40,089 bases of DNA, from NCBI RefSeq assembly GCF_006543045.1, contig NZ_RBZW01000020.1:1-40089 (forward strand), written 5' to 3'. The position numbers and the translations under genes are program-made. The notes under the pieces are model-generated. The model did no database searches. It saw only the letters and a list, made by a program, of their open reading frames with translations, and had not been told where the DNA came from. The stretch's first letter is position 1; each line of letters opens with the position of its first letter. This document shows positions 1-40,089 of this stretch, one piece after another. The DNA comes from Salinadaptatus halalkaliphilus (GTDB lineage: Archaea > Halobacteriota > Halobacteria > Halobacteriales > Natrialbaceae).

Positions 1-127
1 TCCAGCAAACCCAGTCTCTTAGCCAATAGCTTCCCAATTAGGTACAGTCTCCGCTGAGATGCTACTTCACTCCGCCACTAAACTAGAACAGATGCGTTCG
101 CTCCAGTTTCGCCGCGCTTTGCGACCA

Positions 128-133
128 TTTATA
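128..133 (+). promoter_or_regulatory. TATA box of mcm
   Basis: TTTATA lies about 24 bases before the ATG at 154. That is the spacing expected if transcription starts at or next to the start codon, so the mcm mRNA is probably leaderless. Bases 1-127 show no gene I can support. Confidence 0.6.
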
Positions 134-153
134 CCCTGTGACGGCCCTACGTC

Positions 154-2805
154 ATGGCAATGGCGCAAGCGGACAATGCTGAACTCGTCGACGCGTTCGA
201 GCAGTTCTTCCGTGATTACTACGACAACGAGATCAAACAGCTTGCGCAGCGATATCCGAACGAACAGCGGTCGCTGCGGGTCGACTGGCAGGACCTCTAT
301 CGATTCGATCCCGACCTCGCGGACGACTTCCTGAACCAGCCCGAACAGCTCCAGCGCTACGCCGAGGAGGCGCTGCGACTGTACGATCTGCCGATCGATG
401 TCAGCCTCGGCCAGGCCCACGTCCGCCTGCGAAACCTCCCCGAAACCGAAACGCCGGAAATTCGGGAGATTCGCGCGCGCGACATGAACTCGCTCGTCCA
501 GGTACACGGCATCGTCCGGAAGGCCACCGACGTGCGACCGAAAATCGAGGAAGCCGCCTTCGAGTGCCAACTCTGTGGGACCCTCACGCGAGTCCCCCAA
601 TCCAGCGGCGACTTCCAGGAACCCCACGAGTGCCAGGGGTGTGAGCGCCAGGGCCCCTTCCGGGTAAACTTCGACCAATCCGAGTTCGTCGACTCGCAGA
701 AGCTTCGCATTCAGGAAAGCCCCGAAGGTCTGCGCGGCGGAGAGACCCCCCAGGCACTCGACATCCACGTCGAAGACGACATCACCGGCGAGGTTACCCC
801 TGGGGACCACGTCTCCGCGACCGGCGTCCTCCGCCTCGAGCAACAGGGCGACGGCCAGGACAAATCCCCCGTCTTCGACTTCTACATGGAGGGAATGTCC
901 GTCGACATCGACGAAGAGCAGTTCGAGGACATGGACATCACCGAAGAGGACAAAAAACGCATCTACGAGATCTCGAACCAGGACGACGTCTACGAGCGAA
1001 TGGTCGCCTCCATCGCGCCCTCGATCTACGGCTACGAAGAGGAGAAACTCGCGATGATTCTGCAACTGTTTTCCGGCGTCACGAAGCAGTTGCCGGACGG
1101 CTCGCGCATTCGGGGGGACCTGCACATGCTCCTTATAGGGGATCCTGGTACTGGCAAGTCCCAAATGTTAGGATATATACAAAATATTGCACCTCGCTCT
1201 GTGTATACCTCTGGTAAAGGTAGCAGTTCGGCCGGACTTACCGCGGCAGCTGTGAGGGACGACTTCGGGGACGGACAACAGTGGACGCTCGAGGCCGGTG
1301 CGCTCGTGCTCGCCGATCAGGGGATCGCTGCAGTCGACGAGCTCGACAAGATGCGGTGTGTCACTGGTGAAACAGTAGTTCAAACACAGAATGGGAACAG
1401 ACAGATATGGGACATAGCTCGTGACGCAGTGGCGGATGGTTCGGTCGAAGAACTCGAGAACGGCCGAACGATCCGAGATGTCGATCTTTCCGTCCGGACG
1501 ATGACCAACGCCGGAACGATCGTCACACGACCAGTCACTGCCGTTCACCAGTACGAAGCCCCCTCGGAACTTGTTGAAATCACCACCGAGGACGGGCAGA
1601 AACTCCGGTCGACATCGGACCACCCGTTCTTCGTCTCGCAGAACGGATCGATCGCCGAACGGAGCGCGGGCGATCTCGAGGTCGGCGACCGAACGCTGGC
1701 CCCATCTGACCGGCCCTCGGTCGCTGCAGACGGTGGTGTAGTGACCGTCGAACAGCCGTCAGACTCGAGTCGCCGAGACGTCGAACCGACCGAAATCGTC
1801 GAGGTTCGGCGGATCGACGGCGACGGCCGGGAGTACGTCTACGACCTCACCGTCGAAGGAACACACAACTTCATCGCCAATGGGATGATCGTCCACAACT
1901 CCGAGGACCGCTCTGCCATGCACGAGGCCTTAGAGCAACAGAAAATCTCCGTCTCGAAGGCCGGCATCAACGCCACCCTCAAGTCTCGGTGCTCCTTGCT
2001 TGGTGCAGCAAACCCCAAGTACGGCCGGTTCGATCACTACGAACCGATCAGCGAGCAGATCGACTTGGAGCCGGCGCTGATCTCCCGATTCGACCTGATT
2101 TTTACAGTGACGGACGAACCCGACGAGGAGAAAGACAAGAACCTCGCCGAACACATTATCACGACCAACTACGCCGGCGAGTTGACCACACAGCGCGAGG
2201 AGATGTCCTCGCTCGAGGTCAGCGCCGAAGAGATCGCAGAGATGACCGACCAGGTCGATCCCGAGATCGACGCTGAACTGCTGCGCAAGTACATCGCCTA
2301 CGCCAAGCAGAACTGCCACCCGCGCATGACCGAAGAAGCGCGCGAGGCGATTCGGGACTTCTACGTCGATCTGCGTTCGAAAGGGACCGACGAGGACGCC
2401 GCCGTTCCCGTCACCGCCCGGAAACTCGAGGCGCTGGTACGACTCTCGGAGGCCAGTGCCCGCGTGCGACTGTCGGATACGGTCGATCGATCCGACGCCG
2501 AGCAGGTTATCGAGATCGTCCGCTCCTGTCTGCAAGACATCGGTGTCGATCCCGAAACCGGCGAGTTCGACGCGGATATCGTCGAAGCGGGAACCTCGAA
2601 ATCCCAGCGCGATCGGATCAAGAACATCAAGGGCCTCATCGCCGACATCGAGGAAGAGTACGACGACGGCGCACCGGTCGACATCGTCCTCGATCGGGCC
2701 GAAGAGATCGGCATGGACCACTCGAAGGCCGAACACGAGATCGAGAAGTTGAAACAGAAAGGCGAGGTCTACGAGCCGAGTACGGATAGCCTGCGAACGA
2801 CGTAG
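154..2805 (+). CDS. mcm: Replicative DNA helicase MCM, interrupted by a mini-intein
   Basis: MCM is the hexameric AAA+ helicase that unwinds DNA at archaeal replication forks. The 883-residue precursor would give a 702-residue helicase after removal of a 181-residue intein (residues 402-582). Visible parts are the N-terminal domain with a zinc ribbon (C138, C141, C160, C163), Walker A GDPGTGKS at 329-336 with K335, and Walker B DELDKM from D395. After the intein come the conserved SEDRSAMHEALEQQ segment, the arginine-finger region LISRFDLIF, and a C-terminal winged-helix tail. The start at 154 fits the TATA box; a second ATG at 160 is also possible. Codons around Walker A (about 1129-1230) are unusually AT-rich. 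The gene converges on tfb across a 75-base gap. Confidence 0.97.
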   Translation: MAMAQADNAELVDAFEQFFRDYYDNEIKQLAQRYPNEQRSLRVDWQDLYRFDPDLADDFLNQPEQLQRYAEEALRLYDLPIDVSLGQAHVRLRNLPETETPEIREIRARDMNSLVQVHGIVRKATDVRPKIEEAAFECQLCGTLTRVPQSSGDFQEPHECQGCERQGPFRVNFDQSEFVDSQKLRIQESPEGLRGGETPQALDIHVEDDITGEVTPGDHVSATGVLRLEQQGDGQDKSPVFDFYMEGMSVDIDEEQFEDMDITEEDKKRIYEISNQDDVYERMVASIAPSIYGYEEEKLAMILQLFSGVTKQLPDGSRIRGDLHMLLIGDPGTGKSQMLGYIQNIAPRSVYTSGKGSSSAGLTAAAVRDDFGDGQQWTLEAGALVLADQGIAAVDELDKMRCVTGETVVQTQNGNRQIWDIARDAVADGSVEELENGRTIRDVDLSVRTMTNAGTIVTRPVTAVHQYEAPSELVEITTEDGQKLRSTSDHPFFVSQNGSIAERSAGDLEVGDRTLAPSDRPSVAADGGVVTVEQPSDSSRRDVEPTEIVEVRRIDGDGREYVYDLTVEGTHNFIANGMIVHNSEDRSAMHEALEQQKISVSKAGINATLKSRCSLLGAANPKYGRFDHYEPISEQIDLEPALISRFDLIFTVTDEPDEEKDKNLAEHIITTNYAGELTTQREEMSSLEVSAEEIAEMTDQVDPEIDAELLRKYIAYAKQNCHPRMTEEAREAIRDFYVDLRSKGTDEDAAVPVTARKLEALVRLSEASARVRLSDTVDRSDAEQVIEIVRSCLQDIGVDPETGEFDADIVEAGTSKSQRDRIKNIKGLIADIEEEYDDGAPVDIVLDRAEEIGMDHSKAEHEIEKLKQKGEVYEPSTDSLRTT
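1357..1899 (+). other. Mini-intein inside MCM (181 aa, no homing endonuclease)
   Basis: The reading frame is continuous but leaves MCM homology directly after DELDKMR (Walker B) and returns with SEDRSAMHE. The insert starts with Cys402 in CVTGETVVQTQNG (block A). It has a block B-like STSDHPFF with the TxxH pattern, and it ends with a block F/G segment closing in GMIVHN. The next residue is Ser583, a usable +1 nucleophile. These are the residues needed for protein splicing, so it is probably active. At 181 residues it has no room for a LAGLIDADG endonuclease, so it should be immobile unless another endonuclease acts for it. Splicing restores Walker B, so the helicase should depend on it. Confidence 0.93.
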
Positions 2806-2880
2806 CGATCGCGGACCTCCGAACGGGATCGTCGCGGTCGCTTCGATCGTTTCGAGTCGCCGTTTCGTCGTCCCGTCGTG

Positions 2881-3783
2881 TTATGAACGCTCCCTGAGAT
2901 CGGTGACCGTCGACCGGATGGTCACCGGCGCGACGCCAGCGACGTCGGCGACGGTCGCCTGCGTAAGTGTCGCCCACTCTTCGCGTTCGCTTGCCGCCTG
3001 ATAGAGACAGGCCGCGGCGACGCCGCTGGGATTGCGGCCGCCGACGATACCATCCTCGAGTAGTCGAGTTGCGTGTTCGCGGGCGCGGCGTTCGACGGCG
3101 GCACAGACCTCGAGTTTCGAGGCGTAGCGGGGGAGATACTGGGTCGGATCGATCGGTCCCGTTGGGAGGCCGAGTTCACGGTTCAACGCGTCGTAGGCGG
3201 CTCGCAGTTCGGGCTCGTCTGCACGTGCGACGGCAGTTATTTCGTCGACGGTACGTGCGATCGAGTGGGTCCGACAGGTTGCATAGACGACGGCAGCCGC
3301 AAACCCCTCGAGCGACCGTCCTTGCAACAAATTTTCGGCCTGTGCGGAGTCGAACAGCGAACAGGCCTGCTCTCGAATCGAGTCCGGAAGGGAGAACAAC
3401 GCGGTAATTCGTCTGATTTCGGCGAAGCCATAGACCTGGTTCCGTTCGGCCTTCGAGGAGATTCGTGCCCGGTTGTGTTCACGCCGGAGCCGTGCGATCT
3501 GTCGGCGCTTTCTGCCGGTCAGGCGAGTGTCGTAACTCGAGTCGGTACCGGTTCCGTACCCGATTTCGGTCGAAAGGCCGCGATCGTGTCTCGAGCGGGT
3601 CAGTGGGGCACCGGTTCGTCGCCGATCCGTTTCCTCGCCATCGAACGAGCGCCACTCGGGCCCGCGGTCAAGCGCGCGCTCAGTGGCGACGAATCCACAG
3701 TCTTCGCAGATTGTTTCAGAACCCTGCTCCCGCAAGCGTCCATCACACTCGGGGCAGATCGCAGACGAATCCAATTCTGCCAT
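2881..3783 (-). CDS. tfb: Transcription initiation factor IIB (TFB)
   Basis: This factor bridges TBP bound at the TATA box and RNA polymerase. The 300-residue protein starts with a zinc ribbon (C10, C13, C26, C29). A B-reader-like segment follows (EWRSFDGEETDRRRTG and the arginine-rich stretch after it), then two cyclin-like repeats at about 100-190 and 200-290. The last repeat ends in a helix-turn-helix (VADVAGVAPVTIRSTVTDL) that would read the BRE. Haloarchaea usually encode several TFBs; this one is slightly short and basic in the cyclin core (RKRRQIARLRREHNRAR). Which promoters it serves cannot be read from sequence. Confidence 0.95.
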   Translation of the reverse strand: MAELDSSAICPECDGRLREQGSETICEDCGFVATERALDRGPEWRSFDGEETDRRRTGAPLTRSRHDRGLSTEIGYGTGTDSSYDTRLTGRKRRQIARLRREHNRARISSKAERNQVYGFAEIRRITALFSLPDSIREQACSLFDSAQAENLLQGRSLEGFAAAVVYATCRTHSIARTVDEITAVARADEPELRAAYDALNRELGLPTGPIDPTQYLPRYASKLEVCAAVERRAREHATRLLEDGIVGGRNPSGVAAACLYQAASEREEWATLTQATVADVAGVAPVTIRSTVTDLRERS

Positions 3784-3814
3784 CGGTAATTATCACCCAA
3801 AACAGTGTATCCCC

Positions 3815-3836
3815 CCAATTGTATTTAAACTATTGG
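3815..3836 (-). promoter_or_regulatory. tfb promoter: TATA box inside an inverted repeat
   Basis: On the minus strand TTTAAATA (3822-3829) lies about 43 bases before the tfb ATG, which predicts a leader of roughly 16-18 bases. It is bracketed by CCAAT (3815-3819) and ATTGG (3832-3836), a 5-bp inverted repeat centred on the box. Such an arrangement could hold a dimeric repressor, but that is inference. Confidence 0.5.
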
Positions 3837-3974
3837 TGATGAAATTAAGCACAAGCTGTGGTTCGAGAGCGGGACGCCAAAATCGGGCGAAACCACCACC
3901 GAAGCTGACAGTCGGCTATTCCTTTTATGTCGCTGCTCGAGGTATACCGGGTAGCAGTGACGCGTGATACCAAG

Positions 3975-4730
3975 ATGAGTCGCCAGCGCACGGAGCCCGC
4001 CAGGTGGCGATTTGGGGGCGGATCCACACCGAGTACACCCCATATCGCGTCGATGACGTGGCGTCACGGACTGTTCGCACACTGGCCGGTCGATCCGGAG
4101 GAGGTACGGCCACACGTCCCCGATCAGCTGTCTATCGAGACAAAAGACGGCTCGGCGTGGATCAGTGTATTGCCGTTCGTCCTTACGAACGTGGGTATTC
4201 GTGGCACGCCGTCGATCCTTCGGACGGCCCTCGCAGAACTCAACGTTCGAACGTACGTCCGTCATCGCGGTGATCCGGGACTGTTCTTTTTGAGTATCGA
4301 TCTGGGAAATTCGTTGCTGTCGGCGCTCGTCGGGCGGGGCACGCGCCTGCCCGTCAGGAACGCCCGTATGCGCGTCGGTGCCGACGAGAGACAGGTCGTG
4401 TTCTCGAGTACGCGCTCGGCTATCGATCCGACGTTCGATCCGGCTGCCAGGTTTTCGGCGACGTACGGGCCGGCCGGTGAGGAGTTCGCGCCCGACCCGG
4501 GCACGCTCGAGTACTGGCTCACCGAACGGCGACGATTCTACGCACCGAGTGGGAAAAACGTCCTCACTGGCGAAATCGCACACGATCCCTGGCCGCTCCA
4601 GCCGGCGACCGCGACGATCCACGAGAATACGATGTTCGAAGCTAACGGCTTACCGACGCCGACAGACGATCCAATCGTCCACTACGCCGACGAGTTGTCA
4701 ATGACGGGGTCGATACCGCGTCGTATCTAA
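3975..4730 (+). CDS. DUF2071 (YqjF-like) family protein
   Basis: The sequence MTWRHGLFAHWPVDPEEVRP followed by VPDQLSIETKDGSAWISVLPF is the N-terminal signature of the DUF2071/YqjF family, whose fold resembles acetoacetate decarboxylase. The biochemical role is not established. I start at the ATG at 3975 (251 residues), because the in-frame ATG at 3927 sits on the likely TATA element (CTTTTATG, about 3919-3926). A later start at MTW (4053) would still keep the core. No signal peptide or membrane segment is visible. The gene is divergent from tfb and converges on the next gene with a 16-base gap. Confidence 0.85.
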   Translation: MSRQRTEPARWRFGGGSTPSTPHIASMTWRHGLFAHWPVDPEEVRPHVPDQLSIETKDGSAWISVLPFVLTNVGIRGTPSILRTALAELNVRTYVRHRGDPGLFFLSIDLGNSLLSALVGRGTRLPVRNARMRVGADERQVVFSSTRSAIDPTFDPAARFSATYGPAGEEFAPDPGTLEYWLTERRRFYAPSGKNVLTGEIAHDPWPLQPATATIHENTMFEANGLPTPTDDPIVHYADELSMTGSIPRRI

Positions 4731-4746
4731 CAGATCGACCGTCGTG

Positions 4747-5745
4747 TTAGGTCGAATCGCCGGCACCGACGAGGTCAAACGGGTGGCCCTCTCCCGCCTC
4801 GAGGGCACGCTCGTAGACGACGTGAGCCGCGGCGATGTCCTGAATCGCGAGCCCAGTCGAGTCGAAGACGGTGACGCCGGTGTCGGTCGTGCGAGCGGGT
4901 TTCGAGCCGGTGACCAGTTCGCCGATCTCGGCGTCGATGTCGGCGTCGGTGAGCACGCCCTCGCCGTATGGGACGTTGATCTCACCGGAGTGGGTACACT
5001 GTTCGTGATCGTCGATGACGATGGTCGCCGTCTCGAGGAGGGCGTCTGCGAGTTCGTGTTTGCCTGCGGCGTCGGCACCGATGGCGTTGATGTGGGTGTG
5101 ACCGGCGACATCGTCCGCCCCGACGATCGGCTCCGAACTCGGCGTGACGGTCGTGAGAATATCGCAGTGGCCGGCGTCGGCAATCGAGCCGGCTCGAACG
5201 TCGAAGCGGTCGTCGTACGCATCGACGAAGCGCTGGACTCGTTCCTCGTCGAGATCCGAAACGACGATGTCTTCGATCGGGCGAATCTCGCTGATGGCCT
5301 CGAGTTGCGTGTAGGATTGGACGCCCGCGCCGACGATACCGAGACTCGAGGCGTCCTCGATCGCGAGGTAGTCGGTGGCGACGGCCGAGGCGGCGCCGGT
5401 GCGTTTCATCGTGAGCGTCGTCCCGTCCATGATCGCCAGCGGAAAGGCGGTCTCCGGATCGGAGTAGATCATCGTCCCGAGCACGGTCGGCAGGTCGTGA
5501 TCGACAGGATTGTCGGGATGGACGTTGACCCACTTCAGCCCCGCCGCATCCCACGCGCCCGTATCCAGGTACGCTGGCATCGACCGGAAGTCACCGTTGT
5601 ACTGGGGTAACTCGATGTAGGACTTCGCGGGCATCTGTGTGTCTCCGCGCTCGAACGCCCCGAAGGCCTGTTCGACCGCATCGATGACATCGCCGAGGGC
5701 GGCGTACTCGTCGACGTCGTCGCTGTCCAGAAGCAGCGTGTTCAT
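4747..5745 (-). CDS. Ornithine cyclodeaminase / alanine dehydrogenase family enzyme
   Basis: This is a 332-residue NAD(P)-dependent enzyme of the OCD/mu-crystallin family. Members include archaeal alanine dehydrogenase, ornithine cyclodeaminase and imino-acid reductases. Conserved elements are K71 in AGLKWVNVHP, the TMKRTGAASA segment with R115, the dinucleotide-binding GIVGAGVQ at 136-143, and FDSTGLAIQD near the C-terminus. The archaeal alanine dehydrogenase assignment is plausible, but substrate cannot be fixed from sequence. A TATA-like GAGTTAAGTG about 29 bases upstream supports a leaderless transcript from this ATG. It is not near the arg block, so a role in ornithine breakdown is not implied by context. 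Confidence 0.88.
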   Translation of the reverse strand: MNTLLLDSDDVDEYAALGDVIDAVEQAFGAFERGDTQMPAKSYIELPQYNGDFRSMPAYLDTGAWDAAGLKWVNVHPDNPVDHDLPTVLGTMIYSDPETAFPLAIMDGTTLTMKRTGAASAVATDYLAIEDASSLGIVGAGVQSYTQLEAISEIRPIEDIVVSDLDEERVQRFVDAYDDRFDVRAGSIADAGHCDILTTVTPSSEPIVGADDVAGHTHINAIGADAAGKHELADALLETATIVIDDHEQCTHSGEINVPYGEGVLTDADIDAEIGELVTGSKPARTTDTGVTVFDSTGLAIQDIAAAHVVYERALEAGEGHPFDLVGAGDST

Positions 5746-6062
5746 ACTGGCGAATTTTGCGGGAAGACACTTAACTCGCCTGTATCGACGGACGAAACAG
5801 TGCTCCGTCGACAGGAGCGGCTGTCGAACGACGACGAATCCCTCGGAGCAAGATCGAGCAAAGTGGAATCGATATGGGCCGACTCGAGTCGATAAACGGC
5901 GACTCGAGTGGTAGTGTGCCGTTTCCCACCGTGAGGGCCGTAGGCCCGAGCGGGCCGACGACCGATGTGACGGCCCTTCGGGCCGGAACGGAGGGAGGAG
6001 TGCTTTTAATCGAATTTTTGCCGAGGGCGCGGCTTGCCGCGCCCGGAGAGCAAAACTTCGTT
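5746..6062. other. Gene-free stretch between the OCD-family gene and the thermosome gene
   Basis: The left end holds the promoter of the OCD-family gene. The middle contains small GC-rich inverted repeats such as GGCCCTTCGGGCC and a repeated GACTCGAGT motif. The right end holds the thermosome terminator hairpin (6016-6055). I see no convincing coding sequence on either strand. Confidence 0.6.
6016..6055 (-). terminator. Two-part hairpin terminator after the thermosome gene
   Basis: Eight bases after the thermosome stop, read on the minus strand, TTTTGC is followed by a perfect 9-bp stem, GGGCGCGGC-AA-GCCGCGCCC, and then by GCAAAA. The outer TTTTGC and GCAAAA also pair. The result is an inner GC stem inside an AT-flanked outer stem, followed by further A/T-rich sequence. 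The position directly after the gene supports a transcription end or mRNA 3' stabiliser. Confidence 0.65.
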
Positions 6063-7742
6063 TTACATCATGCCGCCCATGCCACCGCCCATACCGCCGC
6101 CCATGCCGCCCATGCCGCCGCCTGGGCCGCCGGGCATCTCTTCGTCATCGTCGTCGTCGGCGACGGCGAGGTCGCCGGCTGCGATGACATCGTCGATGCG
6201 AAGCAGCATGACGGCCGCTTCAGTGGCGGATTCGATGGCCTGGGTCTTCACGCGGAGGGGCTCGTAGACGCCTTCCTCACCCATGTCGATGGTGTCGCCG
6301 GTGAAGGCGTCGAGGCCGGCGGCCTCGTTACCACCGTCGTGGTCGGCACGCAGTTCGACCAGCGAGTCGATGGGATCGAGACCGGCGTTCTCGGCGAGGG
6401 TGCGTGGGATGATCTCGAGGGCGTCGGCGAAGGCTTCGACGGCGAGCTGTTCGCGGCCGCCGACGGAGTCAGCGTAGTCACGCAGTGCGAGACTGAGCTC
6501 GACTTCGGGTGCGCCGCCGCCGGCGAGGACTTTGCCGTCCTCGATAGTGGTGCGGACGACGCCCAGCGAGTCCTCGATGGCGCGGTCGACTTCGTCGATG
6601 ACGTGTTCGGTGCCACCGCGGAGGATGAGGGTGACGGCCTGGGCGTCGTCGACATCCTCGACGAAGATGCGCTGGTCGCCGGCGATCTCTTTCTGGGCGA
6701 CGCTGCCGGCCTCGCCGAGATCGTCGGCGGTGAGATCGTCGACCGTCGAGACGGGCGTGGCGCCGGTTGCGCGGGCCAGCTGGCTCTGATCGCTGTCCTT
6801 GACGCGGCGGACGGCGATGATGCCTTCCTGTGCGAGGTAGTGTTGGGCCATGTCGTCGATGCCGCCGTCGACGAAGACGACGTCGGCGCCGGCGTCGGCG
6901 ACCGCTTCGGCCATCTCCTTGAGCTGTTGTTCTTCCTGCTCTAAGAACTGCTCTAACTGATCGGGGTCGGTAACGTTGACCTCGGCGTCGATCTCGGTTT
7001 CTTTGATCTCTAAGTCGCCGTCGACGATGGCGACCGATGCGTCCTCGGCGAAGTACGGCATGTTGTCGGAGACGCGCTCTTTGTCGACGATGACGCCTTC
7101 GACGAGCTCGGAGTTCTCGATCGAGCCGCCGACGACCTTCTCGACTTTGATGTTGTCGGTGTCGACGCCATCGTCGCCGGCGACGGTCTGGACGGCCTGG
7201 ACGACGAGGTCCGAAAGCAGGTCACGAGCGCTTTCAGCGCCTTTGCCGGTCATCGCCGTCGCGGCGATCTGGTGGAGAACCTCGTCGTCGTCGGCATCGA
7301 CGTCGACGGCGATCTCCTCGAGGACTTCTGTGGCTTCTTCGGCGGCCTGACGGTATCCCTGAGCGAGGGTGGTGGCGTGGATGTCCTGCTCCAGAAGATC
7401 CTCGGCCTGGCTCAGCAGTTCGCCGGCGACGACGACGGCACTCGTGGTCCCATCGCCAACTTCGTCTTCCTGGGTTTCGGCGACTTCGACGATCATGTCG
7501 GCGGCGGGGTGATCGATCTCCATCTCGGAAAGCAGGGTGACGCCGTCGTTGGTTACGATGACGTTACCCGAGGAGTCGACGAGCATTTTGTCCATACCCT
7601 TGGGACCGAGCGTGGTACGGACAGACTCGGCGACGGCCTTGCCGGCCTGGACGTTCATCGACTGTGCGTCTTTCCCGGATGTGCGCTGACTGTCTTCGGA
7701 GAGAACGATAAGGGGCTGGTTGCCCATCTGCTGTTGTGCCAT
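6063..7742 (-). CDS. ths: Thermosome subunit (group II chaperonin)
   Basis: This is a 559-residue subunit of the ATP-driven double-ring chaperonin that folds cytosolic proteins. The N-terminal equatorial part contains [15 protein letters not shown] and the ATP-site motif [26 protein letters not shown] and [11 protein letters not shown] appear later. The protein ends in a glycine-methionine tail of GGM repeats ([18 protein letters not shown] and on), typical of haloarchaeal and many other thermosomes. Haloarchaea carry two or three paralogues; which one this is cannot be told here. A strong TATA box (7770-7777) and a very short predicted leader fit a highly expressed, heat-responsive gene. Confidence 0.97.
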
Positions 7743-7769
7743 AGTCAGACGAATGATTGTTTGTGATTC

Positions 7770-7777
7770 TATATAAA
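7770..7777 (-). promoter_or_regulatory. TATA box of the thermosome gene
   Basis: TTTATATA on the minus strand is centred about 31 bases before the ATG at 7742, giving a leader of about 5 bases. It is one of the best TATA matches in the window. Haloarchaeal chaperonin promoters are known to be heat-inducible; I do not see a separate heat-shock element that I could defend. Confidence 0.65.
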
Positions 7778-7970
7778 TCTTTTGCTACGCAGGCCGAGCG
7801 AATCACCAGACGTGAGCACGATACCGGTTTCGAGGCTCCACGGACGGGTTTGGGCGAACTGCATCAGGTGACGAGCACCGTACAACGCCGGAAGGTGAAC
7901 CCTCGAGGCTCGAAGCGTCGACATCTCGGGAGAGAAATCCGCGGATCAAAACAGCGGTCGCGAGTGAGCG

Positions 7971-8528
7971 TCAGGACTGCCCGCCGGGGAACCGGTGGTA
8001 CTCCAGGCCCTGATGTTTCATCTCGTTGTGTCGCTCCTCTAAGAACGAGTAGACGGCACCGTGGGGCGCACCGTCCAACAACATCTCCGCAGCGGTTCGG
8101 ACGGCGTCGACCTGCTCGGGGCCGCCGATGATGCCGAGCGTCGAGCCGTAGATGACGACGTCGGCACCCGTCAGTTCCTCCATGAGTTCCCGCGTTCGGC
8201 CGCCTTCGCCGATCAGTCGACCTTTCTTGCGTTTCATATCGTTCGTGTTACGCGCGGCAGCGTCGATGTCGACCGTATCGAACAATATCATGTCGTTCTC
8301 GAGCAGTCGAAGCGCTGCCTCGGGTGGAAAGCCACGGCCGATCGCTCGAACGATATCGGGGGCTTTGAGCCCGCGGACGGGGTCGCCGACGGTTTCGACG
8401 GCGACGGAGCCGTTCTCCGAGTCGATGTCGAGTCGGACCTCGGCTTCGGACTCGATCTCGCGCATCGTCTCGCCACCTTCGCCGATGAGAACGCCGATGC
8501 GGTCCTGCGGAATCTTCACGTGCTGCAT
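7971..8528 (-). CDS. PNO1/Dim2-like KH-domain RNA-binding protein
   Basis: The 185-residue protein has two KH domains with GEGG loops at 16-19 (IGVLIGEGGETM) and 107-110 (KGRLIGEGGRTR). This is the layout of the archaeal homologues of eukaryotic Pno1/Krr1. The eukaryotic proteins act in small ribosomal subunit maturation, where they work near the Rio and Nob1 proteins. A similar role here is inferred from the family. The frame stays open upstream, but MQHVKIPQDR is the family N-terminus, and a TATA-like GCTTAACC about 29 bases before 8528 supports that start. A RIO1 gene lies 5 kb away rather than adjacent. Confidence 0.92.
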   Translation of the reverse strand: MQHVKIPQDRIGVLIGEGGETMREIESEAEVRLDIDSENGSVAVETVGDPVRGLKAPDIVRAIGRGFPPEAALRLLENDMILFDTVDIDAAARNTNDMKRKKGRLIGEGGRTRELMEELTGADVVIYGSTLGIIGGPEQVDAVRTAAEMLLDGAPHGAVYSFLEERHNEMKHQGLEYHRFPGGQS

Positions 8529-8692
8529 GCTCCCCGGTAGTTGCTGCGTGAGGTTAAGCGCTTGGTCCGCGGGATTCGAGCATCGTTGGCAGACTCGAGC
8601 GTGGCAGCAAACCGAAAACAGACCGCTCACACGACCGGTTCACGGATCGCCGCTGTGGAAACGGTCTTTTGGTTGTGTGTGAACACAAACCC

Positions 8693-9868
8693 ATGAACGC
8701 ACTCGACGATGTCGACATTCTCGATTTCAGTCAGGTAATCGCTGGTCCGGCCTGTACGCAGTTTCTCAGTTCGCTCGGCGCGACCGTGGTAAAGGTCGAA
8801 CCGCCGGGCGGTGACCCCGTGCGATCGATCGCCGACGGGACGATGTACGCCGCGTTCAACGCCGGCAAACAGTCGGTAAGCCTCGACCTGAAAACCGAGG
8901 AGGGAGCCGAGATCGCTCGAGAACTGGCCTCGAAAGCCGACGTCGTCCTCGAGAGCTTTCGGCCGGGCGTCAGCGAGCGGTTCGATCTCGACGACGAGAG
9001 CGTCCGCGAGACGAACGAGGACGTCGTCTACTGTTCTATTTCCGGATTCGGACAGTCGGGGCCCTACAGTGATCGACCGGCCTACGATCCGATCGTCCAG
9101 GCGATGAGCGGGATCATGCACTGTACCGGCTACCCGGATCGACCCCCCGTCCGGGTCGGAACATCGGTGATCGACCGCGGAACTGGCATCTACGCCGCCT
9201 CGCTAATTCTAGCCGCGCTACGACAGCGCGATCGAACGGGGGCGGGAGAGTATATCGACGTCTCGTTGTTCGACGTCGCGTTCTCGTGGATGTCGCCGTT
9301 CGTCGCCCAGTACAGCCAACAGGACACCGTTCCCCAGCGGGCCGGCTCGGGGTACGAGGGAACCGCACCGAACGAACTCTACTACGCGGGCGACGGCCAG
9401 CCGGTCCAACTCCACGGCGGGCTCATGTTCGAGCGATTCTGCCGGGCGATCGACCGCGAGGACCTCGCCGACGACGATCGCTTCGAGACGATCGACGACC
9501 GCTGGGAGCACCGCGAGGCACTCCGGGAGGAACTCGAGGCGACGTTCGAAACCGACGATCGAGACGAACTCTTAGCGCGGCTCCACTCCCACGATATCCC
9601 GGCTGGACCGGTCCGAGACATTGGCGAGGTCGTCGATCACGATCCACACGTCCGCGACCGCGAGATGCTCACCGAGACCGACAACCCGATCGCCGAGACG
9701 ACGATTCAGACGGCGACGCTCCCCTACCGCACGACCGACGGCCGGCCGACGTTCGACGACGAGCCGCCCGCGGTCGGTGAACAGACGGCCGACATCCTCG
9801 TCGACCTAGGCTACGAGCAAGAGCGGATCGAGAAACTGATCGAACGGGGCGTACTGCCCGATCGGTGA
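8693..9868 (+). CDS. Family III CoA-transferase (CaiB/BaiF type)
   Basis: The 391-residue enzyme transfers CoA between carboxylic acids. N-terminal motifs LDFSQVIAGPACTQFLSSLG and VVKVEPPGGDPVR are diagnostic. D161 in GTSVIDRGTGIYAA is the expected catalytic aspartate that forms the covalent intermediate. The C-terminal half carries the DIPAGPVRDIGEVVDHD segment and the usual closing helices. Length and motifs are normal for the family. The substrate pair (formyl/oxalate, succinyl/malate and so on) cannot be assigned, and no acyl-CoA dehydrogenase or hydratase gene lies nearby to suggest one. The start at 8693 is preferred over an upstream in-frame GTG at 8669 because it matches the family N-terminus. 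Confidence 0.93.
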   Translation: MNALDDVDILDFSQVIAGPACTQFLSSLGATVVKVEPPGGDPVRSIADGTMYAAFNAGKQSVSLDLKTEEGAEIARELASKADVVLESFRPGVSERFDLDDESVRETNEDVVYCSISGFGQSGPYSDRPAYDPIVQAMSGIMHCTGYPDRPPVRVGTSVIDRGTGIYAASLILAALRQRDRTGAGEYIDVSLFDVAFSWMSPFVAQYSQQDTVPQRAGSGYEGTAPNELYYAGDGQPVQLHGGLMFERFCRAIDREDLADDDRFETIDDRWEHREALREELEATFETDDRDELLARLHSHDIPAGPVRDIGEVVDHDPHVRDREMLTETDNPIAETTIQTATLPYRTTDGRPTFDDEPPAVGEQTADILVDLGYEQERIEKLIERGVLPDR

Positions 9869-10032
9869 GGGGGTGTCCTGCTCGATCGGTGACGGCGACA
9901 CCCGAACCGATCGGACGACAGCCGCGACTCGCCGCTGGCTCGAGGTCGATACGGCGCCAATCGTCGTGTCGACCACCGCAATCATGACACATACCCAATA
10001 GCTTTATCATCGGTCGCAAGCGAGTGGACGGT

Positions 10033-10914
10033 ATGTCCCCGCTTCGTTCCCTCCACGAGCAGCTGCCCGGCGAGTCGGTACGACTCGCGCTCCTCATCGG
10101 GCTGGCAACCGTTCCGTTCACGGTCGCGCTCTCCCTCGAGCCCGTCTCGAGCGACACCGTCGTCGGCGGATCGATTGCGGGCGAGCCGCTGCTCGTGGCC
10201 GGCCTCCTCGTCGGCTATCTGTACAGCGATCGACCGACGGCGAGCTCTCGCGCGGGGCTGTGGACCGGTATCGCCGGTTCGGTGGCCGTCCTCGTCATCT
10301 TCCTCGCGAACTCGATCGTCGCGGTGCAATCTGCCTCGCTCGAGATGACGGCCCTCACCGTCGTCGCGACCCCGCTCACGATCGGACTCGGTGCCGGGTT
10401 CGCGATACTGGTGACGACGGCGAGTGCGGCGCTCAGTGGGTGGGTCCGGACGCGACTCGCTCGGAGAGGTCGCGGTCGTAATGACGCCGAGTTCGCCGAC
10501 GAACAGCACGGGGCGTCGCGACTCGAGTCCTCGCGATGGTGGCTCCCCGTCGTCAGCTACGCTGTCGTGGTACCCGTCGTACTGGGTGTGGTGTTCGTGG
10601 TGCGACCAGAGAGTGGCATCGTGCTCGGCGGCATGCTCCTCGGACTGTTCGTGCTGGTCCCGCTGGCGATCGTGACGCTCGTGTGTCTCTTCGTCGAGAC
10701 GACGACGCCTCGGCCTGGACGAGCCGACTGGGTACCGAACGTGTGGGCCTACGTCGGCACGCCGCTTGCCGTCTACGCGCTCGTCTACGTCGACGCCCTC
10801 CGTCGGGAGTCGGTCAGCCCATCGGGCGACGGTACGTACGGCTTCGTCGCCGCCCTCTGGGTCGTCGCCGTCGTCTACCTCGTCTTTCGCCACCGAGCCA
10901 CTCGACGGGCGTAG
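10033..10914 (+). CDS. Multipass membrane protein of unknown function
   Basis: The 293-residue protein has about seven to eight hydrophobic segments. They come in two blocks (roughly residues 17-145 and 175-290), separated by a charged loop containing RTRLARRGRGRND. There is no signal peptide, catalytic motif or recognisable transporter signature. The first block resembles small haloarchaeal membrane proteins of the DUF5518 kind, but I would not insist on that. ATG 10033 is preferred over the GTG at 10024, because TTTATC at about 10002-10007 then lies 28 bases upstream, as for a leaderless gene. It converges on the phosphodiesterase gene across 18 bases. Confidence 0.75.
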   Translation: MSPLRSLHEQLPGESVRLALLIGLATVPFTVALSLEPVSSDTVVGGSIAGEPLLVAGLLVGYLYSDRPTASSRAGLWTGIAGSVAVLVIFLANSIVAVQSASLEMTALTVVATPLTIGLGAGFAILVTTASAALSGWVRTRLARRGRGRNDAEFADEQHGASRLESSRWWLPVVSYAVVVPVVLGVVFVVRPESGIVLGGMLLGLFVLVPLAIVTLVCLFVETTTPRPGRADWVPNVWAYVGTPLAVYALVYVDALRRESVSPSGDGTYGFVAALWVVAVVYLVFRHRATRRA

Positions 10915-10932
10915 GAGACTCGAGGCCGACCC

Positions 10933-11436
10933 CTACTCCCGAACCGACCGGAACCGGACGGACTCCGAGAGGGTGTCCAGAATCGCGACCGTTCGATCCT
11001 CCTCGGACTTCGGGAGCACGTGCGCGCCGGGATTGATCACCGTCGTCCGACCCTCCTCGGCGCGTTCGCGCTCGTGATGATGGCCATAGCAGACGAAATC
11101 GTACGTCTCCCCGGCGGCGATGGCCTCGACCTCGTCTTTCTGCTCGCCGTGGAGGACCGCCATCGAGAGCCCGTCGAACTCGAGGCTCGCGAACCGGCCG
11201 TGGAGTTCGCTTTCGTTGCCCAGGGAGTCGAAGGCCGCCCCGAGGTTCGCGACGTCGCCGTCGTTGTTGCCGAGCACGCCGTGGAGTTCGAATTCGCCGA
11301 AGTACGGGACCATCAGCGGCGCGATGAAGTCGCCGCAGTGGACAACGATCTCGACGCCTTCCTCGGCGAAGATTTCGGTCGCTCGTTCGATCGCCTCGAC
11401 GTTGTCGTGCGTATCGGAGATGATACCGATATTCAT
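10933..11436 (-). CDS. MJ0936/YfcE-type metallophosphodiesterase
   Basis: This is a 167-residue calcineurin-like phosphoesterase of the compact MJ0936/YfcE group. All metal-binding motifs are present: SDTHDN (7-12), HCGD (33-36), GNND (56-59), the histidine of LHGE (H96) and GHHH (118-121). Family members are Mn/Ni-dependent and hydrolyse model phosphodiesters; the natural substrate is unknown. The usual GHTHxP closing motif is GHHHERE here. A TATA-like CTTAGTG about 29 bases upstream supports the ATG at 11436. Confidence 0.93.
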   Translation of the reverse strand: MNIGIISDTHDNVEAIERATEIFAEEGVEIVVHCGDFIAPLMVPYFGEFELHGVLGNNDGDVANLGAAFDSLGNESELHGRFASLEFDGLSMAVLHGEQKDEVEAIAAGETYDFVCYGHHHERERAEEGRTTVINPGAHVLPKSEEDRTVAILDTLSESVRFRSVRE

Positions 11437-11802
11437 ACGTACTCGCGTGCGGGCGATCCACTAAGGCGTTCGGGGGCCGGTGCCGGCGCTCGTCGGTATC
11501 GCCTGTGGGCTGTCTCGACTCGAGTTTCTCGCCGCACTCCCGATCCGAGGGAACTGGGTGTCCCGTCCTGATACTGTCGGACAGAAGTCAGTGAAACGTC
11601 GGTCGCGAATTCGCGGCCGTCCTTACGGTGACGGCCGCAGTACTGCGATCGATCGTTGAATAGTTCTGTCCAACAGTATGAATCGAAAGACGGGATCGGT
11701 TCTGATCGAGGAGTCCGCGATACGGGCCGCTCGAGCGAGTCCAGCGCCGAACGCCCACTACCTATAATTGTTCTGAACACACTGGTCCGGTTGGGATTGG
11801 GA
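11437..11802. other. Gene-free stretch holding a long hairpin element
   Basis: This 366-base gap separates the phosphodiesterase and histidine kinase genes, which diverge. The left end carries the phosphodiesterase promoter. The centre carries the 113-bp imperfect hairpin at 11569-11681. A TATA-like CTATAATT at about 11762-11769 lies near 40 bases before the kinase start. No coding sequence is convincing; the open frame running through it is an upstream extension of the kinase frame without membrane or domain character. Confidence 0.55.
11569..11681. repeat. 113-bp imperfect hairpin element (TGATACTGTCGGACAG type)
   Basis: The outer arms are 11569-11590 and 11661-11681. The left arm reads TGATACTGTCGGACAGAAGT; the complement of the right arm differs from it at only a few positions. 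Inside lies a second perfect stem, GCGGCCGTC / GACGGCCGC, with weaker pairing between the two. The whole segment can therefore fold on itself. It resembles a non-coding miniature inverted-repeat element or REP-like repeat. Confidence 0.6.
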
Positions 11803-13506
11803 ATGACGAGCGCAGAACAATCGGTGACGTTTCTCATGTTGATCTGTGCCGTCCCGATCGGCGGCCTGGCTGCCTACGCGTTTCGAAAGCGTGACGAGCC
11901 GGGCGCTCGAGGCTTTTTTCTCTGTGAACTCGGGATGGCCGGTTGGTCCGTCCAACTCGCCTTGCTCACCTGGCCCGTCCAGATCGCACCGGTGTTCGTC
12001 AACACGACGATTCGACACGTCTTTCAGATACTCGTTATCCTCGGCTGGCCGCTGCTCGTCGTCGAGTATACGCGGCGGGAACGGGTGCGGATACCGCGGT
12101 CGTGGCTTGCCATACTCTGTGTCGTTCCGGTGGTAACGGTCGTACTCACCGCCACGAACCCGTGGCACTATCTCGTGTTGGCACCGGAGACGCCGTCGAA
12201 TCCGGCCGGAATCGCCGAGTTCGTGCTCGGGCCGTGGTATATCGTCCACATCGGGTTCGCGGTGACGCTCGTCATGGTTCCCGCCGGCCTCCTCGCGCAG
12301 GATCTGCGATCGGCAGTAGGCGACCACCGGCGGCAGTTGCTGTTGCTCATCGCGGGCTGGGCCATCGGCTTTCCCGGTGCGCTCAATACGTATCTCTTCA
12401 GGAACGTCGACGCCGTACCGCCGTTCGTCGACCTGACGCCGGTGCTGTTCCTCGTCACGGCCGTGCTCTGGGGGCTCGCGCTCTTTCGGTACCAACTGTT
12501 TGCCCTCGCACCGGTCAGCCGGCGAAAAGCCGTCGAGACGATGGCCGACGCGTTAGTCTCGGTCGATACCGACGGCACCATCGTCGATGTCAACCCGGCT
12601 GCGCGGACACTGTTCGACATCGAGGGCAACTGCATCGGAAACGACCTCGAGTCGATCTGTGGCGATCATCCTGCCGTCCTCGAGCAGTACGAACGCGGAG
12701 AAACGACCGGAACCGAAATCAGCCTCGAGGCCGACGGAGAGCGACGGCATTTCTCGATGGACGTTCGGCCGATCGAGCAGGGAACCAGAGCGACCGGCAC
12801 GTTGTTGCTTCTGCGCGATATCACGGCGCTCAAAGAGCGAGAGCAGGAGCTCGACTTGCTCAAACAGGTGCTCTCTCGCGTGTTTAGACACAACATCAGA
12901 AACGAGTTGACGATCCTCCGCGGGCACGCAGAGATCGTCCAGGAGCAGACTGACCACGGGCGGTTCGACGACCACATCGACGAAATATTGGCCAACACCG
13001 ACCGGATCCTGCGCCACAGCGAGAACGCGAAAGCCCTCGAGACGATCATCGACGTCGAGACGGGCGACGAGTCGGTCCGGCTCGAGCCCGTCGTCACGCG
13101 CTACGCTCGAACCTATGCGAGCGAGCACCCGAGCGTCGAGATCGACACCGACGTGGCCGCCGGCGTGACCGTCTCGGCACACCCGAGCGTCGGACGGGCG
13201 CTCGAGGAACTCATCCAGAACGCTATCGTCCACTACGACGGAGCCGGTTCGGCCCACATCGTCGTTCGAGCGCGGACGGCACACGACACCATCGAACTCG
13301 TCGTCGCGGACGACGGCCCGGGGATCGACCCTCACGAGATCGAGACCCTCGACGCTGGCGAAGAAACCGACCTCCAGCACGGCTCCGGAATCGGGCTCTG
13401 GATGGTCGAACTCGTCGTCCGCAAATCCGGCGGTTCGGTACGGATCGACGACGATCCCGAACTCGGCGGGACGCGAGTGTGCATCGAACTGCCGCGGGCG
13501 GAGTAA
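11803..13506 (+). CDS. Membrane sensor histidine kinase (7TM-PAS-HisKA-HATPase)
   Basis: The 567-residue kinase begins with about seven hydrophobic helices within the first 225 residues, the layout of the N-terminal 7TM module of histidine kinases. A PAS-like domain follows at about 240-345 (ADALVSVDTDGTIVDVNPAA). The H-box is VFRHNIRNELTIL with H363 as the phospho-acceptor. The ATPase domain shows the N-box ELIQNAIVHY, G1 DDGPGI and G2 GSGIGLWMVELV. The ATG at 11803 is chosen because hydrophobic sequence begins there; the frame is open further up to 11656 without features. No response regulator gene is adjacent, so this is an orphan kinase. The signal is unknown. Confidence 0.93.
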   Translation: MTSAEQSVTFLMLICAVPIGGLAAYAFRKRDEPGARGFFLCELGMAGWSVQLALLTWPVQIAPVFVNTTIRHVFQILVILGWPLLVVEYTRRERVRIPRSWLAILCVVPVVTVVLTATNPWHYLVLAPETPSNPAGIAEFVLGPWYIVHIGFAVTLVMVPAGLLAQDLRSAVGDHRRQLLLLIAGWAIGFPGALNTYLFRNVDAVPPFVDLTPVLFLVTAVLWGLALFRYQLFALAPVSRRKAVETMADALVSVDTDGTIVDVNPAARTLFDIEGNCIGNDLESICGDHPAVLEQYERGETTGTEISLEADGERRHFSMDVRPIEQGTRATGTLLLLRDITALKEREQELDLLKQVLSRVFRHNIRNELTILRGHAEIVQEQTDHGRFDDHIDEILANTDRILRHSENAKALETIIDVETGDESVRLEPVVTRYARTYASEHPSVEIDTDVAAGVTVSAHPSVGRALEELIQNAIVHYDGAGSAHIVVRARTAHDTIELVVADDGPGIDPHEIETLDAGEETDLQHGSGIGLWMVELVVRKSGGSVRIDDDPELGGTRVCIELPRAE

Positions 13507-13558
13507 CGTGTCGACCGTCGGATCAGCGGGCGCGGAGTCCGTGACTACAACCGTCCGA

Positions 13559-14428
13559 TCAGTCTCGAGACGGATCCGGCTCCGGATCGGTCACGAACGC
13601 GAGCAGTTCGTCGGGATCGGTCTCGAGGCCTTGTCTCGAGAAGAAACTCGCGACGTTCTCGCAGTCTCGCTCGAGGAAGTCGCGGCTGTTGGGGTGGTGG
13701 ACGGTGACGGATTGGCCGACGTCGATGATGACGAGTTGGCCCTCGTCGAAGACGACGTTGTACTCGCTCAGGTCACCGTGGACGATGCCGGCCGAGTAGA
13801 GCCGGTGCATGTACTCGCGCATGACCTCGTAGGCGGTCTGGGGGTTCTCGATGTGAACCTCGCCGAGTCGCTTGGCGCGGCCGTCGTCGTCACCGATGTA
13901 CTCCATGACGAGGACGTTGCGCTCCGCGGCGATCGGTTCGGGAACGCGGACGCCGGCCTGTTTCGCACGGCGCAGGTTCGCGAACTCCTTTTTGGTCCAC
14001 GCGAGGACGACGTCTTTCTTCTTGCCGCCCAGCCCCTCGAATCGCGGGTCGCCCTCGAGGTAGTCGCGCATCTGCCGGAAGTTGGAGGCGTTGATCCGGT
14101 AGACCTTGACCGCGACATCGCGGTCGTCGCCGAGCGCGTGATAGACGTTCGCCTCCTTGCCCGTCGAGAGCGGCCCGCCAAAGGCCTCGACGTAGCCGTC
14201 CTGGACGAGTTTGTACAGCGCGGCGAATGTCGCGTCGTCGAACACCGACTGCTCGACTTTGAACTGGTCCGCGTCCTTGATCCGTTCTTGGAACTGCTCG
14301 AACTTGCGATCACGCTTGCGGGCGATGCGGTCGGCCTCCGTGTCGCTGACGTCGATCTCCTCCCACTCGTCGCCCGGCGTCTCGACCTCCGACTCGTCGA
14401 CCAGCCCGTACTCCGGTCCCTGTTCCAT
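13559..14428 (-). CDS. rio1: RIO1-type serine protein kinase
   Basis: This is a 289-residue atypical kinase of the RIO1 group. Its eukaryotic relatives act late in 40S subunit maturation; a ribosome-linked role in archaea is inferred. Visible are the flexible nucleotide loop STGKEANVY (88-96), the ATP lysine K108 in VAVKVY, the catalytic loop HGDLSEYN with D219 and N224, and the metal-binding D236 in IIDVGQ. The N-terminus is strongly acidic. A TATA-like CTTTAC about 28 bases before the ATG suggests its own promoter, although the GNAT gene lies only 49 bases upstream on the same strand. Confidence 0.95.
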   Translation of the reverse strand: MEQGPEYGLVDESEVETPGDEWEEIDVSDTEADRIARKRDRKFEQFQERIKDADQFKVEQSVFDDATFAALYKLVQDGYVEAFGGPLSTGKEANVYHALGDDRDVAVKVYRINASNFRQMRDYLEGDPRFEGLGGKKKDVVLAWTKKEFANLRRAKQAGVRVPEPIAAERNVLVMEYIGDDDGRAKRLGEVHIENPQTAYEVMREYMHRLYSAGIVHGDLSEYNVVFDEGQLVIIDVGQSVTVHHPNSRDFLERDCENVASFFSRQGLETDPDELLAFVTDPEPDPSRD

Positions 14429-14477
14429 CTACACACACGTAGTCGGGCAGACGGGTAAAGTGCTGGGTCTCCTGGCG

Positions 14478-15239
14478 CTAACAGTCGATCGCCATCATCA
14501 CCTCGTCGATGTACTCGTTGCCGAGTTTGTAGTGGCGCTCGCGAGTCGCCTCGGTTCGCCAGCCGCGGGACTCGAAGAACGCGATCGCTTCCTCGTTGGT
14601 CGCAGGAACGCTCTGATACACCTTCTCGAGGCCGTTGGACTCGGTCCACTCGAGCGCGCGATCGAGGAGGCGGCTACCGATACCCATGCCGCGATAGCCC
14701 TCGAGCACGCCGACGGTGAGTTCGGCGGTGTGGTTCAACTTCTCGAGGGTGGGCACGTGGAGGTGCGCCCAGCCGACCACCTCGTCCTCGACGGTGGCGA
14801 CGAAGAACATCCGGGATTCGAACGCGTTGTGCCGAAGCAAGACGTCGTCGTGGTCGAGTTCGTCGGCGACGGTTTCGGCTTCGATGTAGGTCAGTTCCTC
14901 GACGACGCGTCGCATCGCGCCGACGATCCCGGCGAGATCCTCCTGGCGGGCCGCTCTGATCGTCACCGTGACATCGTCGGCCGTCAACTCCTCGTGGTCG
15001 TCCGCGCGCTCGATGGCGATGCGCAGCGTGCCGTCGTCGTCCTCCTCGAGATAGCCGTCACGTTTGAGGATCGCGACGTTGTGGCGAAACGCTCGCGAGT
15101 GCTGGGGCTCGCCCGGCGGATCGGCCGGAAACAGCTCCGCTCGAGCCCGGTCTCGATCGACTGCGCCGTGGGCTTCGACGTACTCGTAGATCTGTGCCCG
15201 CTCGGTCCCGTCGATCGCGATCGGATCGCTGAGCTGCAT
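14478..15239 (-). CDS. GNAT acetyltransferase with N-terminal winged-helix-like domain
   Basis: The 253-residue protein has two parts. Residues about 10-75 look like a winged-helix module (ERAQIYEYVEAHGAVDRDRA, then RAFRHNVAILKRDGYL). Residues about 90-240 form a GNAT N-acetyltransferase domain with the acetyl-CoA loop GYRGMGIGSRLL and the closing helix NEEAIAFFESRGW. The pairing suggests a modifier that also binds nucleic acid, or a regulatory domain, but substrate and function are unknown. A TATA-like GTTATGG lies about 30 bases before the ATG at 15239. It may be co-transcribed with rio1. Confidence 0.88.
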   Translation of the reverse strand: MQLSDPIAIDGTERAQIYEYVEAHGAVDRDRARAELFPADPPGEPQHSRAFRHNVAILKRDGYLEEDDDGTLRIAIERADDHEELTADDVTVTIRAARQEDLAGIVGAMRRVVEELTYIEAETVADELDHDDVLLRHNAFESRMFFVATVEDEVVGWAHLHVPTLEKLNHTAELTVGVLEGYRGMGIGSRLLDRALEWTESNGLEKVYQSVPATNEEAIAFFESRGWRTEATRERHYKLGNEYIDEVMMAIDC

Positions 15240-15332
15240 GGGTACTGATAACTATCCCCACGACCATAACTGTCACCCACGCTCGAGCGCTTGCCAACAC
15301 ACCTCGATCACGTCGGAACCACCCGCCTCGGT

Positions 15333-16229
15333 TCAGAAACAGCCTTCAGTCTCACAGTGGCGACCGTCGTGCCAGGTTGCCCCCGTGAGATCCGCACCCG
15401 AAAGGTTCACGTTCCGAAGATCCGCACCCTCGAAGTCCGTCCCACGAAGCGTCGCATCCGACAGATCCGCCGCGGCGAGATCCGCGTCGTGGAGGATCGC
15501 GTCCGTGAGATCCGCACCCGAGAGGTCGGCACTCGAGAGGTCCGCTTCGGTCAGATCCGTCTCGACCAGGTCCGCCCCCGCGAGGTCTTCATCGGAGAGG
15601 TCGAGACTGCCGACGGTTGCGCCGGTAAGCGTCGCACTCGAGAGGTCCGCTTCGGTCAGATCGGTTCCCGCGAGAGTGGCCCCCGAGAGGTCCGTTCCGT
15701 CGAACGTCACGTTCGTGAGATCGGCATCCGTGAGGTCGGCCCCCGAGAGGTCGGCGTTCGAAACGTCCGTATCCGACAGATCCGCCCCCGAGAGGTCAAC
15801 GTCCGGGAACGACTCACCGCTGAAATCGACCCCGGCGAACGAGGCACCCGAGAACGTTGCGCCCTGGACGTCCGCATCGAAGAGCGTGCTGGCGACCACC
15901 GCAGCGCCCTCGAGGTTCGCCTCCGTGAGGTCGGCGCCCTCGAAATCGGCCAGAAAAAGGTCCGTCTCTGAGAGGTCGGCTCCCGAGAGGTCGGCGTCTG
16001 TCAGATCGGCTCCAGAGAGGTCACACCCCGACAGGTCAGCGCCGGCAAGATCGACACCCGGTTCGATTGTATGGCCGTTGCACGACGTCTCGCTGCCGAT
16101 GGGGCGACCCTCGAGACAACCGGCGAGGCTGGTCAGTGCTCCCGCGGCGGCGACAGTTCCAACGCGGTGCAACAGACTGCGTCTGGTGGATGCAGATGCG
16201 GCGTTCGAGTCGGGACGGATCGGTCGCAT
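15333..16229 (-). CDS. Tat-type lipoprotein with 45 pentapeptide repeats
   Basis: The 298-residue protein starts with a twin-arginine-type leader (RR at 16-17, then a hydrophobic stretch) ending in the lipobox LAGC with C38. It should therefore be a lipid-anchored protein on the outer face of the membrane. From about residue 58, 45 consecutive pentapeptides of the A(D/N)LxX type follow without interruption (LAGAD, LSGCD, LSGAD, LTDAD and so on). These predict a right-handed quadrilateral beta-helix of about 11 turns. The face is very acidic. It closes with a short cap containing two cysteines (HCETEGCF). The frame is open further upstream, but the ATG at 16229 starts the export signal. No partner gene is evident; function is unknown. 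Confidence 0.9.
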   Translation of the reverse strand: MRPIRPDSNAASASTRRSLLHRVGTVAAAGALTSLAGCLEGRPIGSETSCNGHTIEPGVDLAGADLSGCDLSGADLTDADLSGADLSETDLFLADFEGADLTEANLEGAAVVASTLFDADVQGATFSGASFAGVDFSGESFPDVDLSGADLSDTDVSNADLSGADLTDADLTNVTFDGTDLSGATLAGTDLTEADLSSATLTGATVGSLDLSDEDLAGADLVETDLTEADLSSADLSGADLTDAILHDADLAAADLSDATLRGTDFEGADLRNVNLSGADLTGATWHDGRHCETEGCF

Positions 16230-16398
16230 GATCTGGAAGTCGTCGTCACCGGAGACAGACACCCACCTTCTAAATGTATTGTGGTCGGTGTGGGCCAGAT
16301 GTCGCGAGTATCGTCCCATCGAGACGATCGTCGACGGTTGGCGCCGATCCGACCGGTTCATTTATTTGAAATTCTGAGAGATGGCACTGTAACAACAA

Positions 16399-17532
16399 AT
16401 GAACGAAAAACGCACCGTCGTGACGTTGTTCGGTGTTGCGGTAGCCGCCGTCACGACGTACATCGCTTATCGGTTCATCGCAGCACTGACCGTCGCCATC
16501 TTTCTTTACTACTCGACGCGTCGCTTCTACAAGAGTCTCGAGCGATTACACCTTCCCGACAAAGTGCGGGCGGCACTCGTCATCTCCTTTCTCGCGTTGC
16601 CGTTGCTCGCACTGCTTAGCTACACCGTCGTCTTGCTCGTCGTCGAATCGCGAAACTTCCTCGTGGAGTATCCAGTCGCCGAGATGATTCCCGAGGAAAT
16701 TACCTGGTTCGAAGCGCTCGAAAATCCGCCCGAGCTCACGTTACAAGGCTTGTACGGTGCGTACGAATCCGGCACTTTCGATCCGATCATCGACTTTGGC
16801 ATCGACCACGCCGCCGTGTTGACCAGTGCGGCGACGAGTTTCGTCTTGAATCTGTTGATCACCGTCGTCATCACCTACTACCTGCTGATCGACGGCTCGA
16901 AACTTCACGAGTGGCTGCTTCGATTCGACGACGATGCTATCGTCCGCGAGTACTTAGAGGCCGCCGACGAAGAACTCGAGGCGGTCCTCTTTGGCAACCT
17001 GTTGAACGTGATCCTCATCTCGCTGATCGCCGTCGTGACGTTCATGAGCTACAATCTCGCGGTGCCAAGCGCCGTCGAAGTTCCGTATCCCGCCCTCGCC
17101 GGTGCGCTTACCGGTATCGCGAGTTTGATCCCCGTCGTCGGCATGAAAATCGTCTACGTCCCCGTCGCGATTGCGGCATCGGTCCCGATCTACTTCAGCG
17201 GTGATTTCGCCATGCTCGTCTACATCGTCGGCTTTCTCGCCCTGGCAGTCGTCATCGTCGATACCATTCCCGACCTCGTCCTCCGTCCGTATTTGAGCGG
17301 CAAGCGAACCCACGTCGGCCTCCTGATGCTCGCGTACATCTTCGGTCCGGTCGTCTTCGGCTTCTACGGGCTCTTTCTGGCCCCGATCATCCTCGTTCTC
17401 GGCCTGACCTTCGCCGACACCGCACTGCCGCGACTGCTCGGCGCCGACCCCAAATCTACGCCCACTCCGCCAGCCGACCCCGCCGCCGAACCCGTCAGCG
17501 AGGCCCAACACGTCCCCGCGAATCAGGACTGA
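16399..17532 (+). CDS. AI-2E family transporter (UPF0118/PerM type)
   Basis: The 377-residue membrane protein has the family layout. It begins with two N-terminal helices (13-37 region). A third hydrophobic segment and a large extracytoplasmic loop follow (about 90-145). A helix and a soluble segment with FDDDAIVREYLEAADEELEAVLFGNLL come next. Four to five helices follow, including the GALTGIASLIPVVGMKIVYV and DTIPDLVLRPYLSGK motifs. Members have been linked to export of small molecules or to sodium/proton antiport; substrate here is unknown. TTTATTT (16361-16367) lies about 35 bases upstream. The stop codon is the first base triplet of a TGATACGG-type repeat. Confidence 0.9.
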   Translation: MNEKRTVVTLFGVAVAAVTTYIAYRFIAALTVAIFLYYSTRRFYKSLERLHLPDKVRAALVISFLALPLLALLSYTVVLLVVESRNFLVEYPVAEMIPEEITWFEALENPPELTLQGLYGAYESGTFDPIIDFGIDHAAVLTSAATSFVLNLLITVVITYYLLIDGSKLHEWLLRFDDDAIVREYLEAADEELEAVLFGNLLNVILISLIAVVTFMSYNLAVPSAVEVPYPALAGALTGIASLIPVVGMKIVYVPVAIAASVPIYFSGDFAMLVYIVGFLALAVVIVDTIPDLVLRPYLSGKRTHVGLLMLAYIFGPVVFGFYGLFLAPIILVLGLTFADTALPRLLGADPKSTPTPPADPAAEPVSEAQHVPANQD

Positions 17533-17554
17533 TACGGATTACTGTACCGAGTTA
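17530..17554. repeat. Half copy of the TGATACGGATT repeat
   Basis: The sequence TGATACGGATTACTGTACCG continuing into GTTACCGG matches one arm of the hairpin at 39905-39990 (right arm, complement) at 22 of the first 25 positions, plus the following CCGGC. It begins exactly at the stop codon of the upstream gene. I see no matching second arm. Confidence 0.55.
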
Positions 17555-17575
17555 CCGGCACGGTCACGACGACCG

Positions 17576-18151
17576 CTACAGGTTTTCGAGATCCCAACCG
17601 ACGAACTCCTGCTCGAGGTCGACATCAAGCGCCTGAAGCAAGCGTGCGAGCCCGAGATAACAGCCAGCCAGCGCGTTGACGCCGAGAATCGTCTCCTCGT
17701 CGTAGTGGGCAGCCACCTGCTCGTGGAGGTCGTCGTCGACATCGCCCTCGACGAATCGCTCGACGTATGCAACCAACGTCGCCCGGTCGGCCGGGAGCCG
17801 ATCCGTCTCCTCGCGCGAAATCGCCAGGATCGCCTCGGGATCCATCCCTTCGTCTAACGCGACGCGGACGTGTTGATGCCACTCGTAGGCCGTCTCCGCG
17901 TAGTAGGCCGTCGACAGAATGACCGTCTCCCGTTCGTGGGCCGACAACCCGCCCGCCTCCCAGACGACGCCGCCGTACTCTCGAAAGCCCTCGAGCACGT
18001 CGACGTTGCGCCCCAGCGTCCGGTAGACGTTCAGCGTCCCGCCCTCGAGGGAGTGGTCGCGCGCCTCGGGATCGGCGTCGGACAACGTATCGAGCAAGTC
18101 TCGTTTCTCCGGCGGTAACTCCGATGGATCGGCGTATCGAATGCGCGCCAT
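17576..18151 (-). CDS. Carboxymuconolactone decarboxylase / AhpD-like protein
   Basis: The 191-residue all-helical protein resembles the carboxymuconolactone decarboxylase/AhpD family, with SAHERETVILSTAYYAETAYEWHQHV as the core helix pair. The CxxC pair of the peroxidase-reducing AhpD is absent: that segment reads YAETAYEWHQH. It therefore more likely belongs to the non-redox side of the family, such as gamma-carboxymuconolactone decarboxylase-like proteins, whose functions are often unknown. The ATG at 18151 starts MARIRYADP. A TATA-like GGTATATC (18175-18182) lies 27 bases upstream, supporting a leaderless mRNA. Confidence 0.85.
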   Translation of the reverse strand: MARIRYADPSELPPEKRDLLDTLSDADPEARDHSLEGGTLNVYRTLGRNVDVLEGFREYGGVVWEAGGLSAHERETVILSTAYYAETAYEWHQHVRVALDEGMDPEAILAISREETDRLPADRATLVAYVERFVEGDVDDDLHEQVAAHYDEETILGVNALAGCYLGLARLLQALDVDLEQEFVGWDLENL

Positions 18152-18216
18152 ACGAACGCAGGACACTCGAGGACGATATACCCAACGTTCAGTGCCCGGT
18201 CAGTTATCGATCCGTC

Positions 18217-19011
18217 TCAGACTGGCCCCGTCTCGACATCGCCATCGTGTGCCAGCCACTCCGTCAGGCTGCCCTCGTAAAAGGCGACGGTCTCGTAGCC
18301 GAGTGCCCGGAGAACGACGTAGGTGTGGCTGATCCGGCGCGCAGTGTTGCAGTAGAGCACGATCTCCCGATCGCGCGTGATGCCGTACTCGGCGAGCACG
18401 TCCTCGAGTTCGGCCTCGGGTTTCAGTCGCCGGCGCTCGTCGTCGACGACCTCGCGCCAGTCGAAACGAACGGCACCGGGCAGGCGAGCCTCCTCGAACT
18501 CGTCACTCGCCCGCGTATCGACGAAACAGGCGTCGCGCTCGAGGGCTGATTCGACGTCCTCGAAATCGATCAGCGGGCTCTCCTCGCGGGTGAGCGGGGC
18601 GGGTTCGTAGTCGGTCGGCTCGAGGGCGGGCTCCTCGCTCGTCGTGTCGTACTCGCGGTTCCAGGCGCTGTAGTCGCCATCGAGCAGTCGCACGTCGTCG
18701 TGGCCGTACTCGAGGGCGGTGAGGACGAACCGCGCGGCGAAGACGCCGTGGGTGTCGTCGTAAGCGACGATGGTGTCGTCCGGGCTGATTCCGGCTTTCG
18801 AGAGCAGGTCCGCGAACGCCTCGGCACCGGGTAAGGTACCCCGGTCGACGTCGGTCTCGTCGCGGTAGCTGTCGAAGGGAATGTTGACGGCACCGGGGAC
18901 GTGACCGATGCCGTCGAACTCCCAGGAGTCGCGGACATCGACGACGCGTACCTGGGGGTCCTCGAGGTGCGCTGCGAGCCAATCTGGAGAGACGACGATG
19001 GATTCGTCCAT
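18217..19011 (-). CDS. Two-domain rhodanese-type sulfurtransferase
   Basis: The 265-residue protein is a tandem rhodanese. The N-terminal domain (about 1-125) has the DVRDSWEFDGIGHVPGA motif, but its active loop is AYDDTHGVFAAR with aspartate where the cysteine would be, so it is inactive. The C-terminal domain (about 145-262) carries the reactive C221 in YCNTARRISH. That loop departs from the CRxGxR/T pattern of thiosulfate and mercaptopyruvate sulfurtransferases, so substrate is uncertain. A second, divergent rhodanese starts 284 bases away; haloarchaeal pairs like this are annotated as thiosulfate sulfurtransferases. I start at the ATG at 19011, where the first domain begins. Confidence 0.9.
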   Translation of the reverse strand: MDESIVVSPDWLAAHLEDPQVRVVDVRDSWEFDGIGHVPGAVNIPFDSYRDETDVDRGTLPGAEAFADLLSKAGISPDDTIVAYDDTHGVFAARFVLTALEYGHDDVRLLDGDYSAWNREYDTTSEEPALEPTDYEPAPLTREESPLIDFEDVESALERDACFVDTRASDEFEEARLPGAVRFDWREVVDDERRRLKPEAELEDVLAEYGITRDREIVLYCNTARRISHTYVVLRALGYETVAFYEGSLTEWLAHDGDVETGPV

Positions 19012-19295
19012 TAGTTCGAGGATACCGCTGGATCGTTCAGAAGACACCGGTCCCGGCACGTCTCCCCTCGAGGTCGGGGTCGGGGCAAAATTTTCTGCAA
19101 CTAGGCGGCAACTGCGCCCCACTCTGTCCCGTCATACGACGGTCGAGTCGACAATTCGCCGACAACAGCCCGTCGTCTCGAAAATAGCGACAGTCGTCCG
19201 TCCGTGGTAGCGGCAACCCTCTCCGAGAGAGTCGACCAGCGTCCGAATTGTCCGGTACGGTCGCCACTATGTTATTGGCGGTCCTTGGATCGGGT

Positions 19296-20159
19296 ATGGC
19301 AACAGATTACGCCAACGACGTACTCGTCACGGCTGACTGGGTCGAAGACCGACTCGAGGAGTTCCAGGACGACGATGCCGACCTGCGACTCGTGGAGGTC
19401 GACGTCGATACGGAGGCCTACGAGGACGAACACGCGCCCGGTGCGATCGGGTTCAACTGGGAGACCCAGCTTCAGGACCAGACGACGCGGGACATCCTCT
19501 CGAAGGAGGACTTCCAAGAGCTGCTGGGTGAACACGGCATCAGCGAGGATTCGACCGTCGTGCTGTACGGCGACAACTCCAACTGGTTCGCCGCCTACAC
19601 CTACTGGCAGTTCAAGTACTACGGCCACGAGGACGTGTCTCTGCTGGACGGCGGCCGCGAGTACTGGCTCGAAAACGAGTATCCGACCACGGACGAGAAG
19701 CCCGACTTCTCGGCCGTCGAGTACGACGCCGCGGGCCCGCGCGAGAGCATCCGCGCCTACCGCGAGGACGTCGAGAACGCGATCGACCGCGGCGTTCCCC
19801 TCGTCGACGTGCGCTCGCCCGAGGAGTTCAGCGGCGAGATCCTCGCCCCGCCAGGGCTCCAGGAAACCGCCCAGCGCGGCGGTCACATCCCCGGCGCGAA
19901 GAACATCTCCTGGGCCGCCGTCACGAACGACGACGGCACCTTCAAGGACCGCGACGAACTCGAGGAGCTCTACGCCGAGGAGGACATCGACGGCGATGAG
20001 ACCACCGTCGCCTACTGCCGCATCGGCGAGCGCTCGTCGGTCGCCTGGTTCGCCCTGCACGAACTGCTTGGCTACGAGGACACCGTCAACTACGACGGCT
20101 CCTGGACCGAGTGGGGGAATTTGGTCAACGCACCGATAGAGAAGGGCGAGGCGGAGTGA
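19296..20159 (+). CDS. Two-domain rhodanese, thiosulfate sulfurtransferase-like
   Basis: The 287-residue tandem rhodanese is divergent from the preceding one. The inactive N-terminal domain has LYGDNSNWFAAYTYW in place of an active loop. The C-terminal domain carries C241 in YCRIGERSS, which is close to the CRxGER-type loop of thiosulfate sulfurtransferases, plus VDVRSPEEFSGE and GHIPGAKNISW. It probably moves sulfane sulfur, from thiosulfate to cyanide or a thiol acceptor. ATG 19296 is used rather than 19248, because a TATA-like TATGTTATT at about 19268-19276 then falls 25 bases upstream. Confidence 0.92.
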   Translation: MATDYANDVLVTADWVEDRLEEFQDDDADLRLVEVDVDTEAYEDEHAPGAIGFNWETQLQDQTTRDILSKEDFQELLGEHGISEDSTVVLYGDNSNWFAAYTYWQFKYYGHEDVSLLDGGREYWLENEYPTTDEKPDFSAVEYDAAGPRESIRAYREDVENAIDRGVPLVDVRSPEEFSGEILAPPGLQETAQRGGHIPGAKNISWAAVTNDDGTFKDRDELEELYAEEDIDGDETTVAYCRIGERSSVAWFALHELLGYEDTVNYDGSWTEWGNLVNAPIEKGEAE

Positions 20160-20183
20160 GCGAAGCAAACTCCGTCTCGTAGT

Positions 20184-20292
20184 GGAGCGGGGAGGGAAGC
20201 CGACCCGCGGAACAGGCGAGGCAGACGACTGATCGAGGCCTCGAGCCGGAGCGGGGAGGCTAGCCGACCCACAGAGAACGGCGAGACGGACG
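20184..20292. repeat. Two-copy 45-bp direct repeat between convergent genes
   Basis: Copies at 20184-20228 and 20248-20292 share GGAGCGGGGAGG, then AGCCGACCC, then a GGCGAG-GAC segment, about three quarters identical. They lie between the converging rhodanese and DICT genes. The sequence is G-rich and purine-skewed on the plus strand. No coding role is apparent. Confidence 0.5.
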
Positions 20293-20310
20293 CACGTCGA
20301 AACCACCGAA

Positions 20311-21042
20311 CTACGGATTCGGATCGTACGTCGACTCGAGATACGCGATCAGCTCGGACACGAACTCGGAGTCGTACGTCCAGAACCCGTAGTACTCTCC
20401 CGGTCGCCGTTCGGCCGCGAGCAGGCCACACGACTGGTCGCGGTTCTCCGCGCCGTCGAAGAGCACGAACCAGAACTGACCGATTTCCGCGGCTTGGGAC
20501 TCGACGACGCTGATATCCCCAATCTGTCCGGACCACTCGTCCGCGATGAACACGGCGACCGCGAGATCGTCGCGGTCGTCGAATCGCTCGTAGACATCGG
20601 CCTGCTCGAGCAGCGCCGACTCGCGCTGAAAGCCGACGTACAGCGTTCCGTCGCCGAGACGCCAGGCTCGTTCTTCGATTTCGCGGGTGGCAGCTATCAT
20701 CTGCCGTCGATCGTACGATGCAAATAGCGTCTGCTCGAGGAAATCGAACAGACTGCTCGTGTCGACGTCGGTCGTGCCCAGTTCCCACGGTGGGTGTCTC
20801 TCGGGCGAGAGGACCGCACCGAACTGATCCAGTCCCAGCGCGCCAGCAAACCCCCCGTCGGCACCGCGAACGATAGCGAAGCCCGGCTCGTCGAATCCAG
20901 CCACCGGAGTGTGTTCCACGTCGACATTTCGAGTGGCGAACTGTCGCTGTAGTTCGGTCGCGACCGCGGCGTCAGCGGTGCAGATCTCAAGGTGCTTGCG
21001 CCGTTTTTCGACCCGCTCGAGGGCGTCGGCGAGGCTATTCAT
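20311..21042 (-). CDS. DICT sensory-domain protein
   Basis: The 243-residue soluble protein matches the DICT domain, found fused to diguanylate cyclases and two-component proteins in bacteria and as stand-alone proteins in haloarchaea. Recognisable segments are SLFDFLEQTLFASYDRRQMI, then RAWRLGDGTLYVGFQ, and the C-terminal YYGFWTYDSEFVSELIAYLE. DICT is thought to sense a ligand or light-linked signal; the ligand is unknown. The ATG at 21042 lies 8 bases inside the end of the upstream wHTH gene, so the two are probably translated together. A GTG at 21048 is an alternative. Confidence 0.8.
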   Translation of the reverse strand: MNSLADALERVEKRRKHLEICTADAAVATELQRQFATRNVDVEHTPVAGFDEPGFAIVRGADGGFAGALGLDQFGAVLSPERHPPWELGTTDVDTSSLFDFLEQTLFASYDRRQMIAATREIEERAWRLGDGTLYVGFQRESALLEQADVYERFDDRDDLAVAVFIADEWSGQIGDISVVESQAAEIGQFWFVLFDGAENRDQSCGLLAAERRPGEYYGFWTYDSEFVSELIAYLESTYDPNP

Positions 21043-21403
21043 CGCCACAGTCTACGCCGAGAACGGCATAAATAGCGAGGGGGATATCGGTCTCGCTGAT
21101 GGTGCCGTCCGACGGGTGAAACGCGAGGAGCCCGAGATCGTCCAGACGCGGCAGCGTCGAGTGATACAGCTGGGTCCGCGCGAGCTCGTAGTCGATTTCC
21201 GTCGCGATCGTTTCGGTTTCGCTCGCGTGATCCGCGGCAACGATCGCAGCGAGCTGCTCGAGCGTCGTCTCCGGCTCGGAGAACAGGTAGACGATCGTCG
21301 AACGAGCGCACCGATCGGCGAGCAACTGCAGGAGCTCGTCGACCGGGCGGTCGATCGCGGCTGCCCCATCGAGCAACGGGGCATCGTTCGACCAATCGTC
21401 CAT
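21035..21403 (-). CDS. Haloarchaeal winged-helix protein (DUF7344-like)
   Basis: The 122-residue protein has a winged-helix core: helices in DRPVDELLQLLADRCARSTI, then TTLEQLAAIV, then ARTQLYHSTLPRLDDLGLLAF. The LYHxxLPRLDxxGLL segment is characteristic of a large haloarchaeal group of small putative transcription regulators. ATAAATA on the plus strand (about 21432-21438), read as TATTTAT on the minus strand, lies about 32 bases upstream of the ATG at 21403. The gene overlaps the DICT gene by 8 bases. It is therefore likely that the DICT protein and this regulator form one signalling pair; this is inference from overlap. Confidence 0.85.
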   Translation of the reverse strand: MDDWSNDAPLLDGAAAIDRPVDELLQLLADRCARSTIVYLFSEPETTLEQLAAIVAADHASETETIATEIDYELARTQLYHSTLPRLDDLGLLAFHPSDGTISETDIPLAIYAVLGVDCGDE

Positions 21404-21611
21404 GCTCGTTCGTTGGTTGTCGGCCGGCGGATAAATACTCGCCGCTGGCACCGCAAACAGGGGTTACCAGTGTCGCGAACGATCGCGGCTCCGCCGCGAG
21501 ACCGCTCGAGTGACCGATCTATCGACCCAGTCTCGACTGCAATCGTTCCGATTGCGGCAACGTCCGCATAGTGGACAAGGTCTATCAGTCCAGGCTCATC
21601 ACTAGTGCTCG

Positions 21612-22355
21612 ATGAGAGAGCTTCGTATCGCCGTCCTGAACGCGGCCCATCGGGACGCGAACACGACGCGGAACTTTCGACGAGAACTCGAGGGCTCGAT
21701 CTCGGAGTTCGACGCGACCGAGGGTGAGGCGCCCGACCACTTCGACTACGACGCTGCGGTCGTCACCGGCTCCCGGTCGTCAGTCTACTGGGACGACGAC
21801 TGGATGCAGCCGACTCGCGAGTGGGTCGACGAAGCGATCGATCGCGGCATTCCCTTCCTCGGGGTTTGTTGGGGCCATCAGCTGTTAGCGGATGTCCTCG
21901 GCGGAACCGTCGAGGATATGGGCGCCTACGAGGTCGGCTACAGCGAGATCGAACAGACGGCCGACTCGCGACTGTTCGACGGTATCGACGAGAGCTTCAC
22001 TGCCTTTACCAGCCATTCCGACGAAGTCACCGAACTCCCGCCGGGTGCGACCCCGCTCGCGGCAAACGAGTACTCGAATCACGGCTTTCGAAAGGGGCGG
22101 GTCTTCGGCGTGCAGTTTCACCCCGAGTACGACACCAAGACCGCCCGCGAACTCGTCCACCGCAAGGAACTCTCCGACGAACGCCTCGAGTCGATCCTTT
22201 CGGAGATTACCGAGGAGAACTACCGGAACGCCTGCGAGGCAAAACTGGTCTTCGACAACTTCCTCGCGTTCGCCCGTGAGGCAACGGCGACCGAGGTCGC
22301 CACGCCGGCCGGGACCGACGCGAACGCAACTCCGGAAGCCGGCTGTTCCGACTGA
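21612..22355 (+). CDS. Class I glutamine amidotransferase (stand-alone)
   Basis: The 247-residue protein is a triad glutaminase: C86 in GVCWGHQ, and H170 with E172 in GVQFHPEYD. Stand-alone domains of this type resemble the GMP-synthase glutaminase and also the peptidase-like or gamma-glutamyl hydrolase-type proteins. No synthetase partner is adjacent, so the acceptor of the ammonia, if any, is unknown. The tail after about residue 220 is low-complexity (TATEVATPAGTDANAT). A TATA-like GGTCTATC at about 21580-21587 lies 28 bases before the ATG. Confidence 0.9.
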   Translation: MRELRIAVLNAAHRDANTTRNFRRELEGSISEFDATEGEAPDHFDYDAAVVTGSRSSVYWDDDWMQPTREWVDEAIDRGIPFLGVCWGHQLLADVLGGTVEDMGAYEVGYSEIEQTADSRLFDGIDESFTAFTSHSDEVTELPPGATPLAANEYSNHGFRKGRVFGVQFHPEYDTKTARELVHRKELSDERLESILSEITEENYRNACEAKLVFDNFLAFAREATATEVATPAGTDANATPEAGCSD

Positions 22356-22402
22356 ACCCGGCGTCCACCACGGCCCGCTTCCCTCTCCCCGTTGTCTATC
22401 GC

Positions 22403-22777
22403 CTACCGCACTCTCGTCAGCAGTCGCTCGAGCGAACTTTCCGCGCTCGCGCTCGAGTCGCTGCGGGTCGAGCCGTCTTGATCTGCGAGAAGTTGTTCGT
22501 ACTGGTCGATAATCGACTGGCGTCGCTGCTGGCTGGCCTCGAGCTCCCGCTCGAGGGCGGCGATTCGCATCAAGAGCGCGAGGCGCTCGATACGGTAGTG
22601 CGAGAGCGACGGAGGCCGCCCTGTCGAGTCGGCGTCAGTGGACCGTGTCGATCCGGCCGGCGACTGGAACTCGAGTTCGACGGCCGCTCTCGAGTGCTGG
22701 ACCGCATCGGTGCGTGTCGGTCGAATGGGGTCGTTACTGGAGGGTGATCTGTCGACGGCTTGGTGGTCGGCGGACAT
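22403..22777 (-). CDS. Small coiled-coil protein, function unknown
   Basis: The 124-residue protein has a disordered, polar N-terminal half. A single helical heptad region follows, of about 45 residues: HYRIERLALLMRIAALEREL, then EASQQRRQSIIDQYEQLL. A serine-rich tail closes it. The helix looks like a dimerising coiled coil. There is no membrane segment or catalytic motif. I take the ATG at 22777 (MSADHQAVD), since the four extra residues from 22789 add nothing. A conserved haloarchaeal hypothetical protein is the best description. Confidence 0.65.
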   Translation of the reverse strand: MSADHQAVDRSPSSNDPIRPTRTDAVQHSRAAVELEFQSPAGSTRSTDADSTGRPPSLSHYRIERLALLMRIAALERELEASQQRRQSIIDQYEQLLADQDGSTRSDSSASAESSLERLLTRVR

Positions 22778-22828
22778 GGGCCGACACACAGTATGTGATC
22801 CGCGTCCAAAAGCCTCAGTCAGTCGGGC

Positions 22829-22843
22829 GTCAGACAGTCTGAC
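22829..22843. promoter_or_regulatory. Perfect palindrome between thrC and the coiled-coil gene
   Basis: GTCAGAC-A-GTCTGAC is a perfect 7-bp inverted repeat around one base. It lies 52 bases upstream of the coiled-coil protein start and 79 bases after the thrC stop. It could be an operator for the small gene. It could also be part of the thrC terminator, since CTTTT follows shortly on the minus strand. The sequence alone does not decide. Confidence 0.45.
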
Positions 22844-22921
22844 ACGGGGCTTGCGCGCGTCAGCTACCCCGCAAGAACTCGGCGTCGGTTACGCTGTCGG
22901 TGCTCGAGTACGCCGGCGGAT

Positions 22922-24199
22922 CTACCGATCCGGCGAGCTCTCACTCGCGAGGGTCGCAAGAACCCCCTCGGTGTCTGCGGGGACCGGCTCCGGGTCGTTA
23001 CCGGCTGCGGCCGCCGCGTCGGGATCTTTGAGCAGGTGGCCGGTCGTCAGGCAGGCGACGCGCTCGTCGTCGTCGACGGTCCCTTCGGCGCGCAGTTTTC
23101 GCAGGCCGGCGACGGAGGCGGCCGAGGCCGGTTCGACGCCTATCCCCTCGCCCGCGAGGTCGCGCTGGGCGTCGGTGATCGCCTCGTCGGAGACGGCGAC
23201 GGCCGTGCCGCCGGTCTCGCGAATCCCGGGTAGCGCCTTCGGTGCGTTGACGGGGTTGCCGATGCGGATCGCGGTCGCCCGCGTCTCGACATCGTCCCAG
23301 CGACGAACCTCGTCGGCCCCGTTCTCGACCGCTTCGACCATCGGCGCTGCGCCCTCGGCCTGCACGCCGGTTAGCTTGGGAACGTCGTCCTCGTCGAGTT
23401 CACCGGCCTGGACGAGTTCGCGGAAGGCCTTGTATAGCGCCGCGGTGTTGCCGGCGTTGCCCACGGGGAGCACGATCCGATCCGGCACCGCATCGTAGTC
23501 CGCCAGAAAGCCCTCGAGAATCTCGAGGCCGATCGTCTTCTGGCCTTCGAGGCGGAACGGGTTGAGCGAGTTCAGCAGGTAGGCTTCGCCGGCTTCGGCG
23601 AGTTCTTGGACGATGTCGAGACAGGCGTCGAAGTTGCCGTCGACCTCGAGGATGCGCGCGCCATGCAAACTGGCTTGGGCGATTTTCCCTGCCGCGACCT
23701 TCCCCGCCGGCAGGAGCACGAGGGTCTCCATCCCGCCGCGGGAGCCGTAGGCCGCCAGCGCGGCGCTTGTGTTGCCCGTCGAGGCACAGGCCAGTCGGCC
23801 GACGCCGAGTTCCTTGGCGACGCCGACGCCGACGGTCATACCGCGATCCTTGAACGACCCCGTCGGGTTCATCCCCTCGTGTTTGATCCGCAGGGCTTCG
23901 ACACCGATATCGGCCTCGAGGCGGGGGACTTCGTATAGCGGCGTCGCCCCTTCCTGGGTGGTGACGCCATCGGCGAGGGGCAAGGCGTCGGCGTACCGCC
24001 AGACGCCCTGGCCCTCGAAGTCGTCGAACGTGGGGAGGTCGGCGTAGCGAACCTCGAGCAAGCCGCCACACTCGTCGCAGGTGTAGCGGACGGCGTCGAA
24101 GGGGGCGAACGTCTCGCCACACTCGATACACTCGAGCCAGACGCCGTCGTCCGCAACCGCCGGTATCGCGGGTCGGTCGGCCGAAAGACTGAGACTCAT
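22922..24199 (-). CDS. thrC: Threonine synthase
   Basis: This PLP enzyme converts O-phosphohomoserine to threonine. The 425-residue protein starts with a zinc ribbon (C24, C27, C41, C44 in CIECGE...CDECGG), typical of archaeal threonine synthases. PLP binds at K117 in NPTGSFKDRG. The ASTGNTSAALAAYGSRGG and LPVGNAGNTAALYKAF segments are the substrate and phosphate loops. The close of the protein is low-complexity. The frame extends upstream to 24301, but the ATG at 24199 begins the normal N-terminus. The 2'-amino-acid theme continues with the arg block just upstream, but a separate promoter (CTTTTTCT region, about 24222-24230) is likely. Confidence 0.95.
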   Translation of the reverse strand: MSLSLSADRPAIPAVADDGVWLECIECGETFAPFDAVRYTCDECGGLLEVRYADLPTFDDFEGQGVWRYADALPLADGVTTQEGATPLYEVPRLEADIGVEALRIKHEGMNPTGSFKDRGMTVGVGVAKELGVGRLACASTGNTSAALAAYGSRGGMETLVLLPAGKVAAGKIAQASLHGARILEVDGNFDACLDIVQELAEAGEAYLLNSLNPFRLEGQKTIGLEILEGFLADYDAVPDRIVLPVGNAGNTAALYKAFRELVQAGELDEDDVPKLTGVQAEGAAPMVEAVENGADEVRRWDDVETRATAIRIGNPVNAPKALPGIRETGGTAVAVSDEAITDAQRDLAGEGIGVEPASAASVAGLRKLRAEGTVDDDERVACLTTGHLLKDPDAAAAAGNDPEPVPADTEGVLATLASESSPDR

Positions 24200-24359
24200 T
24201 GTCGCTCGAAACGAGTGGGAGGGAGAAAAAGGACGTGATTCGGCGGTCGGCGGGGCGACCGCTCCCGCTTGGTTGCACCCGCGGTGCTCGAAGTCGCTCA
24301 CCGGCAGTCGATAAAAACGGACGCGATAGTCGGTGGTCGATACCCCAATCCCCTGTCGC

Positions 24360-24437
24360 TCACGCCAAATACAGTGCGATCAGTGCCGCCGGACCGAGCA
24401 GCATGATGACTGTCGCGAGCAGTACTCTGAACGACAT
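24360..24437 (-). CDS. 25-residue single-span membrane peptide
   Basis: The frame ATG-TCG-TTC-AGA... to TGA encodes 25 residues: MSFRVLLATVIMLLG, then PAALIALYLA. It is one hydrophobic helix with a single arginine near the N-terminus, so it should sit in the membrane. A TATA box (TTATTATA, 24463-24470) lies about 30 bases upstream of the ATG, exactly where a leaderless gene would have it. A 9-bp direct repeat lies just beyond. The gene stands alone between argF and thrC on the same strand. It is too short to identify by homology by eye; the promoter spacing and composition are the support. Confidence 0.65.
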   Translation of the reverse strand: MSFRVLLATVIMLLGPAALIALYLA

Positions 24438-24462
24438 CGGTTTTGATCACGACCACCCACAC

Positions 24463-24470
24463 TATAATAA
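24463..24470 (-). promoter_or_regulatory. TATA box of the 25-residue peptide gene
   Basis: TTATTATA on the minus strand, in a locally AT-rich island, is centred 29-30 bases before the ATG at 24437, predicting a leaderless transcript. No other minus-strand gene start could use it. Confidence 0.55.
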
Positions 24471-24489
24471 TTCCCTATCGTTTGCGGTA

Positions 24490-24519
24490 TAATGAACGTC
24501 TACTGGGAGTTAATGAACG
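24490..24519. repeat. Direct repeat TAATGAACG x2, 21-bp spacing
   Basis: TAATGAACG occurs at 24490-24498 and 24511-24519, exactly 21 bp (two helical turns) apart. It is 20 to 50 bp upstream of the TATA box of the 25-residue peptide gene. Two same-face sites in this position suggest an activator-binding region. It lies after the argF stop, so it cannot control argF. Confidence 0.5.
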
Positions 24520-24564
24520 GTTAGAGGTCGCTAATACCGGAATCAGAGACGGAAGACGGAGTAG

Positions 24565-25479
24565 CTACGCCTCGAGCAGCCAACTCAACAGCGCTTTCTG
24601 GGCGTGTAGTCGGTTCTCCGCCTGGTCGAAGACGACCGAGTGGTCGCTCTCGATGACATCGTCGGTGATCTCCTCGCCGCGGTGGGCGGGCAGACAGTGC
24701 ATGACCGACGCCTCGGGGGCGTGCTCGAGGAGATCCGAACAGACCTGAAAGCCCTCGAAGTCGGTCATGCGAACGTCGCGTTCGTCCTCTTGACCCATGC
24801 TGATCCAGACATCGGTGTAGATGATATCGGCGTCGGTGACCGCCTCGATCGGGTCCGTCGTGATCGTCGGATCGCCGCCGAGATCGCGGGCGCGCTCGAC
24901 GACCGCGTCGTCGATACCGTAGCCAGCCGGCGTCGCGACGGTGAGGTCGATATCTGTCAGTGCTGCCCCGACGGTAAAGGACTGTGCAACGTTGTTGCCG
25001 TCGCCGATCCAGGCCGCCGAAACGTCCTCGAAGCCGCCTTCCTGCTCGCGGATCGTCTGGAGGTCCGCGAGCGTCTGGCAGGGGTGGGCGTCGTCGGTCA
25101 GCCCGTTGACGATCGGTACCGAGGCGTACTCCGCGAGCACCTCGATGTTGTCGTGTTTGAACACCCGAGCCATCACTGCGTCGACGTACCGCGAGAGCGT
25201 TCTCGAGGTGTCTTTCAGCGGTTCGCCCCGCCCGAGCTGGATGTCGTCCTCGCCGAGGAAGACGGCGTGGCCGCCCAGTTGGGTCATCCCAGTTTCGAAG
25301 GAAACCCGGGTCCGGGTGCTCGGTTTCTGGAAGATCATCCCGAGCGTCTGGCCGGCGAGATCCGCGTGGTCGTCGCCGTTTTGTTGGGCGTCCTTGTACG
25401 TCTCGGCACGGTCGAGGACCGTCTGCAGTTCGGTCGCAGTGAGGTCGTCGATCTCGAGGAAGTGGTTCGTGTTCGTCAT
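24565..25479 (-). CDS. argF: Ornithine carbamoyltransferase
   Basis: This enzyme makes citrulline from ornithine and carbamoyl phosphate, the sixth arginine step. The 304-residue protein has the carbamoyl-phosphate motif STRTR at 54-58, HPCQ at 132-135 and the ornithine-side HCLPAHRG at 261-268. It is the last gene of the leftward arg block. Its ATG shares one base with the stop of lysK (TGATG), so the two are translationally coupled. A catabolic OTC is possible in haloarchaea that ferment arginine, but the surrounding biosynthetic genes favour the anabolic one. Confidence 0.97.
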   Translation of the reverse strand: MTNTNHFLEIDDLTATELQTVLDRAETYKDAQQNGDDHADLAGQTLGMIFQKPSTRTRVSFETGMTQLGGHAVFLGEDDIQLGRGEPLKDTSRTLSRYVDAVMARVFKHDNIEVLAEYASVPIVNGLTDDAHPCQTLADLQTIREQEGGFEDVSAAWIGDGNNVAQSFTVGAALTDIDLTVATPAGYGIDDAVVERARDLGGDPTITTDPIEAVTDADIIYTDVWISMGQEDERDVRMTDFEGFQVCSDLLEHAPEASVMHCLPAHRGEEITDDVIESDHSVVFDQAENRLHAQKALLSWLLEA

Positions 25480-26591
25480 CAGTGTTCACCGCTGAGCGTC
25501 GTCGCCACGCGCTGTAAGATCTCGACCGACTGGTCGAACTCCGAAAGCGAGAGGCGTTCGTCTGGCGCGTGATCGAGGTCGGAGTTGCCCGGACCGTAGG
25601 TGGCGATCGGGCAGTCCCACGCACCGGCGAAGATGTTCATGTCGCTGGTGCCGGTCTTCCGGACCAGGCGCGGTTCCTCGCCCACGTCGCGGATGGCGAC
25701 GCGGAACGCTCGTGCGACTTCCGTTCGCGGGCTCGTCATCACGGGCGGGACCGTGTCCTTCCAGGTGACGGTCCCGACCTCGAGTTCGGCCTCTGCGGCC
25801 TCGCGGACGGTCTCGACGTCGAGGGCTGGCGGCACCCGAAGCTGGATGTCCATCGTTGCCTCGACGGAGAGCCCGTCCTCACTGACGCCGCCGTCGATGT
25901 CGACCGGTTTGGTCGTCACCTGCTCGAAGACGGGTTCGTACTCGCCGCCTTCGAAACGTTCTTCGACGGCCGACCACCAGCGGACGGCGTGTTGAATCGC
26001 GTTCGGATCCGGGCGGGAGGTGTGTCCGGACTCGCTGGTCGCGACGTAGGTCCCGGCGAGTAAGCCACGATAGCCGAGCGTGATCCCGTCGGTTCCGGAC
26101 GGCTCGCCGTTGACGACGGCCTCGGGCACCGCGTCGCGATCGTCGACCAGGTAGCGTGAGCCCTTCGAGTCGACTTCTTCGCCGACGACGCCGACGAACG
26201 AGACGCCCGTTCGGACGGCGGCCGCGGCCATCGCGGCGAGTGGTCCCGTCGCGTCGACGCTGCCGCGTCCCCAGAGAACCTCGTCGGTCTCGGCTCGCGG
26301 GCGCTTCCCGCTCGCATCCGAGGTCCGTTGGACCTCGCGCTCCTCGACCTCGACGGGGATATCCCCCGGCACGGTGTCAATGTGGGAGGTCAACAGGACC
26401 GAATCGTCCGCCGGCGCGCGGACGTTGCCGACGGCGTCGATCCAGACCTCGCGATCGTGGGCCTCGAAGAACTCGACGAGCCGTTCGGCCGCCTCGCGTT
26501 CCTCGCGGGTAGGCGAGGGAATCGAGACGAGGTCGATCAACAGCGTCCGGGCGTCCTCGAGCGGGACGCGCTCGTTCGACGTCGCGCTCAT
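25479..26591 (-). CDS. lysK: [LysW]-ornithine/lysine hydrolase
   Basis: This M20-type metallopeptidase frees ornithine (or lysine) from the LysW carrier. The 370-residue protein shows the metal and catalytic residues of the family: H70 and D72 in TSHIDTVPG, D113 in WGRGSVDATGPL, and E138/E139 in GVVGEEVDSKG. In arginine biosynthesis it replaces acetylornithine deacetylase, and haloarchaeal annotations often call it argE. It overlaps argD by 4 bases (ATGA) and argF by one base. The presence of lysW in the block makes the carrier-linked reaction more likely than an acetyl substrate. Confidence 0.92.
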   Translation of the reverse strand: MSATSNERVPLEDARTLLIDLVSIPSPTREEREAAERLVEFFEAHDREVWIDAVGNVRAPADDSVLLTSHIDTVPGDIPVEVEEREVQRTSDASGKRPRAETDEVLWGRGSVDATGPLAAMAAAAVRTGVSFVGVVGEEVDSKGSRYLVDDRDAVPEAVVNGEPSGTDGITLGYRGLLAGTYVATSESGHTSRPDPNAIQHAVRWWSAVEERFEGGEYEPVFEQVTTKPVDIDGGVSEDGLSVEATMDIQLRVPPALDVETVREAAEAELEVGTVTWKDTVPPVMTSPRTEVARAFRVAIRDVGEEPRLVRKTGTSDMNIFAGAWDCPIATYGPGNSDLDHAPDERLSLSEFDQSVEILQRVATTLSGEH

Positions 26592-27742
26592 GATTCGGCG
26601 TCCGTGTCGGGTGCGATGACCGCATGCAGTGCGTCCACGAGACGGTCCGCCTCGGACTCGTCGATCACCAGCGGCGACAGCAGACGCAGGACGGTCCGAC
26701 CCGCCGGCAGCGCGAGCACCTGTTCGTTCATCGCCAGATCCCGGGCGACGCGGTTCGCCCCACGTTTCAACTCGATGCCGATCAGCAGGCCCTCCCCACG
26801 AATCTCGCGTACTTCGTCGCCAAGAGCCGCCTCGAGTTCGGTCGTAAGATAGTCGCCCATCGCGGCGGCGTGGGCGGGGTAGCCCTCCTCGACCAGCGTC
26901 GTGATCGTCGCGTGGACCGCCGCTGTGACGACGGGGCCGCCGCTGAACGTCGCGTTGTGGGACGCCGCGCCGTCGGCGATCCAGTCCCGGACCGCAACGG
27001 CGCCGATCGGGAGGCCGTTACCCAGCCCCTTCGCCGTCGTGAGCACGTCGGGGGTGACGCCGGCGTTCTGGCAGGCCCACATCGAGCCCGTCCGACCCAT
27101 GCCGGTCTGGACCTCATCGAAGACGAGCGCCACGCCGGCCTCGTCGGTCAGTTCGCGGGCCGTCTCGAGGTAGCCCGCCGGCGGGACGTTGATCCCGCCT
27201 TCCCCCTGAATCGGCTCCAAGATGACGGCGGCGGTCTCGTCGTCGACGGCGTCGGCGAGTTCGTCGCTATCGCCGTAGGGGACGAACTCGACGTCGCCGG
27301 CCAGCGGCTCGTAGGGCGCTTTGTACTTGTCCTTCCACGTCGCAGCCAGCGACCCCATCGTTCGGCCGTGGAACGAGCGGGTTGCCGCGATGATCTTCGA
27401 GTTGCCCGTCGCGGATCGTGCGAACTTGAGTGCGGCTTCGTTGGATTCGGTCCCGGAGTTACAGAACCAGGCCGAGTCGAGTCCGTCCGGCGTCGCCGCG
27501 ACGAGTGCCGCATAGGCGTCTTCGCGGGACTCGACGGGGAACGAAGAGTCGACGAATGTCAGGTTCGCAACCTGTTTTTGGACTGCGTCGACAACGACGG
27601 GGTGGGAGTGCCCGAGCGGCGTACACGCGTAACTCGCGCCCGCATCGAGGTACTCCGTTCCATCCGCAGTGTACAGGGAGACGCCCTCGCCGCGCTCGAT
27701 ACCGATCGGCTTGCTGCCGGAGATGAAATCGTGGTCGCTCAT
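26588..27742 (-). CDS. argD: [LysW]-semialdehyde aminotransferase (acetylornithine aminotransferase family)
   Basis: This class III PLP aminotransferase puts the delta-amino group onto LysW-bound glutamate semialdehyde. In the 384-residue protein the PLP lysine is K238 in LTTAKGLGNGLPIGA, with FDEVQTGMGRTG at 208-217 and FCNSGTESNEAALKFAR near 93. Length and motifs match ArgD/LysJ. Its start overlaps the end of argB by 4 bases and its end overlaps the lysK start by 4, both ATGA junctions, which implies coupled translation. Whether it also serves lysine synthesis is open. Confidence 0.94.
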   Translation of the reverse strand: MSDHDFISGSKPIGIERGEGVSLYTADGTEYLDAGASYACTPLGHSHPVVVDAVQKQVANLTFVDSSFPVESREDAYAALVAATPDGLDSAWFCNSGTESNEAALKFARSATGNSKIIAATRSFHGRTMGSLAATWKDKYKAPYEPLAGDVEFVPYGDSDELADAVDDETAAVILEPIQGEGGINVPPAGYLETARELTDEAGVALVFDEVQTGMGRTGSMWACQNAGVTPDVLTTAKGLGNGLPIGAVAVRDWIADGAASHNATFSGGPVVTAAVHATITTLVEEGYPAHAAAMGDYLTTELEAALGDEVREIRGEGLLIGIELKRGANRVARDLAMNEQVLALPAGRTVLRLLSPLVIDESEADRLVDALHAVIAPDTDAES

Positions 27743-28593
27743 CGTTCGACCTCCGTGGCGTCCTCGAGTACGCCGGGCTCGAGCGTCGTCCCCTCGCCGT
27801 CGAGGGCACTCGAGATCGGTGTCTCGGCGTTCGCGCTCGCGACGGTGACCGACGCTGCGCCGCCCTCGAGGGCCTCCTCGGCGGCCATGACCTTCTTCGT
27901 CATGAACCCCTCAGCCGCCGATTTGACGGCCTCGAACGCCTCGGGCGTCGACGCCGAGTCGATCTTCGTCGACTCGTCGTCGGGGTCCTCGTAGATGCCC
28001 GAGACATCCGTCAGCACGACGAGATCGGCCTCGAGCGCGCCCGCGATGGCGGCCCCAGCGCGATCGGCATCAGCGTTGACGGCGGTGTAGCCGCCCTCTT
28101 TCTCCTTGCCTAGCACGGGTACGGAGACGACGGGCGTGTAGCCGCCCGCGAGAACGGTCTCGAGCAAGTCGGCGTTGACCGACTCGATCGTCCCCGAATG
28201 GTCGCCGCGTTTGATCTTCTTCTTGCCGTCTTCTTTCACGCGAACGGCGGACTTGCGTTTCCCTTCGAGTAACTTGCCGTCCGTGCCCGAGAGCCCGACC
28301 GCGTTCACGTCGAGATTCTGCAGGCTCTCGACGAGGTCCGTATTGAGCTTGCCCGGCATCACCATCTTGAAGACGTCCATGGTGTTTTCGTCGGTGAATC
28401 GACCGACGACGCCGCCGGGTGTCTCGACGTAGGTCGGGTCCTGCCCGAGCTCCTCTAAGGTCTCGTCGACGGCCGTCGAGCCGCCGTGCGTGAGGACCAC
28501 GTCCTCGCCCTCGTCGACGAGCGCTGCGACATCGGAAAGTGCACCTTCGGGATCGACGGCTCGCGCGCCGCCGATTTTGACGACGGTCGTCAT
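27739..28593 (-). CDS. argB: [LysW]-glutamate/aminoadipate kinase
   Basis: This amino-acid kinase phosphorylates the gamma-carboxyl of carrier-bound glutamate. The 284-residue protein begins MTTVVKIGGA with K6, has LTHGGSTAVDETL (substrate loop) and GLSGTDGKLL, and ends with the ATP-site segments VLTDVSGIY and GFMTKKVMAAEEAL. Long acidic stretches fit high-salt cytoplasm. It abuts argC with no gap and overlaps argD by 4 bases. LysZ and ArgB types are hard to separate; the presence of lysW suggests the carrier-bound substrate. Confidence 0.94.
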   Translation of the reverse strand: MTTVVKIGGARAVDPEGALSDVAALVDEGEDVVLTHGGSTAVDETLEELGQDPTYVETPGGVVGRFTDENTMDVFKMVMPGKLNTDLVESLQNLDVNAVGLSGTDGKLLEGKRKSAVRVKEDGKKKIKRGDHSGTIESVNADLLETVLAGGYTPVVSVPVLGKEKEGGYTAVNADADRAGAAIAGALEADLVVLTDVSGIYEDPDDESTKIDSASTPEAFEAVKSAAEGFMTKKVMAAEEALEGGAASVTVASANAETPISSALDGEGTTLEPGVLEDATEVER

Positions 28594-29667
28594 TTACGGT
28601 GCCCCCACGGGGTGCAGTCCCGTAAACTCGAGTCCGGCCGTCTCCTCGAGGCCCAGCGCGACGTTTGCGGCGTGGACTGCCTGTCCCGCAGAGCCTTTCA
28701 TCATGTTGTCGATGGCCGAGAAGACGACGATGCGCTTGTTCGAGGGATCGAGTTCGAAGCCGACCTCGGCGAGGTTCGTCCCGGCGACCGATTTCGGCTC
28801 GGGATAGCGATAGACGCCGGAGCCGCCCGCGGCCATCCGGACGAACGGCTCATCCTCGTAGCAGCCACGATAGGCTTGCCAGAGGTCACCCTTCGAGACC
28901 GGTCCCGACGGGAAGACGTGACTCGTCGCGCTCGCGCCGCGGATCATGTCCACGGCGTGGCAGGTGAAGGCAACCGAAGTGCCCAGAAACTGCTGGATTT
29001 CGGCCTCGTGACGGTGACCCGTCGGCGCGTAGGGACGGACGACGCCCGAGCGCTCGGGATGGCTCGAGGCCTCCCCGCCGCCGGCGCCGCCTTCGGAGGA
29101 GCCGACTTTGACATCGACGACGACCTGTTCTCCCCCCTCCAAAATGTCGTGTTCGAACAGCGGGTAGAGTCCGAGAATCGTCGCGGTGGCGTTACAGCCG
29201 CCACCGGCGATGAGTTCTGCACCCTCGAGATTGTCGCGGTTGATCTCGGGGAGTGCGTACTCGGCCGTCTCGAGGTACTCGGGTGCGCTGTGGCCGTCGT
29301 ACCACTCCTCGTACTGCTCCGCCGTCTCGAGGCGGAAGTCGGCCGAGAGGTCGACGACGGTATCGGCGATCTCGAAGAACTCGTCGATCTGTCCCATCGA
29401 GACGCCGTGGGGTGTCGCGGCAAACAGCACGTCGACGCTCTCGAGATCGTCCGGTTCGGTAAAGCGAAGGTCGGTCCCGCGAAGCGGCGGGTGGACGGAG
29501 CCGACGCTCTTGCCGGCTTTCGACCGGCTGGTGACCTCCGCGATCTCGACGTTCGGGTGGCCAGCGAGCAGTCGCAGCAGTTCGCCGCCCGTAAACCCGG
29601 AGCCGCCGATAATACTCGCGGTGACCGTCTCGGCGGTCGCGTCGGTCGCGTCGGTGCCGACCGCCAT
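28594..29667 (-). CDS. argC: [LysW]-glutamyl-phosphate reductase
   Basis: This NADPH-dependent reductase turns the acyl phosphate on the carrier into the semialdehyde. The 357-residue protein has IIGGSGFTGGELLRLL near 19-34 for the dinucleotide. The catalytic C158 sits in the GGGCNATA segment, and VKVGSSEGGAGGG lies further on. FTCHAVDMIRGASATSHVF carries the conserved histidines. It shares one base with the stop of argX (TGATG) and is followed directly by argB. The N-terminal 13 residues are a low-complexity alanine/threonine leader before the Rossmann start. Confidence 0.95.
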   Translation of the reverse strand: MAVGTDATDATAETVTASIIGGSGFTGGELLRLLAGHPNVEIAEVTSRSKAGKSVGSVHPPLRGTDLRFTEPDDLESVDVLFAATPHGVSMGQIDEFFEIADTVVDLSADFRLETAEQYEEWYDGHSAPEYLETAEYALPEINRDNLEGAELIAGGGCNATATILGLYPLFEHDILEGGEQVVVDVKVGSSEGGAGGGEASSHPERSGVVRPYAPTGHRHEAEIQQFLGTSVAFTCHAVDMIRGASATSHVFPSGPVSKGDLWQAYRGCYEDEPFVRMAAGGSGVYRYPEPKSVAGTNLAEVGFELDPSNKRIVVFSAIDNMMKGSAGQAVHAANVALGLEETAGLEFTGLHPVGAP

Positions 29668-30545
29668 CAGGCGCTCACCTCGAGTTCCTCGTCGGCCGCG
29701 GCGGCCGCTCTCTCCTCGAGCCAGTCGACGACGGTGCCGGCGACATCGGTCTCGACGGCGCCGTCGAGCGCTTTGAACTCGACCGTGTGGTTGACCTCGT
29801 GGACGGTGTACCCATCCTCGGTTTCCATCAGGTCGATACCGAGCAACCCGCCACCGACGGCGTCGCTGGCCTGCCGGACGAGTGCTTTTGCCTCCTCGTC
29901 GGGTTCGAAGACATCCGTCTCCGCGCCCTTCGCAGCGTTGGTGATCCAGTGGTCCGACGATCGAACCATGCCGGCGATCGGTTCGCCGTCGGTCGCGACG
30001 ACGCGGATGTCGCGGCCGGGTTTGTCAACGAACTCCTGGACGTAGAACACCTTGTGCTCGTAGTGGCCGAGCGTGGCCTTGTGCTCTAAGATGGCCTCCG
30101 CGGCGTCGGGCGAGTCGATCTTCGCCATTAGGCGACCCCACGAGCCCACAACGGGTTTGAGGACGCAAGGGTAGCCAAACTCCTCGATGGCCTCCATCGC
30201 GGTCTCTTTGGTAAACGCCACTTTGGTGTTCGGCGTCGGCACGCCGGCCTGCTCGAGCGCGAGGCTGTTCTTGACCTTGTCCGCACAGATGTCGGCCGTC
30301 TCGTGGCTGTTGACCACGGGCACGTCGTACGCCTCGAAAAACTGCGTGGCGTACAGACTCCGGCTCGTGGCGAGACAGCGATCGACGACGATGTCGAGGT
30401 CGGTAAACGCCTCGGGCACCTCGCCGATGTCGAAAGTCTGTTTGCGGACGTCGATCTTCTCGATCGTGTGGTCGCGCTCGCGAAGCTCGTTCAGAAGGAG
30501 CTTCTCGTCTTTGCGAATTCGGGAGTAGAGTATACCTACGTGCAC
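29667..30545 (-). CDS. argX: Glutamate-LysW ligase (ATP-grasp, ArgX/LysX)
   Basis: This RimK-type ATP-grasp enzyme links the amino group of glutamate to the C-terminal glutamate of LysW, starting the protected route. The protein begins MHVGILYSRIRKDEKLL, the standard family N-terminus, if the GTG at 30545 is used (292 residues). A GTG at 30554 would add three. GGTGGT a few bases upstream may help ribosome binding. ATP-grasp motifs include CVLKPVVGSWGRLMAKI, VQEFVDKPGRDIRVV and GIDLMETEDGYTVHEVNHTV. It is separated by 106 bases from lysW and overlaps argC by one base. Glutamate rather than aminoadipate specificity is inferred from the arg context. Confidence 0.94.
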   Translation of the reverse strand: MHVGILYSRIRKDEKLLLNELRERDHTIEKIDVRKQTFDIGEVPEAFTDLDIVVDRCLATSRSLYATQFFEAYDVPVVNSHETADICADKVKNSLALEQAGVPTPNTKVAFTKETAMEAIEEFGYPCVLKPVVGSWGRLMAKIDSPDAAEAILEHKATLGHYEHKVFYVQEFVDKPGRDIRVVATDGEPIAGMVRSSDHWITNAAKGAETDVFEPDEEAKALVRQASDAVGGGLLGIDLMETEDGYTVHEVNHTVEFKALDGAVETDVAGTVVDWLEERAAAAADEELEVSA

Positions 30546-30651
30546 GTGAACCACCCGTGATCTGGTGAGTCCGCCGAGGCGACGCTCGTGGGACTCGTCC
30601 GACGGCAGTGGGCGTCAACGGCGCCCGGTGTTGTCGTGGCCGTCTGCAAGG

Positions 30652-30816
30652 TCACTCACCCCAGTCCTCTTCGAGCTCGGGGGCCCGCTCGAGGACTGGT
30701 GGCTCGGTGTCGACGACTTCCAGTTCGGCGCCACAGGTCGTACAGTCAACGATCTCTCCAGCTTCTAGATCGTCGTGCAGGGACACCTCGGCCCCACACT
30801 CGACGCATTCGGTCAT
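30652..30816 (-). CDS. lysW: LysW amino-group carrier protein
   Basis: This 54-residue carrier holds the growing amino acid on its C-terminal glutamate through arginine (or lysine) synthesis. It has a zinc ribbon of two CxxC pairs, CVEC at 4-7 and CTTC at 25-28. It ends in the diagnostic tail EEDWGE; the last glutamate accepts the substrate. The body is acidic, as needed to dock on the basic faces of the enzymes. It lies directly upstream of its ligase argX. Its stop TGA is at 30652-30654 and ATG at 30814-30816, with GCAGGTACA just before. Easily missed because of its size. Confidence 0.95.
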   Translation of the reverse strand: MTECVECGAEVSLHDDLEAGEIVDCTTCGAELEVVDTEPPVLERAPELEEDWGE

Positions 30817-31020
30817 TGTACCTGCAACTGGGAGCCCGGTTCCCTTAAAGCCTTCGAACTTAACAGCAAAATTATATTATCTACACCGTCCTCTAACGGA
30901 CCGTCGGACCCACGCAACCGCAAGTTTATGCCGACATATCATGAAATAGGTATTTTGTCCCCTCGCGGGGACCGCGGTCGCAGTCCCGAACCCACACGCA
31001 GCGCCTGGCAACCGGCGGTC
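30817..31020 (-). promoter_or_regulatory. AT-rich leader region of lysW with possible internal promoter
   Basis: This 204-base gap inside the arg block is far more AT-rich than its neighbours. On the minus strand GATAATATAATTTT (about 30869-30882) and CTTTAA (about 30844-30850) are TATA candidates for lysW. A GTCCCC-GCGA-GGGGAC hairpin lies at 30958-30973, and the near-palindrome ATATCATGAAAT at 30936-30947. Together they suggest a second, possibly regulated, start for lysW-argX-CBD-lysK-argF. Confidence 0.5.
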
Positions 31021-32553
31021 TCAGACATACTCGTTCACCTCGGAACGAAGCGTCTCGTGGGCCGTCTCGAGGCCCTCGGCCGTCGTCGTGAGCGTCCGCT
31101 CGTGGTCCGACACCGACGCACGCGCGGCCTCGAGTTGGTCGGCGACGGTCTCGGGGGCGGGCCCACCCTGTGAGTCGCGACTCGCGACGCTCGCTGCGGG
31201 ATCGAGTGCGGTCTCGACTGCCTCGGGGTCGACGACGTCCTCGAGGGGCTCCTCGAGGACGTCTGCGGCGGCTGACTCGATGGCGTCGTATCCCGCGCCA
31301 CGCTCCGCAGCGAGCGCGACGAGTTCGTGGGCAGTGCGAAACGGCAGTCCGTTCGCGGCCAACAGGTCGGCGACACCGGTCGCCGTCGAGAACCCCGCGC
31401 CGGCTTCCGCCTCGAGGGTGTCCGCGTTCCACGTCGCGGTCGCGACCGCACCGGCGGCGACCTCGCTGGCCTCCGTCACCGCGTCGACGGTTTCCCAGGC
31501 GTGGGCCGTCGCCCGCTGTAGGTCACGGTTGTACGCGCGGGGCAGTCCCTTGAGCGTCGTCGTCAGCCCCTGAACCGCACCCGACGCGTCGCCCGCGACC
31601 GCGCGGACGAGCTCGAGGGTGTCCGGATTCTTCTTTTGTGGCATGATCGACGACGTCGAGGAGTAGTCGTCCGATAGCTCCACGAAGCCGCGATTCGCGA
31701 AGATAATCACGTCTTCGGCAAGTCCCGACAGCGTGGTCGCGTGGGTCGATAACGCCTGGGTCGTCTCGAGCAAGAAGTCCCGACTCGAGGATGCGTCCAT
31801 CGAATTTGTAACGACGCTCTCGAAGCCAAGCAACTCGGCGGTGCGCTCGCGGTCGATATCGAACGTCGTCCCCGCAAACGCCGCAGCGCCCAGTGGCGAC
31901 TCGTTGATCCGGTCGTACGCTTCGAGCAGGCGCTCGGTGTCGCGACGGACCGCGCTCTCGTAGGATAGCGCCCAGTGGGCGACCGTCGTCGGCTGGGCGG
32001 GCTGGAGGTGGGTGTAGCCGGGCATGATCGTCTCCCGGTTGACCTCGGCGGCCTCGAGCAGCGATTCCCGCAATACGAGTGTCGTCTCGATCGCCTCGAG
32101 GATGTCCTCGCGCAGGCGATAGCGGATACAGGCCGCAACCTCGTCGTTGCGCGATCTGGCGGTGTGCATCTTGCCGCCCTCGGCGCCGATACGCTCGATG
32201 ACGGCCGTCTCGATGGCCTCGTGGACGTCCTCACCGTCGGGCAGAGAGTCGTGGCCGTCGACCTCGATAGCGTCCAGCGCAGTCAGAATTTCGCCCGCGA
32301 CATCGTCGCCGACGATATCCTGCTCGGCGAGCATCACCGTGTGTGCACGATCCACCTCGAGGTCGGCTTCGAAGATCCGTTCGTCCGCTCCGAGCGAGGA
32401 GAGGAAGCTCCGGGCGGGGCCGCCGCTGAAGCGGTCCCGCCGAATGACGCCGGCATCGTCGCCCGTGGCGGCGGAACCGCCAGCAGCGTTGCCGGCGACG
32501 CCGTCGGCAGCGTCAGCGTCGAACTCGTCGTCGGGAGCGCTCTCCTCGGTCAT
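31021..32553 (-). CDS. argH: Argininosuccinate lyase
   Basis: This enzyme splits argininosuccinate into arginine and fumarate, the last arginine step. The 510-residue protein carries the superfamily signature in SSIMPQKKNPDT, with GGKMHTARSRNDEVAA (substrate loop) and MPGYTHLQPAQPTTVAHW (catalytic histidine region). The first 35 residues are an acidic, alanine/glycine-rich extension beyond the usual start (GDDAGVIRRDRFSGG). That explains its length against about 465 for relatives. An alternative internal start cannot be excluded. It follows argG by two bases. Confidence 0.96.
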   Translation of the reverse strand: MTEESAPDDEFDADAADGVAGNAAGGSAATGDDAGVIRRDRFSGGPARSFLSSLGADERIFEADLEVDRAHTVMLAEQDIVGDDVAGEILTALDAIEVDGHDSLPDGEDVHEAIETAVIERIGAEGGKMHTARSRNDEVAACIRYRLREDILEAIETTLVLRESLLEAAEVNRETIMPGYTHLQPAQPTTVAHWALSYESAVRRDTERLLEAYDRINESPLGAAAFAGTTFDIDRERTAELLGFESVVTNSMDASSSRDFLLETTQALSTHATTLSGLAEDVIIFANRGFVELSDDYSSTSSIMPQKKNPDTLELVRAVAGDASGAVQGLTTTLKGLPRAYNRDLQRATAHAWETVDAVTEASEVAAGAVATATWNADTLEAEAGAGFSTATGVADLLAANGLPFRTAHELVALAAERGAGYDAIESAAADVLEEPLEDVVDPEAVETALDPAASVASRDSQGGPAPETVADQLEAARASVSDHERTLTTTAEGLETAHETLRSEVNEYV

Positions 32554-32555
32554 GG

Positions 32556-33740
32556 TTACTCGTCGTCCTCTATGACGCTGTTTGCGAGACGGCGCTGGAA
32601 GCCGTGGTACTTCGCGACGCCTGTCGCGTCTTCTTGCGTGATCTTGCCGACCGTCTCGGTGTCGAAGGAGGCGTGTTCGGCCGAGTAGGCGGCGTACTCG
32701 CTGTCACGCGCGACCGGACGGGCCTTGCCGCCCTCGAAGCGGATCGTGACGGTGCCGGTGACGCGCTTTTGGGTCTCGGCGATGAAGCCCTCGAGTGCCT
32801 TGACGAGCGGCGCGTCGACGAGGCCCTCGTACCCCTTCTTCGCCCAGCGCTGGTCGATCAGCTGTTTGAACTCGCGTTCCTCCTGGGTCAGAACGAGGCC
32901 CTCGAGCGCCTCGTGGGCGTTCAATAGCGTCGTCGCGGCGGGGTGCTCGTAGTTCTCGCGGACCTTCAGCCCGAGCATGCGGTCTTCCATCGAGTCGGTG
33001 CGGCCGACGCCGTAGGAGCCGGCGAGTTCGTTCAGGTACTCGATGAGTTCGACCGGTTCGTACGCCGTGTCGTCGACGGCGACAGGGTACCCCTCCTCGA
33101 AGCTGATCTCGATTTCCTCGGTCTCGCCGGAGGGCTCGTCAGTCCAGTCATAGATGTCCGTCGGCGGGACGTAGCTCGGGTCCTCGAGTTCGTCGCCCTC
33201 GACCGAGCGACTCCAGAGGTTGGTGTCGATCGACCAGTCGCCGCCGCTGCCGCCCTCGACGGGCAGTTCCTTCTCCTCGGCGTACTCCTGTTCCCACTCG
33301 CGGGTCAGGCCGAGTTCGCGCACGGGTGCGATGACTTCCAGATCCGAGTCGCGCCAGACGGCCTCGAACCGGAGCTGGTCGTTGCCCTTTCCGGTACAGC
33401 CGTGGGCGATGCCGGTACAGTCCTGTTCCTCGGCGACCTCGAGGATCGCCTTGGCGATGACGGGGCGGGCGAGTGCCGTCCCGAGCGGGTAGCCCTGGTA
33501 GGTCGCGTTCGCGCGAACGCTGTCGAAACAGAGATCCGCAAACTCGTCTTTCGCGTCGACGACGTAGTGTTCGAGATCGAGGGCCTCGGCCGTTTCCTCG
33601 GCTTCGTCGAACTCTGCGGCCGGCTGGCCGACGTCGACGGTAACGCCGATTACCTCGTCGTATCCATACTCCTCCTCGAGCAGCGGGACACAGACAGTCG
33701 TGTCCAGGCCGCCGGAGAACGCAAGTGCCACGCGGGTCAT
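32556..33740 (-). CDS. argG: Argininosuccinate synthase
   Basis: This enzyme joins citrulline and aspartate using ATP. The 394-residue protein begins MTRVALAFSGGLDTTVC, with the PP-loop ATP motif at residues 7-15. GIAHGCTGKGNDQLRFE binds the substrate pair, and YEPVELIEYLNELAGSYGVG lies in the C-terminal domain. It is the first gene of the leftward arg block. A TATA-like ATTAAA (about 33782-33790) lies some 46 bases upstream, so a short leader of about 20 bases is likely. Confidence 0.97.
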   Translation of the reverse strand: MTRVALAFSGGLDTTVCVPLLEEEYGYDEVIGVTVDVGQPAAEFDEAEETAEALDLEHYVVDAKDEFADLCFDSVRANATYQGYPLGTALARPVIAKAILEVAEEQDCTGIAHGCTGKGNDQLRFEAVWRDSDLEVIAPVRELGLTREWEQEYAEEKELPVEGGSGGDWSIDTNLWSRSVEGDELEDPSYVPPTDIYDWTDEPSGETEEIEISFEEGYPVAVDDTAYEPVELIEYLNELAGSYGVGRTDSMEDRMLGLKVRENYEHPAATTLLNAHEALEGLVLTQEEREFKQLIDQRWAKKGYEGLVDAPLVKALEGFIAETQKRVTGTVTIRFEGGKARPVARDSEYAAYSAEHASFDTETVGKITQEDATGVAKYHGFQRRLANSVIEDDE

Positions 33741-34068
33741 ATCGTACTCGAGGGAAACGGGAGGACGGACTTAAGCCCGTTGATTTAATACGCGAAAATT
33801 GTACACAGAGGCACTGCTACTGGGAAAATTGGCGTTTCGAGCGTAGTGGAACGAACCGGCGACGTGCGAGTGAATAGCGTACGGGCACGAGGGCCCGCCG
33901 CGGTCGCCGCGGTCGCCGGAAGCGGACGGACCCGTCGGTATCGCCGAGCGTCGACGCGGTACCGACGGAGTGAACCATTGCTGAAATGGTATCGGTCCCG
34001 GTATTAAAATCTGCTGAATCCGCGGGGCGTCGCCCACCGTCCGTTCGGCTCAGAGCGGACATCGTTAC
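33741..34068. other. Gene-free stretch upstream of argG
   Basis: This 328-base gap holds the argG promoter at its left. It then carries an inverted repeat CCGTCGGTA/TACCGACGG (33932-33968) and a short hairpin ACCATT-GCTGA-AATGGT (33974-33990). These lie downstream of the membrane wHTH gene, which reads leftwards towards them, and may end its transcript. No convincing coding frame was seen. Confidence 0.55.
33932..33968. terminator. Inverted repeat CCGTCGGTA / TACCGACGG
   Basis: A perfect 9-bp inverted repeat with a 19-base loop lies 100 bases after the stop of the membrane wHTH gene and 190 bases upstream of argG. A second, smaller hairpin follows at 33974-33990. It may be a transcription end for the wHTH gene or a regulatory site for argG. 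Confidence 0.35.
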
Positions 34069-35238
34069 CTACTCTTCCTCGGGGAGCGCGATCACGTTCT
34101 CGCGTCCGATCCGGAAGACCTCGATTTCGTCGTCTTCGCGAAGGCCTCCGACGACTTGGCTCGTTTTGGCCTCGGTCCACTCGAGTTCCGAGACGATCTC
34201 CTGTTGTTTGACGCGGCCGCCGCGTTGCTCGACGAGCCGCAGGACGCGCTCTTCGTTGCTCAACAGCTCCGGTGGCGGGCCGGACTGGGTCCCGTTTGGA
34301 TCGTCTGTAGCCCTTTCGGGCGGGGCCTGTTGGCCCGCCTGAGCGGCCATCGACTCTCGAGACTGGCGACGGCCGGCCCACCAGCCGACGAGACCGAGCG
34401 CGGCGAGGACGGCGAGTGCGACGGTGACGACGAGCCACGGCATCGCCGGATCCTCCGTCGAGTCGGGTGGATCGATGGACGAGTCGCCGTTTTCTATCAG
34501 GACGAGCCACGGCTGATCGTCGGCAAATTCCGTGCCGTCGCCGTCCCACATGACCGATCCGTCCGGTGGACTGTCGGGTTCGGGATCGACTTCGCGGACG
34601 GTGTAGCTGTCGGGCCAGAACAGCTGCAGCGTCGTGTCGTCGACGAGCGTGAACCCGGCCAGCGCATCGCCGGCTTCGACGCGGTTCAGTTCGACGTGGG
34701 CGAACGACGACCACTCGAACGTAAACTCGACGTGACCCAGATCACGCGGTGCAGAGCTGGTATCCGTCGTCACCGAGACGTCCGAGAGTTCCATATCACG
34801 GCCCGTTTGATTTTGTCCGTTCACGAGCGTCTCGTTCCAGCCGGCGTGCTCTTGGGCTGCGTAGGCATCAGGGTTGTTCTCGACATCCTCGCGAAGGGTT
34901 TCCCACTCGTCGTCCGAGGTGTTCTCGAAGCGATAATCGACGGTGAACGTGGCCGTCCCGTTTTCGTGAATGAATACCTCGATATGCACCTCGTCGGCGT
35001 CGTCGAGCTGATCGCTCTCGGCCGGTGTATCCTGCTGATCGCTCTCGTCAGCACCATTGGGCTGATCGCTCTCGTCAACATCGTCGGACTGATCGCTCTC
35101 GTCGGGCGTTTCCTGGGCCACAGCGCTCTCCGCGCCAGCGTCTGCCACCACAGCAGCCACAGCGGACGGACCGAGCATGAGCAAGCACCCGACCACCACG
35201 AGCACGCAGACAAGGGCCCGTCGCCCCCTCACGTCCAT
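34069..35238 (-). CDS. Exported-sensor wHTH protein (membrane-anchored regulator-like)
   Basis: The 389-residue protein has a clear signal or anchor helix (about 8-30). An acidic linker follows with four ESDQ repeats (47-77), then an extracytoplasmic domain (about 82-250). A second membrane helix is at 268-288, and a cytoplasmic winged helix at about 326-388 (SNEERVLRLVEQRGGRVKQQ, EIVSELEWTEAKTSQVVGGL). This matches haloarchaeal membrane proteins that join a DUF7345-like outer domain to a DUF7343-like wHTH. The design suggests direct transfer of an outside signal to DNA, but no target is known. ATG 35238 is chosen; TATTTAG (35261-35267) is 26 bases upstream. The frame is open to 35577 but without domain character. 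Confidence 0.85.
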   Translation of the reverse strand: MDVRGRRALVCVLVVVGCLLMLGPSAVAAVVADAGAESAVAQETPDESDQSDDVDESDQPNGADESDQQDTPAESDQLDDADEVHIEVFIHENGTATFTVDYRFENTSDDEWETLREDVENNPDAYAAQEHAGWNETLVNGQNQTGRDMELSDVSVTTDTSSAPRDLGHVEFTFEWSSFAHVELNRVEAGDALAGFTLVDDTTLQLFWPDSYTVREVDPEPDSPPDGSVMWDGDGTEFADDQPWLVLIENGDSSIDPPDSTEDPAMPWLVVTVALAVLAALGLVGWWAGRRQSRESMAAQAGQQAPPERATDDPNGTQSGPPPELLSNEERVLRLVEQRGGRVKQQEIVSELEWTEAKTSQVVGGLREDDEIEVFRIGRENVIALPEEE

Positions 35239-35325
35239 TACGTGGACATGTCGGAGCCGACTAAATAGGTCTTTCCGACGCCGACGAGGGAGCGTTTTTT
35301 GGGATGGTCGTCCGTACGTAGCCCT

Positions 35326-35511
35326 ATGGTAGACTCGCGCGCCAAACTCCCCGTCGACGCCCTGCTCAAGATCGTCCTCGGACTGATCGCCGTCTTGCTC
35401 GTCCTCCAGATCGTCGGCATCGTCGTCAGCTGGATCGCCCAGCTGCTCACGCCGATCCTCCTGTTGCTGGCCGCCATCGTCATCATCCTCTGGCTCCTGG
35501 ACGGACTGTGA
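35326..35511 (+). CDS. Small two-span membrane protein
   Basis: The 61-residue protein starts MVDSRAKLPVDALLKIVLGL. It consists mostly of two hydrophobic helices (about 13-31 and 36-58) with a short loop. It resembles small haloarchaeal membrane proteins of unknown function. ATG 35326 is preferred to 35299. It diverges from the membrane wHTH gene with 88 bases between starts. Nothing indicates a transport or enzyme role. Confidence 0.75.
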   Translation: MVDSRAKLPVDALLKIVLGLIAVLLVLQIVGIVVSWIAQLLTPILLLLAAIVIILWLLDGL

Positions 35512-35630
35512 CTCGTCATCCTCGAGACTCGAGTCGTAAAAACGCAGACGGCCCTCGAGCCCAGACCGATCGGCCAAACGCCAGACTCTTTTCGGACTCG
35601 CTCGAACCCCAGTGTACGAAGTGACTTGCA

Positions 35631-36131
35631 GTGTATAGCGTCAACGTCCCGGTCCCCGGCCGCGTTCGCACTCTCGCAAACGAGCTCTTTCCCGAGCTGA
35701 TCGCCTTCGAGACCGTCCGCGAGGACCACTCCTGTCTGCTCAAACGCCTCGGCGACGCCGACCACGTTACCCAACTCCAACACCGAGCCCACCGCGCACT
35801 CGAGGGAACGCCGGCCGTCGAAGCCCGGATAACGGGCATCGACTACTTTGCGGACCCGCCCCTCGGTTCGGCTCCGGTCGTCTATCTGGCCGTCGACAGC
35901 CCCGGCCTCGGGCAGATTCACGACGACCTCACCGAGAGCTTCGAGACGGTTGCGGGCCTCGAGGGGGCCGACTACGTCCCCCACGTGACCCTCGCCCGCG
36001 GCGGCGACCACGAGACGGCACGACGGCTGGCCGATCGCGACATCGAGCCGATCACGTGGACGGTCAGCGAACTCGAGTTCTGGGACGGCACCGACAAGCT
36101 GCCGGTGAGTCGGGTGTCGTTGCCGGCCTGA
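35631..36131 (+). CDS. 2H phosphoesterase (2'-5' RNA ligase family)
   Basis: The 166-residue protein has the two-lobed 2H fold. The second motif is canonical, HVTL with H118 and T120. The first is HSCL with H33 and cysteine where a threonine or serine is usual (H-x-T/S). Family members open 2',3'-cyclic phosphates or join 2'-5' ends; the actual RNA substrate is not known. The start is a GTG at 35631, which gives the family-like N-terminus MYSVNVPVPGRVRTLANEL. No obvious ribosome site is present. Confidence 0.88.
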   Translation: MYSVNVPVPGRVRTLANELFPELIAFETVREDHSCLLKRLGDADHVTQLQHRAHRALEGTPAVEARITGIDYFADPPLGSAPVVYLAVDSPGLGQIHDDLTESFETVAGLEGADYVPHVTLARGGDHETARRLADRDIEPITWTVSELEFWDGTDKLPVSRVSLPA

Positions 36132-36308
36132 TACGGCCGGTTGAAACGCAATTCCGCCACGAATCCACGACGGGTCGCGAGTGTCCCGAAAGTGACCGAC
36201 AGGAATCCGTACGAGTACCACCCGCTCCGTCTCTACCCGAGTCGAGCGCGTCGGTGGAGCCCGCCGTCGGCCAGAAGCTATTATTGGCCCGTATCGGAAG
36301 GTCGTTTC

Positions 36309-36656
36309 ATGCACCGACGTTCGTTCGTCGCACTCGCGGCAGTCGTGCCACTCGCTGGCTGCAGTAGTCTTCTCGGTGGCGGCGTCGACGAAACCCTCGA
36401 GGACGATCAACGGGTCGAGTTCACCGCCGACGACGGCGCCGAGTTGACGGTCTCGGTCGAGGTCCAGGAGATCTTCCAGCCGAGCGAGGTGGACGTAGAG
36501 CGCGAAGGAATTATGCTCCGAATCGATCACGTCGAGAACGGGATCGTCGATACCTGGACGATCGAGGGATCGGAGACGTTCGAGATAACAGTCGATAGTG
36601 GCGGGACACACGCGGTGATCGTCTCCGGTGGGGTGGCAGACGTCACGATCGAGTGA
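36309..36656 (+). CDS. Small lipoprotein, function unknown
   Basis: The 115-residue protein has a classic lipoprotein signal: MHRRSFVALAAVVPLAGC with RR at 3-4 and C18 in the lipobox. It should be attached outside the membrane, possibly through the Tat route as is common in haloarchaea. The mature part is short and acidic and may form a beta-rich domain (VEFTADDGAELTVSVEVQEI, DTWTIEGSETFEITVDSGGT). CTATTATT at about 36276-36286 lies 28 bases upstream, supporting this ATG over one at 36141. Function unknown. Confidence 0.8.
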   Translation: MHRRSFVALAAVVPLAGCSSLLGGGVDETLEDDQRVEFTADDGAELTVSVEVQEIFQPSEVDVEREGIMLRIDHVENGIVDTWTIEGSETFEITVDSGGTHAVIVSGGVADVTIE

Positions 36657-36723
36657 GCCGTCCGAGACGAACCGTTCGGTTCTCGAGGTCTAGACTGTCT
36701 CCGTTTCCGAGAGCGAAACTGTC

Positions 36724-38901
36724 TCACGGGGCCGGCGGGTCGCCGTCGTACCGGTCGAGGTCGCCGTAGAAGTTCAGCATCGAGAACTTGAGCTTGTCCG
36801 GTTGGATGTCGAGTAGTTCCTCGCGTTCCTCGTGTGGAAAGTTGCCGTTGACGCTGTACTTGCCAAGATCGGACTTCGCCGATCGGGAGTAGCGCCGGTC
36901 GAGCAGCGCGCGTACGCCCACGTCTTCCGGCGAGCGGATAACCCGGCCAAGCGCCTGTCTCGTCTTGCGAATCGTCGGAAACTCGACGGCGTAGCGCCAG
37001 CCGGTGTCGGTCCCCTCGAAGGCCGCGTCGTAGGCCTCCTGGACCGCTTCGGCGCGGTCGTCTAAGTGCGGGTAGGGAACGCCGACGACGAGCACCGTCG
37101 TCGCGTCGTCACCGTCGAAGCTCACCCCCTCCGCGAGGGTGCCCCACAGCGAGGTACAAAGCACCGCTCGTTCCTCGGCGACGAACTGCTCGCGAACCTC
37201 CTCGACGGCGACGCCCGGTTCGTCCAGGTAGACCGCCGTTTCGGTTTCACAGCGAGTCTCGAGGCGCTCGGCGTACCGATCCGCTTCGCCGTAGTTCGGG
37301 AAGAACACGAGCGTGTTGCCCGGCGTCATCCGAACCGCGTCGTGGATCGTCTCGGCGACTTCCTGCTGGACCGCGGGATCGTCCCGGTCCGAGGAAAACA
37401 GCGGCGGCGTCTCGACCGCGTAGGTGCGACGCCGATCCTCGGGGAACTGCAACCCGTATGCCATCGTCACCGGCTGCTCGAGACCGAGCACCTCCTTGGT
37501 GACCTCGAACGGCTGGAGGGTCGCGCTCATCAGGACCGCCGCCGACACCTCCTCGAACAGCTGGCCGGTGACCTGCCGGGGCAGACAGCTGTACAGTTCC
37601 GCGCGGCCGTAGATTTCGTCGGTGCCGGCGTCGCGAGTCACCGAGACGACCGGGAACAGCCCCTCGGCGGTCCCTTCGTTCATCCACGCGCTGACGAACG
37701 CTGCCGCCTGCAGGGTCTGACACTCCGTTCGCGTCGCCGTCTCGCCCTCGCGGTAGGCTTCCTCGTACTCCTCGTCTAAGTCCTGGCCCAACTGCATCGC
37801 TGTCTCGAGGTCGTCACCGATCCCCTGTCCCGAGTAGCGCTGGAGGAACTCGAGGGTGAGATCGTCCCGGCGATCGTCGTTGGCGATCGGGACATCGTCC
37901 CAGTTCTCGCCGACCGATTCCCGATCGCCAAAGCCGAAGGCGTCCTCGTAGGTTTCGACGAGCGCGCGATGAAACGCCGAGAGGACGTTCGTGGCGTCCT
38001 CGGCGCGCGGGTCTTCGGTCTCTGCGAGTTCGTCGATCGCGGACTCGAGGGTTCGCTCGGAGCAGGTCCGGGTGGCGTGCTCGCGGGCGGCGTCCTCGAC
38101 GTTGTGAGCCTCGTCGAAGACGGCGATGACATCCTCGGGATCGCAGCCGAGCCAGCGGAAGAACTGCTCGCGGATCGTGGAATCGAGCAGGTGATGGTAG
38201 TTACAGACGACCAGATCGACGCCCTCGATCCCCTCTTTCAGGAGTTCGTAGCCACACAGCTCCTGGCGCTCGGCGTACTCGTAGATCTCGTCGGGCGTGC
38301 GGACGTCCTCGAAGAGCCACGCAAAAAAGTCGTCCGTGTTCTCGGTGAGGTTGTTCCGGTAGTAGTCACAGACGTTCGTCTCCTCGAGCTCCTCGAGTTC
38401 GTCTTCGATCGACTCGAGTTCGTCCATCACGGCAGAGCGAGCGTCGGCCGCGCCGCCGTCGCCGTCCTGGCTCTCCGCTAAGAGTTCGCGCTGGCGGCGC
38501 TCGAGTTGGTCGCGGTCGCGTTCGGCGTCGACCAGCGCGCGGGTGTTGTCCCGGAGGGCCTGACACTCCTCGTAGCCGACATCGATATGGCACATCGATC
38601 CCTTGCCCTTGAAGACGACGGCGCGGATGTCCTCTTCCTGGGTAATCGCGCGGGCCTCGGCGATGAACTGGCGCATCTGCTGGTGGACGTTCGTCGTGAT
38701 GACGACCGTCTTGTCCTGCTCGCGAGCGACCTCGAGGGCCGGCACGAGCGACGACAGCGTCTTCCCCGTCCCGCAGGCCCCCTCGAAGAGGACGGTCTGG
38801 CCGCGAACCAGCGAGTTGTAGATCCGATCCATCGCGTCCCGCTGGTTCTCGTAGGGCTGGTCGTAGGGAAAGAACCGCTCGTAGCCGCTCGTCTCGGACA
38901 C
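36724..38901 (-). CDS. XPD/Rad3-like Fe-S helicase (DinG/XPD family)
   Basis: The 725-residue superfamily 2 helicase likely acts in DNA repair. Motif I is GACGTGKT (41-48, K47) and motif II is DEAHN. The closing motif VI is QALGRVIRSPEDVGVRALLD. Four cysteines between I and II fit an Fe-S cluster: C104, C113, C178 and C216. The 65-residue gap between C113 and C178 holds an acidic coiled-coil-like stretch (ELESIEDELEELEETN), longer than usual. I start at the GTG at 38901 because CTTTTATC (38925-38931) is 27 bases upstream. In-frame ATGs at 38955 and 38970 would lie at or upstream of that box. The frame extends to 39294 only through repeats. Confidence 0.92.
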   Translation of the reverse strand: MSETSGYERFFPYDQPYENQRDAMDRIYNSLVRGQTVLFEGACGTGKTLSSLVPALEVAREQDKTVVITTNVHQQMRQFIAEARAITQEEDIRAVVFKGKGSMCHIDVGYEECQALRDNTRALVDAERDRDQLERRQRELLAESQDGDGGAADARSAVMDELESIEDELEELEETNVCDYYRNNLTENTDDFFAWLFEDVRTPDEIYEYAERQELCGYELLKEGIEGVDLVVCNYHHLLDSTIREQFFRWLGCDPEDVIAVFDEAHNVEDAAREHATRTCSERTLESAIDELAETEDPRAEDATNVLSAFHRALVETYEDAFGFGDRESVGENWDDVPIANDDRRDDLTLEFLQRYSGQGIGDDLETAMQLGQDLDEEYEEAYREGETATRTECQTLQAAAFVSAWMNEGTAEGLFPVVSVTRDAGTDEIYGRAELYSCLPRQVTGQLFEEVSAAVLMSATLQPFEVTKEVLGLEQPVTMAYGLQFPEDRRRTYAVETPPLFSSDRDDPAVQQEVAETIHDAVRMTPGNTLVFFPNYGEADRYAERLETRCETETAVYLDEPGVAVEEVREQFVAEERAVLCTSLWGTLAEGVSFDGDDATTVLVVGVPYPHLDDRAEAVQEAYDAAFEGTDTGWRYAVEFPTIRKTRQALGRVIRSPEDVGVRALLDRRYSRSAKSDLGKYSVNGNFPHEEREELLDIQPDKLKFSMLNFYGDLDRYDGDPPAP

Positions 38902-38924
38902 GATAGACGATTGGTTTCCGCTCC

Positions 38925-38931
38925 GATAAAA
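38925..38931 (-). promoter_or_regulatory. TATA box deciding the helicase start
   Basis: TTTTATC on the minus strand is centred 27 bases from the GTG at 38901, which decides this GTG over the ATGs further upstream. Confidence 0.55.
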
Positions 38932-38999
38932 GCGTTCGTCCCTAACCGAGTCCATCGTGGAGTGTGACATTGCTGTCGGGACAGTCGATGCAAACACCT

Positions 39000-39145
39000 C
39001 GAAAGCCCCTGGCTCGCTCGACCCCCCGGGGCTTGCTGCGGTCCTCGCTTCGCTGCGGTCCTTGCTGCGCCCGGGAGGGAGCGAGCGCGGCGAGCGACTG
39101 CGGCGCGCAGCGAGTCCCGGGAGTCGAGCGTAAACGGGGCTTTCG
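39000..39145. repeat. 146-bp imperfect inverted repeat, MITE-like
   Basis: The left arm begins CGAAAGCCCC, continues to CGCTCGAC and closes in CCCGGG (39000-39030). The complement of 39116-39145 has the same three blocks in the same order. The interior repeats GCTTGCTGCGGTCC and CGCTGCGGTCC and pairs imperfectly with GCGAGCG-rich sequence on the right. The arms have no coding content. It looks like a non-autonomous mobile or REP-like element. Confidence 0.55.
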
Positions 39146-39146
39146 C

Positions 39147-39203
39147 TGTAGTCGCAGTTGCCGAGTGTAGTCGCTATTGCCGAGTGTAGTCGCTGTTGCC
39201 GAG
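39147..39203. repeat. Three tandem 19-bp repeats
   Basis: TGTAGTCGCNNTTGCCGAG occurs at 39147-39165, 39166-39184 and 39185-39203 with no gap. The copies differ only at two positions (CAG, CTA, CTG at the 9th-11th bases). They start two bases after the inverted repeat. The short period and absence of spacers rule out a CRISPR array; replication slippage next to the hairpin is a simple explanation. Confidence 0.75.
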
Positions 39204-39346
39204 ATCGCTCCGTAGAGATTCTCTCTACCCGCGTCCGTCGACAGCTACTCGAGCGCGACACTGTCCAGGGGCGGCGTGTGTTCCCACATATCATAGCCGG
39301 CTATCGCGGGGTCTATCGCCTTCCGTCTCGAGTCCAAGGCCACAGT

Positions 39347-39766
39347 ATGGCCATCCCCGGTTACGATGCAAACAGCGTCGCGGAGTACGCACTCGACGCC
39401 GCCGGTGCCCGCGTGGCTATCGTCGCAGGCGTCGTCCCCGACTCGTTCGAACTCACCCGCGCGTCTCGAGACCCCCCGGTCGACGCGCTCTCGAGCCCCG
39501 TCACCCTCGAAGCCCTCGAGGAACTGAAAGCGATCGAAGCCATCCGAATCAGACTCACGTACGACCCCTCACAGCTCCCGCCCGGCGCGAGCCCGACCGA
39601 CGTCGCGGTCGCCGTCGAAACCGAGGACGACTGGGTCCCCCTCGAGTCGACCGTCGACCTCGAGGAAACCGTCGTCGAAGCGGTGTTGAACGACCGACCG
39701 TCGGGCTCGACGGTCGTGGCCGGCTACGACGACAGCGACGTGACCGTCGGCGGCCACCTCGAGTAA
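39347..39766 (+). CDS. Conserved-looking protein of unknown function
   Basis: The 139-residue acidic protein begins MAIPGYDANSVAEYALDAAG. It has no membrane segment, cysteine or recognised motif. The composition (DE-rich, few lysines) is that of a haloarchaeal cytosolic protein, and the frame keeps a natural GC3 bias. The start at 39347 is the first ATG after the repeat region; an open extension to 39158 runs through the repeats and lacks protein character. The function cannot be guessed from the sequence. Confidence 0.6.
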   Translation: MAIPGYDANSVAEYALDAAGARVAIVAGVVPDSFELTRASRDPPVDALSSPVTLEALEELKAIEAIRIRLTYDPSQLPPGASPTDVAVAVETEDDWVPLESTVDLEETVVEAVLNDRPSGSTVVAGYDDSDVTVGGHLE

Positions 39767-39904
39767 TGGGCGCTACTACCTGTAGCTGGCATTACGATTT
39801 CGGTATTCAGGACGAGTTGTAAATGCCCGCAGTCAGTGTAGGCGGTGCAATTACCGGAGCGTCTACCGAGTTATGAATAATCTGTCAGAAGTTGCCTACT
39901 GGAT

Positions 39905-39990
39905 TCATACGGTTTACTGTAAGTCATTGCCGGCGCAACCGCGACCCGGGCGGCGGTTGCGCCGGTAAATCGTTACAGCAATCCGTATCA
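39905..39990. repeat. 86-bp hairpin element (TGATACGG type)
   Basis: The arms are 39905-39942 and 39953-39990, 38 bp each, matching at 30 of 38 positions without gaps. The innermost 13 bp (CCGGCGCAACCGC) are perfect. The 10-base loop is GACCCGGGCG. The outer ends read TCATACGG and, complemented, TGATACGG. The right arm matches the repeat at 17530. The element lies in a 248-base gap with no recognised gene (39767-40014). Confidence 0.7.
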
Positions 39991-40014
39991 GAGGATGCCT
40001 TGTTTTGCCGCCGA

Positions 40015-40089
40015 ATGACGACAGTCTCAGACGCTCTCACGGTTATCTTCCGTCAGATTAACTGGGAAATGGACGCCGTCTGGCGATAT
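40015..40089 (+). CDS. Start of a gene cut by the window edge
   Basis: A frame opens with ATG at 40015 and stays open for 25 codons to the end of the window: MTTVSDALTVIFRQI, then NWEMDAVWRY. This is too short to name. No clear TATA box lies 25-30 bases upstream. The gene could equally start further on. It follows the hairpin element by 24 bases. Confidence 0.4.
   Translation, partial: MTTVSDALTVIFRQINWEMDAVWRY

Follow-up and report, generated by a model that had tools for sequence, protein, structure and literature searches.

Small proteins built around a single hydrophobic helix are known as auxiliary subunits of larger membrane complexes in bacteria and organelles, as is the case for KdpF, CydX, AcrZ, MgtS and Psb30/Ycf12 of photosystem II. 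The peptide encoded at the locus described here resembles them in its size, in its single hydrophobic helix and in belonging to a class that often remains unannotated, but it has no homology to them and no partner gene adjoins it. Two of these systems could be evaluated directly in the genomes concerned, and both were rejected as models. A KdpF-like role is excluded by the absence of KdpA from the genome under study (G000), with only 3 of the 125 genomes of its family over the cut-off, and a CydX-like role by the lack of a Cyt_bd_oxida_I (CydA) match in G000 or in the carriers G021, G023 and G072. In archaea, MtrR of Methanosarcina mazei is reported to be a small protein, encoded by an sORF that had been overlooked, and to modulate a membrane enzyme of large size (PMC13370731); its lineage and its system differ from those of the peptide, and the likeness is one of description. 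The zinc-finger micro-proteins of Haloferax volcanii are also very small, conserved and haloarchaeal. A further likeness is that the gene sharing the peptide's upstream site, described below, encodes a DUF7563 zinc ribbon of 63 residues. However, the H. volcanii micro-proteins are reported to be cytoplasmic metal-binding domains (PMC6562870, PMC10716476), whereas the peptide is a predicted membrane helix of 25 residues devoid of cysteine.

The argF-thrC interval

The DNA analysed, hereafter the window, is a stretch of 40,089 nucleotides from Salinadaptatus halalkaliphilus. The peptide gene lies between argF and thrC, and the features of the interval are the following:

24360..24437, minus strand: 25-codon peptide gene, ATG to TGA, encoding MSFRVLLATVIMLLGPAALIALYLA
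24565..25479, minus strand: argF, ornithine carbamoyltransferase, upstream neighbour (TIGR00658, E 6.5e-123)
22922..24199, minus strand: thrC, threonine synthase, downstream neighbour (TIGR00260, E 2.3e-85)
24463..24470, minus strand: TATA box TTATTATA, at -33 to -26 from the peptide ATG, its core TTATA starting at -30
24476..24484, minus strand: proximal upstream element CAAACGATA, a diverged copy of the family motif TGAACNRTC, 8 bases 5' of the core TTATA
24509..24524, minus strand: distal upstream element CTAACCGTTCATTAAC, a copy of the family AA-N8-TT block with one AA base out of register
24490-24498 and 24511-24519, minus strand: the two copies of the direct repeat CGTTCATTA
24226..24230, minus strand: T-run, probably a promoter box belonging to thrC itself, 31 bases 5' of its ATG

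The original prediction, made from this DNA alone, had placed here an open reading frame (ORF) for a 25-residue single-helix peptide, preceded by a box 30 bases before its ATG and by a direct repeat, within an AT-rich promoter island. All of these elements are present: the reading frame is as described, the distance of 30 bases holds for the core TTATA, the repeat is real, and the GC content of 24438-24560 is 46% as against 64% in the whole window. The TTATTATA 8-mer occurs a single time in the 40-kb window, both strands counted. Nevertheless, chance often produces short ORFs, and the 6-kb stretch around the peptide gene is overlapped by 68 that have 24 residues or more; the case for this one therefore rests on comparison.

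Distribution of the peptide gene

With the peptide as a query, orthologues were detected in related genera; a 12-sequence profile widened this result to the whole family, and a 46-sequence profile confirmed the outcome. The family consists of 125 Natrialbaceae-type genomes, the family name being based on the species titles of the loci, and the region downstream of argF was taken from most of these genomes for the reading of loci. Intact orthologues are found in 54 of the 125 genomes, representing 14 of 29 genera; this total includes G087, counted from a profile match with a score and a frame equal to those of G092, while the loci read amount to 53. Among the matches listed, carriers include loci titled Natrinema salsiterrestre and Natrialba asiatica, and loci titled Natronorubrum halalkaliphilum and Natronolimnohabitans sp. 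A-GB9 lack the gene. Outside the family, the peptide and profile searches of around 390 genomes of the order gave no full-length homologue, and the weak matches found there (best E 0.005 and 0.03) are partial stretches within long frames.

Each carrier genome has the gene once, at a single chromosomal locus, which lies 3' of argF in 48 of the 53 loci read and usually 5' of thrC. In G010, G121 and G122 argF is gone from the locus, yet the peptide gene is retained, which argues that its role is not tied to argF or to ornithine carbamoyltransferase. In these three genomes and in G012, the best ornithine carbamoyltransferase match is only about 50% identical to that of the window and is encoded at a distance from thrC, which suggests a replacement of argF in all four. 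The peptide gene is absent from around 55% of the family genomes, where argF and thrC are usually kept, often separated by no more than ~100 bases. Two copies are decaying, in G074 and G106, and both have lost the start codon and still end at codon 26. The copy of G074 (L057 near 310-390) has lost both the ATG and the G-P pair, and in that of G106 (L059, minus strand, near 1540-1618) ATC replaces ATG. Presence, decay and absence stand side by side within a single genus, g28. Given the absence from ~55% of genomes and the two decaying copies, the peptide is dispensable and is not required by a core complex. On the 3' side of argF in another locus, L125 (about 3877-4090), the final ~25 bases of argF (CAGAAGGCGCTGTTGAGTTGGTTGCT) recur some 160 bases further downstream, possibly as the remnant of an insertion or a duplication at the 3' end of argF.

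A conserved frame, very probably translated, with its own predicted promoter

With its 25 codons, the gene is below the usual reporting size of gene callers, but its conservation is that of a gene. Each of the 53 intact loci read has ATG at the start of the frame and a stop at codon 26, with no indels; the table used for the codon analysis was limited to 25-residue ORFs, and a prior unrestricted scan (18-60 residues) had returned the 25-residue ORF as the best match in every intact locus. Across 26 disjoint closest pairs, dN/dS is 0.31 (bootstrap 95% CI 0.24-0.38) and the differences at codon positions 1, 2 and 3 number 125, 29 and 124, respectively. The shifted frames give dN/dS values of 0.52 and 3.9. 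The scarcity of second-position changes is attributable to the hydrophobic helix, which needs T at that position (codons for F, L, I, M and V), and 71 of the 94 replacements in residues 5-25 exchange one of AVLIMFW for another. Identity between close pairs is 86% over the ORF, falling to 45% just downstream and 34% further on. All loci have a second open forward frame as well; this is trivial, since the codons of that frame mostly end in T. The sequence evidence demonstrates purifying selection on a protein of exactly 25 residues, and it is almost certain that the ORF is a translated gene.

Leaderless transcripts make up 72% of the protein-coding ones in Haloferax volcanii, and haloarchaea have TTWT as their TATA motif (PMC4983044). 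In 52 of the 53 peptide loci, the first base of a TTAT box lies between -36 and -29, compared with 1% at random positions, and such a TTWT-type box ~30 bases before the start codon would class the peptide gene among the leaderless ones. As for thrC, 60 of its 89 loci have a TTTTT starting at -31 or -30, including loci devoid of the peptide gene (e.g. L127). Since thrC has this T-run of its own, the gene most likely to be served by the TATA box at 24463-24470 is that of the peptide. The original prediction is thus borne out both in assigning the gene its own promoter and in one of its proposed checks, the conservation of the frame in relatives with synonymous changes. Only the outer copy of the direct repeat CGTTCATTA overlaps a conserved element, the distal one; the inner copy is not conserved, and relatives do not share the repeat. 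The conservation of frame, start, stop and promoter in the 53 loci read is what places this ORF above chance.

Features of the peptide

The consensus of the peptide is MSFRLLLATLLMLLGPAALxALxLx, in which P16 is invariant and G15 and L19 are nearly so. Residue 4 is R or K in all 46 distinct sequences, and there is no charge beyond residue 5, E5 being present in one sequence. Residues 5-25 form one predicted membrane-spanning helix with a mean Kyte-Doolittle value of 2.6. Taken with the protein-level selection, this helix would make the peptide a small single-pass membrane protein. According to the positive-inside rule, the positively charged end of such a helix stays cytoplasmic, and the peptide should therefore be N-in, with R4 on the cytoplasmic side. 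Residues 4, 8, 12, 15 and 19 share one helical face, but the conservation moment gives a weak signal for it, with permutation p values between 0.03 and 0.15 for different choices of stretch. No match to the peptide was found in Pfam, NCBIfam, PADLOC or the plasmid and phage collections. A profile search of the PDB gave weak matches only to Psb30/Ycf12 (E 0.027 and 1.2), which we read as a similarity of helix composition and not as homology. A search of the open-access literature found no paper describing the peptide or DUF7563, and, within that literature, the peptide can provisionally be considered undescribed.

A bipartite upstream site shared with a second promoter

Conservation extends upstream of the peptide gene as the pattern AA-N8-TT-N27-TGAACNRTC-N8-TTAT, derived from a logo in which 42 non-redundant loci were anchored at the TATA box. 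In these 42 loci, the proximal block TGAACNRTC lies 9-17 bases, and the distal block AA-N8-TT about 45-56 bases, 5' of the TATA box. This bipartite site is an addition to the original prediction and is newly observed here. When at most one mismatch is allowed, the combined pattern matches in 102 of the 125 family genomes and the reversed pattern in 0; the reversed control of the near element gives 8 matches in 7 genomes against 32. The matches to the combined pattern correspond to the peptide promoters and to a second, orthologous promoter, which precedes a DUF7563 zinc-ribbon gene in most of the family and carries the bipartite site in the same register (L222 near 1460-1520; orthologous loci L235-L264). 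The block around this second promoter is composed of a PadR-like gene, a label that we use tentatively, an HTH_20 gene, the promoter itself, the gene for the DUF7563 zinc ribbon (63 residues) and that for a DUF7344 protein. The sharing of ~16 specified bases in one register by two unrelated loci suggests a common regulator, for which the HTH_20 gene, divergent from its DUF7563 neighbour, is by position a first candidate. In the window genome, the peptide site has diverged, with 4 mismatches to the family pattern, and the DUF7563 promoter has diverged too, so that the claim of a shared site is weaker for this genome. Both diverged promoters have A at -16, and their co-divergence is suggestive only. 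The distal element shows no dyad symmetry beyond column composition in the peptide set, and some single copies look palindromic. It is possible, if somewhat doubtful, that one regulator at both sites controls the peptide and the DUF7563 gene, which would constitute an undescribed Natrialbaceae regulon linking a cytoplasmic micro-protein to the adjustment of a membrane complex. Should the shared site be confirmed, it would offer a route to a Natrialbaceae regulator.

Proposed role and alternative explanations

What the locus offers is a small predicted membrane protein of archaea whose start is defined, together with a promoter and a control site upstream of it, and the DUF7563 gene is a candidate for co-regulation. 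We propose, with a confidence that is evenly balanced, that this regulated single-helix peptide packs against a larger membrane protein, its putative partner, and modulates it, much as the original prediction had suggested that it may act on a membrane complex. In such a mechanism, a candidate regulator bound at the two upstream sites would control the gene under some condition, and the transcript would start at the peptide ATG or within a few bases of it. The peptide would insert as one helix with R4 in the cytoplasm, and it would pack through the face bearing A8, M12, G15 and L19 and through the G-P kink, whereby the activity or the stability of the larger protein may be adjusted. MtrR, as reported, is a precedent for the modulation of an archaeal membrane complex by a small protein (PMC13370731).

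Four alternatives follow, from the most to the least probable: independent action of the peptide in the membrane, a toxin of type I, a small RNA, and a leader for thrC. The peptide might act alone, as a homo-oligomer or a lipid-packing helix altering membrane properties under stress without a dedicated partner. The dispensability of the gene and the high tolerance of hydrophobic-for-hydrophobic swaps are in line with this idea, and A8 and G15, both small and located on one face, would be favourable to self-association; the invariant P16, the near-invariant G15 and L19 and the R or K at residue 4 suggest a specific contact instead, and we hold this explanation to be unlikely, though the strongest of the four. 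In size and hydrophobicity, the peptide is similar to type I toxins of bacteria, for example Ibs and TisB, and patchy presence with decay would also fit a hydrophobic toxin of this type restrained by an antisense RNA. However, the downstream DNA, where an antisense promoter would be placed, is not conserved (45% then 34% in close pairs), the gene is single-copy, occupies one locus in the chromosome and has no match in plasmid and phage collections, and the conserved promoter architecture is of an activating type, all of which makes a toxin improbable.

The strong conservation of the promoter could also be that of a small RNA carrying an incidental ORF. This is very improbable in view of the codon-phased substitutions, the dN/dS of 0.31 and the start and stop conserved across 14 genera, and the two peptide loci scanned gave no Rfam match. 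The position 5' of thrC on the same strand could point to a leader peptide, or upstream ORF, exerting attenuation control of thrC, but the distance between the two genes varies from 111 to 1449 bases, sometimes with other genes between them, and thrC has its own T-rich box. As a run of threonine codons is also absent and the DNA 3' of the peptide gene is not conserved, we reject this reading, the least credible of the four.

Related promoter patterns elsewhere

Other matches to TGAACNRTC, at tatA, at an HTH gene and in a TFB/DUF7344 intergenic region, were considered as further members of a regulon, and membership was not established for them. Rfam and tRNA scans of the co-promoter loci returned nothing except the tRNA beside tatA. 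A similar conserved promoter, TGAACTGTCGATCGACTTTATA, with GTAAA blocks upstream, is present in L207, L209, L215 and L227 near 1500. It is flanked by a divergent TFB gene on one side and a DUF7344 gene on the other. No evident ORF follows it directly, and it possibly drives a non-coding RNA, to which Rfam has no match. At the transcript start of the DUF7563 promoter, a possible hairpin, GATAC..CCCG..CGGG..GTATC, can be discerned by eye only. Among the 392 genomes of the order, 62 contain the combined pattern with zero mismatches, and four of these 62 are not members of the family. In L292, L293 and L294 near 1500-1560, which represent three genomes of one genus of another family, the zero-mismatch pattern precedes the gene of a secreted surface-type protein with the motif APSVTFDDQ.T.G..VTVSNV.
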